Part shown: in pieces, positions 1-64,000 of the stretch
How positions within the stretch are numbered: position 1 is the stretch's first letter
How the letters are laid out: each line of letters starts with the position of its first letter
Origin: an uncultured Monoglobus sp.
GTDB taxonomy: Bacteria > Bacillota > Clostridia > Monoglobales > Monoglobaceae
Assembly: GCA_947585115.1 (NCBI GenBank)
Contig: CANPWW010000004.1
Span: 1-64,000, forward strand
DNA length: 64,000 nt
Direction of reading: 5' to 3'
Program-made: the position numbers and the translations under genes
Notes under the pieces: model-generated
Database searches by the model: none
The model's input: only the letters and a program-made list of their open reading frames with translations
What the model was told of the DNA's origin: nothing

Positions 1-471
1 ACGAACTGCACCAACAGAACGGTAAACGAGCTACTGCTGCAAGAAATTACCGTCAAGGCCATCAACCGTATCTTGACTGAGCGCGACAGTTTTCTTAAAG
101 TCCTGCAGCAGAACATAACCAAGGCGGTAGTCAGCACCGAAACCCTGTCTCCGGCCGGCATACAGGCAAGGCTGGAGGAACTTCAAAAAGAGCTCATCAA
201 TAAGGCTAATAACAAACAGGACTACGACGCCATCGCCGATGAGATTTTACGGCTCCGCAATCAGAAAGAAAAATCCGAGCTCGACAGCTGCCGGCGGGAA
301 GAAACCATTAACCGGATCAAAGAGCTTCAGGCCTTCATCGCCGATCAGGAAACCGACATAACAGAGTTTGATGAGGATATGGTCAAAAAGCTCATCGAAA
401 ATATCACCGTCTTCACCGACCACTTCACCGTGGAATTCAAGTCCGGACTTAATATTGATATTAAAGCGTAA
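1..471 (+). CDS. Large serine recombinase, C-terminal part (5' end outside window)
   Basis: The reading frame is open from base 1 and ends at TAA 469-471, giving 156 visible residues. They are charged and helical, with heptad-like Leu/Ile/Glu/Lys runs (for example LEELQKELINKANN and RIKELQAFIADQETD) and a final beta-like segment (VFTDHFTVEFKSG). This matches the coiled-coil and C-terminal part of large serine integrases/transposon resolvases of Firmicutes, which follow a zinc-ribbon domain. The catalytic Ser domain would lie left of the window, so activity cannot be judged. These enzymes excise and integrate mobile elements. The position beside a PLD-like cargo gene and repeats suggests the edge of an island. 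Family call is confident; the element type is inferred. Confidence 0.8.
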   Translation, partial: TNCTNRTVNELLLQEITVKAINRILTERDSFLKVLQQNITKAVVSTETLSPAGIQARLEELQKELINKANNKQDYDAIADEILRLRNQKEKSELDSCRREETINRIKELQAFIADQETDITEFDEDMVKKLIENITVFTDHFTVEFKSGLNIDIKA

Positions 472-474
472 AAA

Positions 475-516
475 GGCTCCTCACCACTGGATTTCCAGTG
501 ATGGGGAGCTTTTTTA
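475..516 (+). terminator. Rho-independent terminator after the recombinase gene
   Basis: An imperfect 16-bp stem (475-490 with 495-510, loop ATTT) is followed by a T run at 511-515. It starts 4 nt after the recombinase stop codon and reaches the stop of the convergent PLD-like gene at 517, so it probably serves both transcripts. Confidence 0.8.
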
Positions 517-1263
517 TTATGAATTCCACGTTTTTTTATTCTTTAATTTCATAAATTCATCTGCAAAAGCTGCTGCTACTGAATGATTTTTATCAATACT
601 AATATGCTCTTTGTTAAAATTTGCGGCCTTCGTCCAGTTAAAAGTCCCATGTATTGATGTATATAAGTCTATCACACAGAATTTTTCATGCATAATATTC
701 TTATAGTGTGATTGAACCGTTATCCAATAAACTGGGAAATCATTTTCTAACGAAAACTCCGCAGTATGATTTCTATCACAATCATCGAGAGCAATTTCTA
801 TAACCAGTCCTTGCTGTTTTTTCTTGAGTAACTCTTGGTATAAAACCGGATCTGTAAACCAAGCCACAGAAATCCAGATCATATATTTTGCAGCATGGAT
901 CTCCTCAATAATCTGATTCCTGATATTTTCAAATAATATTTCTTGACTAACATCTTCAGTGTCAGACATAGCTCCCGGTTTAATTTTCACTCCACACAGC
1001 TCATAATCATCGTTTGGAGGATAGATTTCATATATCATTTTTTCAAGATAATCGGAATGTTTCTTTAACTCAACCAGCTTTTCTGGAACGATACAAATAT
1101 GAATATACTCTGCACGATGATTCCATAAGTTTCTGGTAAATGTATTAGTCTTTTCAAACCTTAATGAACAAATATTCAGCAATTCAAGCAGTCCATTTTT
1201 TTCGGGATAGTCCCCGGCACGCACCGAATCAATGAGTAGTTTTCTATATCCAATCTCTGTCAA
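517..1263 (-). CDS. Phospholipase D-like (single HKD motif) domain protein
   Basis: 248 aa. The C-terminal half carries one PLD-type motif, HEKFCVID, with H192, K194 and D199, followed by the typical G-T-F-N-W-T strand. A single HKD motif is usual for Nuc-type nucleases and PLDc_2 proteins that work as homodimers hydrolysing phosphodiester bonds in nucleic acid or lipid. Residues 1-100 resemble no domain I know and may bind substrate or partner. No signal peptide is seen, so it is probably cytoplasmic. The start is TTG at 1263: it has GGAGGAG about 10 nt upstream and an in-frame stop precedes it. Its place between a serine recombinase and IS-like repeats suggests mobile cargo, perhaps a defence or restriction-like nuclease; that role is a guess. 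Confidence 0.75.
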   Translation of the reverse strand: MTEIGYRKLLIDSVRAGDYPEKNGLLELLNICSLRFEKTNTFTRNLWNHRAEYIHICIVPEKLVELKKHSDYLEKMIYEIYPPNDDYELCGVKIKPGAMSDTEDVSQEILFENIRNQIIEEIHAAKYMIWISVAWFTDPVLYQELLKKKQQGLVIEIALDDCDRNHTAEFSLENDFPVYWITVQSHYKNIMHEKFCVIDLYTSIHGTFNWTKAANFNKEHISIDKNHSVAAAFADEFMKLKNKKTWNS

Positions 1264-1283
1264 TTATAATCTCTCCTCCATTA

Positions 1284-1395
1284 ATATCTATTCGCTCGGC
1301 CACCAATAAGTGACATCTATTCCGAACACTCAACACCCCGACATCTAATCCGCAGCTTCAACCCTATGACATCTATCTCAGCAACTCAACCCTAC
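1284..1395. repeat. Degenerate tandem 28-bp repeats (3 clear copies, 1 weak), IS-end-like
   Basis: GACATCTAT/A begins at 1312, 1340 and 1368, exactly 28 bp apart, and each copy continues with a CCG/CAG.AACTCAACCC-like segment. A weaker copy (ATCTATTCG) lies at about 1286. Multiple-terminal-repeat arrays of this kind are typical of IS21-family ends in Firmicutes, but no transposase is visible nearby, so this would be a remnant. The array is directly upstream of the PLD-like gene and could also hold its promoter or operator. Confidence 0.6.
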
Positions 1396-1512
1396 TTCCT
1401 TTTGAGCAGAGCTACCTTTTGATAAGTTTCCGCGAAGCGATTTGCGCGCTCGATGCGGAATTTTATGCTATAACCCGAAAACTACAGTATTACCGGGCTT
1501 TCGCGGCTATTT

Positions 1513-2853
1513 TTATTTTACGCGTGACATCAAGACTACCGTCTCGACGTGGGGGGTTCTGGGGAACATGTCGACCGGGACGGCTTTTTTCGGTATAAAG
1601 CCGAGGTCGTTCAGTACTTTCATATCACGCGCCAATGTTGACGGCTTGCAGGAAATATAGACGATTTTTTTGAGCGTCGGTATTTCCGAAAGCGCGTTTA
1701 ACAGTTTTATGTCGCAGCCCTTGCGCGGCGGGTCTAGCACAGCTATATCGGGCCTCGCGCCTCTTTTTATTATATCTTGTATAACAAGTTCCGCCTTTCC
1801 GCAATAATATTCCGCGTTTTTAATATTGTTGAGCCCGGCGTTTTCGCGCGCATCGGCAACAGCCTGCGGCGTGTACTCAACACCGATAATTTTTTTCGCT
1901 CCGCGTGACATAAACTGTCCGATCGTTCCTATACCGCAGTACATGTCAAGCAGCGTTTCGTGCCCCTTTAGATCCGCGAATTCCTCGGCGATCGAGTAAA
2001 GCCTCTCGGTCTGCGCGCGGTTCACCTGATAGAAAGACATCGGCGATATCCTGAACTTTACGTAGCCTATATTGTCGATAAGATAAGGACTTCCGTATAT
2101 TGTTTTGTTTTCGCTGCCGAGAATAACATTGGTTTTTTTGGAGTTTATATTCTGCGTAAGCCCCGCCAAATCGGGACACGCGTTTTTCAGTTCATCTACA
2201 AGAGCGTCGGAACCCGGAAGCTCATCTTTTGACGTCACAATTGTGACCACGGTTCCGCTGTCCGCCTGTCTCAGGCAGACATGGCGCACAAGACCTTTGC
2301 CGCTCTGCTCGTCATAGGCGCTGATACCGCGGCTTTTCATCCAGTATTTAACGGCTCTGATAACTGAGCGGCAATTTTCGCCTGCTATCAGACAATCATC
2401 CGATTCGACAAGACGGTGGCTGTGCACCGCGAACATCCCTATACCCTCCGGGGTCACCGGGAACTGCGACTTGTTGCGGTAGCGCTCGGATTTTGGCGAA
2501 GGTATGATATCGTTCGGCTCAAAATTTTTAAATCCGCCGATCCTTTCGATGCAGTCTTTGACCTTGTTTCGCTTAAACTCAAGCTCTTTTTCATAGCTCA
2601 TGTGCATAAGCGCGCATCCGCCGCACTTATAGAACACGGGGCACTCGGGCCTCACGCGGTAAGGCGAGGGTTTAATCACCTCTATCAGCTTGCCGACGGC
2701 ATATGTCTTTGCGAGCTTTATCAACAAAACGCGCACAGTCTCGCCCGCAATGACATACGGCACGAACACAGCCATGCCGTTAACTCTGCCGACTCCTCTT
2801 CCGTCGTCGGTCATCCCGGTTATCTCTATTTCAAAAATATCATTTTTTATCAA
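1513..2853 (-). CDS. rlmD: 23S rRNA (uracil-5-)-methyltransferase, RlmD/RlmCD type
   Basis: 446 aa. It has an N-terminal TRAM RNA-binding domain (about residues 1-60), a cysteine cluster for a 4Fe-4S centre (C71, C77, C80 and a later Cys near 155-162), a Rossmann SAM domain with LDMYCGIGTIG, a LDPPRKGC motif, and the catalytic-Cys region VYISCKPSTLARD. The enzyme methylates uridine C5 in 23S rRNA; in Firmicutes one RlmCD enzyme can cover two positions. Length is usual for the family. It is divergent from rnmV (104 bp gap) and forms the first core gene after the mobile island. Confidence 0.93.
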   Translation of the reverse strand: MIKNDIFEIEITGMTDDGRGVGRVNGMAVFVPYVIAGETVRVLLIKLAKTYAVGKLIEVIKPSPYRVRPECPVFYKCGGCALMHMSYEKELEFKRNKVKDCIERIGGFKNFEPNDIIPSPKSERYRNKSQFPVTPEGIGMFAVHSHRLVESDDCLIAGENCRSVIRAVKYWMKSRGISAYDEQSGKGLVRHVCLRQADSGTVVTIVTSKDELPGSDALVDELKNACPDLAGLTQNINSKKTNVILGSENKTIYGSPYLIDNIGYVKFRISPMSFYQVNRAQTERLYSIAEEFADLKGHETLLDMYCGIGTIGQFMSRGAKKIIGVEYTPQAVADARENAGLNNIKNAEYYCGKAELVIQDIIKRGARPDIAVLDPPRKGCDIKLLNALSEIPTLKKIVYISCKPSTLARDMKVLNDLGFIPKKAVPVDMFPRTPHVETVVLMSRVK

Positions 2854-2921
2854 ATCAAACCCGCCTTTACATTTATAAAACTATTTTACAACACAATTCG
2901 TATCGGGTCAAGAAAAAAATA

Positions 2922-2950
2922 TGGACAAAGCATGTTCGGAGTGATATAAT
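2922..2950 (+). promoter_or_regulatory. Vegetative promoter of rnmV, predicted leaderless transcript
   Basis: TGGACA (2922-2927), a 17-bp spacer and TATAAT (2945-2950). The next bases are AATAGC and then the rnmV ATG at 2957, so transcription would be expected to start at or beside the A of the start codon. No Shine-Dalgarno sequence precedes the ATG. Confidence 0.7.
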
Positions 2951-2956
2951 AATAGC

Positions 2957-3550
2957 ATGCTTAATATAAAAGAAACAATAATCGTAGAGGGAAAATTTGA
3001 TAAGGAGCGAGTGAAACGCGTGTGCTCGGCGCCGATAATATGCACCGACGGATTTGAGCTGTTCAGGTCAAAGCGCATGACCGAGACCATTCGGAAGCTG
3101 GCCGAAACCACGGGTATCATCGTGCTGACCGACAGCGACCGCGCCGGCTTTAAAATCAGGAACCATATAAAGAACTGTGTCGGGGGCCGCGGAACGGTCA
3201 AGCACGCGTATATACCGTCGCTCAAAGGAAAAGAAAAACGCAAGGACAAGCCCGGAAAAGAAGGTCTGCTTGGAGTTGAGGGAATGGACGACGAGGTGAT
3301 ACGCCGCGCGATAGAAAAAGCGGCGGCAACCGAGGTTTCCGAGTCGAACAAAACCCTCACAAAATCCGAGATGTACCGAGACGGCGTGAGCGGACGCGAC
3401 GGCAGTTTTGAGCTGAGGCAAAAAATCCTCGCACGCATGAAACTGCCGCTCAGGCTCTCGCCAAACGCTATGGCCGAGCTTATAAACAAAGCCGGACTTT
3501 ACGATGAATATAAAAACGCTCTTGCTGCGGAGGCTGATAAAAATGGTTGA
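2957..3550 (+). CDS. rnmV: Ribonuclease M5 (5S rRNA maturation)
   Basis: 197 aa, the usual length. An N-terminal Toprim domain is evident: ETIIVEGKFD holds the catalytic Glu, and LTDSDRAG is the DxD motif. It is followed by the RNase M5 segment HAYIPSLKGKEKRKDKPGKEGLLGVE region and a C-terminal tail. RNase M5 trims 5S rRNA precursor in low-GC Gram-positives, using ribosomal protein L18. The start must be near 2957 because the Toprim strand begins at residue 7; there is no ribosome binding site, in agreement with a leaderless mRNA. Its end overlaps the next gene by 8 nt, so the two are translationally coupled. Confidence 0.92.
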   Translation: MLNIKETIIVEGKFDKERVKRVCSAPIICTDGFELFRSKRMTETIRKLAETTGIIVLTDSDRAGFKIRNHIKNCVGGRGTVKHAYIPSLKGKEKRKDKPGKEGLLGVEGMDDEVIRRAIEKAAATEVSESNKTLTKSEMYRDGVSGRDGSFELRQKILARMKLPLRLSPNAMAELINKAGLYDEYKNALAAEADKNG

Positions 3551-4718
3551 TGAAATCAAAAAAAATATTGCTGAGATCCTGCCCGAAATAATTGATTTGC
3601 GGCATAGAATACATATGCGCCCGGAGCTGTCATTCGAGGAACATGAAACGGCGGCTTTGGTTTGCTCGGTTCTTGACAAATACGGAATAGAATATCGTTC
3701 CGGTATAGCGGGAACAGGAGTTCTCGGTATAATAAAAGGCGAAAAAAGCGGCGCGGGGAAAACTTTGCTAATACGCGCCGATATGGACGCGCTGCCGGTT
3801 TGCGAAAAAGGCGGATGCGCCTTTGCTTCCGAAAAACAAGGCATTATGCACGCGTGCGGACACGATATTCACACATCGATACTTTTATGCTGCGCTGTCG
3901 CGCTTAATAAAATGCGCGGCAAATTCTCGGGTACCGTCAAACTTATGTTCCAGCCGGGCGAGGAAACGGCCGGCGGTGCCGAGCCGATGATAAAGGCCGG
4001 CGTTCTGAAAAACCCGAAGGTTGACTCCTGCGTCGCCCTCCATGTGGAGCCGTCAATGAAAGTCGGCACGGCGGGTTTTAAAACGGGACCGTTTTACGCC
4101 TGCCCCGATGAGTTTGATATTGTGATAAAGGGCAGAGGCGGACACGCGGCCACGCCGCAAAAATGCGCCGACCCCGTTATTGCCGCGGCGCAGCTCATAA
4201 CAGCAATCGAAAATCTGCCGACGAGACTTTTAAGCCCTCTTGATCCCGCGGCTGTCTCGGTCTGCATGTTAAACGGGGGCACCGCGTATAATATTATCCC
4301 CGATTCCGTGCATATCGGCGGCTCGGTCAGGGTATTTTCGGATACGGATCGCGACACGATCGAAAACGCTATAGGAAAAACCGCGGATAATATTTGCGCG
4401 ATATACGGCGCGGAGTGTGAATATGAGTACCGCAGGTTGTTCCTTCCTCTTATAAACGACGAAATTACAACCGAGCTTTTGAAAAAGTCAGCCGAAAAAT
4501 ATCTTGAGACACAAATGTTGTCGGAACCGACCATGGCGGGAGAGGATTTTTCATATCTGACCGACGCTGTCAGATCGTCAGCATTGTTCTGGCTCGGATG
4601 CACCGAGGATGATAGCGAGGGATATCCGCTTCACAGCGAGCGTTTTTTTGCCTCCGACAAATGTATTGAATACGGCGCCGAAATTTTTTGCGATTACGCG
4701 ATCAGTTTTTTGAATTAA
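3543..4718 (+). CDS. M20-family amidohydrolase (N-acyl-amino acid/peptide deacylase)
   Basis: 391 aa from ATG 3543, which has GGAGG at 3529-3533 and lies inside the end of rnmV; the longer open frame from 3504 lacks such a site. Motifs of the M20D/amidohydrolase fold: RADMDALP, HACGHDIHT (metal ligands), PGEETAGGA (catalytic Glu), the dimerisation-domain GRGGHAATP and the late MAGEDFSYL. These enzymes use two metal ions to remove acyl or acetyl groups from amino acids (hippurate hydrolase, N-acetyl-diaminopimelate deacetylase and IAA-amino acid hydrolase relatives). The exact substrate cannot be read from sequence. Cytoplasmic; operonic with rnmV. Confidence 0.9.
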   Translation: MVDEIKKNIAEILPEIIDLRHRIHMRPELSFEEHETAALVCSVLDKYGIEYRSGIAGTGVLGIIKGEKSGAGKTLLIRADMDALPVCEKGGCAFASEKQGIMHACGHDIHTSILLCCAVALNKMRGKFSGTVKLMFQPGEETAGGAEPMIKAGVLKNPKVDSCVALHVEPSMKVGTAGFKTGPFYACPDEFDIVIKGRGGHAATPQKCADPVIAAAQLITAIENLPTRLLSPLDPAAVSVCMLNGGTAYNIIPDSVHIGGSVRVFSDTDRDTIENAIGKTADNICAIYGAECEYEYRRLFLPLINDEITTELLKKSAEKYLETQMLSEPTMAGEDFSYLTDAVRSSALFWLGCTEDDSEGYPLHSERFFASDKCIEYGAEIFCDYAISFLN

Positions 4719-4723
4719 AAATG

Positions 4724-4861
4724 TCATCCGCCTGCCTGTCCGCTTCGATAATACGGACAGGCGGCCGCCTCTTCGGTTCCCGCCCGCGTTATCATGCAGA
4801 GCGTGCATTTGCCGTCCTTCATAAAATCGCATCCCGATTCGGAACAGTTGATATTTGACAC
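4724..4861 (-). CDS. 45-aa cysteine-rich miniprotein
   Basis: GTG start at 4861 with GGGAGGTG just upstream; stop TGA at 4724-4726. The protein begins MSNINCSESGCDFMKDGKCT and has five cysteines (6, 11, 19, 22, 35), spaced C-x4-C-x7-C-x2-C-x12-C, then CPYYRSGQ. The style (aspartate/glycine before Cys, terminal C-P-Y-Y) resembles the small metal-binding or DUF1540-like proteins common in Clostridia, but I cannot assign a family. It is convergent with the amidohydrolase (5 bp between stops) and divergent from the GME-fold gene. A longer frame covering the same bases (4578-4892) lacks such features. Confidence 0.65.
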   Translation of the reverse strand: MSNINCSESGCDFMKDGKCTLCMITRAGTEEAAACPYYRSGQAGG

Positions 4862-4950
4862 GATTTTCACCTCCCGTTCTTATTCTAATCAACGCAAAAT
4901 TTATTATTCGAAAAACCTAAAGCATTTATATATTTTGAGGAGTGTTTTTC

Positions 4951-5643
4951 ATGGCCGTCATAATTAACCGAAACTGTCCGAATGAAATAATTGACAGTAT
5001 ATCAAAAAGATTTCCGAGTGAAACTATAGTTAAAAGCATAACTCTCAAAAATGTAACCGGCTCGACCGCGGCTCATCCCGACATGCAGATCCATTTTGTA
5101 AGCGACAACACGGCGATATGCGCTCCTGAGTGCTTTGACTACTATTTATCGGCTCTGAGCGGTGTTAATGTTATCTCGGGCTCAATAACGCCAATGGACA
5201 CGTATCCCAATGACATTGCATATAATGCAGCAAGGCTGGGAAAATATGTTATCGCTAATACGCGGTATACCGAGCCTAAAATTTTAGAATACTATAATAA
5301 GCGCGGCTTTCGTATCTTGAACACAAATCAGGGATACGCCAAATGCAGTCTGGCTGTTATGAGCAGCAGCGCGGTTATAACCGGAGACAACGGGCTCTGC
5401 GCTCTGCTTCAAAAGCTCGATGATATAAAGTGTCTTAAAGCTGACCAATCGCGGATAATACTTGAAGGATACGGCAACGGTTTCATCGGCGGCGCGAGCG
5501 GCCTTATAGGGGAAACAGCCGTGTTTTTCGGAGAGCCCGACACGGCGATAAAAAAGTTTTTAAGCGGCCTGAATATAGAATATTTCTGCGCCTCAAAAGG
5601 CGCGCTCACAGACTACGGAAGTCTGATATACGGAGGTGGTTAA
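4951..5643 (+). CDS. DUF6873-like GME-fold protein
   Basis: 230 aa from ATG 4951, with GAGGAG at 4937-4942; a GTG at 4942 lies in the ribosome binding site and is rejected. Features: many short Gly/Asp turns, HPDMQIHF, a TYPNDIAYNAARLG segment, GYAKCS and VITGDNGL, ending GALTDYGSLIYGGG. This recalls the guanidine-group-modifying (GME, amidinotransferase/dimethylargininase-like) fold as annotated for DUF6873 proteins of Clostridia. Activity is unknown and the classical catalytic Cys cannot be assigned with confidence. No signal peptide. It is 4 nt from the YtxC-like gene and probably cotranscribed. Confidence 0.6.
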   Translation: MAVIINRNCPNEIIDSISKRFPSETIVKSITLKNVTGSTAAHPDMQIHFVSDNTAICAPECFDYYLSALSGVNVISGSITPMDTYPNDIAYNAARLGKYVIANTRYTEPKILEYYNKRGFRILNTNQGYAKCSLAVMSSSAVITGDNGLCALLQKLDDIKCLKADQSRIILEGYGNGFIGGASGLIGETAVFFGEPDTAIKKFLSGLNIEYFCASKGALTDYGSLIYGGG

Positions 5644-5647
5644 AAGT

Positions 5648-6139
5648 ATGAATATAAATGAACTGACAAATGATGAGATCGACCAATCGGACGATTTGGA
5701 TATATCGGATATAAATGACAATTATGACCTGCCGGCAGTGCTCGAAGCGGACGGCGAGATACCCGACAGCGAAACCGCGGGTCTGATTGCGAGATGGCTG
5801 GTAGCTAAATACCGTTCCAAACTGATTTATGACTGCATAGACGACGTTTTCGGAAAACTTGATGCCGAGGACAGAGATGAGGTATACAGAAGCGTGTGCG
5901 ATATAATAAGCTGCAGGTACAAGCTCAGGCATCTTGAATATATTAAAAGCAAACTGCTGGAATTCTTTGAGCATGACAGCAAAATGAACATAGACGGGTT
6001 TATTAACTTCAGACTTAAAGCGTACAAAGACGAGCTCAGAATACTGGTCGAAGAATGCGGCTGCGATATCCTGGGCGATAAAGAATTAAAAGACTATTTT
6101 GAACTACTTGATATTCTTGATTTACTGACACGAATATAG
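5648..6139 (+). CDS. YtxC-like sporulation protein (short form)
   Basis: 163 aa from ATG 5648 with GGAGG at 5632-5636. The N-terminus is very acidic (many Asp/Glu in residues 1-40). The C-terminal half carries FFEHDSKMNIDGFINFRLKAYKDELR, the kind of NIDGFxxFRLxxY segment found in YtxC proteins, which are seen almost only in spore formers. B. subtilis YtxC is longer (roughly 280 aa), so this is a shortened version. Function is unknown even in the model species. Convergent with the lipoprotein at 6142, only 2 bp apart, without an obvious terminator between. Confidence 0.6.
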   Translation: MNINELTNDEIDQSDDLDISDINDNYDLPAVLEADGEIPDSETAGLIARWLVAKYRSKLIYDCIDDVFGKLDAEDRDEVYRSVCDIISCRYKLRHLEYIKSKLLEFFEHDSKMNIDGFINFRLKAYKDELRILVEECGCDILGDKELKDYFELLDILDLLTRI

Positions 6140-6141
6140 GA

Positions 6142-6636
6142 TCACGGCGTTACCGCGGCGGTCTGCGCGGCCGCCGCTGCGCTTAACGCCGCATCCCAAT
6201 GGCTGTTTGCGTCGGTAATTTTTTCTTTAAACGCTTTCATCGCGTATGCGGCAATTTCAGGATCGGCGCTCGTGCCGGAAGCGCTCATAATATCAAACGC
6301 GCTTGCGTACGCGCTGAGTACTTCTGACAGCACCGGGCAAAGCGCGGCGTCGGCGCTTGAAAGCCGCTCTGCGTCATTTATGGATTTAGCTGCGAGATCC
6401 GCTGCGCTGACATTATCTTTAATTGAATAAAAGGCGTTCCACCAAGAAGGATCTAAAGCGCTGCTTAAAAGTCCGTTCGAGGCGGCCCTGATATCTGTAA
6501 ACTCATAAAAAACATCCCCGAATCCCACATTCGGAGAATAGGTATAGTCAACAGCAGCTTCATCGCCGCACCCGCAAAGAAGAGCCATTGACAATAACAA
6601 AACCGCAAATATATTTAAATATTTTTTCATCTTCAT
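6142..6636 (-). CDS. Small lipoprotein of unknown function
   Basis: 164 aa. The N-terminus is a lipoprotein signal: MKMKKYLNIFAVLLLSMALL then a CGCG lipobox, with the modified Cys near residue 22-24. The mature part is Ala/Ser-rich and helical, with WWNAFYSIKDN and repeated alanine stretches near the end (LSAAAAAQTAA). I recognise no family. ATG 6636 has GAGGA upstream. It is 22 bp after thiN and is the last gene of the long minus-strand run that begins at fmt, so it may be expressed with the prkC cluster and act at the cell surface. Confidence 0.7.
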   Translation of the reverse strand: MKMKKYLNIFAVLLLSMALLCGCGDEAAVDYTYSPNVGFGDVFYEFTDIRAASNGLLSSALDPSWWNAFYSIKDNVSAADLAAKSINDAERLSSADAALCPVLSEVLSAYASAFDIMSASGTSADPEIAAYAMKAFKEKITDANSHWDAALSAAAAAQTAAVTP

Positions 6637-6658
6637 ATTTGTTCCTCACAAAGCGCCA

Positions 6659-7294
6659 TCAACGTCTGTCATCGCAAAGCATAACAAGCACGGTGCCGCT
6701 CGAAAACTCAATCCGTGCCTCGTCCGCTTTGTCAAACTCATTGCTGGACGCCTGAACCATATCCGGCCGCAGCGTCATACCGCTCGCTTCATATTTAAGA
6801 CCCTTTATCGAAAAATTATGAACCGCTCCGCCATACGGGAAAAAAGACACATATTTTTTCGCGCACTCGGATCTTTTCAAACAAAACGGAGCGCGTTCCA
6901 TCCAAATCTCATTTATATCATCTATCATTTTAAAACGAACGCCTTGATCAAGCGCGTATTCCATAAGACAAAAATGTGAAAATTCCTGATCGATCCTTCC
7001 GCCAAGGCCGCCTATGAGAATGATATCATCAGCGCCTCTTTGTATCGCGTAGTCAAGAGCGATATTTGTGTCTGTCTTGTCCTTTTCGGGCGGATATATT
7101 ATACGCTTGATGCCTTCGGGTATTTCACGGGCGAACGAATCATTATCGCCAAGCACGATATCTGGTTTAAGTCCCAGTTTTATCGCGTGTTTTAAACCCG
7201 CGTCAGCGCAAATAATCATTTGTCCGCCGAAATCATATTGCTTGAGATATTCGTAATCCGATATTTCAGCGCTGCTGAATATCACTGCTCTCAC
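6659..7294 (-). CDS. thiN: Thiamine diphosphokinase
   Basis: 211 aa, normal length for ThiN/thiamin pyrophosphokinase. Motifs: ICADAGLKHAIKLGLKPD and VLGDNDSF near the N-terminus, PPEKDKTDTNIALDYA (ATP/thiamine site), and LIGGLGGRIDQEFSHF; the C-terminal beta domain ends with SSGTVLVM. It transfers pyrophosphate from ATP to thiamine. The start is GTG 7294 with a GGGGT site about 9 nt upstream, giving a 29-nt overlap with rpe and suggesting coupled translation. The rsgA-rpe-thiN order is standard in Firmicutes. Confidence 0.93.
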   Translation of the reverse strand: MRAVIFSSAEISDYEYLKQYDFGGQMIICADAGLKHAIKLGLKPDIVLGDNDSFAREIPEGIKRIIYPPEKDKTDTNIALDYAIQRGADDIILIGGLGGRIDQEFSHFCLMEYALDQGVRFKMIDDINEIWMERAPFCLKRSECAKKYVSFFPYGGAVHNFSIKGLKYEASGMTLRPDMVQASSNEFDKADEARIEFSSGTVLVMLCDDRR

Positions 7295-7967
7295 GTTTTT
7301 CTACCCCCTGAACAGCTCGGTTTCTGAGATTATGTATAGTGTCTCTGTAATTGTCGGAATGAAAAATTGACGAGCCCGACACGATAACATTTGCGCCAGA
7401 ACGCGTTGCGTCGTCGATATTTTCCTCGGTAATTCCTCCGTCAACTTCAATGTCGACCGCGAGCCCCCGCTTTTTCAGCGTGTTGTAAAGCTCCGTTATT
7501 TTCTCATCTACAGAATACATATACTCCTGACCGCCGAAGCCCGGCTCAACCGTCATGATTAAAACCTGATCCACAAGATCGAGAACATCTGTTATGACGC
7601 TTATGTCCGTCCCGGGCTTAATGCTGACTCCGGCTTTTATCCCCAAACTTTTTATATGCTCAAGCGTCCCCCGAAGGTCTTTTACCGCCTCCTGATGTAT
7701 GGTTATTATGTCAGCTCCCGCCTCCGCGAAATCATCAATGAACTCCTCCGGATCGGTCACCATAAGATGCACATCAAGAACAAGAGCCGTCTTGCCGCGA
7801 AGCGCGCTCACGACCGAAGACGAGTAACTCAGATTAGGTACAAAATGCCCGTCCATAATGTCAATATGAAGATAATCGGCGCCTGCCGCCTCGACTCTCT
7901 TTACGTCCCGCTCAAGATTAGCCGGATCCGCCGCCAGAATTGATGGTGAAATTTTGATGTAAGGCAT
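7266..7967 (-). CDS. rpe: Ribulose-phosphate 3-epimerase
   Basis: 233 aa TIM-barrel protein. It begins KISPSILAADPANLERDV, includes LHIDIMDGHFVPN (metal ligands His/Asp), LVLDVHLMV, MTVEPGFGGQ and EVDGGITEENI, all hallmarks of Rpe. It interconverts ribulose-5-phosphate and xylulose-5-phosphate in the pentose phosphate pathway. That also suits the araD product (xylulose-5-phosphate) encoded at 23288. It sits 43 bp after rsgA in the same operon. The C-terminal extension after the barrel overlaps thiN. Confidence 0.95.
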   Translation of the reverse strand: MPYIKISPSILAADPANLERDVKRVEAAGADYLHIDIMDGHFVPNLSYSSSVVSALRGKTALVLDVHLMVTDPEEFIDDFAEAGADIITIHQEAVKDLRGTLEHIKSLGIKAGVSIKPGTDISVITDVLDLVDQVLIMTVEPGFGGQEYMYSVDEKITELYNTLKKRGLAVDIEVDGGITEENIDDATRSGANVIVSGSSIFHSDNYRDTIHNLRNRAVQGVEKRESSDIQQR

Positions 7968-8010
7968 ATTTTTTCCTTTCTTTTGAGCTTATCTGTCGAG
8001 TTCGGGTTTT

Positions 8011-8895
8011 CTAATATTGTTTGTTTTCCAAAATTTCTTTATACTGGGCCTTATAGCTTTCATGTCTGGATATGCTTATTTTTCCTTCGCTCAGCGCCTT
8101 TAGAACAGCGCAGTCCTTTTCGACCGTGTGGCTGCAGTCCGTAAATCCGCAGCTGCTTATATAAGGCTCAAATTCCGGGAAAAGCCCGCATAATTGTTTT
8201 TCGTCCATATCCGCGACTGAAAACGAACTGAATCCCGGCGTGTCGATAATATATCCGTCACCGCAGTCAAGCGGCATTAGCTCGCTGTGGCGCGTGGTGT
8301 GCCGACCGCGCTCGACTCTGTCGCTTACTTCGCCCGTTTTAAGCTCGGCATTCCTCAAAATTCTGTTAAGTATACTTGATTTTCCCACACCGGAATTGCC
8401 CGCGAAAACGGTCAATTCTCCGATAAGCATGTCGTTGAGCGTATCAACGTTTTCACCCGTCTCGGCGCTTAGGCATATTGTGTCAAAACCGGCGCGGCTG
8501 TATATGTCGTAATACTCGGCGCCGTCACTGAGGTCTGTCTTATTGATGCAAATTATGGGTTTTACCCCGGCGTACATCGCGGAAGTTACAAGCTTGTCCA
8601 CGGTGAAGAGATTCGGTTTCGGATTTACTACCGAAAACACGATCGCTATCCTTGATACATTTGCGACGGGAGGTCTTATAAGAGAATTTTTTCTTGGCAG
8701 TATCTCGCTTATAAGTCCGCTGTTTGATGCCGAGTCTATGCCGCATCTGACAATATCCCCAACCAAAGGTGTTATGCCGTCCCTGCGGAACCTGCCTCTT
8801 GCGCGGCACTCGTAAACCTTGCCGTCGGAGGATGCTATATAATAGAATCCCCCGACGCCTTTTGTAATTCTGCCTTCAATTTCGATGGTTGCCAT
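8011..8895 (-). CDS. rsgA: Ribosome small subunit GTPase RsgA
   Basis: 294 aa. Order of domains: N-terminal OB fold, circularly permuted GTPase (CINKTDLSD as G4 before the P-loop AGNSGVGKSSI, then DTPGFSSF as G3), and a C-terminal zinc knuckle C-x4-C-x-H-x5-C (CGFTDCSHTVEKDC). RsgA is a 30S assembly checkpoint GTPase. Its ATG overlaps the prkC stop by one base (TAATG), so translation is coupled. In B. subtilis the neighbouring kinase PrkC phosphorylates this GTPase (CpgA), which gives meaning to the conserved gene order. Confidence 0.95.
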   Translation of the reverse strand: MATIEIEGRITKGVGGFYYIASSDGKVYECRARGRFRRDGITPLVGDIVRCGIDSASNSGLISEILPRKNSLIRPPVANVSRIAIVFSVVNPKPNLFTVDKLVTSAMYAGVKPIICINKTDLSDGAEYYDIYSRAGFDTICLSAETGENVDTLNDMLIGELTVFAGNSGVGKSSILNRILRNAELKTGEVSDRVERGRHTTRHSELMPLDCGDGYIIDTPGFSSFSVADMDEKQLCGLFPEFEPYISSCGFTDCSHTVEKDCAVLKALSEGKISISRHESYKAQYKEILENKQY

Positions 8896-10781
8896 TAATC
8901 GATCAAACCGCCGTCAGCGCCTCCGCCGTCTTCGGAACCTCCGCCGCTGTCCAAATCGGCGGAATCCTCGGAGCCTCCTCCGCTGCCTGAATTACCGGAA
9001 TCCTCGGAGCCTCCGCCACTGCCGCTGTCGGAATCTTCGGAACCTCCGCCCGAGCCTCCAGAGCTTTCGCGCTCGGTATAAGAATCCGAATCGGATCTTG
9101 TATCGGATCTGTCGTTATCAATTTTTTCGGATGAAGCTTCCTCGTTTCTGTTATTGTTGGTGGTCGTATCAGATTCTGTTCTGCTGTTATTTTGTTTAAC
9201 TTCCTTTGTAGGCTCGGGAGTCTTTTCCGGACCGGAACTTACTGTCAGAGTTACCATATCGCCCGCCGCAAGCGCGCTGCCCGCTACGGGGGTCTGCTCA
9301 AACACAAGACCTTCCTTAACATCCGCGTTTACCTTTTCTATTTTTCCGCACTCCAGGCCCAGCTTCTCAAGATCGGCCTTTGCCTCGTCGTATGACATGC
9401 CTGAATAACTTTTAAGCGTTATTGACGAACTGCCTGAACTGGTTATTACTCTTATTATAATATTGTCTCTGTTCGCAACGGTCGTTCCGGAGCTCGGAGA
9501 CTGTTCGAGTATGGTTCCGACAGGCTGAGTGCTTTCGGTTTTGCTCTGCTCAAGAATACTGAATGTTTTGCCGTATTCGGACTGAGCATCTTTAAGAGTT
9601 TTACCCACAAGGTTGGGAATCGAAATCGTGTCGGATGATGTCATGAATATTCCGAAACCGTCAGTCACCGCGAAAGCTACCGCTATACCCGCCGCGAGAA
9701 CAGCAAGAGCTGAAATAAAAGCAACAAACGCGATTTTGCGCTCTTTTTTCTTTTTTATTCTTCTCGCTCTTTTCTCGTTAAGTCTCTCCATAGCCTCAAA
9801 CTCCTTGTCCTGCTTGTCGTAATCGTCAAGATCAATACCTGGAATTCTGCTGCCAAGACTGCCGTCACTGTTTATCGACGGCAATTTGACCGTGTTGGAG
9901 CCCGAGGCCGAATTTGCCGAGCGCGGCTTTCTCTTATTATAAACCTGAATATCGGGATCAATAAGAACTTTATTGATATCCGAAATCATATCGGTGATAG
10001 ACGAGTATCTGCTGTTTTGCTCTTTCGTCATAGCTTTCATAACAACAGCCTCGAGAGCCTTTGGGACATCGGGATTGATCTCGGTTATAGGCGTCGGCGT
10101 TTCCTGCAAATGCTTGATGGCGATCGCCACAGCCGTGCTGTCGTCAAACGGGAGCGTTCCCGTGAGCATCTCGTACATAACAACGCCCATGGAATAAATA
10201 TCGGTGCGCTCGTCCGTGTATCCGCCTCTCGCCTGCTCGGGCGAAAGATAATGCGCGGTGCCGATCGTATTGTTGCTCGCCATGGTTGTCGTCGCCTGAG
10301 TTGCGGCGCGCGCGATCCCGAAATCGGTTATTTTGAGAACGCCGTCGGGAGCCATTATTATATTCTGCGGCTTAATATCACGGTGAATAACCGAATTATT
10401 GTGGGCCTCTTCAATACCCTCGCATATCTGAAGCGCGAATTCCGCCGCCTTGCGCCAGGGAATAACTTCCACGCGCTCAATGTAATCCTTTAGAGTCTCG
10501 CCCTCGATATATTCCATAACGATATAGTACATGCCGTCTTCACAGCCGACATCGTAAATTGAAACAATATGGGGATTCGAAAGGCTGGCGGCCGCCTGCG
10601 CCTCGGTGTTAAAGCGTCTAACAAACTCTTTGTCGTCCTTATAGTCGTCTTTCAGAACTTTGACGGCCACATATCGGTTAAGGAGTTTATCTTTGGATTT
10701 GTAAACGCGCGCCATGCCGCCCTTTCCGATTTCCTCGATGATTTCATATCTCCCTGCTATCATTTTACCAATCATATTCAT
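8895..10781 (-). CDS. prkC: PASTA-domain Ser/Thr protein kinase PrkC
   Basis: 628 aa. Kinase domain about 9-275 with Gly loop GKGGMARV, VAVK (K41), HRDIKPQN (D135) and DFG (D153). A basic juxtamembrane stretch (RRIKKKKERK) precedes one transmembrane helix at about 350-371. Outside are two PASTA domains (about 385-446 and 452-516), which bind muropeptides; three or more are common in Firmicutes. A low-complexity tail (about 520-628) ends with four copies of an SGGGSED unit. The kinase senses cell-wall fragments and controls growth, wall metabolism and spore exit. ATG 10781 overlaps prpC by 4 nt with GAGGAGG upstream; a second in-frame ATG lies 6 nt later. Confidence 0.95.
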   Translation of the reverse strand: MNMIGKMIAGRYEIIEEIGKGGMARVYKSKDKLLNRYVAVKVLKDDYKDDKEFVRRFNTEAQAAASLSNPHIVSIYDVGCEDGMYYIVMEYIEGETLKDYIERVEVIPWRKAAEFALQICEGIEEAHNNSVIHRDIKPQNIIMAPDGVLKITDFGIARAATQATTTMASNNTIGTAHYLSPEQARGGYTDERTDIYSMGVVMYEMLTGTLPFDDSTAVAIAIKHLQETPTPITEINPDVPKALEAVVMKAMTKEQNSRYSSITDMISDINKVLIDPDIQVYNKRKPRSANSASGSNTVKLPSINSDGSLGSRIPGIDLDDYDKQDKEFEAMERLNEKRARRIKKKKERKIAFVAFISALAVLAAGIAVAFAVTDGFGIFMTSSDTISIPNLVGKTLKDAQSEYGKTFSILEQSKTESTQPVGTILEQSPSSGTTVANRDNIIIRVITSSGSSSITLKSYSGMSYDEAKADLEKLGLECGKIEKVNADVKEGLVFEQTPVAGSALAAGDMVTLTVSSGPEKTPEPTKEVKQNNSRTESDTTTNNNRNEEASSEKIDNDRSDTRSDSDSYTERESSGGSGGGSEDSDSGSGGGSEDSGNSGSGGGSEDSADLDSGGGSEDGGGADGGLID

Positions 10782-11539
10782 ATAGCACTTTCCTCCTCAA
10801 GAATTCGTATAACGATAACCGTTATATTATCCAGACCGCCGTTCTCTTTTGCCAGGTCCATAAGCTTTTCCGCGGTTTCTCTCGAACTTCCGCCCTGCCT
10901 CACGACGCTCAAAATAACGTTATCTTCAACCATTCCGGATAGTCCGTCGCTGCACATTATGATGCTGTCACCCGGTTTGTATTCATACTCAAAAATATCG
11001 GCCTTCGTTGTCTCGTCGCTTCCCACGGCTCTGGTAATAATATTTTTCTGCGGATGTATTCTTGCCTCTTCTTTTGTGATCGTTCCGCACTCGACCATTT
11101 CCTCAACAACCGAATGATCGACCGTTATTTGATATATCTCGTTATTACGGCAGGCGTAAGCCCTGCTGTCGCCTATGTTCGCGATAAAACCCTCGCCGTC
11201 CGCGAAGGCGCAGACAACCGCCGTTGTGCCCATTCCGCTGCGTGTTATATCCTCACGGGACATTTTATATATGCTTGCGTTGGCGTCCGAGAGCGCGTCA
11301 TTTATATGCCTCGGAACGTCGGACGGCGGACTGTCGGATAAAATGCCGATCAGCGAGTTTGTTATATAATCAACCGCGAGCTTGCTCGCGACCTCGCCGG
11401 CATTATGTCCGCCCATACCGTCAGCCACCACGCAGAAACCGGGCTCCGTGCCGTTTTCAAAGCCGCAGATAATGTAACTGTCCTCGTTCAGTTCTCTGAC
11501 GCAGCCGGTGTCGGTAACACCATAAACATCAAATCTCAA
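10778..11539 (-). CDS. prpC: PP2C-family protein phosphatase (PrpC/Stp)
   Basis: 253 aa. PP2C motifs in order: VRELNEDSYI, CVVADGMGGHNAGEVAS (metal-binding Asp/Gly), GMGTTAVV, NIGDSRAYACRN, TRAVGSDE, MCSDGLSGM and GGLDNITVIVI. It removes phosphate from Ser/Thr residues phosphorylated by PrkC and needs Mn/Mg. The start appears to be TTG 11539 inside the end of rlmN (4-nt overlap), with GGAGG 9 nt upstream; the nearby ATG is in another frame and closes at once. Its stop overlaps the prkC start, which keeps kinase and phosphatase production linked. Confidence 0.95.
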   Translation of the reverse strand: MRFDVYGVTDTGCVRELNEDSYIICGFENGTEPGFCVVADGMGGHNAGEVASKLAVDYITNSLIGILSDSPPSDVPRHINDALSDANASIYKMSREDITRSGMGTTAVVCAFADGEGFIANIGDSRAYACRNNEIYQITVDHSVVEEMVECGTITKEEARIHPQKNIITRAVGSDETTKADIFEYEYKPGDSIIMCSDGLSGMVEDNVILSVVRQGGSSRETAEKLMDLAKENGGLDNITVIVIRILEEESAI

Positions 11540-12588
11540 TGTTCATTACCTCCATTCTGCTCAAGATTATGCGTTGAGCGCAGCTGCCCGCAGGCAGCCG
11601 AAATATCGCTTCCCATCTCGCGCCGCACGGTAGCCGGTATTCCCTTTGACGCGAGAATTTCCGAAAACATCCGAACTGACTCGGAACCGGGCGGCGAAAA
11701 TCCGGTGCCGTCAACACTGTTCACCGGAATTAAATTAACATGGCAAAGCATGCCTTTAAGCAATTTTGCAAGTTCTCTCGCTTTATCGGCGCCGTCGCTG
11801 ACCCCGTCAATCAGGGTATATTCAAAAGTCAGTCGGCGCCCCGTTCTCTCTATGTAATATCGGCAGGCGGGAATAAGCTTCTCAAGATTATATTTCCTGT
11901 TGATCGGCATTATTTTATTTCTCGCCATATCGTTTGCCGCGTGCAACGACACGGCAAGGGTGATCTGAAGCCGCATATCGGCAAGCTCATAAATTTTCGG
12001 AACAATTCCGCACGTCGACACGGTTATATGCCTTTGTCCTATTCCGAGGCCCAAAGGCTCGTTTACGTTTTTTATAAAAGCTGTCACATTTTCAAAATTA
12101 TCAAGCGGCTCGCCGACGCCCATAATGACAATATTCGAGATCCGTTCGCCAAGGTCGCGCTCGACGGTAATTATCTGGTCAATGATCTCGCCGGAGCTTA
12201 AACTGCGAATTTTGCCTCCGATCGTGGAAGCGCAGAATTTGCAGCCCATAGCGCAGCCAACCTGGCTTGAAACGCATAACGAATATCCGTGCTTGTATTT
12301 CATCAGCACCGACTCAATAAAATTTCCGTCACCTAATTTTAACAAATATCTGCGTGTCCCGTCAAGACTTGAGACAAATCTTTTTTGAATAATCATTGTG
12401 TTTATTTCACAAATCTCTTCCAGCTTTTCACGCAGTGCTTTTGGTATATTCGTCATTTCGTCAAAACTTGAAACTTTTTCATATAACCATTTGTATATCT
12501 GTTTTGCTCTGAATTCAGGCTCGCCAAGCGACACAACAAAATTCTCAAGTTCAGAGAGCGAAAAATCTTTGAGTTTGATTTTTTCCAT
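11536..12588 (-). CDS. rlmN: Dual-specificity 23S rRNA/tRNA C2-adenosine methyltransferase RlmN
   Basis: 350 aa radical-SAM enzyme. The iron-sulphur motif CAMGCKFCAS (CxxxCxxC), GEIIDQI, NIVIMGVGEPLDN and the C-terminal catalytic Cys region ISAACGQL are all present. It methylates C2 of an adenosine in 23S rRNA and in some tRNAs, using two cysteines and two SAM molecules. The start ATG 12588 has CGGAG 7 nt upstream. It lies between rsmB (50 bp upstream) and prpC (overlap), as in many Clostridia. Confidence 0.95.
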   Translation of the reverse strand: MEKIKLKDFSLSELENFVVSLGEPEFRAKQIYKWLYEKVSSFDEMTNIPKALREKLEEICEINTMIIQKRFVSSLDGTRRYLLKLGDGNFIESVLMKYKHGYSLCVSSQVGCAMGCKFCASTIGGKIRSLSSGEIIDQIITVERDLGERISNIVIMGVGEPLDNFENVTAFIKNVNEPLGLGIGQRHITVSTCGIVPKIYELADMRLQITLAVSLHAANDMARNKIMPINRKYNLEKLIPACRYYIERTGRRLTFEYTLIDGVSDGADKARELAKLLKGMLCHVNLIPVNSVDGTGFSPPGSESVRMFSEILASKGIPATVRREMGSDISAACGQLRSTHNLEQNGGNEH

Positions 12589-12638
12589 ATATTCTCCGTT
12601 CCGCCGCGATAAAATCGGCTTTTAAAACGCTCGGCAGC

Positions 12639-13922
12639 CTATGTTTTGAAAAGTTTCGCGATATAGAATCCGCTGCCTTCGGTTTCGTGGGTGAGCAATG
12701 TTTTTTGTGAAACAAGCTTGAAATCGCTGTGCTTCTCAAGGAACCGCTCAATTTGTCTTTCGTTTTCGGCTTTTAAGATCGTGCATGTGCTGTATACCAT
12801 AATTCCGCCGCTTTTGACGTATTTAGCCGCAGTTTCAAGCAGCCCGCGCTGTATTTTTACAAGCTCCTCAATATCGCCCTCTCTGCGCGTCCACCTGATA
12901 TCGGGTTTTGAATGTATAACTCCGAGCCCCGAACATGGAGCGTCAAGAAGCACGCGATCAGCCTTGCCTATATAATCGGAAACGGGGACGGAAGCGTCGA
13001 GGGCCTCGGCGGTAATGATGTCTATCCCGAGTCTTTCGGCGGCTGCGTTTATAAGTCCTATCTTATGTTTGTGAATATCAAAGGCGCGTATCTCGCCTCG
13101 GTTATCCATAAGCTCGGCGATATGAGTTGTTTTTCCGCCCGGAGCCGCGCACATATCTATCACAAACATTCCGGGTTTCGGTTCAAGCGCGAGAGTCGCC
13201 AGCTGGGAACTTCGGTTCTGTACAGTAAACAATCCGTTTTTGTATGTATCCGACTCGGAAATATTCAGGCCGCCGTGAACCTTGAAACATCCTTCTATCT
13301 CCGAATCCGGCTCGGCGCTTATGCCGTCCGCTTTAATCAGAGCGATAAAATTATCACGCTTTTTAAGTCGGTTTTGCCGAATGTACGGCGGATATGCCTT
13401 ATTTGCTGCGGAAAGTATTTTCTCGCAGGTATCTGTCCCGTAATCGGATATGATATGCTCGACTATCCATTTCGGAAACGAGAGCGTTATCGATAAATAC
13501 TCGGCCTCGTCGTCGGCGCGGTCTGGGTATACGATGTCATTTTTGCCTCTGCACAGGCTCCGCAGCACCCCGTTCACAAAACCGCGGGAGCGCCCCGCGA
13601 ATTTGCGCGCAAGCTTCACGGATTCGTCGCACGCTGCCGAATCGGGAACGCGGTCAAGCATGATTATCTGAAACGCGCCGATTTCGAGTATTGTTCTGAC
13701 CTGAGCCGACATTTTCCTGATTTTTATCTTCGAAAACCGGGAGATCACATAATCAAGCAGAAGTCTGTTTTTAAGGCAGCCGTAGGTCAGCTCCGTGGCG
13801 AACGAGCGCTCAAGCCCGCTGATATCGTTTTGCGAAAACACCTCGTTCAGCGCCATGTTTATATATGTTTTGCCGCGCTCAAACTTGATCAAAGCCAGAA
13901 ACGCGGCCTCTCTTCCGTTCAT
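12639..13922 (-). CDS. rsmB: 16S rRNA (cytosine-967-C5)-methyltransferase RsmB
   Basis: 427 aa. An N-terminal NusB-like RNA-binding domain (about 1-135, with RSFATELTYGCLKNR) is followed by a Rossmann methyltransferase domain with MCAAPGGKTTHIAELM (SAM motif), DAPCSGLGVIHSKPDIRW (motif IV with the PC catalytic Cys) and YSTCTI (motif VI Cys). The enzyme makes m5C967 in 16S rRNA. It lies 4 nt after the zinc metallopeptidase stop-to-start in the same operon. Confidence 0.95.
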   Translation of the reverse strand: MNGREAAFLALIKFERGKTYINMALNEVFSQNDISGLERSFATELTYGCLKNRLLLDYVISRFSKIKIRKMSAQVRTILEIGAFQIIMLDRVPDSAACDESVKLARKFAGRSRGFVNGVLRSLCRGKNDIVYPDRADDEAEYLSITLSFPKWIVEHIISDYGTDTCEKILSAANKAYPPYIRQNRLKKRDNFIALIKADGISAEPDSEIEGCFKVHGGLNISESDTYKNGLFTVQNRSSQLATLALEPKPGMFVIDMCAAPGGKTTHIAELMDNRGEIRAFDIHKHKIGLINAAAERLGIDIITAEALDASVPVSDYIGKADRVLLDAPCSGLGVIHSKPDIRWTRREGDIEELVKIQRGLLETAAKYVKSGGIMVYSTCTILKAENERQIERFLEKHSDFKLVSQKTLLTHETEGSGFYIAKLFKT

Positions 13923-13926
13923 ATTA

Positions 13927-14634
13927 TCAATCCCGTCTTGAGTTGCGCGAGATAAGGATCAGGCGCAGCAGGGTCATCAGCGCGCTGAACGCGGCTGCCA
14001 CATAGGTCATAGCGGCGGCAGACAAAACCTTTTTCGCTCCGCTGAGCTCCTGCGGGCTCAGCATGTTGTAAGATTCAAGTGTTTTGAGCGCCCTGCCGCT
14101 GGCGTTGAACTCAACCGGAAGCGTGATAAGCTGAAAAACGACCGTAGCGCAGTAAAGCAGGATCCCGATATCAATGATGATCGGGGCGATGCCGCCGAAA
14201 GCGGTCAGTATAAATCCGATCAGAATAATCGGCATCGACAGTTTGCTGCATATGTTTACAGCGGGATATATGCCGTTTCTGACGCGTATCGGTCCGTATC
14301 CGGTGGCGTACTGAACAGCGTGTCCGCACTCGTGCGCGGCGACTCCGATAGCGCCGATACTGTTGCTCGCATAAGTCGAATCAGACAGGCTCACAACATT
14401 GGTGCGCGGGTCAAAGTTGTCGGTCAGGTTTCCGGGTATATGCTGAACGCGCACGTTCCTGAGACCGTTGCGGTCGAGTATAAGACGAGCCGCCTCGGCG
14501 CCGGTCATTCCGCGCATGTTGATAACTTTTGAATATTTATTAAATGTGCTTGACACCCTGGCTTGAGCCCACATTGCCAATATGATCGCAGGTATGAGCA
14601 AAATTACCGTAGGGTCAAAATATCCTAAATACAT
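13927..14634 (-). CDS. Membrane zinc metallopeptidase, YugP type
   Basis: 235 aa. It begins with a membrane helix (MYLGYFDPTVILLIPAIILAMWAQ) and carries the zincin motif AHECGHAVQY (HExxH-like, here HECGH), followed by three or four more hydrophobic segments (for example SMPIILIGFILTAFG and IIIDIGILLYCATVVFQLI). This is the arrangement of the YugP/Zn_peptidase_2 family, found in the fmt-rsmB-rlmN-prkC block of Firmicutes. The substrate is unknown. GAAGGAGG precedes ATG 14634. Confidence 0.9.
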   Translation of the reverse strand: MYLGYFDPTVILLIPAIILAMWAQARVSSTFNKYSKVINMRGMTGAEAARLILDRNGLRNVRVQHIPGNLTDNFDPRTNVVSLSDSTYASNSIGAIGVAAHECGHAVQYATGYGPIRVRNGIYPAVNICSKLSMPIILIGFILTAFGGIAPIIIDIGILLYCATVVFQLITLPVEFNASGRALKTLESYNMLSPQELSGAKKVLSAAAMTYVAAAFSALMTLLRLILISRNSRRD

Positions 14635-14673
14635 AATAATCCTCCTTCGCTTTTGTTTCTATATCGTCACAAT

Positions 14674-15597
14674 TTATTTTAATATCTCGCCGACCTCTAT
14701 GCTGTGTCCGTTTAAATAGCTTTCGGCGGACATCCGCTTGCCGCCTCTCATCTGAAGCTCCTCAATAAGCACGCTTCCGTTTCGGCACGCGATCTCTATC
14801 TTTTTGTCACGAAGTCCTAGAACCACGCCGGGAACGCCGTCACCGTCGGACTCGGCGGCTCTGAATATCTTCATGATCTCGCCCTTATATTCCGAATATG
14901 CTGTCGGCCAAGGGTTGACGCCTCGGATAAGATTTATGATTTCCCCGCTTGTTTTGGTCCAGTCTATATGTCCCGTGGACTTTTCCATCATCGGCGCGTA
15001 GGTTGCAGCCTCATCGTCCTGCTTTATTCTGGGAGCTGTACCGTTTTCCAGAGCTTCGATAGTCTTAACTATAAGCTCTCCGCCGAGCCGCGCGAGACGG
15101 TCAAAAAGCTCTCCCGCAGTCTCTGCCGCGCCTATCTCAACTTCTTCTTTAAGAATAATATCTCCGGTATCAAGTTCTCTGGCCATATGCATTGTGGTGA
15201 CCCCGGTGATCTTATCCCCGTTTATAATGCACCGCTGGATAGGCGCCGCGCCGCGGTATTTCGGAAGCAGCGAGCCGTGAACATTTACGCACCCGTACTT
15301 CGGAAAGTCGAGAATGTACCCGGGCAGGATTTTACCGTACGCGGCCACAACAATTATATCCGGACTCAGCTCTTTGAGCGTATCAAGAAACGCGTGATTT
15401 TTCAGAGTTTCGGGTTGATAGACAGGAACTCCGATTTTCTGCGCCGCGATCTTTATATCGGTCGGCTGCGTTTTGTGGCCCCTGCCTTTCGGCCTGTCTG
15501 GCTGAGAAACCGCGGCCACTATCTCGTGCCCGGCCTCCGCGATCGCTTCAAGCGACGGCACCGCGAAATCCGGTGTTCCCATAAACAATACTCTCAT
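14674..15597 (-). CDS. fmt: Methionyl-tRNA formyltransferase
   Basis: 307 aa, normal length. Motifs: RVLFMGTPDFAVPSLEAI, the formyl-folate site VNVHGSLLPKYRGAAPIQ (catalytic His and nearby Asn), TGVTTMHMARELDTGDI, and a C-terminal OB-like tRNA-binding domain (MIEKSTG through EELQMRGGKRM region). It formylates initiator Met-tRNA. The ribosome binding site GGAGGT is next to ATG 15597. In most Firmicutes def (and often priA) precede fmt; here fmt is the first gene of the block, behind its own promoter. Confidence 0.95.
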   Translation of the reverse strand: MRVLFMGTPDFAVPSLEAIAEAGHEIVAAVSQPDRPKGRGHKTQPTDIKIAAQKIGVPVYQPETLKNHAFLDTLKELSPDIIVVAAYGKILPGYILDFPKYGCVNVHGSLLPKYRGAAPIQRCIINGDKITGVTTMHMARELDTGDIILKEEVEIGAAETAGELFDRLARLGGELIVKTIEALENGTAPRIKQDDEAATYAPMMEKSTGHIDWTKTSGEIINLIRGVNPWPTAYSEYKGEIMKIFRAAESDGDGVPGVVLGLRDKKIEIACRNGSVLIEELQMRGGKRMSAESYLNGHSIEVGEILK

Positions 15598-15626
15598 GTA
15601 TACCTCCGGTATGATTTTTCTGATTT

Positions 15627-15654
15627 TCTGATATTAATATTCTGATATTAATAT
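15627..15654. repeat. Perfect tandem duplication of 14 bp in the fmt leader
   Basis: TCTGATATTAATAT occurs twice without gap (15627-15640 and 15641-15654). It lies just downstream of the fmt -10 element on the minus strand, so the transcript would begin within it. The unit holds the palindrome ATATTAATAT. Confidence 0.8.
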
Positions 15655-15683
15655 ATTATACTACATTCAAATAAATTTATCAA
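15655..15683 (-). promoter_or_regulatory. Vegetative promoter of the fmt-to-thiN operon
   Basis: On the minus strand TTGATA (15683-15678), a 17-bp spacer and a consensus TATAAT (15660-15655). The predicted leader is about 50 nt. Confidence 0.75.
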
Positions 15684-15699
15684 GACAATTATACTATTA

Positions 15700-15729
15700 T
15701 TGACAATTTTATTAAAATTGTGGTAGTAT
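15700..15729 (+). promoter_or_regulatory. Promoter of hisH-hisF-folC with a palindromic operator-like site
   Basis: TTGACA (15700-15705), an 18-bp spacer and TAGTAT (15724-15729). A perfect 19-bp palindrome ACAATTTTA-T-TAAAATTGT covers 15703-15721, filling the space between -35 and -10. A protein bound here would block RNA polymerase, so it is a likely operator. Confidence 0.75.
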
Positions 15730-15747
15730 AGACCTGAGGTGACACAC

Positions 15748-16353
15748 ATGATTGCTATAATTGACTACGGAGCGGGCAACCTGCGCTCCGTTGAAAAGGC
15801 TTTGGAGTATCTCGGATTTAAGGCTAAAATCACATCCGATCCAAAAGAAATATTAAATTCGGACAAAATGATCCTTCCGGGCGTCGGGGCTTTCGGCGTC
15901 TGCATGGAGTCGATAAAAAACGCGCGGCTTGACGACTGCATACGCGAAGCGATCGCGCATAACAAGCCGTTTTTCGGCATCTGTCTGGGGCTCCAGCTGC
16001 TTTTTGACGAGAGCGACGAGTCGCCGGGCGCCGAAGGCTTGTCAATATTCGAGGGCGGAAACAAAAGGATAAGCGCATCGGAAGGGCTAAAGATCCCCCA
16101 TATGGGCTGGAACTCGATAACATATGACAAAAGCTGCCCGGTTTTTGACGGGATCGGCGATGAGCCTTATATGTATTTTGTACATTCATATCACATTGCG
16201 CCGAATGATGAGAGCATAGTTTGCGCGCACACCGAATACGGCGCAAAAATTCCCGTTGCGGTGCATAAAAATAATATTTTCGCCACTCAGTTCCATCCGG
16301 AAAAAAGCGGAGACACCGGACTTGTTATACTCAAAAATTTCGGAAGCCTGTAA
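15748..16353 (+). CDS. hisH: Imidazole glycerol phosphate synthase, glutaminase subunit HisH
   Basis: 201 aa from ATG 15748 (GAGGTGA upstream; a GTG at 15739 is inside that site). Class I glutamine amidotransferase: it begins [14 protein letters not shown], has the PGVGAFG oxyanion region, the nucleophile loop [10 protein letters not shown] with Cys near residue 80, and the His/Glu pair in [10 protein letters not shown] near the C-terminus. It supplies ammonia to HisF for the fifth step of histidine synthesis, linked to purine recycling through AICAR. hisF follows after 14 nt. No other his gene is in the window. Confidence 0.95.
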
Positions 16354-16367
16354 AGGAGGTTTGCTTT

Positions 16368-17144
16368 ATGCTTGCAAAACGTATTATCCCCTGTCTTGAC
16401 GTTAAAAACGGACGGGTTGTAAAGGGAGTTAACTTTATAAATCTTATAGACGCCGGAGACCCGGTGGAAGTAGCGAAGGTTTACAACAAAGCGGGCGCGG
16501 ACGAGCTTGTTTTTCTGGATATAACCGCCACGCACGAGGCTCGCGGCACGGTGATAGAAATGGCTAAAAGAGTAGCCGAGACCGTGTTTATCCCGTTTAC
16601 CGTCGGCGGCGGCATAAAAACCGTCGACGACTTTCGGGAACTGCTGCTTCAGGGAGCCGATAAGATCTCGATCAATTCATCGGCGATACGAAATCCGCGG
16701 CTCATATCGGACGCCGCCGAAAAATTCGGCAGTCAGTGCGTTGTTGTCGCGATAGACGCGAAGCGGCGCGAGGACAGTAACGCTGCCGAGCCTCGGTGGA
16801 ACGTATATATAAACGGCGGCAGGATAGACACCGGGCTTGACGCGGTTGAATGGGCAAAGCGCGCCGAATCACTCGGCGCGGGCGAGATATTGCTGACATC
16901 AATGGACTGTGACGGAACAAAGGCCGGCTATGACATTGAACTGACGCGCGCGATTGCCGAAAGCGTGTCGATACCCGTCATAGCGTCGGGCGGAGCGGGA
17001 ACACCGGAGCATTTTAAAGACGCTTTGACCGAAGGAAAAGCGGACGCCGCGCTCGCTGCCTCCCTCTTCCACTTCCGCGAAATTGAAATAGGCGACCTCA
17101 AAGATTATCTCAGATCTGAGGGAGTGCCCGTGAGACGGAGCTGA
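16368..17144 (+). CDS. hisF: Imidazole glycerol phosphate synthase, cyclase subunit HisF
   Basis: 258 aa TIM barrel. [20 protein letters not shown] opens the protein; [35 protein letters not shown] and [13 protein letters not shown] are canonical HisF motifs, with the catalytic Asp residues in CLDV and SMDCDG. It closes the imidazole ring with ammonia from HisH. The ribosome binding site is AAAGGAGG. The residues match the biosynthetic enzyme, not the diverged sugar-amidotransferase paralogues (WbuZ/PseA types). Confidence 0.95.
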
Positions 17145-17148
17145 TATA

Positions 17149-18387
17149 ATGACATACGACCGAGCGATCAAATATATTCACTCAATACCAAAATTCAGCC
17201 GCGTTTTGGGAAATGACCTTCTGCGCGTTCTGCTAAAAAAACTCGGCGACCCGCATAAAAAGCTTAAATTTATTCATGTGGGCGGCACAAACGGCAAAGG
17301 CAGCACCGCGACAATGATCTCCGAAATTTTACAATCGGCGGGGTATAAGACCGGTTTGTTTACATCGCCGTTTCTCGTTCGCTTCAACGAAAGGATCAGG
17401 ATAAACGGCGAACCGATAGGCGACGGCGAGCTTGCTGAAATTGTAACTTACATAAAAGAAATATCAGAAAAATACGACGTCGAGGTATCGGAGTTTGCTT
17501 TTATAACCGCCGTTGCAATGCTTTATTTTCTGCGTGAAAGCTGCGATATTGTCGTGCTTGAGGTCGGACTGGGCGGCAGGCTTGACGCTACAAACGTTAT
17601 CGAAAAATCCGAGGTGACCGTGCTGACCTCTATCGGACTTGACCACTGCCAATATCTGGGCGGCACTCTCGACAGTATTTCACGTGAAAAGCTGGGTATA
17701 GTCAAACGCGGCTCTCCGCTCGTTTTGTACCCAAAACAGGACGATATTGTTTTTAAAAACGCCAAAGATATCTGTATTAAACTGAACTCCGAGTTGATTA
17801 TTCCGGAGCTTCCGACCGGGTATGATCGAAACAGCAGGTCATTCACTTATAAAGACGAAAAATACACTCTCGCAATGAACGGAGAGTTTCAGGCCGTGAA
17901 CGCGGTGACGGCGATCGAAACCGCGATAACGCTGTCCAAAAACAGCTATGATATTAACATAAATCATATAAAACACGGCCTGTCGCGCGCGAGAATCAAC
18001 GGCAGACTTGAGCGGATAGGAAACGTGCTGATCGACGGCGCGCATAATCCTCAAGCGGTCGGAGCCCTGCTTGACGAGCTCGAAGGCCTGCGAGAACCCA
18101 TACATTTTGTCACCGCCGTCATGGATGACAAAGATCACGCCGAAATAACAAGCTTGATCTCGCAATTTTGCGAAAAACATAATTCCGAAGTCACGGTAAC
18201 GCAACTTGATATGCCTCGCTGCCTCAGTTCTAATAAACTTGCGGCCGAATTTACGCGCCGCGGTATTGCCGCGAAAACCACAGAATCACCCGCCGCCGCT
18301 TTGGACAAACTCAAAAATTTTGACGGAACAATATGCGTGTGCGGCTCGCTGTATCTGGCGGGAGAGATAAAAAAGCTTCTCACATAA
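17149..18387 (+). CDS. folC: Folylpolyglutamate/dihydrofolate synthase
   Basis: 412 aa Mur-ligase-family protein. HVGGTNGKGSTATMISEIL is the ATP P-loop, TSPFLVRFNERIRING the substrate loop, VLEVGLGGRLDATNVI a Mg-binding region and LIDGAHNPQAV the conserved HNP motif at the start of the C-terminal domain. It adds glutamate to folates (and may also make dihydrofolate from dihydropteroate). It starts 4 nt after hisF, so it shares the hisHF promoter; folate one-carbon units connect it to fmt and to purine/histidine metabolism nearby. Confidence 0.95.
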   Translation: MTYDRAIKYIHSIPKFSRVLGNDLLRVLLKKLGDPHKKLKFIHVGGTNGKGSTATMISEILQSAGYKTGLFTSPFLVRFNERIRINGEPIGDGELAEIVTYIKEISEKYDVEVSEFAFITAVAMLYFLRESCDIVVLEVGLGGRLDATNVIEKSEVTVLTSIGLDHCQYLGGTLDSISREKLGIVKRGSPLVLYPKQDDIVFKNAKDICIKLNSELIIPELPTGYDRNSRSFTYKDEKYTLAMNGEFQAVNAVTAIETAITLSKNSYDININHIKHGLSRARINGRLERIGNVLIDGAHNPQAVGALLDELEGLREPIHFVTAVMDDKDHAEITSLISQFCEKHNSEVTVTQLDMPRCLSSNKLAAEFTRRGIAAKTTESPAAALDKLKNFDGTICVCGSLYLAGEIKKLLT

Positions 18388-18388
18388 C

Positions 18389-18416
18389 AAAAGCCGCCCG
18401 AGGGCGGCTTTAAAAT
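18389..18416 (+). terminator. Bidirectional terminator between folC and the PepSY lipoprotein
   Basis: Perfect GC-rich 9-bp stem AAGCCGCCC/GGGCGGCTT (18391-18399 with 18402-18410) with a two-base loop, T's on one side and A's on the other. It lies between the convergent stops at 18387 and 18417. Confidence 0.8.
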
Positions 18417-19028
18417 TTAGTCATTATCAACTTCCCAGGAAACTATTGTTCCGTCGCTTGCCAAAACTTCCGCGGAATATTCAGTCCTGCCAACACGGAA
18501 CTCTATGTCATAAACCTCTCTGCCGTCGTCAAAATCTTTTTTGGCTTCGGTGAATCTCACATCGGCCTCATTGAGGCCGGCTTTTTGAAGCGCTATTTCC
18601 TTCGCCTTGTCAAGCGTTATTCCTGCGGCAGACTGCGCGCCTTGCTGCGTGTTTTGACTGTTCTGCGGAGCCGGCTTCGCAGTGGGAGATGTTCCCGTCA
18701 CGATATTGTCTGCGTCGGTCACCGTGGTCTTTTTGTCGCTGAGTTCAACACGCTTCTGATCCTCGTACCATGTAACTTCCTTGCCCATTATCTCTCCGAT
18801 GGCGCGGATGGGCAGATAGGTCGAGCCGTTATATAAAATCGGGTCAACAACTTCGCCGTTGACGTTCTTGAACGTGCGCTCGGTTCCGTCAATAACGATC
18901 GTAAAATCGGGTCTGAGCTCGGCTTGAATGTTCTGCGCGATCGTAGCCGCGCAGCCTCCGACCGCAACGCATAAAACGCACAACAGAACCGCGGCGGTTA
19001 TCGAGATCTTCTTGTTCATCTTTTTCAT
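18417..19028 (-). CDS. Stalk-domain and PepSY-domain lipoprotein
   Basis: 203 aa from ATG 19028; the ATG 9 nt earlier touches the ribosome binding site TAGGAG and is unlikely. A lipoprotein signal (KKISITAAVLLCVLCVAVGGC) leads to a copper-amine-oxidase-N-like stalk domain (PILYNGSTYLPIRAIGEIMGKEVTWYEDQKR), a Thr/Pro/Gln linker, and a C-terminal PepSY domain (ITLDKAKEIALQKAGL ... YDIEFRVGRTEYSAEVLASDGTIVSWEVD). It would be anchored outside the membrane. PepSY domains often inhibit peptidases or sense envelope state; the role here is unknown. Confidence 0.85.
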   Translation of the reverse strand: MKKMNKKISITAAVLLCVLCVAVGGCAATIAQNIQAELRPDFTIVIDGTERTFKNVNGEVVDPILYNGSTYLPIRAIGEIMGKEVTWYEDQKRVELSDKKTTVTDADNIVTGTSPTAKPAPQNSQNTQQGAQSAAGITLDKAKEIALQKAGLNEADVRFTEAKKDFDDGREVYDIEFRVGRTEYSAEVLASDGTIVSWEVDND

Positions 19029-19057
19029 AATATACATCTCCTATCTATATAGTATTT

Positions 19058-19085
19058 ATTATATTTTAATATAAAATAATTGCAA
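19058..19085 (-). promoter_or_regulatory. Promoter of the PepSY lipoprotein gene
   Basis: Minus strand TTGCAA (19085-19080), 16-bp spacer, TATAAT (19063-19058), about 30 nt upstream of the start codon. Confidence 0.6.
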
Positions 19086-19125
19086 AAATATAGATAATTT
19101 GTGAATATTTTATAAACTTTGAAAT

Positions 19126-19704
19126 TTATATCTCGTTTAAGAAATCAACTTTTCCGCTGTCAATATTATATATCGCGCCGATTACCGCCAAACCGCTTTC
19201 ATCACCCTCGGATACACCCAAAGCGTCTTTCGTGACGCGGACACTGCGCTCAACATTCAAGCGACACGCCTTGTTCTCGTCCTTCTCATCGCGGATAGCA
19301 AGGCGGATCTCGTCGGTCAAATATTTAACGTATCCGTCAGGCTCGTCATGTATAGCGGCGTGAACAGCGCCGCAATGGGTGTGGCCCAAAACTACAACAA
19401 GCTTGCAGCCCAAATGCGACACGGCGTAGATCACGCTGCCAAGCTGCGTTCGGTCCATAACGTTTCCCGCGACCCTTATCACAAACAGCTCGCCTATTCC
19501 TGCCGAAAAAATGCTCTCGGGTATAACTCTCGAATCCGAGCATGTGATAACAACCGCGTACGGCTTTTGTCCCTCATCACATGTCTTTTGGCGCACGGAC
19601 GGAGAAATATCGCCAATGGGCGACTTTGCGCTTAAATACTCGGCGTTTCCCCGCTTTAATTTTTCAAGCGCGGAGCGCGCCATGATTTCGGAATTAATAT
19701 CCAT
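19126..19704 (-). CDS. Beta-class carbonic anhydrase
   Basis: 192 aa from ATG 19704; the GTG at 19713 overlaps the GGGAG site. Zinc ligands follow the beta-class pattern: VVITCSDSRVIPE (Cys, Asp, Arg) and LGHTHCGAVHAA (His-x2-Cys). It reversibly hydrates CO2 to bicarbonate for carboxylation reactions. It is 20 nt after rqcH. The protein is slightly short, and its C-terminus LAVIGAIYNIDSGKVDFL is the normal closing strand. Confidence 0.93.
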   Translation of the reverse strand: MDINSEIMARSALEKLKRGNAEYLSAKSPIGDISPSVRQKTCDEGQKPYAVVITCSDSRVIPESIFSAGIGELFVIRVAGNVMDRTQLGSVIYAVSHLGCKLVVVLGHTHCGAVHAAIHDEPDGYVKYLTDEIRLAIRDEKDENKACRLNVERSVRVTKDALGVSEGDESGLAVIGAIYNIDSGKVDFLNEI

Positions 19705-19724
19705 AAATAACACTCCCTTTAAAA

Positions 19725-21467
19725 TTATATAAGCGACGGCTCAACGTAAACCGTTCGGTTCTTTTCGTAAATCACAAACCCGGGCTTCGCGCCGTTCGGT
19801 TTTTTAACATTTTTGACCCGAGTATAATCTACAGGGACCTGCGCCGACTCTCTCGCTTTGCTGTAGTACGCCGCGAGGCGGGCGGCCTCCAAAATCGTTT
19901 GGTCGGGCGCCTCTCCGGTGCCTTCGGTTCGGATAAGCACATGCGAGCCGGGTATTTCTTTTGTATGGAGCCAAATATCGGTAGAATACGACATGCGTAT
20001 CGTCAGCTCGTCGTTTTGCTTGTTGTTGCGTCCGACAAGAATTTCATACCCGTCGCTTGAGGTGAATCTCATGGGTTTTGAGGCCGTGTTTTTCGGTTTT
20101 TTCTTTTTGTTTGTCGGACCTGTCGTCTTGATGTATCCCTGCTCCCGAAGCTCCTGCTTTATTTCAGAAAGGTCGCGCGGAGTTTCCGCGTTTCGGATAC
20201 TTTCGAGCACCGTCTCAAGATACGCGAGCTCCTCCTCCGCCTCCGCGATCTGCTCCGAGGCGTACTTCTCGGTCACCTTCGCTTTGTTGTATCTTTTATA
20301 AAATTTTTGCGCGTTCTGCGCGGGCGATATTGTCGGGTCAAGCGTGATCTTGATCTCTTTGTTATCGTCATAGAAATTCTCGACTGTGATGCTGTCCATG
20401 CCGTATTTGACCCTGTGCATGTTCGCGGTAAGCAGATCGCCTTTTATTTTATACTTATCTCTGTTTTTTGACTTTTCGAGGTTCTCTCTGTGCATAGCCA
20501 GCTTTTTCGCGCATCTGTCGATATTGTTGTTGACAAGCTTTAAAATATCGGCACTCCTTTGGCGCATGCTCTCGCGCATTGAGCGGGTCACATAATATTC
20601 GTCGATCGCCTCTGATATCGAATCTTTGGCCTTTAGATCGGCAATATCGCCGTACTGCTCAAGCGATACGCACGAAAACGACATGGGCTTTCCCGTCTGC
20701 TTTTCATAGACAACGCAGGGGGTGAACCGAGCGCTCTTCATATCGTCAATAAATGAGCCTATAAACGTGACAAACTCGGCGTCGCCGACCTCGGATTTTG
20801 TTATCTTAGTATGCCCCGCGAACTTATAAACAAGCTCGCGCGCCACAAGCGGGCTCATACCCATAATATGATCCAGCAGGAACTTGTCAAGCAGCGTGTC
20901 GGGGTCTTGACGCGAGAACTCATTCATGAATCCCACAAGCTCAAAATCGTCGGGCGTCAGCTTGTTCTGCGGCGGTGGCGCCTCGTAAATAAAACCGGGC
21001 AGGATCTGCCGCACCTTGCTGACGGTGAAATCAACATGCTTGGCGCTGTCCAATATCTTGTTGCTGTCGTCAATAAAAATTATGTTGCTGTGGCGCCCCA
21101 TGATCTCGGTGATTATCGACTTTGTCTCAAGATCGCCCAGCTCGCTGAGGCACTCGACGTCAATCCTGACAACGCGGTCGCAGCCCGGCTGGGAAACCGC
21201 TGTTATTCTGCCTCCGCTCAAATGTTTGCGCATAAGCATGCACAGCATAGGCGGCGTCATCGGATTTTCTTTTTTTGTGTTTGTCAGATGCACCCGAGCG
21301 TTTGACGCGCTCGCCGAAAGCAGCAGACGATAATTTCCGTCAAAGGTCCGCACGTTAAGTATTATTTCGTCGCTCTCGGGCTGATATATCTTGTCGATCT
21401 TGCCGCCGAGCAGCTTTTGGTTGAGCTCACAGACGACGCTTCGCGTCACAAATCCGTCATAGGACAT
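19725..21467 (-). CDS. rqcH: Ribosome quality control protein RqcH (NFACT, FbpA family)
   Basis: 580 aa. An N-terminal NFACT-N domain (FVTRSVVCELNQKLLGGKIDKI ... MTPPMLCMLMRKHLSGGRI), central helices including a coiled coil (about 290-440), and a C-terminal NFACT-R domain (TSSDGYEILVGRNNKQNDELT, DIWLHTKEIPGSHVLIR). RqcH binds stalled 50S subunits and recruits tRNA-Ala to add poly-alanine tails. Such proteins were earlier called fibronectin-binding protein A. It has GAGGTG before ATG 21467 and follows metK after a hairpin. Confidence 0.93.
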   Translation of the reverse strand: MSYDGFVTRSVVCELNQKLLGGKIDKIYQPESDEIILNVRTFDGNYRLLLSASASNARVHLTNTKKENPMTPPMLCMLMRKHLSGGRITAVSQPGCDRVVRIDVECLSELGDLETKSIITEIMGRHSNIIFIDDSNKILDSAKHVDFTVSKVRQILPGFIYEAPPPQNKLTPDDFELVGFMNEFSRQDPDTLLDKFLLDHIMGMSPLVARELVYKFAGHTKITKSEVGDAEFVTFIGSFIDDMKSARFTPCVVYEKQTGKPMSFSCVSLEQYGDIADLKAKDSISEAIDEYYVTRSMRESMRQRSADILKLVNNNIDRCAKKLAMHRENLEKSKNRDKYKIKGDLLTANMHRVKYGMDSITVENFYDDNKEIKITLDPTISPAQNAQKFYKRYNKAKVTEKYASEQIAEAEEELAYLETVLESIRNAETPRDLSEIKQELREQGYIKTTGPTNKKKKPKNTASKPMRFTSSDGYEILVGRNNKQNDELTIRMSYSTDIWLHTKEIPGSHVLIRTEGTGEAPDQTILEAARLAAYYSKARESAQVPVDYTRVKNVKKPNGAKPGFVIYEKNRTVYVEPSLI

Positions 21468-21507
21468 AATTTACACCTCAAAAATTTTAATATCTTTTTT
21501 CGAAGAT

Positions 21508-21540
21508 AACTCCCCCGAAACGGGGGAGTCAGTATTTTTT
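21508..21540 (-). terminator. Strong hairpin between metK and rqcH
   Basis: Perfect 9-bp stem ACTCCCCCG/CGGGGGAGT (21509-21517 with 21521-21529). In the metK direction the bases after the stem are a poor T tract (TTATCTTCG), while the plus strand has T6 at 21535-21540. It is probably a weak terminator or stability hairpin for the ara-tmk-metK message. Confidence 0.45.
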
Positions 21541-21542
21541 AT

Positions 21543-22685
21543 TTATTTAAGCAGTTCGGCTTTGTCGGTTTTCTCCCACGGAAGATCGAGATCGTTTCTG
21601 CCAAAGTGGCCGTAGGCCGCGGTCTGCTTGTATATCGGGCGCTGCAAATCGAGATTCTTTATAATGCCGCTCGGCGTCAGGTCAAACACCTTTAAAATTC
21701 TTTCGGCGATCTCACTGTCGGGAATAACGCCCGTGCCGCGCGTGTCAACGCGCACCGACACCGGTTTGCTGACGCCGATAGCATAGGCAAGCTGTATCTC
21801 GCATGCCTTTGCGAGCCCCGCCGCTACAACGTTTTTCGCAACGTATCTGGCGGCGTAGGCCGCGCTTCTGTCGACCTTTGTGGGGTCCTTGCCCGAGAAG
21901 GCTCCGCCGCCGTGACACGCGTATCCGCCGTAAGTGTCAACAATTATTTTTCTGCCGGTATGGCCGCTGTCGCCCTGAGGGCCGCCGACCACAAACCTGC
22001 CGGTGGGATTTATATATATGGTCGTGTTCTCGTCTTTCAAATCATCGCCTATAACCTCGTCGATGACATATTTTTTTATATCCCGCTGCAGCCGCTCCTG
22101 GGATACAGCCTCGCTGTGCTGAGTGGACACCACAACGGCGTCGACGCGCTTAAAGCTGCCGTCCTCGTTATACTCGACCGTGACCTGAGCCTTGCCGTCC
22201 GGACGGAGATAGTTTAAAATATTCTTTTTGCGCACCTCGGTCAGACGTTTTGTAAGCTTATGCGCGAGAGATATCGGCAAAGGCATGTATTCCTCGGTCT
22301 CGTCGCAGGCAAAGCCGAACATCATGCCCTGGTCGCCCGCGCCCAAGCCTTCTCCGCCGTCGTCCACGCCGCGGGCAATATCGCCCGACTGCTCGTCTAT
22401 AGCCAAAAGCACGGCGCAGGTGTCGCAGTCGAAGCCGTATTTCGCTCTGTCGTAACCCACCTCGCGTATCGTCTCGCGGGCGATGGTTTTCATATCGACA
22501 TATGTGGTCGTGGTGATCTCGCCGACAATCAGAACAAGACCGGTCGTCACGGTCACCTCGACCGCCACTCTCGCTTTCGGATCATTCTCTAAGATCGCGT
22601 CTAAGATCGCGTCGGAAATAAGGTCAGAAATTTTGTCGGGATGACCTTCTGTCACCGATTCGGATGTAAATAATCTTTTATACAT
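21543..22685 (-). CDS. metK: S-adenosylmethionine synthase
   Basis: 380 aa. Signature motifs [12 protein letters not shown] and [19 protein letters not shown] are present, with EGHPDKISD at the N-terminus. It makes SAM from methionine and ATP, and so feeds rlmN, rsmB and rlmD. The ATG lies in the last codons of tmk (8-nt overlap) with AAAGGAG upstream; metK is thus coupled to the araBD-tmk run. No S-box or other SAM riboswitch is visible before it, because it is internal to the operon. Confidence 0.96.
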
Positions 22686-23295
22686 AGCTTAATATCTCCT
22701 TTGAAATAGCATCAATGTCTCGACCGCCGTCTATAATCACAATATTGTGTCCGCAGTTATTTTTAAGATCATCTAAAACGGTCATAAAACCTTCTCTTAT
22801 TCCGCTGAGCTGTGCCGCGCTCTGCTCGTACAGCTCTATATTATCCCGGCCCGAGTCGATCCTGTTCTTGCACACTTCCGGCATAACGTCAAGAAATATG
22901 CACAAGTCGGGCTTGAGCAGTTTTGAGCAGCCCAGATTCATGTTTCTGACCCACTCATAATCGCACTCGGGATCGGTCCCCTGATAAGCGAGAGATGAGT
23001 AGTAATATCTGTCGCAAATCACGGTATATCCCTCGTCCAAGTATTTTTTTATGCCGAACTCGGGATTTGTCACATGCTCGATCCTGTCGGCCAGAAACAG
23101 CGCTGCCTGCAGATGTATGTCCTTATCAGCGCTCTCGGCTAAAATACGATTCAGATAAGCGCCCGTCTCGTAAGAGGTCGGCTCGTGCGTTATATGTACT
23201 TTCTCGCCTCTGCTCTCGAGGTTTTGTTTGAGGAGCTCGATCTGCGACGACTTTCCGCTGCCGTCAAGTCCCTCAACCACAATAAACCTACCCAT
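22678..23295 (-). CDS. tmk: Thymidylate kinase family protein (dTMP kinase-like)
   Basis: 205 aa from ATG 23295, which lies within the end of araD (8-nt overlap) after GGTGG; the open frame upstream is araD antiframe. P-loop [12 protein letters not shown], the DR motif as [15 protein letters not shown], and FLDVMPE are typical of Tmk. The LID region ([15 protein letters not shown]) differs from the common RxGxxDxxE form, so it may be a divergent dTMP kinase. It phosphorylates dTMP to dTDP, which the rfbA product at 57353 could use to make dTDP-glucose. Coupling to araD and metK is unusual. Confidence 0.85.
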
Positions 23296-23998
23296 TGGCT
23301 CCACCCTGCCCGTAATACGCGTTTTTTCCGTGTTTGCGGTTATAATGCTTGTCCAGCACATAGGCGGGCATAACCGGAATTTCGGGATTTATAATTTCAC
23401 ACATAAACGCCACCTTCGCGACTTCCTCAAGAACCACCGCGTTATGTACCGCGTTCTTCGCGTCGGTCCCCCAAGAAAACGGCGCGTGGTTCGACACCAG
23501 AACTCCGGGAACAGCGTCGGGATCAATTTCTTTATTTTCGAAAGTCTCGGCGATTACCCTGCCGGTATTCAGCTCATAAGCCTCCTCAACCTCTGGTTTC
23601 GTGAGCGCTCTTGTGCAGAGGATCGGGCCGTAGAAGTAATCGGCATGGGTCGTGCCGTACGCGGGCAGATCTCTTCCCGCCTGCGCCCAAGCCGTGCCAT
23701 GGGCAGAGTGAGTGTGAACAACTCCGCCTATATTCGGGAAACGCTTGTAAAGCTCAAGATGAGTCGGAGTGTCGGAGGACGGATTCAGCTTGCCGTCGAC
23801 GATATCGCCGCTGTCCAAATCAAGCACAACTATATGCTCCGGTTTCAGCTTGTCATATTCAACGCCGGAGGGCTTTATCGCCACAACTCCCGACTTTCTG
23901 TCGATTTCCGAGGCGTTTCCCCAGGTGAACGTCACAAGTCCGTGCTTCGGGAGCAGCATGTTCGCCTCGTATACTCTTTTTTTCAGTTCATCATACAT
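23288..23998 (-). CDS. araD: L-ribulose-5-phosphate 4-epimerase
   Basis: 236 aa class II aldolase-fold protein. [13 protein letters not shown] and [11 protein letters not shown] bind phosphate; [16 protein letters not shown] and a later NHAPFSWG region supply zinc-binding His residues. The catalytic Tyr region is [16 protein letters not shown]. It converts L-ribulose-5-phosphate to D-xylulose-5-phosphate. It follows araB by 27 nt. Length and motifs fit AraD better than fuculose aldolase. Confidence 0.93.
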
Positions 23999-24025
23999 AA
24001 TTTATCCTCATTTATACTAACGTGT

Positions 24026-25699
24026 TTATTCTCTTACAGACTTTTTTATATTCTTGAGACGCTTCATGACATCGTTTGCGCCTCTGCCGAAATAGTCATG
24101 AAGCTGTTTATACTCGGCGTAAAGCTCATTGTATATCTCAACGTTTTCGGGAATCGGCTTATAATATCTCGTCATTACTCTGCCCATTTTCTTGGCGCAG
24201 TCTTTGATGCTGTCGTAGCCGCCCGCGGCAGAGCCCGCCGCGACCGCTCCGAACATAGCCGAGCCGAGAGCTCCGGCCTGTTTCGATTCGGCGATCTTTA
24301 TATTCATGTTCATGACATCGGCGTAGATCTGCATCATAAACGAATCCTTCTGCGCTATTCCGCCCGCCGCGTACAGTTCGGTGATAGGCACTCCGTTTTC
24401 ACGGAATGTTTCAACGATCATTCGCGTGCCGTATGCCGTGGCCTCGATAAGCGCGCGGTATATATCCTCGGGGCGCGTCAGAAGCGTCATGCCGAGGATC
24501 ATTCCGGTCAGGTCAACATCCACGAGCACGCTGCGGTTGCCGTTCCACCAGTCAAGCGCGACAAGTCCCGTCTCGCCGGGCTTTTTCTTTCCGGCCTTGG
24601 TTCTCAGCAGCTGATGTATATTCATGTCAAGAGCCTTTGCCTCGCGGTAGTAGCTCTCGGGAACCGAGGTTTTAACGAACCAGTCAAAGTGATCGCCGAC
24701 GCAGGACTGCCCGGCCTCATATCCCTGAAATCCGGGGATAACGCCGTCCTCGACAACTCCGCACATGCCGGGCACGATCTTTTCCTCATTGCCCAAAAGT
24801 ATATCGCAGGTCGATGTTCCGATTATCATAAGCATTTTCCCCGCCTCTGTAACTCCGACAGCAGGGAGCGCCACGTGCGCGTCAACATTCGCGACAGCGA
24901 CCGCGGTGCCTTCTTTGAGCCCCGTCAGCTTCGCCATTTCGCGAGTTATCTCTCCCGCCTTTGAGCCGATAGGCGTGATCTCGCAGCCGATTTTTTCATC
25001 GACAAAGTTTTCAAGCTTCGGATGGAGCGACCTAAAAAAGCTGTTCGGCGGAAATCCCTCAGATTTGCTCCAGAGCGCCTTGTATCCCGCGGTGCAGCTG
25101 TTTCTGGTCTCGCGGCCGGTAAGCTGCCATACAACCCAGTCGCCCGCCTCGATGAACTTATCCATCGCGTCGTATATCTCGGGGGCTTCCTCGGCGATCT
25201 GCCATGCTTTGGGGATCATCCATTCTGATGAGATCTTGCCGCCGTATCTTGAGAGAAAATTCTCATCGGATTTTTTTGCGATCTCGTTCAATTTATTGGC
25301 GTACTTCTGCGCCGCGTGATGTTTCCAGAGCTTCACATAGGCATGCGGATTCGACTTGTACTCATCCATAAAACAGAGCGGCGTTCCGTCGGATTTTACC
25401 GGAAGCACGGTGCAGGCGGTAAAGTCGATGCCGAGGCCGATAATATCGCTTTTGTCGACTTCGGACTGTTTGATGACATCGGGAACTGTGTGTTTGAGCA
25501 CGTCAAGATAATCCTGCGGATGCTGAAGCGCCCAGTCGTCGCCAAGCTTTGTTGTGCCGTCGGGCAGATATTCATACATTACCTCATGAGGATACTCATA
25601 TACCGACGAGGCAAGCTCCGCCCCGTTTTCGACGTCAACAAGAACGGCTCTGCCCGACAGTGAGCCGTAATCAATACCGATCGCGTATTTCTTACCCAT
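24026..25699 (-). CDS. araB: Ribulokinase
   Basis: 557 aa FGGY-family sugar kinase from ATG 25699 (GAAGGAG 8 nt upstream; a GTG at 25708 overlaps that site). [16 protein letters not shown] is the ATPase phosphate-1 motif, [14 protein letters not shown] and [10 protein letters not shown] are ribulokinase-like, and [17 protein letters not shown] with AAGGIAQKD form the second nucleotide motif. It phosphorylates L-ribulose. It begins an operon with araD, tmk and metK. No araA isomerase, regulator or transporter is in the window, so L-arabinose use depends on genes elsewhere. Confidence 0.94.
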
Positions 25700-25733
25700 A
25701 GGTATCACTCCTTCAAATGAAATTATTAATTAT

Positions 25734-25762
25734 ATTATATATAAAAAATATACATAAATCAA
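25734..25762 (-). promoter_or_regulatory. Promoter of araB operon with upstream palindrome
   Basis: Minus strand TTGATT (25762-25757), 17-bp spacer, TATAAT (25739-25734). A perfect 14-bp palindrome TTAATAATTATTAA at 25769-25782 lies just upstream of the -35 and could bind a regulator; it does not match the known AraR operator. Confidence 0.6.
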
Positions 25763-25788
25763 GTATAATTAATAATTATTAACTATGT

Positions 25789-27162
25789 TTACAAATAATT
25801 TTTGTTTATATACTCAATTATTGATTCTCGATCGTTGCTCAGTTTTTCGGATATTACCTTATCAAGCGCATCATCGAGGATCATGCCTATATCGGGGCCC
25901 GAAAATCCAAGACACATAATGTCTCTGCCGTTTACGGCCAAGTCCTTAAGACTTAAGCAATCTTTTTCGGCTATGATCTCATCGGCCAGCTCCGCGGTCT
26001 TGTTAAGCTCTTCAATGCGGCTCTGTCTGACATGCTCAGCCTGTGCCGAAACATCTGCAAGCTTGATTTTTATAAGCATGTCGAATATCGCCTTGCCGTC
26101 TTTGAACTCGGCGTCGAGCTTTACCAGTCTGCGCCTCACGCTTTTTTTGGTCGGCACGGTCATATCGCCGTGATGAGCGGCCAGGTACACCGCCGTATCT
26201 TTTGTAAGATTATCGGCCTTTAGCCTTGAGAGGGCCGTTTCCGCAAGCCTTCCCGAGAGCGCGCCGTGATTATAAAAATGGTCGATCATTTCGCCGTCCT
26301 GCAAGATCTGCGAGCTGTGCGTTCCGGGCTTTCCGCTGTCGTGAAACAGCGCCGCTAAGCGCAGCGCCGCATCGGGTTGAACATTCTCAACGGCATGTAT
26401 CGTGTGCTCCCACACATCATAGCAATGATAGGGATTTCGCTGCGGAAAATCAAACATAGGCTCGATCTCCGGGATCACGCGCGCGAAAATATCTCTGTAT
26501 TCCCTCAAAACAGGGCCGATACGCTCTCCGCATATTATCATTTTAAGCTCGGCGTAAATTCTTTCATATGAAACATTTTTGAGCAGATTGGCGTGTTTTT
26601 TCATTGAAACGGACGTGCTTTCCACTATATCAAAACCGAGGACCGAGGCGAACCTGAGCCCCCGCAGTATGCGCAGGGAATCTTCGGTAAAACGCTTGTC
26701 CGGCTCGCCGACGCAGCGGATTATCCCGGTTTCAATATCGCGCCTACCGTCAAATGGGTCGATTATCCGATCCGCAGCGCAGTCGTAGGCTATGGCGTTG
26801 ATCGTAAAATCGCGCCTTGAGAGATCATCTCTTATGTCGGACACGAACTCCACCGAGTCGGGCCTCCTGTTGTCGGTATAGCTGCCGTCGGTCCTGAACG
26901 TGGTGATCTCATACGGCGCGCCGTCCGCGATAACGGTCACGGTGCCGTGTTTGATACCCGTGTCGATTATTTTGTAATTCAGTTTACCGAGAGCCTGCTT
27001 GACCTGCTCGGGCTTTGCCGAAACAGCGGCGTCCCAATCCTTCGGAATTTTTTCCATGAGACTGTCGCGCACGCAGCCGCCCACCGGATACGCCTCATAT
27101 CCCGCGTCATTGAGCTCGGCGATAATACGCCCGAGCGCTTCGGAAACGCTGATGAGGCTCAC
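25789..27162 (-). CDS. cca: CCA tRNA nucleotidyltransferase with HD domain
   Basis: 457 aa. Class II nucleotidyltransferase core: YPVGGCVRDSLMEKIPKDWD (GGxVRD and the DxD-like catalytic site), RRDFTINAIAYD and EDSLRILRGLRFA. A C-terminal HD-type domain follows (HTIHAVENVQPDAALRLAALFHDSGKP, HHGDM). It adds or repairs the 3' CCA of tRNAs. The start is GTG 27162, overlapping the cyclophilin stop (GTGA). The HD domain implies phosphohydrolase activity; not all Firmicutes CCA enzymes have it. Confidence 0.93.
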   Translation of the reverse strand: MSLISVSEALGRIIAELNDAGYEAYPVGGCVRDSLMEKIPKDWDAAVSAKPEQVKQALGKLNYKIIDTGIKHGTVTVIADGAPYEITTFRTDGSYTDNRRPDSVEFVSDIRDDLSRRDFTINAIAYDCAADRIIDPFDGRRDIETGIIRCVGEPDKRFTEDSLRILRGLRFASVLGFDIVESTSVSMKKHANLLKNVSYERIYAELKMIICGERIGPVLREYRDIFARVIPEIEPMFDFPQRNPYHCYDVWEHTIHAVENVQPDAALRLAALFHDSGKPGTHSSQILQDGEMIDHFYNHGALSGRLAETALSRLKADNLTKDTAVYLAAHHGDMTVPTKKSVRRRLVKLDAEFKDGKAIFDMLIKIKLADVSAQAEHVRQSRIEELNKTAELADEIIAEKDCLSLKDLAVNGRDIMCLGFSGPDIGMILDDALDKVISEKLSNDRESIIEYINKNYL

Positions 27163-27659
27163 TGCTCCGCGATATAGGCGCGGCTTATAACAATAGGCTC
27201 GGTGGGTGTTCCGCCCTCGGGGCCGACCCTGCGAACACTCAGAAAACCGTCGACCACATCCATGCCGTCGATAACCTTTCCGAACGCGGCGTATTGGCCG
27301 TCAAGAAAATCGGCGTTGTCGTAGCAGATAAAAAACTGACTGCTGGCCGAATTCGGGTTCATGGCGCGCGCCATCGAGACAACGCCTCGGGTATGGCTGA
27401 GAGTGTTGTCAGAAAAGCCGTTCATCGCGAACTCACCGGGAATATTCTCGCCGCTGCCGCCCGTGCCGTTTCCGTTGGGGCAGCCGCCCTGAGCCATAAA
27501 TCCGTCAATCACGCGGTGGAACGTCAGTCCGTCATAAAACCCGTTTGACACAAGATTAATAAAATTTTCCACAGTCTTGGGGGCGTACTCGGAATACAGC
27601 TCTATCGTGAACTCACCGCCGTTTTCCATCTCGAACTTTACAATGTTTTTTTCACTCAT
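27159..27659 (-). CDS. Cyclophilin-type peptidyl-prolyl isomerase
   Basis: 166 aa. Cyclophilin motifs: ENFINLVSNGFYDGLTFHRVIDGFMAQGG (catalytic Arg and FMxQ), SMARAMNPNSASSQFFICYDNADFLDGQYAAFGKV. No signal peptide, so it is cytoplasmic. It catalyses proline isomerisation in protein folding. It sits 19 bp after a secreted PrsA-like foldase, so the pair covers inner and outer compartments. Ribosome binding site GAGG precedes ATG 27659. Confidence 0.93.
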   Translation of the reverse strand: MSEKNIVKFEMENGGEFTIELYSEYAPKTVENFINLVSNGFYDGLTFHRVIDGFMAQGGCPNGNGTGGSGENIPGEFAMNGFSDNTLSHTRGVVSMARAMNPNSASSQFFICYDNADFLDGQYAAFGKVIDGMDVVDGFLSVRRVGPEGGTPTEPIVISRAYIAEQ

Positions 27660-27678
27660 AATGATTACCTCACTTTTT

Positions 27679-28755
27679 TTATTGTTCGGCGGACTCGGCC
27701 GCCTCTTTTGCCATATTTATCACGCTGTCGAAGTTGAGCATCTCGGCCGCGTTTTCCGCGATTTTTATGTCCGACTGCGCTTTCCAGTAATTTCTGAGCT
27801 CATACGCGCCGCATACACGCTTGATTGTGTGATAGCCGTAATCCGACTTGACTATATCGCTTATTTGGTCTATGCCGAGCGCGAACGCCGCATCCTCAAA
27901 TGAGCTTACCATTTCTCCTCGCGTAAAAGTATAGACATAATTCTTATCTTTCTGCGAATCCTCGTTATACTCGCTCATAAGCGCGGTGAAATCCTCTCCG
28001 CTTTTGGCTCTCTGATTTACCTCGGCCGCGATCGTCATCGCGTCGCCCTTTGAGGTATCGTTTAATATCAGTATCTGGCGCACCGACGCGCCTCTGTCGT
28101 CCGCGTATTCGGAAAGGACCGACGGGTCGGATAAATATCTTGTCGGATTTTTCTGAAAGTCCTCGGCAACGTCGTCAAAAACAGCGATATCGGTATATAC
28201 TTTTTTATACTGTTCCGCGCCGCTGATTCCCAGCGCGTTGGCGGTTTTCTTAAATCCGTCCTCGCCGCTTCTTTCAATCGCGTCGTCAACAAGGCCCGAG
28301 GCTGTCTTTTCGGCCTCCGAGACAGAATAACCCGCCTCCTGCGCCTTTTGCCTGAACGCCGTGTCCGCAACCGCGTCGGCTATGGCGGTTTCAGTTACCT
28401 TCTCGGAAATCGGTTTGCCGCCCGATTCGCTGCTCCAGTCAAATGTTGAAAAATCCGCGTTAGGGTCCGAGGCGTACATCTGAACGACCGCCTCGTTATA
28501 GATATAGTATCCGAAGTCCTCGGGCTTAAGTTCCTCGCCGTTCACGACCGCGGCGACTCCGTTTGGAAGATCGGCGCTGTTTTCGATGCTCTCAGCCGCC
28601 GAAACAGACGGAACGGACGCTTCGCTGTGCTCGGACGCTGTTTGCGTTTTGCCTCGCTCGGTAAAAGCGCCGCTGTCGGTGGCGGTTTTTCCGCAGCCCG
28701 CGAGAGCGAGACACATACAGACCACAAATACGGAAATTATTGTTTTAAATCGCAT
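27679..28755 (-). CDS. PrsA/SurA-like peptidyl-prolyl isomerase lipoprotein
   Basis: 358 aa. The lipoprotein signal MRFKTIISVFVVCMCLALAGC places it outside the membrane with Cys near residue 21. A Ser/Glu/Ala linker leads to a SurA_N-like helical chaperone region (NGEELKPEDFGYYIYNEAVV onward) and a parvulin-type domain (VRQILILNDTSKG ... SGEDFTALMSEYNEDSQKD ... FEDAAFALGIDQISDIVKSDYGYHTIKR). It likely helps exported proteins fold. It lies between the serine hydrolase and cyclophilin genes in one operon. Confidence 0.88.
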   Translation of the reverse strand: MRFKTIISVFVVCMCLALAGCGKTATDSGAFTERGKTQTASEHSEASVPSVSAAESIENSADLPNGVAAVVNGEELKPEDFGYYIYNEAVVQMYASDPNADFSTFDWSSESGGKPISEKVTETAIADAVADTAFRQKAQEAGYSVSEAEKTASGLVDDAIERSGEDGFKKTANALGISGAEQYKKVYTDIAVFDDVAEDFQKNPTRYLSDPSVLSEYADDRGASVRQILILNDTSKGDAMTIAAEVNQRAKSGEDFTALMSEYNEDSQKDKNYVYTFTRGEMVSSFEDAAFALGIDQISDIVKSDYGYHTIKRVCGAYELRNYWKAQSDIKIAENAAEMLNFDSVINMAKEAAESAEQ

Positions 28756-28776
28756 TTGATCACCTCAAATTATTTG

Positions 28777-30171
28777 CTATTTGCTTTGAGCAAATCCATT
28801 GAATTCGTTAAACAGCGTTTCCTCGGTTTTTCTCATAAACACCGTGACCTCGCTGCCGCTGAACGAAAGCTCAATAAATATTTTTCCCGCGCACTCGCCA
28901 ATTAGGTTGGCTTTTATAATAAGAATATTCTCACCGCACCAGCCCGCCGATGCCGCGTACGGGCAGTTATATTTTACAAATCCGCCGAATCTCAGCTCGC
29001 CGAATCCGAATCCGATGCTTTGAATACCGTCGGAAAACTCAAGATTGATCGAGCCGCTGTCCGAATTCGCGGCTATGCGCATGGCTTTGAGCCCGGGCTT
29101 GTTGTCGGCAAATTCGTATATTTTATCAATATCGTATGTATCTCTATTCTCAAGGGGCATGACAGCGAGGTCTTTTTCAAGCGATGAGAGGTCAGCGCGC
29201 TCAAAGCCGCCGTCCAAGGTGTCATACACCTCGTCGAAAAACGCGTCGAATATGCGCTGGATTCCGCCTTTTCTATCGGTCAGATCGGCCGTTGTGACAA
29301 AAATCAGGTCTTTTTCGGGGAAGCAGACCGCGAGCTGACCCGCGAGACCGTACATCATAAAGCCGCCGCGCTGTGTGCGCCATATCTGATAGCCGTAGCC
29401 CTGCTGCTCGGCGGGAAAATATCCCTTGGCATGGTTCGGCACTTGAAACGAAGTCATCTCCTGCACGTATCCGGCGGTCAAAAGCCGCTTTTCGCCCGAG
29501 ACGCCGCCCCGCATCAGCATATCGGCAATAATAAGCAGATCATAGGGAAGCGCCAGCAGTCCGGAACCGCCCTGGCTCACGCCCTCGCCGTCAGGAATAA
29601 AATACGCCTCATCCGAGATCATCAGCCCCTTATCGCGCACATAGTCGATAAGACGCTTTCCTGTCCGTTTTTCAACCAGAGCTGCCAAAACGTGAGAGGC
29701 GCTTGTGTCATATGAAAAAATCGTGCCGGGCTTATGCGACGGAGTTTTTGTGAAAAAGCTCTTGACCCAGCCTTTGCCGCTGTATTTGTCATAGGTCGTG
29801 CCGTCGTGGGGCGTCGTCATAGTAAGCATGTGGCGGATCGTCGTTTCTCGAAGATACGGATGGGCGCCGTCCTCGGGCATAAACTCGGGGAAATAATCGC
29901 AGATCTTGTCGTCAAGCCCGATATCCCTGTCAAATATCATCATTCCTATCGCGATCGCCGTAAGGCTCTTGCTTATGGAAAACATGCGGTGGAGCGAGTT
30001 TTTGCCGTAAGGCTCGTAATATCCCTCAAAAACCAGCTTTCCGCCGCGCATTATCAGAACGCTGTGCATATCGAGCTCGTCTTTTTCAAGCCTTTTTATA
30101 AATCCCTCTATGCCCTTCGGGCTGATGCCGACGCTTTCCGGCGCCGCCTTTTCAAACTTCATTTTAATCAC
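28777..30171 (-). CDS. Beta-lactamase-family serine hydrolase (class C fold)
   Basis: 464 aa. The N-terminal 330 residues are a beta-lactamase/penicillin-binding-like domain: the nucleophile motif SISK (in LHRMFSISKSLTAIAIG), a YDTSASH motif at the YxN position, and a late region GLAGQLAVCFPEKDLIFV. No signal peptide is evident, so it is probably cytoplasmic. The C-terminal 130 residues look like an added beta-rich domain. Likely an esterase or peptidase; true beta-lactamase activity is unlikely. Start is uncertain: GTG 30171 fits AGGG 6 nt upstream; ATG 30162 is the alternative. Confidence 0.85.
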   Translation of the reverse strand: MIKMKFEKAAPESVGISPKGIEGFIKRLEKDELDMHSVLIMRGGKLVFEGYYEPYGKNSLHRMFSISKSLTAIAIGMMIFDRDIGLDDKICDYFPEFMPEDGAHPYLRETTIRHMLTMTTPHDGTTYDKYSGKGWVKSFFTKTPSHKPGTIFSYDTSASHVLAALVEKRTGKRLIDYVRDKGLMISDEAYFIPDGEGVSQGGSGLLALPYDLLIIADMLMRGGVSGEKRLLTAGYVQEMTSFQVPNHAKGYFPAEQQGYGYQIWRTQRGGFMMYGLAGQLAVCFPEKDLIFVTTADLTDRKGGIQRIFDAFFDEVYDTLDGGFERADLSSLEKDLAVMPLENRDTYDIDKIYEFADNKPGLKAMRIAANSDSGSINLEFSDGIQSIGFGFGELRFGGFVKYNCPYAASAGWCGENILIIKANLIGECAGKIFIELSFSGSEVTVFMRKTEETLFNEFNGFAQSK

Positions 30172-30209
30172 TTTTATCCCTGTCCTTTACTTAAATTTGC
30201 AATTAATAA

Positions 30210-30238
30210 ATATTAACATAAAGAACAGATGTTGTCAA
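30210..30238 (-). promoter_or_regulatory. Vegetative promoter of the serine hydrolase-prsA-cyclophilin-cca operon
   Basis: Minus strand consensus TTGACA (30238-30233), 17-bp spacer, TAATAT (30215-30210), with a leader of about 30 nt. Confidence 0.75.
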
Positions 30239-30308
30239 TAAAAAATGTTCATAAAAACACACGGCCAAACCATGGAAATTTCAGCTTGCCCGATAGGTCG
30301 GCAATTTT

Positions 30309-30338
30309 TAAAACCTCCCTCTTTTTCATAGAGGGAGG
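30309..30338 (-). terminator. Terminator after the large stalk-domain protein
   Basis: Stem CCTCCCTC/GAGGGAGG (30314-30321 with 30331-30338) followed on the minus strand by TTTT. A second small hairpin CCCCG-TTTA-CGGGG region at 30352-30366 encloses the gene's stop codon in its loop. Confidence 0.75.
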
Positions 30339-30357
30339 CAAGAGTATATATCCCCGT

Positions 30358-32925
30358 TTACCGGGGGATTGCAATAGGGAGGTTGGCTTTTATGATCATC
30401 GAGGCGTTATTGCTGATAGTGCCGAAATTTTCCTCGAAAAGCACCCAGCTGTTTGTTTCCTCGTCAAGATAATATTTCTTGTCGTTCAAAACCTGAGAAT
30501 TGCCGCCTTCTATCGTTGCCGCTCCGTCCCATATAAGGCGCGGCTCGGAAACGTTTGTGTCAAACATGACAACCTCAACTCGGTCGTCTCTGTAGCCTTC
30601 TCTGTAAATAACATAATATTTTGAACCGTTTTCGGGAAGCTTCGGATAGTCGTCAATATACGCGCATCTTGAGGCATCGTCCCAGCTTACCCTGTATCCG
30701 AGCGTCTCGCTCAAGAATCTGAGCGGTATCATTGTACGGTCGCCGCACAGCTCGGGAGCGGCATCAAGTGTAAAGTCTTTTCCATTTATAACTGCGGTAT
30801 CGCTGCCCAAAGTAAACGAAATCATGCGGTTCTCGTCATATGCCGTCGCTGTCTGTGTAAAGTTGTTCCAGTTTACATTTAAATTCAGAGCCTCAAAAAT
30901 TTTTCGCATCGGAACAAGTGTGCGGTCGCTCACCAATATGGGGTCAACGTCAAATTCCAAGAATTCTCCGTTTAATGATACCAGTATTTTATCGAGAGTC
31001 TCGTCTGTATCGGCGGCCCAAAGCGGCTCGTGCCAAGTTTTTTCATCGGCGCTGAACAGACGCTTGCCGCTTTGCAGAGTTACAGTACATTTACCGTCGC
31101 TCTCAACAGCTTTCAGCGGAAACTCGTCAAAGTGGCTTTTTCCGGTGTAACAAAAATTATTGTCCAGGAAATATATGTCGCTGCCGACCGTTTTAAAGTT
31201 TCCCTGAAAATTCGGGTTCGCGTCCCACGCTTTGAAGCGCAGCATATAACCTCTGTTGGTCTTTGTCACCTCGAAATTATCGAGATTGCCTGACAGTAAT
31301 TCCTTTGTCGCCTCGTCCGCCTTTTCGCTGTACTCGTCAAAATATTTGTTGTATATGGTGTCATAATCCGGGAGCATGGTTCTGTTGCTCGTCAAAAATA
31401 TCATATCCGGCTTTGCGTCGGAAATTCTGAAAGCGTTTGTCACTCCGCCTAAGTAATTTACAGGAAGCAGCGTTTCGAGCGTGAACTCGGTCGTGCTTCG
31501 CGGCGGCAGCTCGGCATAAGCGCAGATATCGGTCACAATATTTGTGCCGTGGCCGCCTTTGGCTATGATCGGGCGTTCGCCGCGGAGACTGCCGTCTTTA
31601 TTTTTCATAGTTACAATAATATCGGCCGAGGTCGACGCGTCATAATTAAAATATCTCGTCTTTTCTCCGTTATTTGTGATTTTGAGATTATACCTTGTGG
31701 TGACGCCGTAGTTTCCCATACTGCACCCGAAGCCCTGATTGTCCTTTTCGGGTGACAGCTCATAATTCGGGATATAATTTTCCTTTGAGAAACCAGACTC
31801 CGCTACATATTCGCGGGTGTCGCTGTGCCGAGTGTCAAATATCCATGTGTCGCTTTTCTTATTCTTAGGCACGCTTGAGCCGTAAAACTCAAGCTTTGAC
31901 GGGTCGTAATACTTAAAAGCCAGCATGTCGGACTCGGCGGTTGTATACTTTGCCCATATGTCATCCTGCGGATTTAAATTCGTGACCCAAGAGTTTAAAA
32001 CAACATCATCGGGCGTGTATTGGTTTTTAAATTTAACGGGAAGATACTCTCCATTGGCAATTGTGTCGTCTATCTCGTATTCAAGATCGGTCTCGACCTC
32101 GGGCAGGCTGTCGGCCACGCCCTTTAAGCATCTGTCTCTGAGATATGAGCCGAACGCGACATTATCTCTTTTAAAATCAGAGCGATCTCCGATTTTTCCG
32201 TCCTTTGAGCGGAGCTCTGCAACGTTCATATCGACTTTTCCCGAAAGCAGCTCGGTGTCGGCTGTCATAAAGACCGGCAGTATCATGGCGCATGCCGAAT
32301 AGTTGTCGATAAACTTGCTGAGCCAAACCGTCTCACCCTTTTTGATGCTGACGGTTTTGGGTGAGTATCCGCTGTTTTTAAACACAACGTCGGAATTCAG
32401 CATATAAATATCGTGGTCTGTCATGGTAGCGACCGCGTTTTCCGCGCCCCATGTGGGAAAAACATATTTCATATTTCCGCTTTCGTCAATGTACCTTTTG
32501 ACCTTGGGGGTCTCAAACGCGGCTCTGTTTATTCTGAGGACCGAGTCCTCCTTTGCGGTTATCTCAAGATCAAGCTCGACGTCAAACCCGAGACCGCGGG
32601 GATTATAGCTCTCGTCGTAGCCGTAGGTGTAGTTGATATGCGACAAATATATGTAATACCTGTCGGGCGTTAAATCAAGGTTTGACATGGTGTATCTCGG
32701 ATTCGGATTCGACGAGTCGGCGAGATACTCTCTGAATATGCCCTCCGTGTTGTTGCAATATATAAACTTTCCGCCACCGACAGGCTCGAAATATAATTCC
32801 GCGGGTTTTATTTCTTCCGCGCAGCATATACTTGACAAGCCCGGCATAAACAGTATAATAGATAGTATAAAGGCTGCGAACACGGCCGCTTTGGGAAACG
32901 GGATCTTAATAGATTTTGTTCTCAT
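30358..32925 (-). CDS. Large exported protein with C-terminal stalk (Cu-amine-oxidase N-like) domain
   Basis: 855 aa. A Sec signal peptide (IPFPKAAVFAAFILSIILFMPGLSS region, then CCAEE) starts the protein. Residues about 35-580 are a long beta-rich region with no family I recognise (many YxxY and acidic turns; AELPPRSTTEFTLETLLPVNY). Residues about 650-780 hold the stalk domain: ISLNGE-like start, PILVSDRTLVPMRKIFEALNLNVNWN, then LCGDRTMIPLRFLSETLGYRVSWDD. A short beta tail ends with MIIKANLPIAIP. Stalk domains commonly display surface or wall proteins in Clostridia. ATG 32925 has AAAGGA upstream. Monocistronic, between two terminator or divergent regions. Confidence 0.75.
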   Translation of the reverse strand: MRTKSIKIPFPKAAVFAAFILSIILFMPGLSSICCAEEIKPAELYFEPVGGGKFIYCNNTEGIFREYLADSSNPNPRYTMSNLDLTPDRYYIYLSHINYTYGYDESYNPRGLGFDVELDLEITAKEDSVLRINRAAFETPKVKRYIDESGNMKYVFPTWGAENAVATMTDHDIYMLNSDVVFKNSGYSPKTVSIKKGETVWLSKFIDNYSACAMILPVFMTADTELLSGKVDMNVAELRSKDGKIGDRSDFKRDNVAFGSYLRDRCLKGVADSLPEVETDLEYEIDDTIANGEYLPVKFKNQYTPDDVVLNSWVTNLNPQDDIWAKYTTAESDMLAFKYYDPSKLEFYGSSVPKNKKSDTWIFDTRHSDTREYVAESGFSKENYIPNYELSPEKDNQGFGCSMGNYGVTTRYNLKITNNGEKTRYFNYDASTSADIIVTMKNKDGSLRGERPIIAKGGHGTNIVTDICAYAELPPRSTTEFTLETLLPVNYLGGVTNAFRISDAKPDMIFLTSNRTMLPDYDTIYNKYFDEYSEKADEATKELLSGNLDNFEVTKTNRGYMLRFKAWDANPNFQGNFKTVGSDIYFLDNNFCYTGKSHFDEFPLKAVESDGKCTVTLQSGKRLFSADEKTWHEPLWAADTDETLDKILVSLNGEFLEFDVDPILVSDRTLVPMRKIFEALNLNVNWNNFTQTATAYDENRMISFTLGSDTAVINGKDFTLDAAPELCGDRTMIPLRFLSETLGYRVSWDDASRCAYIDDYPKLPENGSKYYVIYREGYRDDRVEVVMFDTNVSEPRLIWDGAATIEGGNSQVLNDKKYYLDEETNSWVLFEENFGTISNNASMIIKANLPIAIPR

Positions 32926-33027
32926 ATAATTCAGTCCTTTCGGATTTTGTCCTTATGTTTTATATGACGACAAAACACAAGATTTTGTTCCCAAAATTTC
33001 AAAAAAATTTTTACACGGAGAAATATT

Positions 33028-35031
33028 ATGGCTGTGACTATTGCTCTCGCGGGGAATCCGAACTGCGGAAAAACCACGATATTTAACGCTCTGACGGGCT
33101 CCGACCAGTATGTGGGAAACTGGCCGGGCGTTACCGTTGAGAAAAAAGAGGGACGGCTGATCTATAACCCCGAGATCACGATCGCCGATCTGCCCGGTAT
33201 CTACTCGCTCTCGCCTTACACTCCCGAGGAGGTCGTGGCGCGCAACTATCTTATAAAATCACCGCCGGACGTTATTTTAAACATACTGGACGGCACAAAC
33301 ATTGAGCGAAATCTATATCTGACGACCCAGATACTGGAGCTCGGAATACCGGTCGTGGTGGTTATAAACATGGCGGACGTTATAGAAAAACGCGGCGATG
33401 TCATTGACCTTAAAAAATTTTCAAAGGCGTTGGGCGGATGCCCGGTATTTGAGACATCGGCGCTCAAAGGCGGCGGCCTCAGACGCGCGATAGACGCCGC
33501 GGCGGATCTGGCGGGAAAACCGTCGAACGTGAGGCCTCTCGGCTTTTCGGCTCCGGTCGAGGAGGCGGTTCTCGCTATAAAAAACCTGATATCCGACGCG
33601 CCTAAGGCGCAGAGGCGTTTTTTTGCGGTTAAAATTTTTGAGCGCGACGAGCGGCTCAGCGAGCTTATAGGCAATGTTCCGCAAAACGACAAAATAGAAA
33701 ACATAATCAAAAAGACCGAAAATAAAATGGGCGACGACAGCGAGAGCATAATCATAACCGAGAGATACGCGAAAATCTCGTCGATCATCAAGCAGTGTTA
33801 TGTTAAGCGCAGGATAGGCGACAAGGTATCGGAGCGTATCGACAGCGTGCTAACAAACAGATTTGCCGCTCTGCCCGTTTTCGCGGTTGTTATGTTTCTG
33901 ATGTATTACGTCTCAGTGACATCGCTGGGCGCGATGTTTTCGGGCATAATCGAGGATAATATTTTCGGCGAATCGGGAATCGTTCCGGTGGCCCTCCGCG
34001 CTTTTTTGACAAATATCGGCACTCACGAAGCGCTGATCTCGCTTATAATCGACGGAATTATCGCGGGCGTAGGCTCGGTTTTGAGCTTTGTTCCGCAGAT
34101 CATGCTGCTGTTTATCTTTATGGCGTTTCTTGAGGACTGCGGATATATGTCCCGCGTGGCCTTCATAATGGACGGAATATTCAGAAAAATCGGACTTTCG
34201 GGCAAGTCGTTCATTCCCATCATAATCGGAACCGGCTGCGGCGTGCCGGGAATTATGGCATCGCGCACTATTGAAAACACAGCCGAGCGGCGGCTCACAA
34301 TAATCACCACAACATTTATACCGTGCAGCGCGAAGCTGCCGATGATCGCGCTGTTTTCGGGCGTGTTCCTCGGCGGCGCGTGGTGGGCGGCTCCGCTTTC
34401 GTATCTGATCGGCGCGCTGGCTATCATAGTCTCGGGCCTGATACTCAAGAGAACAAAGCTGTTCTCGGGTGACTCTACTCCGTTTATTATGGAGCTTCCG
34501 CCCTATCATCTGCCGATCCCGAAAAACGTGTTCAAAAGTATGTGGAACCGCGTTTCATCGTTCGTGAAAAAGGCAGGCACAGTTATACTTCTCTCAGCCG
34601 TTGTGATCTGGCTTTTGTCAAATCTCGGATTCAGCGGCGGTAGGTTCGGCTTTACCGATGATTTCTCAAAGTCGATCCTGTCATACATCGGTCAGGGTTT
34701 TTCTTGGTTCTTTGTTCCGCTGGGTTTCGGGAACAGAGAAGCAGCGGTGGCCGTGCTCTCGGGGCTTATCGCTAAAGAAAACGTTGTCAGCACCCTTGCC
34801 GTGCTGTACTCCGGCACCGATCTGAGCGCGGCGCTGAGCAGCGCTTTCACGCCCGTTTCGGCCTTCGCGTTCCTGATATTCAATCTGCTGTGCGCGCCCT
34901 GCGTCGCGGCAATGGCGGCTATCGCCAGAGAAATGTCAAGCAAAAAATGGACGGCATTCGCGCTGGCCTATCAGACAGGCTTCGCCTACATAATCGCATT
35001 TCTGATCTACCAAATAGGCTCTCTATTCTGA
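33028..35031 (+). CDS. feoB: Ferrous iron transporter FeoB
   Basis: 667 aa. An N-terminal GTPase domain (GNPNCGKTTIFNALTG P-loop, VEKKEG switch, DLPGIYSLSP, NMAD as G4, and a SALKGGG G5 region) is followed by a short helical domain and then about nine membrane helices including two gate motifs (GTGCGVPGIMASRT and LLCAPCVAAMAAI). It imports Fe(II) through the inner membrane. Usually feoA accompanies it; none is adjacent. CGGAG precedes ATG 33028. It is 43 nt ahead of the redox fusion gene, consistent with a shared iron/oxygen-stress role. Confidence 0.95.
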   Translation: MAVTIALAGNPNCGKTTIFNALTGSDQYVGNWPGVTVEKKEGRLIYNPEITIADLPGIYSLSPYTPEEVVARNYLIKSPPDVILNILDGTNIERNLYLTTQILELGIPVVVVINMADVIEKRGDVIDLKKFSKALGGCPVFETSALKGGGLRRAIDAAADLAGKPSNVRPLGFSAPVEEAVLAIKNLISDAPKAQRRFFAVKIFERDERLSELIGNVPQNDKIENIIKKTENKMGDDSESIIITERYAKISSIIKQCYVKRRIGDKVSERIDSVLTNRFAALPVFAVVMFLMYYVSVTSLGAMFSGIIEDNIFGESGIVPVALRAFLTNIGTHEALISLIIDGIIAGVGSVLSFVPQIMLLFIFMAFLEDCGYMSRVAFIMDGIFRKIGLSGKSFIPIIIGTGCGVPGIMASRTIENTAERRLTIITTTFIPCSAKLPMIALFSGVFLGGAWWAAPLSYLIGALAIIVSGLILKRTKLFSGDSTPFIMELPPYHLPIPKNVFKSMWNRVSSFVKKAGTVILLSAVVIWLLSNLGFSGGRFGFTDDFSKSILSYIGQGFSWFFVPLGFGNREAAVAVLSGLIAKENVVSTLAVLYSGTDLSAALSSAFTPVSAFAFLIFNLLCAPCVAAMAAIAREMSSKKWTAFALAYQTGFAYIIAFLIYQIGSLF

Positions 35032-35074
35032 ATATAATTTAATTTAAAATAAATAAAGACAGGAGGTAATTTTT

Positions 35075-37168
35075 ATGGCAATCTACAAATGCGCGGTATG
35101 CGGCGCGATTTTCGACGAGGAAAAAGAAGGCAAATCAATATCCGAAATATCGGTCTGCCCGGTTTGCAAACAGCCCGCGTCAAATTTTGTTTTGGCCGAG
35201 GAGACAAAGCCCGCGCCCGCTGCCGCGTTTGAGGGCGATCTCGCCTACGATCCCGCATATCTCCGCACCGGAACCGACAGCCGCTATATGGACGCGATCC
35301 ACCAAATGGCAGTCAGCGGCAAGTATATCAGCGCCGCGATGGGTACCCTTCTTCCGCTGCCGTCGTGGGACGATATTTTATTGCTCGGCGCTCAGCTGGA
35401 TCCGCCGCCCATGAATGACGGAGACGATATTGACACAAAGACCGTTATCGGCAAGCACGCCAAACATCCGATGGTTCTTGAAAGCCCGGTCTATATTTCA
35501 CACATGTCGTTCGGCGCGCTCTCAAAAGAGGTAAAAATAGCGCTGGCGAAGGGCTCCGCCGCGGCGAAAACAGCCATGTGCAGCGGCGAGGGCGGAATCC
35601 TGCCCGAAGAAAAGGCCGCGGCATATAAGTACATATTTGAGTACATACCCAACAAATACAGCGTGACCGACGAGAATCTCAGAACATCAGACGCGATAGA
35701 GATCAAGATCGGGCAGGGCACCAAGCCCGGCATGGGCGGACACCTTCCCGGAGAAAAGGTGACGCCCGAGGTCGCAAAGATTCGCGGCAAGAAAACCGGC
35801 GAGGACATTCAAAGCCCGAGCAAATTCCCCGAGATCAATTCAAAAGAAGATCTCAGGGCAATGGTTGACATGCTGCGCGAACGCTCGGGCGGCAGACCGA
35901 TAGGCATAAAGATCGCGGCAGGCAGGATCGAACGCGACCTTGAGCACTGCGTATACGCGAACCCAGATTTTATCACGATAGACGGGCGCGGAGGCGCCAC
36001 CGGCTCAAGCCCCCTGATGCTCCGTGATTCGACGAGCGTGCCCACGATATACGCGCTGAGCCGCGCGAGAAAATATCTTGACTCGGTCGGCTCGGATATA
36101 GCGTTGGTTATAACTGGCGGGCTGAGAGTATCGTCCGACTTCGCGAAGGCTCTGGCTATGGGAGCCGACGCCGTGGCTATAGCAAGCGCGGGACTTATCG
36201 CGGCGGCATGTCAGCAGTACAGAATATGCGGCAGCGGAAACTGCCCCGTGGGCGTCGCCACTCAGGACCCCGAGCTGCGCAAGAGGCTCAATGTAGACCC
36301 TGCGGCGCAGAGGGTCGCGAATTTCCTGAACGTATCGCTGGAGGAGCTTAAAACCTTCGCGAGGGTTACCGGACATAAGTCCGTGCACGATCTGTCGCTT
36401 GACGATCTTATCACGATCAACGAGGATATCGCCAAATATACCGGCATCGCACACGGCGGTCTGCCGACCGGAACAGAGAATATAAAGAAAACAAAGGAGG
36501 CAAAATCAATGAAAAAATATAAATGCAAGGTATGCGGAGAAATTTTTGAGGTCCCCGAGGGAACCGAGCCCGTCTGCCCGCTCTGTAAATCAACGGGAGA
36601 CAAGCTTGAGGAGATCAAAGACACACCCAAAGCGGGAAAATACGCGGGAACTCAGACCGAGAAGAATCTGCACGAGGCGTTCGCGGGCGAGTCGATGGCG
36701 CGAAACAAGTACACTTATTTCGCCTCAATAGCCAAAAAAGAGGGCTACGAGCAGATGGCGGCGCTGTTTTTAAAGACCGCCGAAAATGAGAAAGAGCACG
36801 CCAAGCTGTGGTTTAAAGAGCTTGACGGTATCGGAAACACTCCCGAAAATCTTAAAGCTGCGGCCGACGGCGAAAACTACGAGTGGACCGATATGTACGA
36901 TGGGTTCGCTGTTACCGCCGACAAGGAGGGTTTTCCGGAGCTCGCCAAAAAATTCAGAATGGTCGCGGCGATAGAAAAGCACCACGAGGAACGCTACAGA
37001 GCCTTACTCAAAAATATCGAAACCGCGCAGGTATTTGAAAAGAGCGAGGTCAAGGTGTGGGAGTGCAGAAACTGCGGACATATCATTGTCGGCACAAAGG
37101 CGCCCGAGCTGTGCCCCGTATGCCTCCATCCGCAAAGCTTTTTTGAGATCAACTGTGAAAATTATTAA
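35075..37168 (+). CDS. Rubredoxin - glutamate-synthase FMN domain - rubrerythrin fusion
   Basis: 697 aa with five modules: rubredoxin-like zinc/iron ribbon (C6, C9, C28, C31); glutamate-synthase large-subunit FMN domain (about 70-465) with [23 protein letters not shown] and the C-x5-C-x4-C cluster [12 protein letters not shown]; a second rubredoxin (C484, C487, C501, C504); a ferritin-like rubrerythrin domain (about 520-650) with ExxH ligands in [23 protein letters not shown] and [10 protein letters not shown]; and a C-terminal rubredoxin (CRNC ... CPVC). Rubrerythrins reduce peroxide; the FMN domain may pass electrons. In-frame ATG 36509 has a perfect AAAGGAGG 8 nt upstream, so a separate 219-aa rubrerythrin may also be made. 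No stop separates the parts. Confidence 0.9.
36493..36511 (+). promoter_or_regulatory. Internal ribosome binding site and start for a stand-alone rubrerythrin
   Basis: AAAGGAGG (36493-36500), 8-nt spacer, ATG (36509-36511) in the frame of the fusion gene. The following residues [10 protein letters not shown] are a normal rubrerythrin N-terminus. Confidence 0.7.
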
Positions 37169-37180
37169 TACTTCATATTT

Positions 37181-37211
37181 AAAAGCTCCGCCGATCGAGC
37201 GGAGCTTTTTG
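37181..37211 (+). terminator. Bidirectional terminator between the redox fusion gene and abrB
   Basis: Stem AAGCTCCGC/GCGGAGCTT (37183-37191 with 37199-37207) flanked by A's on the left and T5 on the right; it lies between convergent genes. Confidence 0.85.
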
Positions 37212-37213
37212 CT

Positions 37214-37495
37214 TTATCTTTTGGCGCTTATCTCATGCAGACAATATTTGCAAACATATTTTTTTCTGTATTTTACGGCTATGTCATCCTCGGTGCCGCA
37301 AAAGGCGCAGGCGGGATTTTTTCTCTCTATTATCAATCGGTCGCCGTCCATATACATGTTTACCTCAACGGCTCCCGTGTCCTTGTCGAGATTGATCGTA
37401 TCCTCAAGCTTGCGCAGCATCAGCTCTCTGCGCATCTCTTTCGGAACGACAAGCCTGCCGTTTATATCCATATCTCTGCTGATAGCTTTTTTCAT
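37214..37495 (-). CDS. AbrB-family transition-state regulator with C-terminal zinc ribbon
   Basis: 93 aa. The N-terminal swapped-hairpin DNA-binding domain reads SRDMDINGRLVVPKEMRREL, and about 45-60 completes it with VNMYMDGDRLIIERK. Two CxxC pairs follow (CAFCG and CKYC), likely to bind zinc, as in many clostridial AbrB proteins. AbrB-type proteins repress genes during growth and are released as sporulation begins. It is adjacent to the germination operon. Ribosome binding site GGAGGATC precedes ATG 37495. Confidence 0.9.
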   Translation of the reverse strand: MKKAISRDMDINGRLVVPKEMRRELMLRKLEDTINLDKDTGAVEVNMYMDGDRLIIERKNPACAFCGTEDDIAVKYRKKYVCKYCLHEISAKR

Positions 37496-37526
37496 ATATT
37501 GATCCTCCGAAAAATAAATTTCTCAA

Positions 37527-37555
37527 AGTATATCACAGTTTAAATATTTTGTCAA
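37527..37555 (-). promoter_or_regulatory. Vegetative promoter of abrB, overlapping the end of the germination gene
   Basis: Minus strand TTGACA (37555-37550), 17-bp spacer, TATACT (37532-37527). The -35 overlaps the stop codon region of the GerB-GerC gene at 37552. Confidence 0.75.
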
Positions 37556-39510
37556 TTTATAGTGTAAAATTTTATTTCGGGATTTTCTATAAAAACGTCG
37601 GGCGAGGTTCCGATAAAATCATTGTATTGTGTCTCGGTCGAGAAATTCATTTTCGCGCACTTTCTGAGCTCGAATATATCGGCGCCTTCTGCGTACAGGC
37701 GTTTTATTATCTCTCTGAGACTTTCTTCAAAATGCACGCGTCCGCTTTGCGAGATATTTCCCGAGGCGTCCCTCGGGCTGGCAAGGCGCAGACTTATACT
37801 TCCGTATATGCAGCCGTTTTCGATGTTAGAGCGCGCTTTTGCTCCGCACTTTCCTCTAACATAGTACGGTTCGCCGTCCGCGGTTTCGAAAAATATCGGC
37901 TCATCGGTTTTTCCGAACGCGGTGTTTAACAGACTGCATTCATCGCCGCCGAGATATAACGGAGACGCGCCGACAGGAAAAAGCAGGCCTCCGTTCAGTC
38001 CGCTTTTATTCACCTCCGCCATACAAGCGGAACCGTCTGTTGCGGTCACAAACTCCAGCAGATTTGTTTCAAAGCTGACAACTGCCGACTTCTCGGAAAA
38101 TAACAGCTCGTAATATCTGGCGGGGCTTTCCTCCATCGCGGGCTCGACCGATGTCAAATATTCTCTTGAATTTTCCGCGGCGCACAGCTTTGTCTCGGGC
38201 CTCACCTCATTGGCGCTCAAGAAACTTTTGCATATTTCCTCCGCCTCTGCCGAACCGACGCCCAGCAAATCATTCGAGATCACCAGAAGTTTCATGTGTG
38301 ACAAAGCCGCCGACTTGCCGAGATATGACTTTGATTTTTCAAGCGCCTCAAAAATATTACGCGCTCCGACGGTTATATTGCTGACCGCCTTTTTTTCTGA
38401 GCCGCTTTCTCCGCTTTCATCATCGGTCTCATCCGATGTTTCCGCGCTTGTGTCGGAGCCGTTTTTAAGGGGATTTGAAAACTGGAGCGTAAACTCATAT
38501 CCTGCTTCGGTATCAGCGGGATCTACGCCTGCCGCTATGATATATGCGGTGTTTTCCACGTCGCGCGCATCTCCGCAGCCCGCGAGCGGAGTTATAATTA
38601 AGGCGCAGAGCAAAACCGTCGCGGCGCTTTTCCCGAATGTCTTGCTGCGGAATCCTAAGCTTGCCAGTAGTTTTTTGACCGCTGTCAAAAGAGCCGATAT
38701 ATAAAGTATCGCCGACGCTGTCTTTATAATTATATAAAGCGCGTCAAGGCGCATGTTGAGGCGGCTCATTCCGGAGAACCCCGCCATGACGCGCGTAAGG
38801 TCAGCGCCGCTGAGCGCGGCGTATTCCGCGTTTATCGACAAAAACAGAACGATATAATATAAAGCGTAAAGAGACGCTCCGATAACAGCAACTATTAAAA
38901 TATGCTTTGATTTTCGCTCTTCCTCAAACAAAAGCAGATACGCCGCAGGCAATATAATTCCCGAAAACGCGAAAAGATTTCTTAAAGCAGATAAAGCGAC
39001 TGTTCCGGCTCCGTTTCCCAGGAGCGGCGCCGCGTTGTACACGTCGCAGCGAGGCAGGGCGTTTATGATGATAAAAATCAGACCCGCGGCAATAACGGGT
39101 ACGCACAGGCCGTGCAGCTTAAACATCGCTCCCTTGCCTCCCCGCGTAATTATAAACACAGCCGCGGCGAGCACAATAAGTATCAGTATCCACGTTGTGT
39201 TTAAATACTCGCTTCGGCCGAGATCGTTTATCAACGAGTATGAATAATAGATCGCCTCGCAAATAAAATACGCCGCCAAAACAGCGAATAAAGGTTTTTT
39301 AACCGCGCGGCGCTCAATTAATTCGATTATCGCGCCTCGAAGCGGATATATCACTAATGCGATGATCGAAAAAAGCAAAGCGGATATTGCCGCCGCAAGC
39401 GCGGCGGCGCTGCCGTTTTCAATGAGCAGAAATCCCGAATAATCGAGAAACAGCTTCGCCGTAACGCAGTTCAGTGTCAGACAGCTCAGATTAAAATTAA
39501 ATCTCCTCAT
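37552..39510 (-). CDS. GerB-GerC fusion: spore germinant permease joined to germination lipoprotein
   Basis: 652 aa from ATG 39510 (AAGGA 9 nt upstream; TTG/ATG starts nearer the site are less likely). Residues 1-285 are a membrane permease of the GerAB/GerKB type with about 8-9 hydrophobic helices. At about 290-312 comes KSAATVLLCALIITPLAGC, a complete lipoprotein signal with lipobox, and then a Ger(x)C domain (DVENTAYIIAAGVDPA ... NPLKN ... NIFEALEKSKSYLGKSAALSHMKLLVIS ... LLEFVTATD ... ESLREIIKRLYAEGADIFELRK). GerB and GerC are normally separate. An acidic linker (SAETSDETDDESGESGSEK) sits inside the GerC part. No start or ribosome binding site is visible at the junction. Acts in the spore inner membrane with the GerA protein. 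Confidence 0.85.
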   Translation of the reverse strand: MRRFNFNLSCLTLNCVTAKLFLDYSGFLLIENGSAAALAAAISALLFSIIALVIYPLRGAIIELIERRAVKKPLFAVLAAYFICEAIYYSYSLINDLGRSEYLNTTWILILIVLAAAVFIITRGGKGAMFKLHGLCVPVIAAGLIFIIINALPRCDVYNAAPLLGNGAGTVALSALRNLFAFSGIILPAAYLLLFEEERKSKHILIVAVIGASLYALYYIVLFLSINAEYAALSGADLTRVMAGFSGMSRLNMRLDALYIIIKTASAILYISALLTAVKKLLASLGFRSKTFGKSAATVLLCALIITPLAGCGDARDVENTAYIIAAGVDPADTEAGYEFTLQFSNPLKNGSDTSAETSDETDDESGESGSEKKAVSNITVGARNIFEALEKSKSYLGKSAALSHMKLLVISNDLLGVGSAEAEEICKSFLSANEVRPETKLCAAENSREYLTSVEPAMEESPARYYELLFSEKSAVVSFETNLLEFVTATDGSACMAEVNKSGLNGGLLFPVGASPLYLGGDECSLLNTAFGKTDEPIFFETADGEPYYVRGKCGAKARSNIENGCIYGSISLRLASPRDASGNISQSGRVHFEESLREIIKRLYAEGADIFELRKCAKMNFSTETQYNDFIGTSPDVFIENPEIKFYTIN

Positions 39511-39515
39511 AAACA

Positions 39516-41069
39516 TCAATCCTTATCGCGGGGCTTATTATTTTTGTCATACTTCCACTTTCGGCTGATCTCGGGCTGCTTGATCTCGTCCTGCGGCATC
39601 AGCTCGGGCGGACGCTTTTCCTTTTTCCAGATCGGCTTTACCAGCACCGACTCGGAGCTGTGCCCGCCCGCCCTGTAGCGGCTGAGGAACGGCACCCCGA
39701 AGGTCGTGGTGGACGCGAGCAGGCTGAGCGTGGCTATGACTGCGGCCGTGAGACCCGGCAATCCGAAAAAGTACGCGGCGAAAATATATATGAATTTAAG
39801 CACGCTGAGCGAGCGCGACAGCGACAGCGTCGGAGTCGAAAAAGAGCCGATCCCTCCCAGCGAGACGATAATTATCAGCAGCGGGCTGACTATGCTTGCC
39901 TCGACCGCGGCTTGTCCCAAAATAAGACCGCCGATTATACCGAGCGTGCTGCCTATGGGATTCGGCACCCTGACCGACGCCTCTTTGATAAGCTCAAACG
40001 ACAGCTCCATAAGCAAAAGCTCGAGTATCAGAGGGAACGGAACCTTTTCGCGTGTGGCGGATATGGCTATCAGCAGATCTGTTGGCAGCACTTCCTGATG
40101 ATAGAGCATAACCGCGATAAACAGCGCGGACAGCAGCACAGAAACGGCCATGCCGAACAGACGCACCAGACGCATAAGATTCGCCTCGGGAACCCTGACA
40201 TAGTTGTCTTCGGTGGCCTCGATAAGATCCATTGTCGTGGTTGGCAATATGAGCGCGAACGGGCTGCCCTGCACCACAACGGCGACTTTTCCGTCCGCGA
40301 GCATAGCGGCAACTCTGTCGGGGCGCTCGGTCTTGAGCGTGCGCGTCATCGGGAAATATGTCGAGTCCTCGATCATCATCTCAACGTCGCTTGACGAAAA
40401 AATATACTCGGTGTCGATACCCTTCAGCCGCCGCGCAACCTCCGCCACAATATCGGGATTTGCTATATTGCGAAGATACATCACGGCACACGGGACCTTG
40501 TTGCTGTTGCCGACCGGTATGTTGACGGCTGTAGTATTCGGCGAGCGCAGTATCTTGCGCACAAGCGCAATATTTGTCATTATCGACTCCGAGAACGCCT
40601 CCTGGGGCCCGGCGAGGCTGACTTCCTGCGTCGGCGCGTCTACGCCTCGGTTATCCCAGCCCTTGACATCAGCAGAAAAGCAGCAGGCGCAGCCGTCAAT
40701 AAACACCGCGCAGTCGCCGAACGACACCTTTTGGCCCACCTCGTCGTAGTCGTTGAGTATCGAAAGCGGCGCCACCGAAATTATCCTCTCTGTCACAATC
40801 GCGCGGCGCCCGCGCTCGGGCGCGTCAAACTTATCGCAGGTCAAAAGCGAGCGCAAAATATCGCGGTTTAAGTAGTTCTGGTTCGTCATGCCGTCGTAGT
40901 ATATCAAAAAGCCGTCGGCCGTCTCGTTTTTGAACCCGATCTTAAACTCGCGCAGATTAAAATCCATGTTGTTGTCGGGGTCAAACATCTCTTTAATTAT
41001 TCTTTTGTTTTCGGATATTGACGCGTTGATCACTTGTATCACCGAATATATTTTTGCCTTCGCTCCCAT
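39516..41069 (-). CDS. Spore germination protein GerA/GerKA
   Basis: 517 aa from ATG 41069. A hydrophilic N-terminal half (about 1-300: NRDILRSLLTCD, AVFIDGCACCFSADVKGWDNRGVDAPTQEV, RGPQEAF-like AGPQEAFSES, KILRSPNT, LKTERPDRVAAMLADGKVAVVVQGSPFAL) precedes five or so membrane helices, including GLTAAVIATLSLLAS. This is the GerA-subunit pattern of nutrient germinant receptors. Typical length is about 480-540. A longer frame to 41324 runs through the divergent gene and is rejected. No ribosome binding site precedes ATG 41069; the message may be nearly leaderless (see the promoter at 41081-41110). Confidence 0.88.
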   Translation of the reverse strand: MGAKAKIYSVIQVINASISENKRIIKEMFDPDNNMDFNLREFKIGFKNETADGFLIYYDGMTNQNYLNRDILRSLLTCDKFDAPERGRRAIVTERIISVAPLSILNDYDEVGQKVSFGDCAVFIDGCACCFSADVKGWDNRGVDAPTQEVSLAGPQEAFSESIMTNIALVRKILRSPNTTAVNIPVGNSNKVPCAVMYLRNIANPDIVAEVARRLKGIDTEYIFSSSDVEMMIEDSTYFPMTRTLKTERPDRVAAMLADGKVAVVVQGSPFALILPTTTMDLIEATEDNYVRVPEANLMRLVRLFGMAVSVLLSALFIAVMLYHQEVLPTDLLIAISATREKVPFPLILELLLMELSFELIKEASVRVPNPIGSTLGIIGGLILGQAAVEASIVSPLLIIIVSLGGIGSFSTPTLSLSRSLSVLKFIYIFAAYFFGLPGLTAAVIATLSLLASTTTFGVPFLSRYRAGGHSSESVLVKPIWKKEKRPPELMPQDEIKQPEISRKWKYDKNNKPRDKD

Positions 41070-41080
41070 AATTATACATT

Positions 41081-41110
41081 TAGGTTGACTAATCCAAAAG
41101 TTTTGTATAT
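41081..41110 (-). promoter_or_regulatory. SigG/SigF-like promoter candidate for the germination operon
   Basis: Minus strand ATATA (41110-41106) as -35 against GHATR, 18-bp spacer, and CAACCTA (41087-41081) as -10 against CATnnTA; one mismatch in each. The predicted start of transcription is about 5 nt before the gerA ATG. It is superimposed on the divergent vegetative promoter. Confidence 0.4.
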
Positions 41111-41113
41111 AAT
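41085..41113 (+). promoter_or_regulatory. Vegetative promoter of the FMN reductase gene
   Basis: TTGACT (41085-41090), exact 17-bp spacer and consensus TATAAT (41108-41113), about 38 nt ahead of the start codon. Confidence 0.8.
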
Positions 41114-41151
41114 AAATATGTACAAAATTTGTTATTGAAAGGAAGATATAC

Positions 41152-41775
41152 ATGAAGGTTTTATTGATCAACGGAAGCCCCCACGCGAAGGGCTGCACAT
41201 ACACCGCGCTCACGATCGCGGCCGAAGAGCTCAACAAAAACGGCGTTGAGACCGAGATAATCCAGGTCGGCGCGAAACCTATCGTTGGCTGTATCGGCTG
41301 CGGCGCTTGCGCCAAGCTCGGCAAATGTCAATTCGACAGCGACCCGGTCAACGAGACCGCCGCGAAGTGCGCCGATGCCGACGGAATAATCATCGGAACG
41401 CCCGTGCATTACGCGGCGTCATCTGGCGCGATAAAGTCTTTCACCGACAGACTTTTCTACTCGGCGGGAAGCAAGCTTACATATAAGCCCGGCGCGGTTG
41501 TTGCCAGCTGCCGCAGAGGCGGCGCTTCGGCGGCTCTCGATCAGATGAGCAAGTATTTCACGATCAACCAGATGCCTGTTGTCAGCTCGAACTACTGGAA
41601 CATGGTCCACGGCAACACGCCCGACGAGGTAATGCAGGACGCCGAGGGCGTTCAGACAATGCGGCTGCTCGGCAGAAATATGGCATGGCTCCTCAAAGCG
41701 ATAGACGCCGCCAAGCAAAGCGGCATAAACCACACCGAACCAGAGCCGAAAGAAAAAACCAACTTTATCAGATAG
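41152..41775 (+). CDS. NADPH-dependent FMN reductase / flavodoxin-family protein
   Basis: 207 aa. The start KVLLINGSPHAKGCTYTAL is the FMN phosphate loop; VGCIGCGACAKLGKCQFD holds a cysteine cluster typical of iron-sulphur flavoproteins; GIIIGTPVHYAASSGAIKSFTDRL binds the flavin. It resembles iron-sulphur flavoproteins and azo/nitro-reductase-like enzymes of anaerobes, with unknown acceptor. GAAAGGAAG precedes ATG 41152. It is monocistronic between its own promoter and terminator. Confidence 0.9.
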   Translation: MKVLLINGSPHAKGCTYTALTIAAEELNKNGVETEIIQVGAKPIVGCIGCGACAKLGKCQFDSDPVNETAAKCADADGIIIGTPVHYAASSGAIKSFTDRLFYSAGSKLTYKPGAVVASCRRGGASAALDQMSKYFTINQMPVVSSNYWNMVHGNTPDEVMQDAEGVQTMRLLGRNMAWLLKAIDAAKQSGINHTEPEPKEKTNFIR

Positions 41776-41790
41776 TAGCAACATATTGTC

Positions 41791-41820
41791 AAAGACCCGC
41801 AATCGGGTCTTTTTTATTTT
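41791..41820 (+). terminator. Terminator of the FMN reductase gene
   Basis: Stem AAGACCCG/CGGGTCTT (41792-41799 with 41804-41811), loop CAAT, followed by a T run. Confidence 0.88.
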
Positions 41821-41824
41821 ATGC

Positions 41825-41853
41825 TTGACAAACAAATTCTTATAAAATATAAT
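41825..41853 (+). promoter_or_regulatory. Consensus vegetative promoter of the hydrolase-C-carrier-A operon
   Basis: Exact TTGACA (41825-41830), 17-bp spacer and exact TATAAT (41848-41853). The predicted leader of about 75 nt contains complementary ends ACAGATA and TATCTGT, which could pair, enclosing the short palindrome GATAATATC. Confidence 0.85.
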
Positions 41854-41933
41854 ATATATTAACAGATATTGTAAACAGTCGGATAATATCGAATGTTGTT
41901 GTATCTGTCAAATAATTCGGCAGTGGTGAAATT

Positions 41934-42872
41934 ATGTTATATATTTTTTTGGCAATTATTCTGATCGCTCTCGGTTTTATGATCGGGGCGGGAGTGCTGT
42001 TTATAAAAACCATACCGCGCAGCGGCAGCAGCGCGTCGGCGACAAAAATGTCGGGCGGCTCATGGGACAAGCACAGGGTTTTGCTTAAAGAGAGCCGCGA
42101 ATGGCTGGACGCGGCCAAGTGTGAGAATATGAGCATTTCGAGCTTTGACGGGATAAAGCTCGCGGGGTTTTACTATCCCGCAGCTAGACCGAACGGCTGT
42201 CTGATAGCGGCTTTTAACGGCTATCGCTCGGATTCGAGGAGCCAATTCAGCCATATAACGCGATACTTAAACGGGCTCGGCTTTGACGTTGCTTTGATCG
42301 ACGACAGGGCCCACGGCGAAAGCGGCGGAAAATATGTGGGCTTCGGAGCTCTCGACAGATATGACTGTCAAAAATGGGCCGAATATCTTGACGAAAAATT
42401 CGGCGGCAAACGAAAGATATACTTATACGGCGTTTCCATGGGAGCGGCGACAGTGCTGATGGTGAGCGGCCTGAAACTCCCCGATTCGGTCAAGGGCATC
42501 ATTGCCGACTGCGGCTACACATCGGCATACGATGTGTTCAAGCATGTTTTAAACAAATGGTACCACCTGCCGTCGTTTCCGCTATTGCAGATATCCAATC
42601 TATACTGCCGCGTTTTCGCGAAGTACGGCTACAAGGACGCGAGCTCGCTTGAGGCGGTCAAAAGCTCTGCCCTTCCTCTGCTCGTTATACACGGCGAGAA
42701 CGACACGTTTGTACCGTCTTATATGGCGCCCGAGATCTATGATGCGTCCGGCTCAAAATACAAAAAACTATTGATAATAAAAAACGCGGCTCACGCGGAA
42801 AGCTATTTTATCGACACCGAAAGCTACAGAAAAACCGTTGCGGAATTCATTGACAAGACAAAAAATTTATAA
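41934..42872 (+). CDS. Membrane-anchored alpha/beta hydrolase
   Basis: 312 aa. An N-terminal hydrophobic helix (LYIFLAIILIALGFMIGAGVLFI) anchors it, probably with the catalytic part outside. The fold has FNGYRSDSRSQ, DDRAHGESGG (oxyanion), the nucleophile elbow YGVSMGAAT (GxSxG), HGENDTFVPSY with the acid Asp, and the catalytic His in KNAAHAESY. Related proteins are bacterial peptidase/esterase-like hydrolases (DUF-type, YqkD-like). Being first in an operon with assembly-line enzymes, it may release or trim the product; that is inferred. GTGGTGA precedes ATG 41934. Confidence 0.85.
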   Translation: MLYIFLAIILIALGFMIGAGVLFIKTIPRSGSSASATKMSGGSWDKHRVLLKESREWLDAAKCENMSISSFDGIKLAGFYYPAARPNGCLIAAFNGYRSDSRSQFSHITRYLNGLGFDVALIDDRAHGESGGKYVGFGALDRYDCQKWAEYLDEKFGGKRKIYLYGVSMGAATVLMVSGLKLPDSVKGIIADCGYTSAYDVFKHVLNKWYHLPSFPLLQISNLYCRVFAKYGYKDASSLEAVKSSALPLLVIHGENDTFVPSYMAPEIYDASGSKYKKLLIIKNAAHAESYFIDTESYRKTVAEFIDKTKNL

Positions 42873-42896
42873 TTTTAATAAGGCAAGGTGATTATT

Positions 42897-44294
42897 TTGG
42901 CTGAGAAAACAAAAACTTATCCCTTAACTCCGGCTCAAAAAATGCACTTTTACACACAGCTGCAATGCTCGGGACATCCCGAGGTACTCAACATAGGAAC
43001 AAGCATTTTTATGAACGGCGAAATGGATTTTGAGGCGCTGCGCGACGCGTTTCTGAAATCATACGACAGGTACGAGGCCGCGCATATAAGGTTCCGCAAG
43101 GACAAAAACGGCGATATATGCCAATATCTCTCGAGTGAGCCCATGAACGAGGCTGGATTTCTTGACTTCGCCGCATGGGGAAAAACCCAGGAGGAAGCCG
43201 AGACGGAGCTCAAGCGCCTGACGACAATACCGATGGAGCGCTTTGACTCCCAGATGTTCAGACTCTACTACGTGAGAATGCCCAATGGCTACACCGGCGT
43301 GTTCTTTTTGGTCGACCACATGGCGTGGGATTCGTCGTCTATCATCGTGTTTATAAGCGACGTTATCGAGATATACTGCAATGCTCTGTATGATACGCCG
43401 TACCCCAAGGACCTGCGCTCGTATATACAGTCTCTCGAAAAGGACTTAAAATACGCGGGCAGCAAAGCCGAGGAGCGCGACAGGCAGTTCTGGGAGGAGA
43501 CCGTGCTGTCGGACGAGCCGATATTCACCGATATTCTCGGCCCGTCAAGGCTGGACAACGCGCGCAAGGAAAGCGGCGATCCCGACAAACGCAGCGCGAA
43601 GGTCACGTCTCAGACCGTTGTGGCGGACATATGCAACTTCTCGCTCGAGGAGGAGCCTTCAAACAGACTGATGGAATACTGCAAACAAAAGAACGTTCCT
43701 ATGGTCTGTCTGCTGATCTCGGCGCTTCGTACTTATCTCTCAAAATTCAACAGATACGCGGAGGACATAAGCATAAAGACGACCGTGTCGCGGCGCGGCA
43801 CAGTGCTTGAGAAAAAGAGCGGCGGCACAAGGATACACTTCTTCCCGTTTAGAATGAAGTTCAGCAACAGCATAAAATATATCGACTCGATCAGAAAGAT
43901 ACAGGAGATGCAGAACAAAATCTTCAGGCACGCCAACTACGACCCGATAAAGCTTAACGGCGAGATCTGCAAGAGGTTCGGGAACCAGTCCGGAGAGAGC
44001 TACGATTCGGTTTCGCTCACGTATCAGCCCATGTCATTCCGCGAGAGCAACGACATGCTCAAGGACATAGATTATGAGGCCAAGTGGCTTTCAAACGGAG
44101 TCGCTGCGCAGCCGTACTATCTGACGGTCATGCATAACCCCGAGACCCGCGGTCTTGACTTTTTCTGGGAATATCAAAAAGGCGCGGTAACGCCCGAGCA
44201 GCTGGAGTACATCTACTATTACCTCTGCAAGATACTATTCGAGGTGATCGAGGATGACGAGCGCACCATCAACGAAATAATAGAAACGGTATAA
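42897..44294 (+). CDS. Stand-alone NRPS-type condensation-domain protein
   Basis: 465 aa from TTG 42897 (AAGGTGA 6-8 nt upstream; GTG 42888 lies within that site). It starts YPLTPAQKMHFYTQLQ, the C1-like motif of condensation domains. The C3 motif HHxxxDG appears as DHMAWDS: the second His and the Asp remain, the first His is Asp and the Gly is Ser. Later parts (FLISALRTYLSKF-like LLISALRTYLSKFNRY, and LTYQPMSFRES) match the C-terminal lobe. The protein is about one C domain long. It could join an activated acyl or aminoacyl group to an amine or hydroxyl. Close to the carrier gene (25 nt). Confidence 0.82.
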   Translation: MAEKTKTYPLTPAQKMHFYTQLQCSGHPEVLNIGTSIFMNGEMDFEALRDAFLKSYDRYEAAHIRFRKDKNGDICQYLSSEPMNEAGFLDFAAWGKTQEEAETELKRLTTIPMERFDSQMFRLYYVRMPNGYTGVFFLVDHMAWDSSSIIVFISDVIEIYCNALYDTPYPKDLRSYIQSLEKDLKYAGSKAEERDRQFWEETVLSDEPIFTDILGPSRLDNARKESGDPDKRSAKVTSQTVVADICNFSLEEEPSNRLMEYCKQKNVPMVCLLISALRTYLSKFNRYAEDISIKTTVSRRGTVLEKKSGGTRIHFFPFRMKFSNSIKYIDSIRKIQEMQNKIFRHANYDPIKLNGEICKRFGNQSGESYDSVSLTYQPMSFRESNDMLKDIDYEAKWLSNGVAAQPYYLTVMHNPETRGLDFFWEYQKGAVTPEQLEYIYYYLCKILFEVIEDDERTINEIIETV

Positions 44295-44319
44295 TTTTAT
44301 ATAAGAAAGGTTGATAGAA

Positions 44320-44547
44320 ATGTTTGACGAAATCAAAGAAATAATTCTGGAGTACACCGAAACGGAACCCGACGAGATCACAGAAGAATCAAAATTCATT
44401 GAGGACTTGGGCATGAACTCGTACAACATCATGTGCGCGGTCGGCGACCTTGAGGACGCTTTTGACATTGAGGTAAACGAGAGCGACGTCGCGGGCATGC
44501 GGACCCTGGGCGACGTTGTTGAGTACGTCAAGTCGAAGCAAGGCTGA
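44320..44547 (+). CDS. Acyl/peptidyl carrier protein
   Basis: 75 aa from ATG 44320 (GAAAGG 9 nt upstream; TTG 44311 is too near the site). A four-helix acidic carrier fold: FDEIKEIILEYTE, EESKFIEDLGMNSYNIMCAVGDLEDAFDIEVNE, and TLGDVVEYVKSK. The phosphopantetheine Ser is in DLGMNSYNIM, where DSL is usual. It is clearly diverged from a fatty-acid AcpP, so it is probably dedicated to the flanking C and A enzymes. It needs a phosphopantetheinyl transferase encoded elsewhere. Confidence 0.88.
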   Translation: MFDEIKEIILEYTETEPDEITEESKFIEDLGMNSYNIMCAVGDLEDAFDIEVNESDVAGMRTLGDVVEYVKSKQG

Positions 44548-44561
44548 TTGGAGGGATAGTT

Positions 44562-46058
44562 TTGGACGGGATCAATTCGATAAAGGATATCGTGTACGAC
44601 GCCGCAGAAAAATACGGCGACAACCCCTATCTCAGATACAAATCGGGCAGAGAGATCATTGACAAGTCGTTTAACCGCACCAAAAGGGACAGCGACGCTT
44701 TCGGCGCCGCGCTGCTGAAAAAGTTCGGAGACAAGCCGGTCCATGTGGCGGTGATCGGCGGAACGAGCTATGAGTGGATAATCACATTCCTGGGAACCGC
44801 GATAAGCGGCAACGTTATAGTGCCTCTCGACAAGGAATCGGAAAGCATAGACGACATGATGCAGAGAGCGGACGTGAATGTTCTGGTATATGACGACGCA
44901 TTCAAAGAAAAGGCGCTGAGCGCCGCGGTCAAATGTCCTAAAATCGAGCTTACTCTCAACATGAGAGACGAGCTGTATAATTTTATAAAGACCTTTGACG
45001 GGAAAGCCCCGAACAAGGACATCGACTGCGACAATATGTGCGCCATTCTTTACACATCGGGAACCACCGGAAAGAGCAAGGGCGTTATGCTGACGCAAAG
45101 AAACATCGCCGACAACGCGACCTGCATTGACGCGGGCGAACAGCCCGGCGATCGCATGATGACCGTGCTGCCCATACACCACGCGTTTTGCTTCACCTGT
45201 GACATACTTCTCGGCATGCACGGCGGAATGTGCGTATGCGTCAACGACTCGATCATGAGGGTTGCGCGGAACCTGCTGCTGTTTAAGCCGCACATCATGC
45301 TGGCAGTGCCTATGATCTTCGCGTCAATGCTCAAGGGCGTTCAAGCGGCGGCAGAACAAAAGCCTGAAACACCCAAACCCGACATTGCCAAGGCCGCGTT
45401 CGGAGGCTGCCTCAGAACGCTGTACAGCGGCGGCGCGTATCTGAATCCCAACATCGTCACAGGATTTAACGAATTCGGCATAAAAGTGCTCCAAGGTTAC
45501 GGCATGAGCGAGTGCTCGCCAAGGATCAGCTTCAACTCAAAATTTGAGTCAAAGCCCAACTCGCTGGGAAAAGTGGTTCCCAACTGCGAGGCAAGGATCA
45601 AAGACGGAGAGATACAGGTGCGCGGCTCCAGCGTGATGCTCGGATATTACAAGGACGAGGAGCGGACCCGCGAGGCGTTCACCGAGGACGGCTGGCTCAG
45701 AACAGGCGATCTTGGAACTTTAGATGACGATAACTTCCTGTTCATGACGGGCAGGGCCAAAAATCTGATTATTCTGTCTAACGGTGAGAATGTTTCCGCC
45801 GAGGAGCTTGAGAACATGTTCGACGGATTTCCCGAGGTGGCGGAGATTGTAGTTTACGGAAATGACGACGTGATAACCGCGGAAATTTATCTTAACCCCG
45901 ACATGGATAAAGATGAGGCCAAACTCAGCACAGACAGAAAAATAACGGAAATAAACAGGGGTATCCCGATGTACAAGCGGATAAACGCGGTCGTATACCG
46001 AGACGAGCCGTTTCCCAAAACATCGTCGCACAAAATTATACGCCCGAACTTGAAGTAA
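44562..46058 (+). CDS. AMP-forming acyl/aminoacyl ligase (adenylation enzyme)
   Basis: 498 aa from TTG 44562 (GGAGGG 8 nt upstream). ANL-family motifs in order: AILYTSGTTGKSKGVMLTQRNI (A3), GYGMSECSPRISF (A5), GEIQVRGSSVMLGYYKDEERT, WLRTGDLGTLDDDNFLFMTGRAKNLIILSNGENVSAEELE (A7-A8) and PKTSSHKIIRPNL with the A10 Lys. It adenylates a carboxylic acid and would load it on the adjacent carrier protein. The specificity is unknown; it looks as much like a fatty-acid ligase as an amino-acid A domain. It ends the operon before a terminator. Confidence 0.88.
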   Translation: MDGINSIKDIVYDAAEKYGDNPYLRYKSGREIIDKSFNRTKRDSDAFGAALLKKFGDKPVHVAVIGGTSYEWIITFLGTAISGNVIVPLDKESESIDDMMQRADVNVLVYDDAFKEKALSAAVKCPKIELTLNMRDELYNFIKTFDGKAPNKDIDCDNMCAILYTSGTTGKSKGVMLTQRNIADNATCIDAGEQPGDRMMTVLPIHHAFCFTCDILLGMHGGMCVCVNDSIMRVARNLLLFKPHIMLAVPMIFASMLKGVQAAAEQKPETPKPDIAKAAFGGCLRTLYSGGAYLNPNIVTGFNEFGIKVLQGYGMSECSPRISFNSKFESKPNSLGKVVPNCEARIKDGEIQVRGSSVMLGYYKDEERTREAFTEDGWLRTGDLGTLDDDNFLFMTGRAKNLIILSNGENVSAEELENMFDGFPEVAEIVVYGNDDVITAEIYLNPDMDKDEAKLSTDRKITEINRGIPMYKRINAVVYRDEPFPKTSSHKIIRPNLK

Positions 46059-46076
46059 AAGTTAATATAATTTAGT

Positions 46077-46108
46077 AAGGCCCGCCCATTTAGGCGAGCC
46101 TTTATTTA
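46077..46108 (+). terminator. Terminator of the C-carrier-A operon
   Basis: Imperfect 10-bp stem AAGGCCCGCC/GGCGAGCCTT (46077-46086 with 46093-46102), loop CATTTA, T-rich tail. It touches the stop codon of the convergent znuB. Confidence 0.75.
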
Positions 46109-46929
46109 TTAATTATTTTGCCGGCTGCGGCAAAAATCAGGAACACCGCTATATTCAGGACGACTACGGTGGCTCCGGTTGGAGTGGATGCGATATACGA
46201 TATAATCAAACCAACGACAAAACACAGGACCGACACGACCGCCGAGACGAATATCACCGACTTGAATTTTTTGCACACCCGCATGGCTGTGAGGGACGGA
46301 AAAATTATAAGGCTTGATATGAGCAGCGCGCCCATCATTCTCATTCCGAGCACTACCGTCACCGAGGTCAGCACGGCGATAAGCATGTTGTATGCCTTAA
46401 CATTTGTTCCGGTCGCCGCAGCGAAATTTTCATCAAAAGTCACGGCGAATATTTTGTTATAAAACACGATAAACAGAATAATGACAACAACCGAGAGTAC
46501 CGCGCTTAAAACAACGTCTTCTTTCGTCATCGCAAGGATGCTGCCGAACAGATAGCTGTTTATATCGGTGTTCATTCCGGTAGTCATCGACGCGGCCAAG
46601 ATTCCGACCGCCAGCGCGCCGGTTGAGATCATTGCTATCGCGCTGTCGCCTTTGATCTTGCTGCTCTCGCTTACTCTGAGCAGCAGAACGGCCGCGACGA
46701 TAACGACGGGCACCGTGAACTTCATGGGCGCGAAATTCAGAGCCGTGGCGAGCGCGATGGCGCCGAATCCCACATGGCTCAGTCCGTCGCCTATCATAGA
46801 ATATTTTTTGAGCACCAGACTGACGCCCAGAAGCGCGGCGCACAGCGAAACCAGCGCGCCCGCGATAAGTGCGCGGAGAATAAATGTGTATGAAAACATC
46901 ACGCTTATGTATTCAAACAAATCAGTCAT
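46102..46929 (-). CDS. znuB: Zinc/manganese ABC transporter permease
   Basis: 275 aa, all membrane segments (about 8-9), with the ABC-3 family signature: LVSLCAALLGVSLVLKKYSMIGDGLSHVGFGAIA near the N-terminus, AIAMISTGALAVGI, and MMGALLISSLIIFPSLTAMR. It forms the channel of a metal-uptake ABC transporter with the ATPase encoded just upstream (8-nt overlap). ZnuB is the best guess; Mn specificity cannot be excluded. Confidence 0.88.
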   Translation of the reverse strand: MTDLFEYISVMFSYTFILRALIAGALVSLCAALLGVSLVLKKYSMIGDGLSHVGFGAIALATALNFAPMKFTVPVVIVAAVLLLRVSESSKIKGDSAIAMISTGALAVGILAASMTTGMNTDINSYLFGSILAMTKEDVVLSAVLSVVVIILFIVFYNKIFAVTFDENFAAATGTNVKAYNMLIAVLTSVTVVLGMRMMGALLISSLIIFPSLTAMRVCKKFKSVIFVSAVVSVLCFVVGLIISYIASTPTGATVVVLNIAVFLIFAAAGKIINK

Positions 46930-47629
46930 GCCTGTGCCCTCCGATAAATTCCGCGCCTATTTTTGATTTTTTATACTCGTCGACCGTGCCGTCAAACAAA
47001 ATTCCGCCGTCCATATGGATTATCCTGCCGGAATATTTGACCGCGCAGTGTATGTCGTGAGAGACCATAACTATCGTCATGCCGTTTTTGTGCATCTCGT
47101 TTATGATATTAAAAAACTCGGTCGTGACGACGGGATCAAGCCCGGTCACAGGCTCGTCGAGAAACAGTATTTTCTCGGCGGCGCACATGGCTCTCGCCAA
47201 AAGCGCGCGCTGCTGCTGACCGCCGCTGAGCTCGCGGAAGCATCTTTCTTTGAGATTTGTTATGCCCAGAAGTTCCATTTTGTCAAGCGCCTGCTTTTTG
47301 TCGGCTTTTGAGTAAAAAGGCATCAGTCCTCTTTTGGGGGCTCGTCCCGACAGGACAACCTCGAAAACCGAAGCGGGAAAGTCTTTCTGCACGGGCGTTT
47401 GCTGCGCCAGACAGCCGATCTCGGACTGCTTGAGGCCGTCGCCGTACACAACTCTGCCGCGCTCGGGATTTTTGATTCGGAGAAGCGCTTTAAGCAGCGT
47501 GCTTTTGCCGCTGCCGTTTCTGCCGATCACGCTCAGGTAATCGCCTTGATCAATCGAAAAACTGATGTCTTTGGCGACGGTCAATCCCTCGTAGCCTAAA
47601 GACACGTTCTCGCAAGTAATAAGCGCCAT
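46922..47629 (-). CDS. znuC: Zinc/manganese ABC transporter ATP-binding protein
   Basis: 235 aa ATPase. Walker A GRNGSGKSTLLKAL, Q-loop LAQQTPV, signature ELSGGQQQRALLARAM, Walker B KILFLDEPVTGLD and switch VSHDIH are all intact. It energises the ZnuB channel. No substrate-binding lipoprotein (znuA) or metalloregulator lies near. It is preceded by a terminator belonging to the clpX side, leaving only a short leader with AAGGAG; its own promoter is not clear. Confidence 0.9.
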   Translation of the reverse strand: MALITCENVSLGYEGLTVAKDISFSIDQGDYLSVIGRNGSGKSTLLKALLRIKNPERGRVVYGDGLKQSEIGCLAQQTPVQKDFPASVFEVVLSGRAPKRGLMPFYSKADKKQALDKMELLGITNLKERCFRELSGGQQQRALLARAMCAAEKILFLDEPVTGLDPVVTTEFFNIINEMHKNGMTIVMVSHDIHCAVKYSGRIIHMDGGILFDGTVDEYKKSKIGAEFIGGHRHD

Positions 47630-47643
47630 ATTTTCAACTCCTT

Positions 47644-47672
47644 ATAAAAAGCTCCCCTGCTTTGCGGGGAGC
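47644..47672 (-). terminator. Rho-independent terminator between clpX and znuC
   Basis: Minus strand GCTCCCC-loop-GGGGAGC (47672-47666 with 47657-47651) followed by TTTTT (47650-47646). It would end the clpP-clpX message or a small RNA from 47673-47809. Confidence 0.85.
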
Positions 47673-47809
47673 AGACGGGACGCCATACAATTGTCCTCTT
47701 GCGCTAATGATTTGTGGCCTCGTTTATTTTTGCAATCGGAATACCTTAGTGGCACGAACCCGCTTCGCGGCTCCGGCCGCAGTCATCCCCAACAAATTAA
47801 ATTAAAACT
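47673..47809 (-). other. 137-nt spacer with GC-rich alternative hairpins, possible small RNA
   Basis: After clpX the minus strand has no reading frame but holds GCGGC-CGGA-GCCGC directly followed by an overlapping CCGC-GAA-GCGG (about 47770-47792), then an AT-rich part and the terminator at 47644. The two hairpins share bases and exclude each other. It may be a processed 3' RNA of clpX or only a spacer. Confidence 0.3.
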
Positions 47810-49081
47810 TTAAGCCGTTTTTGATTTCGTTCTGTAAACTATCAGCGGAGCGGTCTTTTTTTCAACGCACTCCCGGGTTATGATAACCTTTTCGGCTCCG
47901 GCCGCCGAGGGTATCTCGTACATGATATCAAGCATAATATCCTCGACTACCGTCCTGAGTCCCCGGGCGCCCGTTTCGCGCGCCGCGGCTTTCTCGGCGA
48001 TCAGCTGCACCGCGTCCTCCTCAAACTCAAGTTCCACGCCGTCCATTTTAAGCAGCGCTTTGTACTGCTTTAAAAGAGCGTTTTTGGGCTCGCTGAATAT
48101 CTGCTTGAGCGCCTCAACATTCAAGGTGTCAAGCGTGGTGACGATCGGCAGTCTGCCGATCAGCTCGGGTATCAGACCGAACTTTATCAAATCATCGGGC
48201 GTGACCTGTTTAAGCATGTCGCCCCTGTTTCTGTCTTTCTTGCTTTCAACTTTGGCACCGAAGCCCAGCGTTTTGGACGCAACGCGGGATTCGATTATCT
48301 TGTCAAGCCCCTCAAAGGCGCCGCCGCAGATAAACAGAATATTTGTCGTGTCTATCTGAATGAAGTCCTGCTGCGGGTGCTTGCGTCCGCCGTTTGGCGG
48401 AACGTTGGCGACTGTTCCCTCAAGTATCTTGAGCAGCGTCTGCTGCACGCCCTCGCCGCTCACGTCGCGCGTGATGGACGGATTCTCGGACCTGCGCGAG
48501 ATCTTGTCAACCTCGTCGATATAGATAATGCCCTTCTCGGCAAGCTCAACATCATAGTTCGCGGCCTGTATCAGCTTTAGAAGAATGTTCTCAACATCCT
48601 CTCCTACATATCCCGCCTCGGTCAAAGAGGTGGCGTCCGCTATAACAAACGGAGCGTTAAGCCGCTTTGCCATTGTCTGAGCCAAAAACGTTTTGCCCGA
48701 GCCTGTCGGACCTATCATCAGTATGTTGCTCTTTTGAAGCTCCACATCGCCCGCCGAGCGGCCGGCTTCCTGTTCGATTCTTTTATAATGATTGTATATC
48801 GCGACCGAAAGTGCCTTTTTTGCCTCATCCTGCCCGATAATATACTCGTCAAGAAACGCGTGCAGTTCCTTCGGCTTGGGCAGCTCGCTGAGCTTTTCGA
48901 GCTCGATCGGGCCATCATCCATTTCCGGGCCCGCGAAATCAATATTTAAAATATCAATGCAAAGCTCAACGCACGCGTCGCAAATATTCGCGACCGGGCC
49001 GTGAACCATTTTGCGAACCTGAGATTCGGCTTTTCCGCAAAAGGCGCATCTTTCCTCGTTTTCCGATTTCTTACCTGCCAT
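47810..49081 (-). CDS. clpX: ATP-dependent Clp protease ATPase subunit ClpX
   Basis: 423 aa. N-terminal C4 zinc-binding domain (CAFCGK ... CDACVELC), AAA+ Walker [14 protein letters not shown], Walker [12 protein letters not shown], pore loop region [15 protein letters not shown], and the IGF-type ClpP-binding loop area (LGFGAKVES). It unfolds proteins and passes them to ClpP, encoded 18 nt upstream. Length is normal. Confidence 0.96.
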
Positions 49082-49099
49082 TTGTTACCTCCGGAATAA

Positions 49100-49702
49100 T
49101 CAGCGTTTGGTTACTATATTATCAATAAGGCCATATTTGAGCGCTTCCTCGGCGTCCATGAAGTTATCTCTCTCGGTGTCTCTCTTTACTATGTCGAGGG
49201 GCTGGCCGGTATTTTCGCTTAGAATTCTGTTCAGGTTTTCCTTGATTTTTATCATTCTGTCCACGTGGATCTTCATGTCGGTCGCCTGACCCTGAACGCC
49301 GCCTAAGGGCTGATGTATCATGATCTCACTATTGGGCAGGGCGAAACGCTTGCCCTTAGCGCCCGACGAGAGCAGGAACGCGCCCATAGAGGCCGCCATG
49401 CCGACGCAGATCGTGGAAACGTCCGCCTTGGTGTACTGCATTGTGTCGTAGATAGCCATGCCCGCCGTGACGGAGCCGCCGGGGCTGTTGATGTACAGAT
49501 TGATGTCCTTGTCGGGGTCCTCGCTGTCTAGGAACAGGAGCTGAGCCACAACAAGGCTGGCGGTCGCGTCGTTTACCTCGTCGGATAAAAATATGATCCT
49601 GTCTTTTAAAAGTCTTGAAAAAATGTCGTATGAACGCTCGCCTCTGCCTGTCTGCTCAATAACGTAGGGCACAAGACTGTTTGTGATAATTTTGCTGTCC
49701 AT
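49100..49702 (-). CDS. clpP: ATP-dependent Clp protease proteolytic subunit ClpP
   Basis: 200 aa. Catalytic Ser in [14 protein letters not shown], His in IMIHQPLGG and the following Asp region ([12 protein letters not shown]) are present; [17 protein letters not shown] is the strand next to the active site. It forms tetradecameric rings degrading unfolded proteins. GGAGGT precedes ATG 49702. The trigger factor - ClpP - ClpX order is classical. It has its own promoter with a long inverted repeat. Confidence 0.96.
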
Positions 49703-49719
49703 AATACTACCTCCAATTT

Positions 49720-49748
49720 ATTATAAAATGTTAAGGTTGATTTGACAA
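49720..49748 (-). promoter_or_regulatory. Vegetative promoter of clpP-clpX
   Basis: Minus strand TTGTCA (49748-49743), 17-bp spacer, TATAAT (49725-49720), about 18 nt from the start codon. The -35 lies inside the inverted repeat at 49732-49763. Confidence 0.75.
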
Positions 49749-49763
49749 TTCAAACCAACCTTA
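49732..49763. repeat. 14-bp inverted repeat over the clpP -35 region
   Basis: TAAGGTTGATTTGA (49732-49745) and TCAAACCAACCTTA (49750-49763) pair with one mismatch around the loop CAAT. It can be an operator for clpP, or a hairpin at the end of the tig message. It does not match the CtsR heptad repeat. Confidence 0.7.
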
Positions 49764-49790
49764 TTGTAAAATAGCCAAAAATTGTGTTGA

Positions 49791-51068
49791 TTATTCAAAA
49801 TCAGCGTTTTCTACAAGAAGCGCAATAGCTTTCTGCGCCTTGAGACGCTCGGTTATCTCGTTTTTGGGAATATATTTCTCAATATCCTCGACCTTCATGC
49901 CGTTGTCCTTGCTTATGTTCTCATACTCGGCCTTGATATCATCGTCCGTGACCTCGACCTTTTCGACCTCCGCTACTTTTTCGAGCACCAAAGTGGTCTT
50001 TACGCGCTTCTCGGCCTCGGGCTTATACTGAGCGCGGATGGCGTCCATGGTCTGGCCGGTGTACTTCATGTATGTCTGAAGGTCGATTCCCTGATAGCGC
50101 ATCTGCATATCCATGTCTCTGATCATGTTGTCGATCTGGCTGTTTATCATCTCGTCGGGAATGTCGATCTCGGTGCCCTCGCAAACCGCGTCTACCACGT
50201 TCTGCTCGGTCTCATGCTTCGCTTTGTCCTCGTTGGTCTTTTCAAGCTTCTCGCGGATGTCGGCCTTGTACTCGTCAAGGGTGTCAAACTCGCTGACATC
50301 CATCGCGAAGTCGTCGTCAACCTCGGGCAGTTCCTTATACTTGAGCGAATTGATCTTTACTTTAAAGACCGCGTCCTTGCCCGCGAGCTCCTCGGCGTGG
50401 TACTCCTCGGGGAATGTTACATTAACGTCGACCTCGTCGCCAACGTTTTTGCCGAGCAGCTGATCCTCAAAGCCGGGAATAAACTGTCCCGAGCCAATCG
50501 TCAGATCAAAGTTCTCGCCCTTGCCGCCCTCGAACGGAACGCCGTCAACCGAGCCGTCAAAGTCAATATTGGCGATATCGTCGGCCTGAACGGGTCTGTC
50601 CTCAACGGGGACAAGTCTTGAGTTTCTTTCTCTTATCTTCTCGATCTCGTCCTCAACGTCCGCGTCGGTCACGGGATATTCGGGCTTTTCGGCCTTGACG
50701 CCCTTATACTTGCCGAGCTCAAACTCGGGCTTTACAACGACCTTGGCCGTGAAAACTATGTCCTTTTCGGGGTCGATCGAATCCTCTTTGATGTCAATCT
50801 CGGGCTGAGCCACGGGATACACGCCGTTTTCGTCCACCGCTTTATCATACGCGTCGGGCAGCACAAAGTTCACGGCGTCCTCATAAAATATTTCCTTGCC
50901 GTAGGTTTTTTCAATCAGAAATCTGGGAGCCTTGCCCTTTCTGAAACCGGGCAGATTGATCTTCTTTACGTTTTTTCTGTATGACCTCTCAAGCGCTTTT
51001 TCGAATTCCTCGGGCGTTACCGAGAACTCAAAGGTCACAGTGTTGTTCTCTCTTGTTACATTAGCCAT
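49791..51068 (-). CDS. tig: Trigger factor
   Basis: 425 aa. N-terminal ribosome-binding domain with the signature GFRKGKAPRF (in LPGFRKGKAPRFLIEKTYGKE), a middle FKBP-type isomerase domain (ADDIANIDFDGSVDGVPFEGGKGENFDLTIGSGQFIPGFEDQLLGKNVGDE) and a helical C-terminal domain. It is the first chaperone to meet nascent chains at the ribosome. GAGGTAA precedes ATG 51068. Confidence 0.96.
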   Translation of the reverse strand: MANVTRENNTVTFEFSVTPEEFEKALERSYRKNVKKINLPGFRKGKAPRFLIEKTYGKEIFYEDAVNFVLPDAYDKAVDENGVYPVAQPEIDIKEDSIDPEKDIVFTAKVVVKPEFELGKYKGVKAEKPEYPVTDADVEDEIEKIRERNSRLVPVEDRPVQADDIANIDFDGSVDGVPFEGGKGENFDLTIGSGQFIPGFEDQLLGKNVGDEVDVNVTFPEEYHAEELAGKDAVFKVKINSLKYKELPEVDDDFAMDVSEFDTLDEYKADIREKLEKTNEDKAKHETEQNVVDAVCEGTEIDIPDEMINSQIDNMIRDMDMQMRYQGIDLQTYMKYTGQTMDAIRAQYKPEAEKRVKTTLVLEKVAEVEKVEVTDDDIKAEYENISKDNGMKVEDIEKYIPKNEITERLKAQKAIALLVENADFE

Positions 51069-51114
51069 TAATAATTACCTCACTAATTTAAATCTATTGT
51101 TTACATGTTTTTTA

Positions 51115-51143
51115 ATTATAACACAGGTATTCCCGTTAGACAA
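51115..51143 (-). promoter_or_regulatory. Vegetative promoter of tig
   Basis: Minus strand TTGTCT (51143-51138), 17-bp spacer, consensus TATAAT (51120-51115), leader about 40 nt. Confidence 0.75.
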
Positions 51144-51208
51144 GGGTTTTTATAAAAAATATTAACAAATTTTACCTTGCATATATCGGAATTTTATTGT
51201 AAATTTGA

Positions 51209-51922
51209 TTATCCGCAAATCAGCTTCGGCACAAACTTGAGATAGTCGCTGGCGACAAGTATAAGCTTAACGCCGTCAACATCGCCCTGCACCGCGAAAT
51301 CCTGAGCCGCGGCGTGAAGGTGTCCGTAGACGCAGGTCTTGACGCCGTACTCCTTAAAAATTTGAATAAAGTCGCGGTTCAGGCCGTTTTTCTCAACGGG
51401 CGGATAGTGCATGGCGGCGATTATCTCGTCGGGCTTGGCGGACGCCGCGCTCTCGAGAGACAGGATCATGCGCTCCTTTTCTCTGAGAAACAGGCGCTTG
51501 TCCTCGTCGGTCGAGTTTTCTTTCGCGATGTTCCAACCTCTTGTGCCGCAGATCGCCAGCTTTTTCCCGTCAGATTCGTGTATATAGCAATTGTTGTGAA
51601 CGAACTTTATCGTGTCGAAGCCGTTTTTTTCGGCAAAGACATTGAGCTTGTTCATCGTCGTCCACCAATAATCGTGATTGCCCTTTAGTATTATCTTAAC
51701 GCCGTTGAGCGCGCTCAGATACTCAAAATCTTTGAGCGAATCATCAAGATATGTCGCCCATGAAATATCGCCGGGCATGATGACAACGTCGTTTTCACCG
51801 ACAATTTTCTGCCAGTTCTCTCTCAGTCTGTCAACATAATTTTCCCACCGCGGGCCGAACACGTTCATCGGTTTGTCGATCCCCAGCGGCAAATGCAGGT
51901 CAGAAATTGCAAATACCGACAT
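51209..51922 (-). CDS. Calcineurin-like metallophosphoesterase
   Basis: 237 aa. Metal-binding motifs of the family appear in order: FAISDLHLP (DxH), VVIMPGDISWA (GDxxW form), LKGNHDYWW (GNHD), AAMHYPP and YGHLHAAAQ (GHxH form). It is a cytoplasmic phosphoesterase of the group often annotated only as serine/threonine phosphatase-like; substrate unknown. It is separated from tig by the tig promoter and is divergent from the DUF1540 gene. Confidence 0.9.
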   Translation of the reverse strand: MSVFAISDLHLPLGIDKPMNVFGPRWENYVDRLRENWQKIVGENDVVIMPGDISWATYLDDSLKDFEYLSALNGVKIILKGNHDYWWTTMNKLNVFAEKNGFDTIKFVHNNCYIHESDGKKLAICGTRGWNIAKENSTDEDKRLFLREKERMILSLESAASAKPDEIIAAMHYPPVEKNGLNRDFIQIFKEYGVKTCVYGHLHAAAQDFAVQGDVDGVKLILVASDYLKFVPKLICG

Positions 51923-52032
51923 GTTAATACCTCTGTTCCAAATTCTAAAATTATATTTAAATCCGTATACAAACGCGCTTTTTGGTTAAAATATACCCGT
52001 ACCGAAATAAAATTTCAAGGAGGTTTTTAACC

Positions 52033-52194
52033 ATGGACGGACACAACAACAAAATCGTATGCAGAGTCAGCGACTGCGAGTATCACACCTCGGACGACGT
52101 ATGCAGCGCGAACTGCGTCGAGGTCAGCTGCACGGAAAATTGCTGCAGCTCCTGCGATACCGAGTGCGTGACATTCAAGCAGCGCGGCGAGTAA
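52033..52194 (+). CDS. DUF1540-type cysteine-rich small protein
   Basis: 53 aa from ATG 52033 with AAGGAGG 9 nt upstream. It begins MDGHNNKIVCRVSDCEYHT and has nine Cys in a pattern C-x4-C-x8-C-x3-C ... CCSSCDTEC, the DUF1540 arrangement. Such proteins are frequent in spore-forming Clostridia and probably bind metal; their role is not known. A GTATA element about 60 nt upstream hints at a sporulation sigma promoter, but the -10 is weak. Confidence 0.85.
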   Translation: MDGHNNKIVCRVSDCEYHTSDDVCSANCVEVSCTENCCSSCDTECVTFKQRGE

Positions 52195-52213
52195 TTCCTC
52201 TCAAATTTATCCG

Positions 52214-52248
52214 CAAGCTCTCCCGTGATTTGGGGAGAGCTTTTGTTT
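52214..52248 (+). terminator. Terminator of the DUF1540 gene (shared with thrC)
   Basis: Stem AAGCTCTCCC/GGGGAGAGCTT (52215-52223 with 52232-52242) with T-rich tail TTTTGTTTT; between convergent genes. Confidence 0.82.
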
Positions 52249-52264
52249 TGCGCGCCATAGCGAT

Positions 52265-53764
52265 TTATTTATTAATACCCAGCGATTTTTTTATCGCGCC
52301 GTACATATCGGCCGACTCTATAACCTCGCCGAAGCGTATCTTCTTTCCCTTGAGGCCGCGGAGCGACTTGGGTATATCCATATCGCTCTTCTCTTTTAAA
52401 AGGTCGAGCTGCTCAAAATCATTCTTTCCGTACGGCTCAACGCCCAGCGCCGACAGCACAGAGCCGCCGAATTTGAACGGGCTCGCGGTCGAGGCTATGA
52501 CGGTCTTTGTCATGTCTCCGGTCTGCTCCACATACTGCTTGTATACGTCGATCGCCACGGCCGTGTGAGTGTCGGGCGTGTAGCCGTCCTCGGCGAATGT
52601 TTTCCAGATGCGCACCTTTGTGAAATAATCGTCGCAGCAGCCCGCCCAGAACTGCTTGCCTATCCTGTTGTGCATCGTCTTTGTAACGGCGTATTTTCCG
52701 TCTTTGGCGAGCTTTTCCATAAGCTCGGATATTTTCTTGTCGTCTTTTCCCGACACATCGAACAGCAGGCGCTCGAGATTGCTTGAGATCAGAATATCCA
52801 TCGACGGCGAAATGCTCTGATAGAATTCTCTGTTCCTGTCATACTCGCCGCTCCTGATAAAGTCGGTCAAAACGTCGTTTTTGTTCGAGGCGCAGATGAA
52901 GATGTTAACCGGCAGACCCATTTTCTTGGCGTAGTAGGCCGCGAGAATGTTGCCGAAGTTTCCGGTGGGCACGCAGATGTTGATCTTTTCGCCGTTTTCG
53001 ATCTCGCCGCCCGATATCATGTCGCAGTAGGCCGAGATATAGTACACGATCTGCGGAACGAGGCGTCCCCAGTTTATCGAGTTCGCCGACGAGAAAACAA
53101 AGCCCTTGTCGTCAAGCTCTTTTATTATCTTGTCGTCGGTGAATATTTTCTTAACTCCGTTTTGAGCATCGTCAAAATTGCCGCGTATTCCGTATGCGGC
53201 GACATTGCCGCCTTCCTGGGTTATCATCTGGAGCTTCTGCATATCGCTGACGCCGTCGCTTGGATAGAACACGATAATGTTTGTGCCGTCAACATTTTTA
53301 AAGCCCTCAAGAGCGGCCTTTCCCGTGTCTCCCGAAGTGGCGACCAGAACCACGACAGTCTTGTTTTCGCCGGTCTTTTTCATTGACGTCGTCATAAAAT
53401 AGGGCAGGATCTGGAGCGCCATGTCTTTAAAAGCGCAGGTGGGGCCGTGCCACAGCTCCAATATATACTCGCTGTCGTTTATCTTGATAAGCGGCGCAAC
53501 CTTGTCGCTGCCGAAGCTGCCCGTGCCGTAGGCGCCCTCAACGCAGGCGCTGATCTCCTTGTCGGTAAAGTCGGTCAAGAATTTCTTTAAAATAAACTTG
53601 GCTCTCTCAATGTACGTTTTCTCAGACAGAGCGGCAAAATCGGACTTTTTAAGCCTTGGGAACTGCTCGGGCACAAACAGGCCGCCGTCGTCGGACAGAC
53701 CTTTTTTTATCGCCTCGGCGGACGTCAGCTTGAGATCTTTGTTTCTCGTGCTTATATACTTCAA
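52265..53764 (-). CDS. thrC: Threonine synthase
   Basis: 499 aa, the long class I type. The N-terminal SAEAIKKGLSDDGGLFVP and the PLP-lysine motif HGPTCAFKDMALQ are diagnostic; VATSGDTGKAALEGF binds phosphate, and PTGNFGNILAAYYAKKMGLP follows. It converts O-phosphohomoserine to threonine. The start is TTG 53764 with AAAGG about 11 nt upstream. No other thr gene is adjacent, and no T-box leader is visible in the 100 nt before it. Confidence 0.94.
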   Translation of the reverse strand: MKYISTRNKDLKLTSAEAIKKGLSDDGGLFVPEQFPRLKKSDFAALSEKTYIERAKFILKKFLTDFTDKEISACVEGAYGTGSFGSDKVAPLIKINDSEYILELWHGPTCAFKDMALQILPYFMTTSMKKTGENKTVVVLVATSGDTGKAALEGFKNVDGTNIIVFYPSDGVSDMQKLQMITQEGGNVAAYGIRGNFDDAQNGVKKIFTDDKIIKELDDKGFVFSSANSINWGRLVPQIVYYISAYCDMISGGEIENGEKINICVPTGNFGNILAAYYAKKMGLPVNIFICASNKNDVLTDFIRSGEYDRNREFYQSISPSMDILISSNLERLLFDVSGKDDKKISELMEKLAKDGKYAVTKTMHNRIGKQFWAGCCDDYFTKVRIWKTFAEDGYTPDTHTAVAIDVYKQYVEQTGDMTKTVIASTASPFKFGGSVLSALGVEPYGKNDFEQLDLLKEKSDMDIPKSLRGLKGKKIRFGEVIESADMYGAIKKSLGINK

Positions 53765-53801
53765 ATTTCATCAAACCTTTCAAATAATTTTTGTTTTCTC
53801 A

Positions 53802-53833
53802 TAAAAACAGAGGCCGTATATTCTACGACCTCT
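53802..53833 (-). terminator. Terminator between the P-loop gene and thrC
   Basis: Stem GAGGCCGTA/TACGACCTC (53810-53818 with 53824-53832, one G-T pair) followed on the minus strand by TGTTTTTATG. Confidence 0.65.
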
Positions 53834-53882
53834 ATACAATACCACAAAAAACAAATTAAGTCAACAAATATATCGCTTAAAT

Positions 53883-54299
53883 TTACTCGACGGCGTACTT
53901 CTTAACGTTCTCGCCCGCTTCGGAAGCCTTGGCGCTTACCATCATCGTGAACGACACGTTAAACTTCTGCTCGAATTTCTCAAGATCGCCGACAAATTTG
54001 TCAAGCGTCTCCATTGTGCCGCTCTTAACGTTTTTGAATATGCTGTCGATAAAAATATGCGTAACATCATAATCCTGAGCTAAGATTCCGCAGATAAGGC
54101 CCTCGAACATGTCAAAGTTGCGGATATTAAAGTCCTCGGTGTCTATCATTCTTGCCTTTCTCGAGAGATCGTGCATAAGGCGGTTGCCGTCGGTTATGCA
54201 CACAACGTTGCCGTGCTCGGTGTTTACGGCCTCGTTTACATCCTGAATTATCCTCTTGGTCTTTCCGCTTCCCTTAAGACCGATATGTATTTTTATCAT
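53883..54299 (-). CDS. Small P-loop protein of unknown function
   Basis: 138 aa. It opens with KIHIGLKGSGKTKRIIQDV, a Walker A motif (GLKGSGKT) at residues 6-13; a hydrophobic strand YDVTHIFIDSIFK fits Walker B with Asp. The rest is helical (LDKFVGDLEKFEQKFNVSFTMMVSAKASE). Length is one minimal nucleotide-binding domain. Similar clostridial proteins are annotated loosely as ATP-binding or twitching-motility proteins; I cannot assign a role. It has its own promoter and terminator, so it is monocistronic. Confidence 0.75.
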   Translation of the reverse strand: MIKIHIGLKGSGKTKRIIQDVNEAVNTEHGNVVCITDGNRLMHDLSRKARMIDTEDFNIRNFDMFEGLICGILAQDYDVTHIFIDSIFKNVKSGTMETLDKFVGDLEKFEQKFNVSFTMMVSAKASEAGENVKKYAVE

Positions 54300-54342
54300 G
54301 TTGATTTACCCCTTTCCGGTTATTTAATTAGATTATAGTCAC

Positions 54343-54371
54343 ATTCTAACACATATATTCATAGAATGCAA
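54343..54371 (-). promoter_or_regulatory. Promoter of the P-loop gene
   Basis: Minus strand TTGCAT (54371-54366), 17-bp spacer, TAGAAT (54348-54343), leader about 37 nt. Confidence 0.6.
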
Positions 54372-54395
54372 GCGCAATTTGCAGAATCCTAAAAA

Positions 54396-55733
54396 CTATT
54401 TAAGTCTCGCTTCCAGAGCCTCTTTGTCGGCCTCGTATCCGGGCTTGCCGAGAAGCGCGAACATGTTCTTCTTGTAGCTCTCAACTCCGGGCTGATTGAA
54501 CGGGTTAACGCCAAGCAGATAGCCGCTTATGCCGCAGGCCTTCTCAAAGAAGTATACAAGCTGACCGAAGGTGTACTCGTCAAGCGTCTCAAGCTCAACT
54601 ATGAGATTGGGGACTCCTCCGTCGGTGTGAGCCAGCAGCGTGCCCTCAAACGCCTTTTTGTTAACGAAGTCCATGGTCTTGCCGGCCAGGAAGTTCAAGC
54701 CGTCCACGTTGTCCTTATCGGTCGTCATCTCTATGTCGGTCTTTGAGCTCTTTACGTACAGAACGGTCTCAAACAGCTGACGTCTGCCGTCCTGGATATA
54801 CTGACCCATTGAGTGCAGATCGGTTGAGAACGACGCGCCCGCGGGGAATACGCCCTTCTTGTCCTTGCCCTCGCTCTCGCCGTAGAGCTGCTTCCACCAC
54901 TCGATGAAATACTGAAGCTCGGGCTCATAGTTGACGAGCATCTCAATCGTCTTGCCCTTCTGGAGCAGGATATTTCTGATAGCCGCGTACTGATAGCACT
55001 CGTTTTCTTTGAGGTCAGCGCTCATGTACATCTCTCTGGCGTCCGCCGCGCCCTGCATCATGGCGTCGATATCGGCGCCCGAAACAGCGATAGGCAGCAG
55101 GCCGACAGCCGTCAAAACGGAATATCTTCCGCCAACGTCATCGGGAACAACGAAGGTCTCATAGCCTTCCTCGTCAGCCAGATTCTTGAGCGCGCCGCGG
55201 GCCTTATCTGTCGTGGCGTAAATTCTGGACTTTGCCTCCTCCTTGCCGTACTTCTCCTCAACATAATTCTTGAGGATACGGAAAGCGATGGCGGGCTCGG
55301 TGGTCGTGCCGGACTTTGAAATAATGTTTACCGAAACGTCCTTGCCCTCGATGGTCTTTAAAACTGCGTTCAGGTAGTTGGGGCTGATGTTGTTGCCGCA
55401 GAATATGATCTGAGGTTTCTCGGTCATATTATAAAACGGACCGCCCAAAAAGTCGCAGGCAGCCTTCGCACCGAGATATGAGCCGCCTATGCCGACAACC
55501 AGAAGCACGTCGCTGTCCTTTCTGATCTTCTCTGCGGCTTTTTTGATTCTGGCAAACTCTTCCTTGTCGTAATCAACCGGAAGGTCGATCCAGCCGAGGA
55601 AGTCGTTGCCCGCTCCGCTCTTGTCCATCAGGACTTTGTCCACCGCGCTGATCTGCGCCTGCATGTTGTCGATCTCGTCCTGAGAGAAGAAGCCGAGAGC
55701 TCTGCGATAGTTGAAAGTTACATTCTTTTTCAT
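54396..55733 (-). CDS. pgi: Glucose-6-phosphate isomerase
   Basis: 445 aa, the shorter Firmicutes form. SIS-fold motifs: [53 protein letters not shown] (PGI signature) and the late [18 protein letters not shown] with catalytic Lys. It links glucose-6-phosphate and fructose-6-phosphate in glycolysis, upstream of sugar nucleotides made by the rfb genes. AAGGAG precedes ATG 55733. Confidence 0.96.
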
Positions 55734-55777
55734 AGCTTTATCTCCTTAAAATTAAATTAAATAATTTGACTAAAAAT

Positions 55778-55806
55778 ATTTTACCATAATTGAAAAATTT
55801 GTGCAA
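55778..55806 (-). promoter_or_regulatory. Vegetative promoter of pgi
   Basis: Minus strand TTGCAC (55806-55801), 17-bp spacer, TAAAAT (55783-55778), leader about 38 nt. Confidence 0.7.
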
Positions 55807-55876
55807 TACCTATTATAAAAATTTTTTAAAAATTTTATACGGATTAAGGGACAATAAAAATTTGAAAAAATTGCTT

Positions 55877-55906
55877 GTATATATCGGGCGCAAGTTTCAC
55901 AAAATA
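55877..55906 (+). promoter_or_regulatory. SigG-type forespore promoter candidate of the SASP gene
   Basis: GTATA (55877-55881) fits GHATR exactly; after 18 bp CAAAATA (55900-55906) fits CATnnTA with one mismatch. SASP genes are classical SigG targets, which supports the call. Predicted leader about 65 nt. Confidence 0.5.
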
Positions 55907-55979
55907 CTATTGCGCACATGAGATTTAAATATTTAATATTTAAAAAAATGTGATTTATGAAAAAGGAGTGAAAAATAAA

Positions 55980-56195
55980 ATGGCTAATTCAAACAGTTCT
56001 AACAATCTGGTTGTACCTCAGGCAAAGGCCGCTATGGATCAGTTTAAGATGGAAGCGGCTTCCGAGGTTGGCGTAACTCTGAACAAGGGCTACAACGGCG
56101 ACCTGACATCGAGACAGGCCGGAAGCATCGGCGGTCAGATGGTCAAGAAGATGATTGAGAAGTATGAGAAGGACGCGGCGAACCAGCAGGGCTAA
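55980..56195 (+). CDS. Alpha/beta-type small acid-soluble spore protein
   Basis: 71 aa from ATG 55980 with AAAGGAG upstream. The core EVGVTLNKGYNGDLTSRQAGSIGGQMVKKMIEKY region carries the two family signatures (around E-x-G-V and L-T-S-R-Q-A-G-x-x-G-G-x-M-V-K). These proteins coat forespore DNA and protect it from UV and chemicals, then are cut by the Gpr protease on germination; the usual E-I-A cleavage site reads E-A-A here. It is firm evidence that the host forms endospores. Confidence 0.95.
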   Translation: MANSNSSNNLVVPQAKAAMDQFKMEAASEVGVTLNKGYNGDLTSRQAGSIGGQMVKKMIEKYEKDAANQQG

Positions 56196-56284
56196 CAAGC
56201 CGAAAAAAGTGGTAAACCCGCTTTACTGGAAGTTTATATCACTTGACGAGTATCCATTCAGATAAAATTTGATTTGGATAAAAC

Positions 56285-56314
56285 GGGAGACGGTTTTCGC
56301 CGTCTCCTATTTTT
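56285..56314 (+). terminator. Terminator of the SASP gene
   Basis: Stem GGAGACGG/CCGTCTCC (56286-56293 with 56300-56307), loop TTTTCG, tail TATTTTTA. Convergent with rfbB. Confidence 0.85.
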
Positions 56315-56330
56315 ATATATAGCCGCTCAT

Positions 56331-57350
56331 TTATCTGTTTGAGTACATTTTATCGTAGTAGTCCATGTATTCGCCGCTGATTATTTCCTCCCACCATGAG
56401 CGGTTCTCAAGGTACCACTTGATGGTCTTTTTTATGCCGTCGGCAAATTTTGTCTCCGGGAGCCAGCCCAGCTCGGTGTGTATCTTGGTCGGGTCTATGG
56501 CGTAGCGCAGGTCGTGGCCCTTTCTGTCGGTGACAAAAGTTATCAGGCTCTCGGGCTTGCCGAGCTCTTTTAATATGATTTTCACGATGTCTATGTTGCG
56601 CATCTCGTTATGGCCGCCTATGTTGTACACCTCGCCGACGCGGCCCTTTTGAAGTATCAGATCTATCGCCTTGCAGTGGTCCTCAACGTACAGCCAGTCG
56701 CGAATGTTTTCGCCCTTGCCGTAGACGGGCAGAGGCTTGTCGTTCAGAGCGTTGGCGATCATCAGCGGTATCAGCTTTTCGGGGAAGTGATACGGGCCGT
56801 AGTTGTTCGAGCAACGGCTTATCGTGACCGGAAGGCCGTAGGTCCTGTGATACGCCAGCGCCAGCAGATCGGCGGACGCCTTGGAGCTGCTGTAGGGGCT
56901 CGAGGTGTGCAGCGGCGTTTCCTCGGTGAAAAACAGGTCGGGTCGGTCGATAGGAAGATCGCCGTAGACCTCGTCGGTCGAGACCTGGTGAAAACGCTCT
57001 ATCCCGTACTTGCGGCAGGCGTCCATCAGGACAGAAGTGCCAATGATGTTTGTTCTGAGAAACACATCCGGGCTCTCGATCGAGCGGTCGACGTGGGATT
57101 CGGCCGCGAAGTTCACGACAACGTCGGGCTTTTCGCTCTCGAACAGGCGGTATACCGCCTCTCGGTCACAGATGTCGACCTTGACGAATTTGAAATTCGG
57201 CTTGTCCATAACGTCTTTCAGCGTCGAAAGATTGCCCGCGTAGGTCAATTTGTCGAGGCAAATCACCCGATATTTGGGGTGATTCTTGAGCGTGTAAAAT
57301 ATAAAGTTGCTGCCTATAAATCCGGCTCCGCCGGTTACTATGATCGTCAT
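56331..57350 (-). CDS. rfbB: dTDP-glucose 4,6-dehydratase
   Basis: 339 aa extended SDR enzyme. [13 protein letters not shown] binds [14 protein letters not shown] holds the catalytic Thr-Asp-Glu triad of dehydratases; [22 protein letters not shown] is the YxxxK motif; [17 protein letters not shown] follows. It makes dTDP-4-keto-6-deoxyglucose from dTDP-glucose. It is 2 nt after rfbA. rfbC and rfbD are missing here, so the product probably goes to an amino sugar through the DegT gene upstream. Confidence 0.96.
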
Positions 57351-57352
57351 AA

Positions 57353-58225
57353 TTAATCCTCCAGTAAGGATAGCAGATACTGCCCGTAGTCCGTCATACT
57401 GAGTTCATCGCCTATCTCTCTGAGGCGTTTATCATCGATAAAGCCTCTGCGCCATGCGATCTCCTCGATGCAGGAAATATAGAAGCCCTGCATCTCCTGG
57501 ACGGTTTTGACAAAACCGGCCGCCTTGTGCATGCCCTTGGGTGTTCCGGTGTCGAGCCACGCCATGCCGCGGCCCATAAGCGTCACCTTGAGCCTGCCGC
57601 GCTTTAAATACTCGTTGTTGACCGAAGTGATCTCGATCTCGCCGCGCTCCGAAGGCTTGACATTTTTCGCGATCTCCACGACATCGTTATTGTAAAAGTA
57701 AAGCCCCGGCACCGCGTAGCCCGACTTGGGCTTTTTCGGCTTTTCCTCGATCGAGATAACATTGTTGTCCTCGTCGAACTCGACCACGCCGAACTGCTTG
57801 GGGTTCCTGACGGGGTATCCGAATATGGCGGCGCCGACAGTCTCAGCCTGTTTTTTCGCTCGGCTGAGTATGTTAGAAAAAGCCTGACCGTAGAATACGT
57901 TGTCGCCGAGCACCAGACACACGCTGTCATTTCCTATAAAGTCGGCGCCCAGTATAAACGCGTCTGCGAGGCCTCTGGGCTCGTCCTGCACCGCGTACTC
58001 AAAGCGCACGCCTATCCGCGAGCCGTCGCCCAACAGATTTTTATAGTTGTCGATATCCTGAGGCGTCGAGATAATAAGTATATCCCTGATGCGCGCAAGC
58101 AGCAGCACCGACAGCGGATAGTATATCAGCGGCTTGTCGTATATCGGAAGCAGCTGCTTTGACACGGTGAGCGTCATGGGATAAAGCCGCGTCCCGCGCC
58201 CGCCCGCCAAGATTATGCCTTTCAT
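57353..58225 (-). CDS. rfbA: Glucose-1-phosphate thymidylyltransferase
   Basis: 290 aa. The nucleotide loop [59 protein letters not shown] and [12 protein letters not shown] are RfbA signatures. It forms dTDP-glucose from dTTP and glucose-1-phosphate. It follows the acyltransferase gene by 2 nt. Confidence 0.96.
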
Positions 58226-58227
58226 AA

Positions 58228-59325
58228 TTATTCCTCCGTAATTCTCTTAATTTTCGCTATTTTAGTATCATACCATTTATCATACAATTTGAAAAAAGGT
58301 TTTTCCAAGAATTTTCTTCTCAGCATATCTATAATCGTGCATATAACATATATGCCGAGCACCGAACATATCGCGTGAACCGGCAGCCACGGCGAATTAT
58401 ACATTCCGACGTTGTTCAGCGTGTCCTTCCACAGCCATTTTCTCATCGAGTCGCTGTTTGCGTGTATAAGCAGCACGCCGTAAGCCGAGGCCGCGACAGT
58501 ATTGATAAACCTGCTGTATCCGATATTCAGGTTCTTAAAGAACATAAAAGCGCACACCGCCGTCGCCACAGCAAGTATCTTGTTTGAGTCTGACACAAAG
58601 TAGTAACTCGAAATTTTGGGGAATATGTGCTCGAGTGCAATAATGCTCGCCCAAGACAGCGCCAGCGATATCAGCGCGGCGAAACCCCATACTTTTTTGC
58701 TGTCGAACCATTTCTCGGGATACAGTCTTATGTATGAGCCGATTATGTAAATCACGCAGAACCATGTCACATAGTTAAACACAACCTTAATATTTAAGGT
58801 GGCAAGGACCGTGTAAACAAACAGGCACAACATCATCAGCAAAATATGCTGTCTTTTATTCATCGCGTTTATCAGGAGGTTTAGAAACGGGATAAACAAG
58901 TAAAACGCAAGATACGCCGATCCAAATCCGTCAGATATCGAATTGATCGGAAGCAGCGTCATAACAATACCCCTTATCGTGAAACTCTGATAGCCGGATA
59001 TAGTGAATATCAGGAATAACAGTATTCTATAAAACTCCATCCAAAGAACAAGCTTTAAAAACTTTTTAAGCGTTATTTTGGACTTGCACATAAAATAGCC
59101 TGTGATAAGCACAAAGCAGTTTATTCCCGTTTTTCCGCCCCAGCCGAACAACAAAAGAAATATCGCGTTTCCAGTCAATTCGGGGCTTTGATTTACTAAT
59201 CCGGATAATCCGGAATTAACATAGTAATGATGAGCCACGATAACAAGCATGGTTATAATTCTGAATAACTCAATGCTCGAATCGCGTACCCCCCCCCGAT
59301 CGGTTTTTAAGGCGGTATTACTCAT
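58228..59325 (-). CDS. Membrane acyltransferase (acyltransferase 3 family) with G9 tract
   Basis: 365 aa with about 10 membrane helices. It begins, after a short leader, with [26 protein letters not shown], the usual start of acyltransferase-3 proteins with the catalytic His-x-x-x-type region, then [20 protein letters not shown]. Such proteins O-acylate surface polysaccharides or sugars. Codons 9-14 are encoded by a run of nine G (plus-strand C9 at 59289-59297); gain or loss of one G would truncate the protein near its start. It lies between the DegT gene and rfbA, consistent with acetylation of a dTDP-amino sugar or its polymer. Confidence 0.88.
59289..59297 (-). repeat. Homopolymer G9 (plus-strand C9) near the 5' end of the acyltransferase
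   Basis: Nine identical bases within codons 9-14 of the membrane acyltransferase. In this copy the frame is open. Confidence 0.9.
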
Positions 59326-59337
59326 ATATTTATCTCC

Positions 59338-60431
59338 TTATCTCAATATTATATCACAGATCACGTCAACTTCATCCGGCGTCAGGTCCGCGTAGAGCGG
59401 CAGCGTGAGAATATTCTCGGCAGCGTGTTTGGCGATCGGCGTCGGCTGTATCTCAAATTTGCCATTGTAGCACTCTAGCCCGGTTGTTATGGGATAGAAA
59501 TACTTTCTGGCGAAAATATTGTTTTCGGCGAGCTCCGCCGCGACCTCGTCCCGGCTCTTGCCGAACTTGTCCTTGTCAAATACGACAGGGAAATAGGCGT
59601 AATTGGGCTTAACGCCTTCCTGCGGCCGCCACGTCTTTATACCGTCAACATGTCCGAGGCGCTCTATATAGCGTTTTACCGCTTTGCCGCGTTTCTCTAT
59701 CTCGGCGTCAACATGTCGCAGATTGCAGAGGCCCATAGCCGCGCGGAACTCGTCGAGCTTTGCGTTGCCTCCTACCTCGGGATAGCTGTCCTGCGTATCC
59801 ATTCCGAAGTTCTTTTGAAACCTCAGCTTGTCGGTCAGCGAATCATCGCGATACGCCACGGCGCCGCCTTCTATTGTGTTAAACACCTTGGTTGCGTGGA
59901 AGCTGAGCATCGACGCGTCGCCGAAATCGGCCGCCCCTTTTTCTCCGACGCGAACTCCGAAAGCGTGGGCCGCGTCGTATATGACCTTCAGATTATGCTT
60001 TTTGGCGATATTCTCGATTTTTCTACCTCACAGATATTGCCGTAGACATGCACCGGGATTATCGCCGAAGTCCTTTCGGTTATCAGCGCTTCTATCCTGT
60101 CGGGATCGAGTGTGAAATCATCCGGCTTTATATCGCAGAACACAGGCGTCATGCCGCGGCGCACGATAGCCTGCGTTGTTGAAGCGAATGTGAAAGGCGT
60201 GGTTATCGCCTCACCCGAAAGCTTCATCGCGGCAATGGCGCTCTCAAGCGCCAGATGTCCGTTGGTAAACAGCGAGATATTTTCAACCGACAAATACTCG
60301 CGAAGCTTTTTTTCAAGCTCGTTATGCTTAACCCCCATATTGGTGAGCCATCTGCTCTCCCAAAGGGGCTCTATTTCTTTTATATATTCCTCAATCGGCG
60401 CCATAGACGAGCGCGTAACATTAATTCGCAA
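59338..60431 (-). pseudogene. DegT/DnrJ/EryC1/StrS-family sugar aminotransferase, frameshifted
   Basis: Two pieces in different frames make one enzyme. The first (60431 to about 60018, TTG start after AAAGGTG) reads PIEEYIKEIEPLWESRWLTN ... TNGHLALESAIAAMKLSGEAI ... PVHVYGNICEVEK; the second (to 59338) restores with IENIAKKHNLKVIYDAAHAFG and has the PLP-lysine motif MLSFHATKVFNTIEGGA. One A missing from the A5 run (plus-strand T5 at 60018-60022) explains the shift; with it restored the protein is 364 aa, normal for the family. It would aminate a dTDP-keto-sugar from rfbB. Either a true inactivation, a switchable site or a sequence error. Confidence 0.88.
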
Positions 60432-60460
60432 AATTTTTCACACCTTTATTTATTGTTTAA

Positions 60461-62053
60461 TCAGCCATGCAGTACCGGCAGAGCCCACGCTATCATAAAG
60501 AACAAAAATACGATAACGCCGAATGCTATATAATAATAACCAGTTCTTTCGGTTTTGATTATCTCGCTCTTTTCAAGCTCGTTCTCGGGTATTACAAAAA
60601 GCTTTTCACGCTCATTTTTCTCTTGTTCGGTCACAGGCTTTATTATGCTTCCTATAACCATGCCGATTATGCCCATAATTATGCCGATTATAAATGAGTC
60701 AAGATAAATCGGCCAGTCTCCGGAATACAGACCGCTGACAATTTTGACGATCACACATCCCAGAAAGCCGAGAAGCATTCCCATAAAAGCTCCCGTTTTT
60801 GACAGCTTTTTGCTCCAAATGCTTGCCAGCGCGACCGGACCCCACGACGATGCGATAACCGTTCCGCCGAAATACATTATTATAAATATCTGCGGAGGAT
60901 TTATATACGCTATCGCCAATATAACAAGACTGGCAATCAGCATTCCGAGCCTTGATACTCTTAAACGTTTTTTATCATCATCGACTGTGTGCCTCATAAA
61001 ATCATTTGTCAGAGAAAAGCCGATCAGCGAGAGAAATGTTGAGGCTGACGATACTCCGGCTGCCAAAATTCCCGCGAGGAGAACAACTCCGACTATAGTA
61101 GGCATAAGATTTTGAGCAGCCCAGATCATACACTCCGCCGCGACCAGATCCGGATTTATCGACTGAACAAACGCAGCCGAGAAGTATAAAAGTATAGTGG
61201 TGAGCATAACACCCATTGAAGCCCAAACAGCCGAGCGCATAACGGTATGCTCGTTTTTCGCCATCAAATATCTGCTGGTCTGCCACGGACTTACCATAAC
61301 GACGATCGCCCAAACAACACCGTATATCAATGCCCAAGAAATATTTCCCGCGCCCGTGGGATACATATAATCAAGATTCGAGTGCCAAGAAATAATACCG
61401 GGCGAGGTGACCGAATTTGCCAGATTATGTACGGCGTTAAACCATCCGCCGGCGTTATGCGCTATAAACGGGACGGCGATTACCGCCGCGCACAGAAACA
61501 GCAAAAACATAATTGTGTCCGTTAAAAGAACTCCCATCGAACCCGAGTATATCGTGAACAATGTGAAGGACACCCACGCGATGAGAACGCACGCACGATA
61601 GCTGAGACCGGTGATATTCGTCATAAGCGTGCTTATTCCCTGCATCGCCGAAAGCATATAGGCGCACACGGCGATTATCGTGGTAAATGCGGCAAGCTTT
61701 CTGATCTTATCCGACTTAAAGCGTTTTCCGAAATATTCGGGCACCGTCAGAACCTCGCTTCGTCTCACATATCTGCCGAACAGACATGAGCCCCAAAGAT
61801 AGCCCGTCGCCTGCATAACGCCGACGATCACTATCGGAACAAAGAAGCCCGAATATACTTCGCCCGTATCGCCCAGAAAGGCTCCGGTACTCAGAAAAGA
61901 TGCAACAAGCGAGCCTACTATCAAAATCGTCGGCGCGTTTCTTCCCGCCACATAGTAGTCGTTAACATTTTTTATCTTTCTGCCGACAAATATACCGACA
62001 AGCAAATATACCAGCAGAGAGATGACCACTCCGATAAAATATATGTTTATCAT
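60461..62053 (-). CDS. Sodium:solute symporter (SSS family)
   Basis: 530 aa with about 13 membrane helices. VGRKIKNVNDYYVAGRNAPTILIVGSLVASFLSTGAFLG is the typical SSS N-terminus, and later SAMQGISTLMTNITGL and SASTFLSLIGFSLTNDF fit. Substrate unknown: the family carries proline, pantothenate, sugars and carboxylates. Its ATG overlaps the stop of the 40-aa small protein (ATGA), so the two are coupled. Confidence 0.92.
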   Translation of the reverse strand: MINIYFIGVVISLLVYLLVGIFVGRKIKNVNDYYVAGRNAPTILIVGSLVASFLSTGAFLGDTGEVYSGFFVPIVIVGVMQATGYLWGSCLFGRYVRRSEVLTVPEYFGKRFKSDKIRKLAAFTTIIAVCAYMLSAMQGISTLMTNITGLSYRACVLIAWVSFTLFTIYSGSMGVLLTDTIMFLLFLCAAVIAVPFIAHNAGGWFNAVHNLANSVTSPGIISWHSNLDYMYPTGAGNISWALIYGVVWAIVVMVSPWQTSRYLMAKNEHTVMRSAVWASMGVMLTTILLYFSAAFVQSINPDLVAAECMIWAAQNLMPTIVGVVLLAGILAAGVSSASTFLSLIGFSLTNDFMRHTVDDDKKRLRVSRLGMLIASLVILAIAYINPPQIFIIMYFGGTVIASSWGPVALASIWSKKLSKTGAFMGMLLGFLGCVIVKIVSGLYSGDWPIYLDSFIIGIIMGIIGMVIGSIIKPVTEQEKNEREKLFVIPENELEKSEIIKTERTGYYYIAFGVIVFLFFMIAWALPVLHG

Positions 62054-62172
62054 TTTTTGATTTTCTCCTTTCCGGAGATTTTTTTGCCGAACTCATTTTT
62101 TACAAAAAGAGTGTAAAAACACCCGGATGAAAAAACAATACCGGCAATTAAAACACATATCGCCATTTCCAT
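62050..62172 (-). CDS. 40-aa symporter small accessory membrane protein
   Basis: ATG 62172 with AGGAGG 7-8 nt upstream; stop TGA 62052-62050 overlaps the symporter ATG. It begins MEMAICVLIAGIVFSSGCFY: one membrane helix (about residues 3-24) followed by a basic tail (KKISGKEKIKK). Short single-helix proteins placed just before SSS symporters are known as symporter small accessory proteins and are thought to help assembly or function, as MetS does for MetP. Confidence 0.8.
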   Translation of the reverse strand: MEMAICVLIAGIVFSSGCFYTLFVKNEFGKKISGKEKIKK

Positions 62173-62188
62173 ATAAATGCCTCCTGTT

Positions 62189-63319
62189 TTATTCCCACCA
62201 AAATGTTTTATCGGGTTTCCAGCCTATAAGCTTTTCAAACTCGTCTTTTGTGCCTTTTTTGTAGGTCAGCTGCCATGTCGCCTCGCCGGCGTAATTGCCT
62301 TCCATAACACACCAGCCTCTTTTTGATAGCACAAAATCCCAGCCGATATAGCGCAGGTTTTCAAAATGCCTTCCAAGCTCATCTGCCATTTGCAAAAGCT
62401 CGTCCCATTTGGGGATCTTAAAACCGCGGATCCTTACTCCGGTCGTGGGATGATATTCAAATGACTCAAGGCTCTCGCTTTCACCATTTGTGTCCACAAT
62501 TCCGGTCTCGGGGTCGATCCCGGCGTCAAAGCCGCCGATGGCTGCGCTTGCCATAAACTCACCGTTTACGCCCATCTTGATCCACGGATGGTATATATGG
62601 ACCTTATCATCCACTCTGACGGTTGTGCATCTTATGCCGTTTACAGAAGCGGGATGAAGCCTCGCGAGCGCCTCGTCCTGATCGATCTCCTCTTCAAGAA
62701 CGACTTTGTTTTCCGACTTGATCCCGCCCAAATTAGGTGAAAAATCTCTGCCGTCTTTTGATTTGTGGACTAAAATTTTATCAAAAACCTTTCTTACATC
62801 TTTGCCGCGCACCGCGGTTTCTTTGTAGACGCCCATGCCAAGCCCCATGTTGAGCGGTTTAACGACAAAAGTCGGGTGTTCTTTCACGAAATCGCAAAAT
62901 AATTCATAATCCTCTTCTCCCGATATGAGAATAACATCTCTCTTGAAATATTTTTTTAACTCCAAGTAAGTATCATATTTATTATTTAAATAGTGTGCGT
63001 CATTTATATCATTTAAATGGTTGATATACATCAACCGGTTTTTTGCGGTAAAATAATTGCTCTTTTCCGAGTGGGGCTTATTGTAGAAACCGAAATACAA
63101 TTCCTCATCAATAATACTCCCGTAAACCCAGTAATCGTATATTGATTTATAAAACATATCATTCGGAGAAACATCTTTATAAATCCTATATATTTTTTCA
63201 CACCCGCGCTTAATGACCTTTTTGAGCGGCTCGGTGTATAGCTCGGGTTTGGAAGCTACAATTTCTTTTCCGATCTCCGTCATTTCCGAAATGTTGTCAG
63301 TAATCTTGATTTTCTGCAT
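62189..63319 (-). CDS. Sugar-transfer-associated ATP-grasp protein
   Basis: 376 aa. The ATP-grasp core includes FVVKPLNMGLGMGVYKE (nucleotide Lys), VVLEEEIDQDEALARLHPASVNGIRCTTVRV (acidic and Arg ligands), MGVNGEFMASAAIGGFDAGIDPETG, and the end GWDFVLSKRGWCVMEGNYAGEATWQ. It matches ATP-grasp proteins found in polysaccharide loci. They likely ligate a carboxylate to an amine on a sugar or lipid; the reaction is not known. GGAGG precedes ATG 63319. It lies 16 nt ahead of the symporter accessory gene. Confidence 0.85.
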   Translation of the reverse strand: MQKIKITDNISEMTEIGKEIVASKPELYTEPLKKVIKRGCEKIYRIYKDVSPNDMFYKSIYDYWVYGSIIDEELYFGFYNKPHSEKSNYFTAKNRLMYINHLNDINDAHYLNNKYDTYLELKKYFKRDVILISGEEDYELFCDFVKEHPTFVVKPLNMGLGMGVYKETAVRGKDVRKVFDKILVHKSKDGRDFSPNLGGIKSENKVVLEEEIDQDEALARLHPASVNGIRCTTVRVDDKVHIYHPWIKMGVNGEFMASAAIGGFDAGIDPETGIVDTNGESESLESFEYHPTTGVRIRGFKIPKWDELLQMADELGRHFENLRYIGWDFVLSKRGWCVMEGNYAGEATWQLTYKKGTKDEFEKLIGWKPDKTFWWE

Positions 63320-63346
63320 TTTTCCTCCAAATTTATTATATATAAT

Positions 63347-64000
63347 TTACTTTAAATTTTCACTTAATAAATCAAACAGATTTTCTTCTTTTAAACTCCA
63401 ATCCGTGTTGTTTCGGGTTTTCGCGATTTTATTATAAAAACTCAGTGCGACGGAAATATCAATAAACGACAGCCCGACGGAATCAAAATATATGAATTCT
63501 CCATCGTTTTCTCTGCCGGGTTTGGTTCCGTCTATTATATCAACAATATCGGAGTATATATCATCATCGGTAAGTCTGCCCATTTTGTAAAGTCTGCTTA
63601 TGGTCTGAGTGCGGTGCTTTACCGATTCCCATTGGTCACAGACGATCTTGTCAGCCATGAGCGCAACCTCATACTCGTCCTCCCAGCCGCCGACATGGCA
63701 ATAATAAGCGCCTTTCTTTATCGAATCAGCTTTTAAAAGAGGTTCCTGACAGCTCACGGCCGTCACGATTATATCGGCATCGGCTGCCGCCTTTCTGTAA
63801 TCGGCGCCGCAAACAACAAATTCAACATCCGGATATATGCGTTTCATGCAGTCAGCAAAAACTTCCTCGCCGTCTTTCGCGGCAATTTTGCACACTTTGA
63901 TCGAAGGCATGATATGCTTTATAGCCATAAAGTGCATTTTCGCCTGTTCTCCGCTGCCTATACTGCCGTAAACCTCGCAGTCTTTGCGCGCCAAATATTT
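63347..64000 (-). CDS. Ornithine cyclodeaminase/mu-crystallin family protein (5' end outside window)
   Basis: The frame is open to base 64000; 217 residues of the C-terminal part are visible. The Rossmann motif CEVYGSIGSGEQAKMHF (GxGxQA type), ADIIVTAVSCQEPLL, GAYYCHVGG and the late GLSFIDISVALSFYNKIAK agree with the OCD family, which includes ornithine cyclodeaminase, alanine dehydrogenase-like enzymes and synthases of N-(amino)carboxy amino acids such as SbnB. Given the ATP-grasp neighbour, a biosynthetic role for an unusual amino acid is possible. Ends 27 nt before the ATP-grasp gene. Confidence 0.85.
   Translation of the reverse strand, partial: KYLARKDCEVYGSIGSGEQAKMHFMAIKHIMPSIKVCKIAAKDGEEVFADCMKRIYPDVEFVVCGADYRKAAADADIIVTAVSCQEPLLKADSIKKGAYYCHVGGWEDEYEVALMADKIVCDQWESVKHRTQTISRLYKMGRLTDDDIYSDIVDIIDGTKPGRENDGEFIYFDSVGLSFIDISVALSFYNKIAKTRNNTDWSLKEENLFDLLSENLK

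Follow-up and report, generated by a model that had tools for sequence, protein, structure and literature searches.

We found that gerB and gerC, the genes for the B and C subunits of a GerA-type germinant receptor, form a single uninterrupted reading frame in the window, the 64,000-nucleotide stretch of DNA from an uncultured Monoglobus species that was analysed here. A complete lipoprotein signal peptide lies within the joined protein, between the two halves. The fusion is genuine, and its operon is the sole germinant-receptor operon that we found in the genome. The most probable reading (about 0.6) is that the product is a polyprotein that would be lipidated by Lgt and most likely cut by LspA, giving GerB and a lipoprotein GerC in a 1:1 ratio.

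A gerB-gerC fusion in a germinant-receptor operon

The features of the operon and its surroundings are as follows.

37214..37495, minus strand: gene for a 93-aa protein with an AbrB/SpoVT-like N-terminus and a CxxC zinc-ribbon-like end (weak profile matches; conserved neighbour)
37552..39519, minus strand: gerB-gerC fusion gene, about 655 aa (single open reading frame)
37555..38574, minus strand: GerC (Ger(x)C) part, residues 316-655 (PF25198; GerBC structure 3n54 by sequence and fold)
38575..38658, minus strand: residues 288-315, a basic loop in the cytosol followed by the internal type II signal peptide (hydrophobic at about 298-311; lipobox L312-A-G-C315)
38659..39510, minus strand: GerB-like permease part, residues about 4-287, transmembrane (TM) helices 1-8 (sequence alignment, AF2 model and fold)
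39516..41033, minus strand: gerA (A subunit), 505 aa, probable start GTG 41033 behind GGTGAT (PF03323; conserved upstream block)
41049..41077, minus strand: forespore sigma-F/G-like promoter candidate, GTATA-N14-GGCAAAAATA (position conserved in Monoglobus relatives)

The sequence-only reading had claimed a GerB permease running through an LAGC lipoprotein signal into a Ger(x)C domain in one frame, and this is borne out by the uninterrupted reading frame, the domain matches and the lipobox cysteine, Cys315. The B and C subunits, which are separate proteins in GerA-type receptors, are thus one reading frame here. The junction region, 38600-38660, where that reading had advised looking for a missed frameshift or stop, contains neither, and the frame is open for 655 codons. 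This length is counted from a TTG; likelier starts are ATG 39516, which overlaps the gerA stop, and ATG 39510, which touches the end of gerA, the fusion gene (37552-39519, minus strand) lying directly behind gerA. The assembly is a draft of 2.34 Mb in 125 contigs (90% complete), and the fusion locus was the sole permease locus found in it.

The A subunit is encoded directly upstream and overlaps the fusion (PF03323, E=4.6e-146). A longer, 602-aa reading of gerA from a TTG overlaps a divergent flavodoxin-like gene; gerA probably starts at GTG 41033 and not at this TTG. The block at 41049-41077 resembles the sigma-F/G consensus. The gene for the 93-aa protein lies just downstream of the fusion here and is its neighbour in most fused genomes; in genera g4 and g8 it adjoins gerC, and one genome (G017) carries three copies of it. 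Another fused gene lies nearby on the plus strand (35075-37168); its single frame encodes rubredoxin-like, glutamate synthase, rubredoxin-like and rubrerythrin domains. Within it, a GGAGG (36496-36500) and an in-frame ATG (36509) precede the rubrerythrin part, suggesting that a second, shorter product may be made.

Conservation and origin within Monoglobaceae

A protein query of the contig collection returned only two near relatives. A search of relatives for the same fusion, which the sequence-only reading had called for, yielded a single uninterrupted GerB-GerC frame in 20 genomes from four genera of Monoglobaceae (g1, g5, g6 and g9), at 23-89% identity to the window protein and including a genome assembled as one contig (G005). 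Separate gerB and gerC genes were found in 14 genomes from five other genera of the family. That reading had named, as evidence against itself, separate genes in close relatives together with an error at the junction; the split genes occur only in these other genera, and the junction is intact.

The GerA tree groups the fused genomes in a single clade (support 100/98), also when outgroups are included. Once it is rooted, the unfused genus g3 comes out as sister to this clade, though support is modest (80/65). Comparisons of close relatives gave a dN/dS of about 0.1-0.2 for the gene as a whole, with the two halves alike, and no broken copies of the fusion were seen among the fused relatives compared. 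These comparisons indicate that the fusion is real, long-conserved and of single origin in this clade, with purifying selection acting on both halves.

The permease half has lost two transmembrane helices

The GerB half is matched by TIGR00912 (E=1.1e-6) and by PF03845 at a score below the cut-off (E=5e-4, 19.4 bits against 23.4), and the Foldseek matches of its model are APC transporters (LAT1, AdiC and ApcT structures). This sub-cut-off PF03845 match, TIGR00912 and the fold assign it to the B subunits of the APC-type spore permease family. Alignment with split GerBs and B. subtilis GerAB showed that TM1-8 are kept and TM9-10 are absent in all 20 fusions, with the GerC signal helix located at the TM9 position. 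The B part therefore consists of eight helices plus the signal helix, not of the ten transmembrane helices of a canonical B subunit. The AF2 model of the fusion (pLDDT 84.8, pTM 0.84) places eight helices with confidence but the signal helix, 292-313, only weakly (about 57), and a break at 312-318 (below 50) precedes the GerC fold; TM9 of a split ten-helix relative is placed at about 80-90 in its predicted model. The low confidence that AF2 gives to the signal helix is weak evidence on how this segment may be placed.

Unfused GerBs in the family vary in length. Those of genera g7, g8 and g2 have ten helices and about 360-390 aa. In genus g4 (L057, L060), GerB is 304 aa long and ends after TM9, with gerC overlapping by 4 bases (ATGA). 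In genus g3, GerB is 300 aa long and ends after TM8 (L064:5708-5760, L065:5901-5955), and the apparent gerC start is an ATT that shares bases with the gerB stop (ATTAA) and has GGGGGTGA just ahead. Because the g3 GerB ends after TM8 and the gerC start overlaps the gerB stop, a single frameshift would convert the g3 form into the fused one or the reverse.

For B. subtilis GerAB we aligned what we take to be its sequence, and its 365 aa and all five pocket positions agree with the published description (PMC8617281). The L-alanine pocket of GerAB is formed by G25, V101, L199, G200 and T287 (PMC8617281), where the window protein has A, E, S, G and Y, so that this pocket is not reproduced; the sister genera likewise deviate from GerAB at these positions. 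Across the 38-genome family, residues matching G25 and T287 are absent from all aligned GerBs; most have Tyr in place of T287, and Asp or Glu predominates where GerAB has G200. In these respects the proteins differ from B. subtilis GerAB, and the altered residues hint that Monoglobaceae GerBs may respond to a different germinant.

An internal lipoprotein signal ahead of the GerC half

The C half belongs to the Ger(x)C-family C subunits, as shown by PF25198 (E=8.7e-20, 71.7 bits, above the cut-off of 27) and by the GerBC structure 3n54, which matches by sequence (E=5.7e-7) and by fold (Foldseek, E=2.5e-8). TIGR02887 stayed below its cut-off on this half, and PF05504 was not reached by the C-terminal domain of the window protein.

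The signal ahead of it is KKLLASLGFRSKTFGKSAATVLLCALIITPLAGC, ending in Cys315, and it has the features of an Lsp-type signal, namely a basic n-region, a short hydrophobic h-region and an L-x-G/S-C lipobox. The type II signal and lipobox cysteine expected of a C subunit are thus present, but they are internal, at residues 288-315 of 655 and not at the N-terminus of a precursor. All 20 fusions have L-[ASC]-[GS]-C at residues 312-315 and three to eight K/R in the cytosolic loop ahead of the h-region, and the hydrophobic stretch is about 14-17 residues long (in the window protein, about 17 residues between K297 and C315). With near-copies removed, the lipobox is the most conserved of 312 four-column windows of the alignment in the GerB and signal half and the fifth of 652 overall, and residues 288-311 are more variable than either half (entropy 2.19 versus 1.93 and 1.86). 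The processing genes lspA and lgt were each found in 37 of the 38 family genomes, including that of the window.

A second, independent fusion in the same phylum

A phylum-wide search of 399 genomes found gerB and gerC in one frame at a contig edge in another genome (G705, L120:2341-4158). Its genus-mate G804 (L132:2-1504) shares this junction; the piece is longer there and includes all of a ten-helix GerB. In the sister genera g251 and g321, gerB and gerC are separate, overlapping out of frame in those examined. The gerC ATG is replaced by GTA or GCA in the lineage of G705 and G804, and an F-S-G-C box is common to this fusion and the split sisters. This second fusion, in two species of a distant genus of the same phylum, is independent of that in Monoglobaceae. 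Since the ten-helix fusion keeps TM9-10, its signal cannot be needed as TM9, yet the lipobox is retained.

Two long frames, in G415 and G172 (838 and 789 aa), were rejected as fusions, with gerB and gerC in frame but a stop between them, and the genes are separate in the long frames of G620, G789, G738, G061, G217, G300, G199 and G312. No other fusion was found among the matches listed in the searches of the order, the class and the phylum (51, 391 and 399 genomes), in which few candidates were scored per genome; further fusions in Bacillota, besides those in Monoglobaceae and in G705/G804, may exist. The second origin, the loss of TM9-10 and the unfused eight- and nine-helix GerBs of sister genera had all been overlooked in the sequence-only reading.

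Proposed processing of the fusion protein

In the proposed route, a single chain would be translated. TM1-8 of GerB would insert so that this segment begins and ends in the cytosol, after which the former signal peptide of GerC would re-initiate export in mid-chain and pass GerC to the outer face. Lgt would diacylglycerylate Cys315, and LspA would most likely cleave on the N-terminal side of this residue. This would release a GerB of nine helices, the ninth being what remains of the signal, together with a normal lipid-anchored GerC; the two, in a forced 1:1 ratio, would then assemble with GerA. Signal peptides must start in the cytosol, and this is the side on which an eight-helix GerB ends, which makes the topology compatible with both a cut and an uncut product. 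These are the two options of the sequence-only reading, a tether through an extra helix or lipidation with cleavage, and they proved to be the right ones to weigh.

The evidence bearing on processing is genetic and comparative, and it favours lipidation and cleavage, because the lipobox stays unchanged across 20 diverged fusions and an independent one while the remainder of the signal drifts, and because the genome encodes both Lgt and LspA. Lipidation of Cys315 by Lgt appears very likely given the conserved lipobox, and cleavage by LspA at the internal signal appears probable, although less so, given the lipobox residues at -3 and -1. C subunits are known to bear a diacylglyceryl anchor, and GerF (Lgt) is required for normal nutrient germination (PMC11841064, PMC8539644, PMC13170314); the cysteine is less important in some B. 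subtilis C subunits, such as GerKC (PMC11841064). The lipobox could be retained for lipidation alone, and the hydrophobic stretch could act as an uncut TM9. In the literature searched, no case came up of LspA working on a signal within a polytopic protein.

The main competitor, which we consider possible but clearly less likely, is an uncut tether, in which the former signal peptide serves as TM helix 9 of GerB, GerC is held covalently outside, the lipid on Cys315 is optional and the receptor has two subunits, A and BC. It would explain why the frame stays uninterrupted across four genera and why the signal aligns with TM9 of ten-helix relatives where TM9-10 are lost, and it accords with the unfused nine-helix (g4) and eight-helix (g3) GerBs of sister genera. 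A precedent is OpuABC, a permease to which the binding domain is attached through an anchoring helix (PMC11065425). However, an invariant L-x-G-C would be superfluous for a plain tether, and the anchoring helix and linker of OpuABC are reported to be non-conserved (PMC11065425); it is this difference that leads us to prefer the cleaved polyprotein. The second fusion also has all ten GerB helices, so its signal cannot substitute for TM9, and the helix in the window protein is short (about 17 residues, K297 to C315) and weakly placed in the AF2 model.

It is very unlikely that the fusion is a decaying receptor in a lineage abandoning sporulation. Such decay would fit the loss of two helices and of the pocket glycines from GerB, the failure to find Spo0A in the window's own 90%-complete assembly (G000) and the description or prediction of some Monoglobaceae as non-sporulating (PMC11536998, PMC12536801). 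It is opposed by the purifying selection that acts along the entire gene (dN/dS about 0.1-0.2), by the finding of no broken copies, by Spo0A in most relatives, close ones included, and by conservation of the sigma-F/G-like promoter candidate.

Slightly less likely still is an internal start, by which GerC would also be made separately and the fusion would be an overlong by-product. The internal ribosome site in the other fused gene nearby (36496-36511) and the ATT start of the unfused g3 gerC give it some appeal, but the fusions share no recurrent start codon near the signal that has a convincing ribosome site, one of them lacks any start codon in the last 45 codons ahead of the Cys, and the gerC ATG has become GTA or GCA in the second lineage. 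Finally, an assembly or sequencing error, a missed stop or frameshift joining two normal genes in a draft of 125 contigs, was rejected as extremely improbable, with the fusion found in 20 relatives at 23-89% identity, one of them a one-contig genome, and with a GerB lacking TM9-10, which a frameshift cannot account for.

Relation to known systems and meaning

The fusion is a variant of the GerA family, and its role in spores and germination is assigned through this membership. As in the B. subtilis receptor GerAA/GerAB/GerAC, the A, B and C parts follow in this order in one operon, with PF03323, an APC-type B fold and a C part with PF25198 and a lipobox; unlike in B. subtilis, B and C are one gene, and B has eight helices and a signal helix in place of ten. 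The GerBC protein of 3n54, to which the C half is related by sequence and fold, is itself a separate C subunit. No GerB-GerC fusion is described in the literature searched. The cytochrome bc1 polyprotein of Bradyrhizobium (fbcH), which signal peptidase I cuts at an internal signal, likewise joins a membrane subunit to an exported one, but its signal and the enzyme that cuts it are of type I, in contrast to a lipoprotein signal, and the proteins are unrelated. In the ABC importers OpuABC and GlnPQ, a normally lipid-anchored partner on the outer face is also joined to a membrane protein through a hydrophobic segment; the protein families differ, and a complete lipobox is kept here, whereas the anchoring helix and linker of OpuABC are reportedly not conserved (PMC11065425).

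The broader proposal, a germination polyprotein with an Lgt-modified internal signal cut by signal peptidase II into a nine-helix B and a lipidated C at 1:1, arisen at least twice in Bacillota, has in our judgement an even chance of being right. Germinant receptors have been modelled as five or six A-B-C units (PMC11841064, PMC8539644, PMC13170314). Their stoichiometry has so far come from models, and B-C fusions kept by selection, from which B and C would be supplied 1:1, argue directly for equal numbers of the two. The fusion places the membrane anchor of GerC beside the TM8/TM9 site of GerB, and it is a candidate case of signal peptidase II cutting inside a polytopic protein. Through its invariant internal lipobox, it offers a natural setting in which to test how much the lipidation of C subunits matters. 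The loss of TM9-10 shows that a B subunit reduced to the pocket-lining helices (1, 3, 6 and 8) and their partners can still be conserved. In these gut-dwelling relatives of Monoglobus, one gene thus encodes both GerB and GerC, two components of the sensor that wakes spores.
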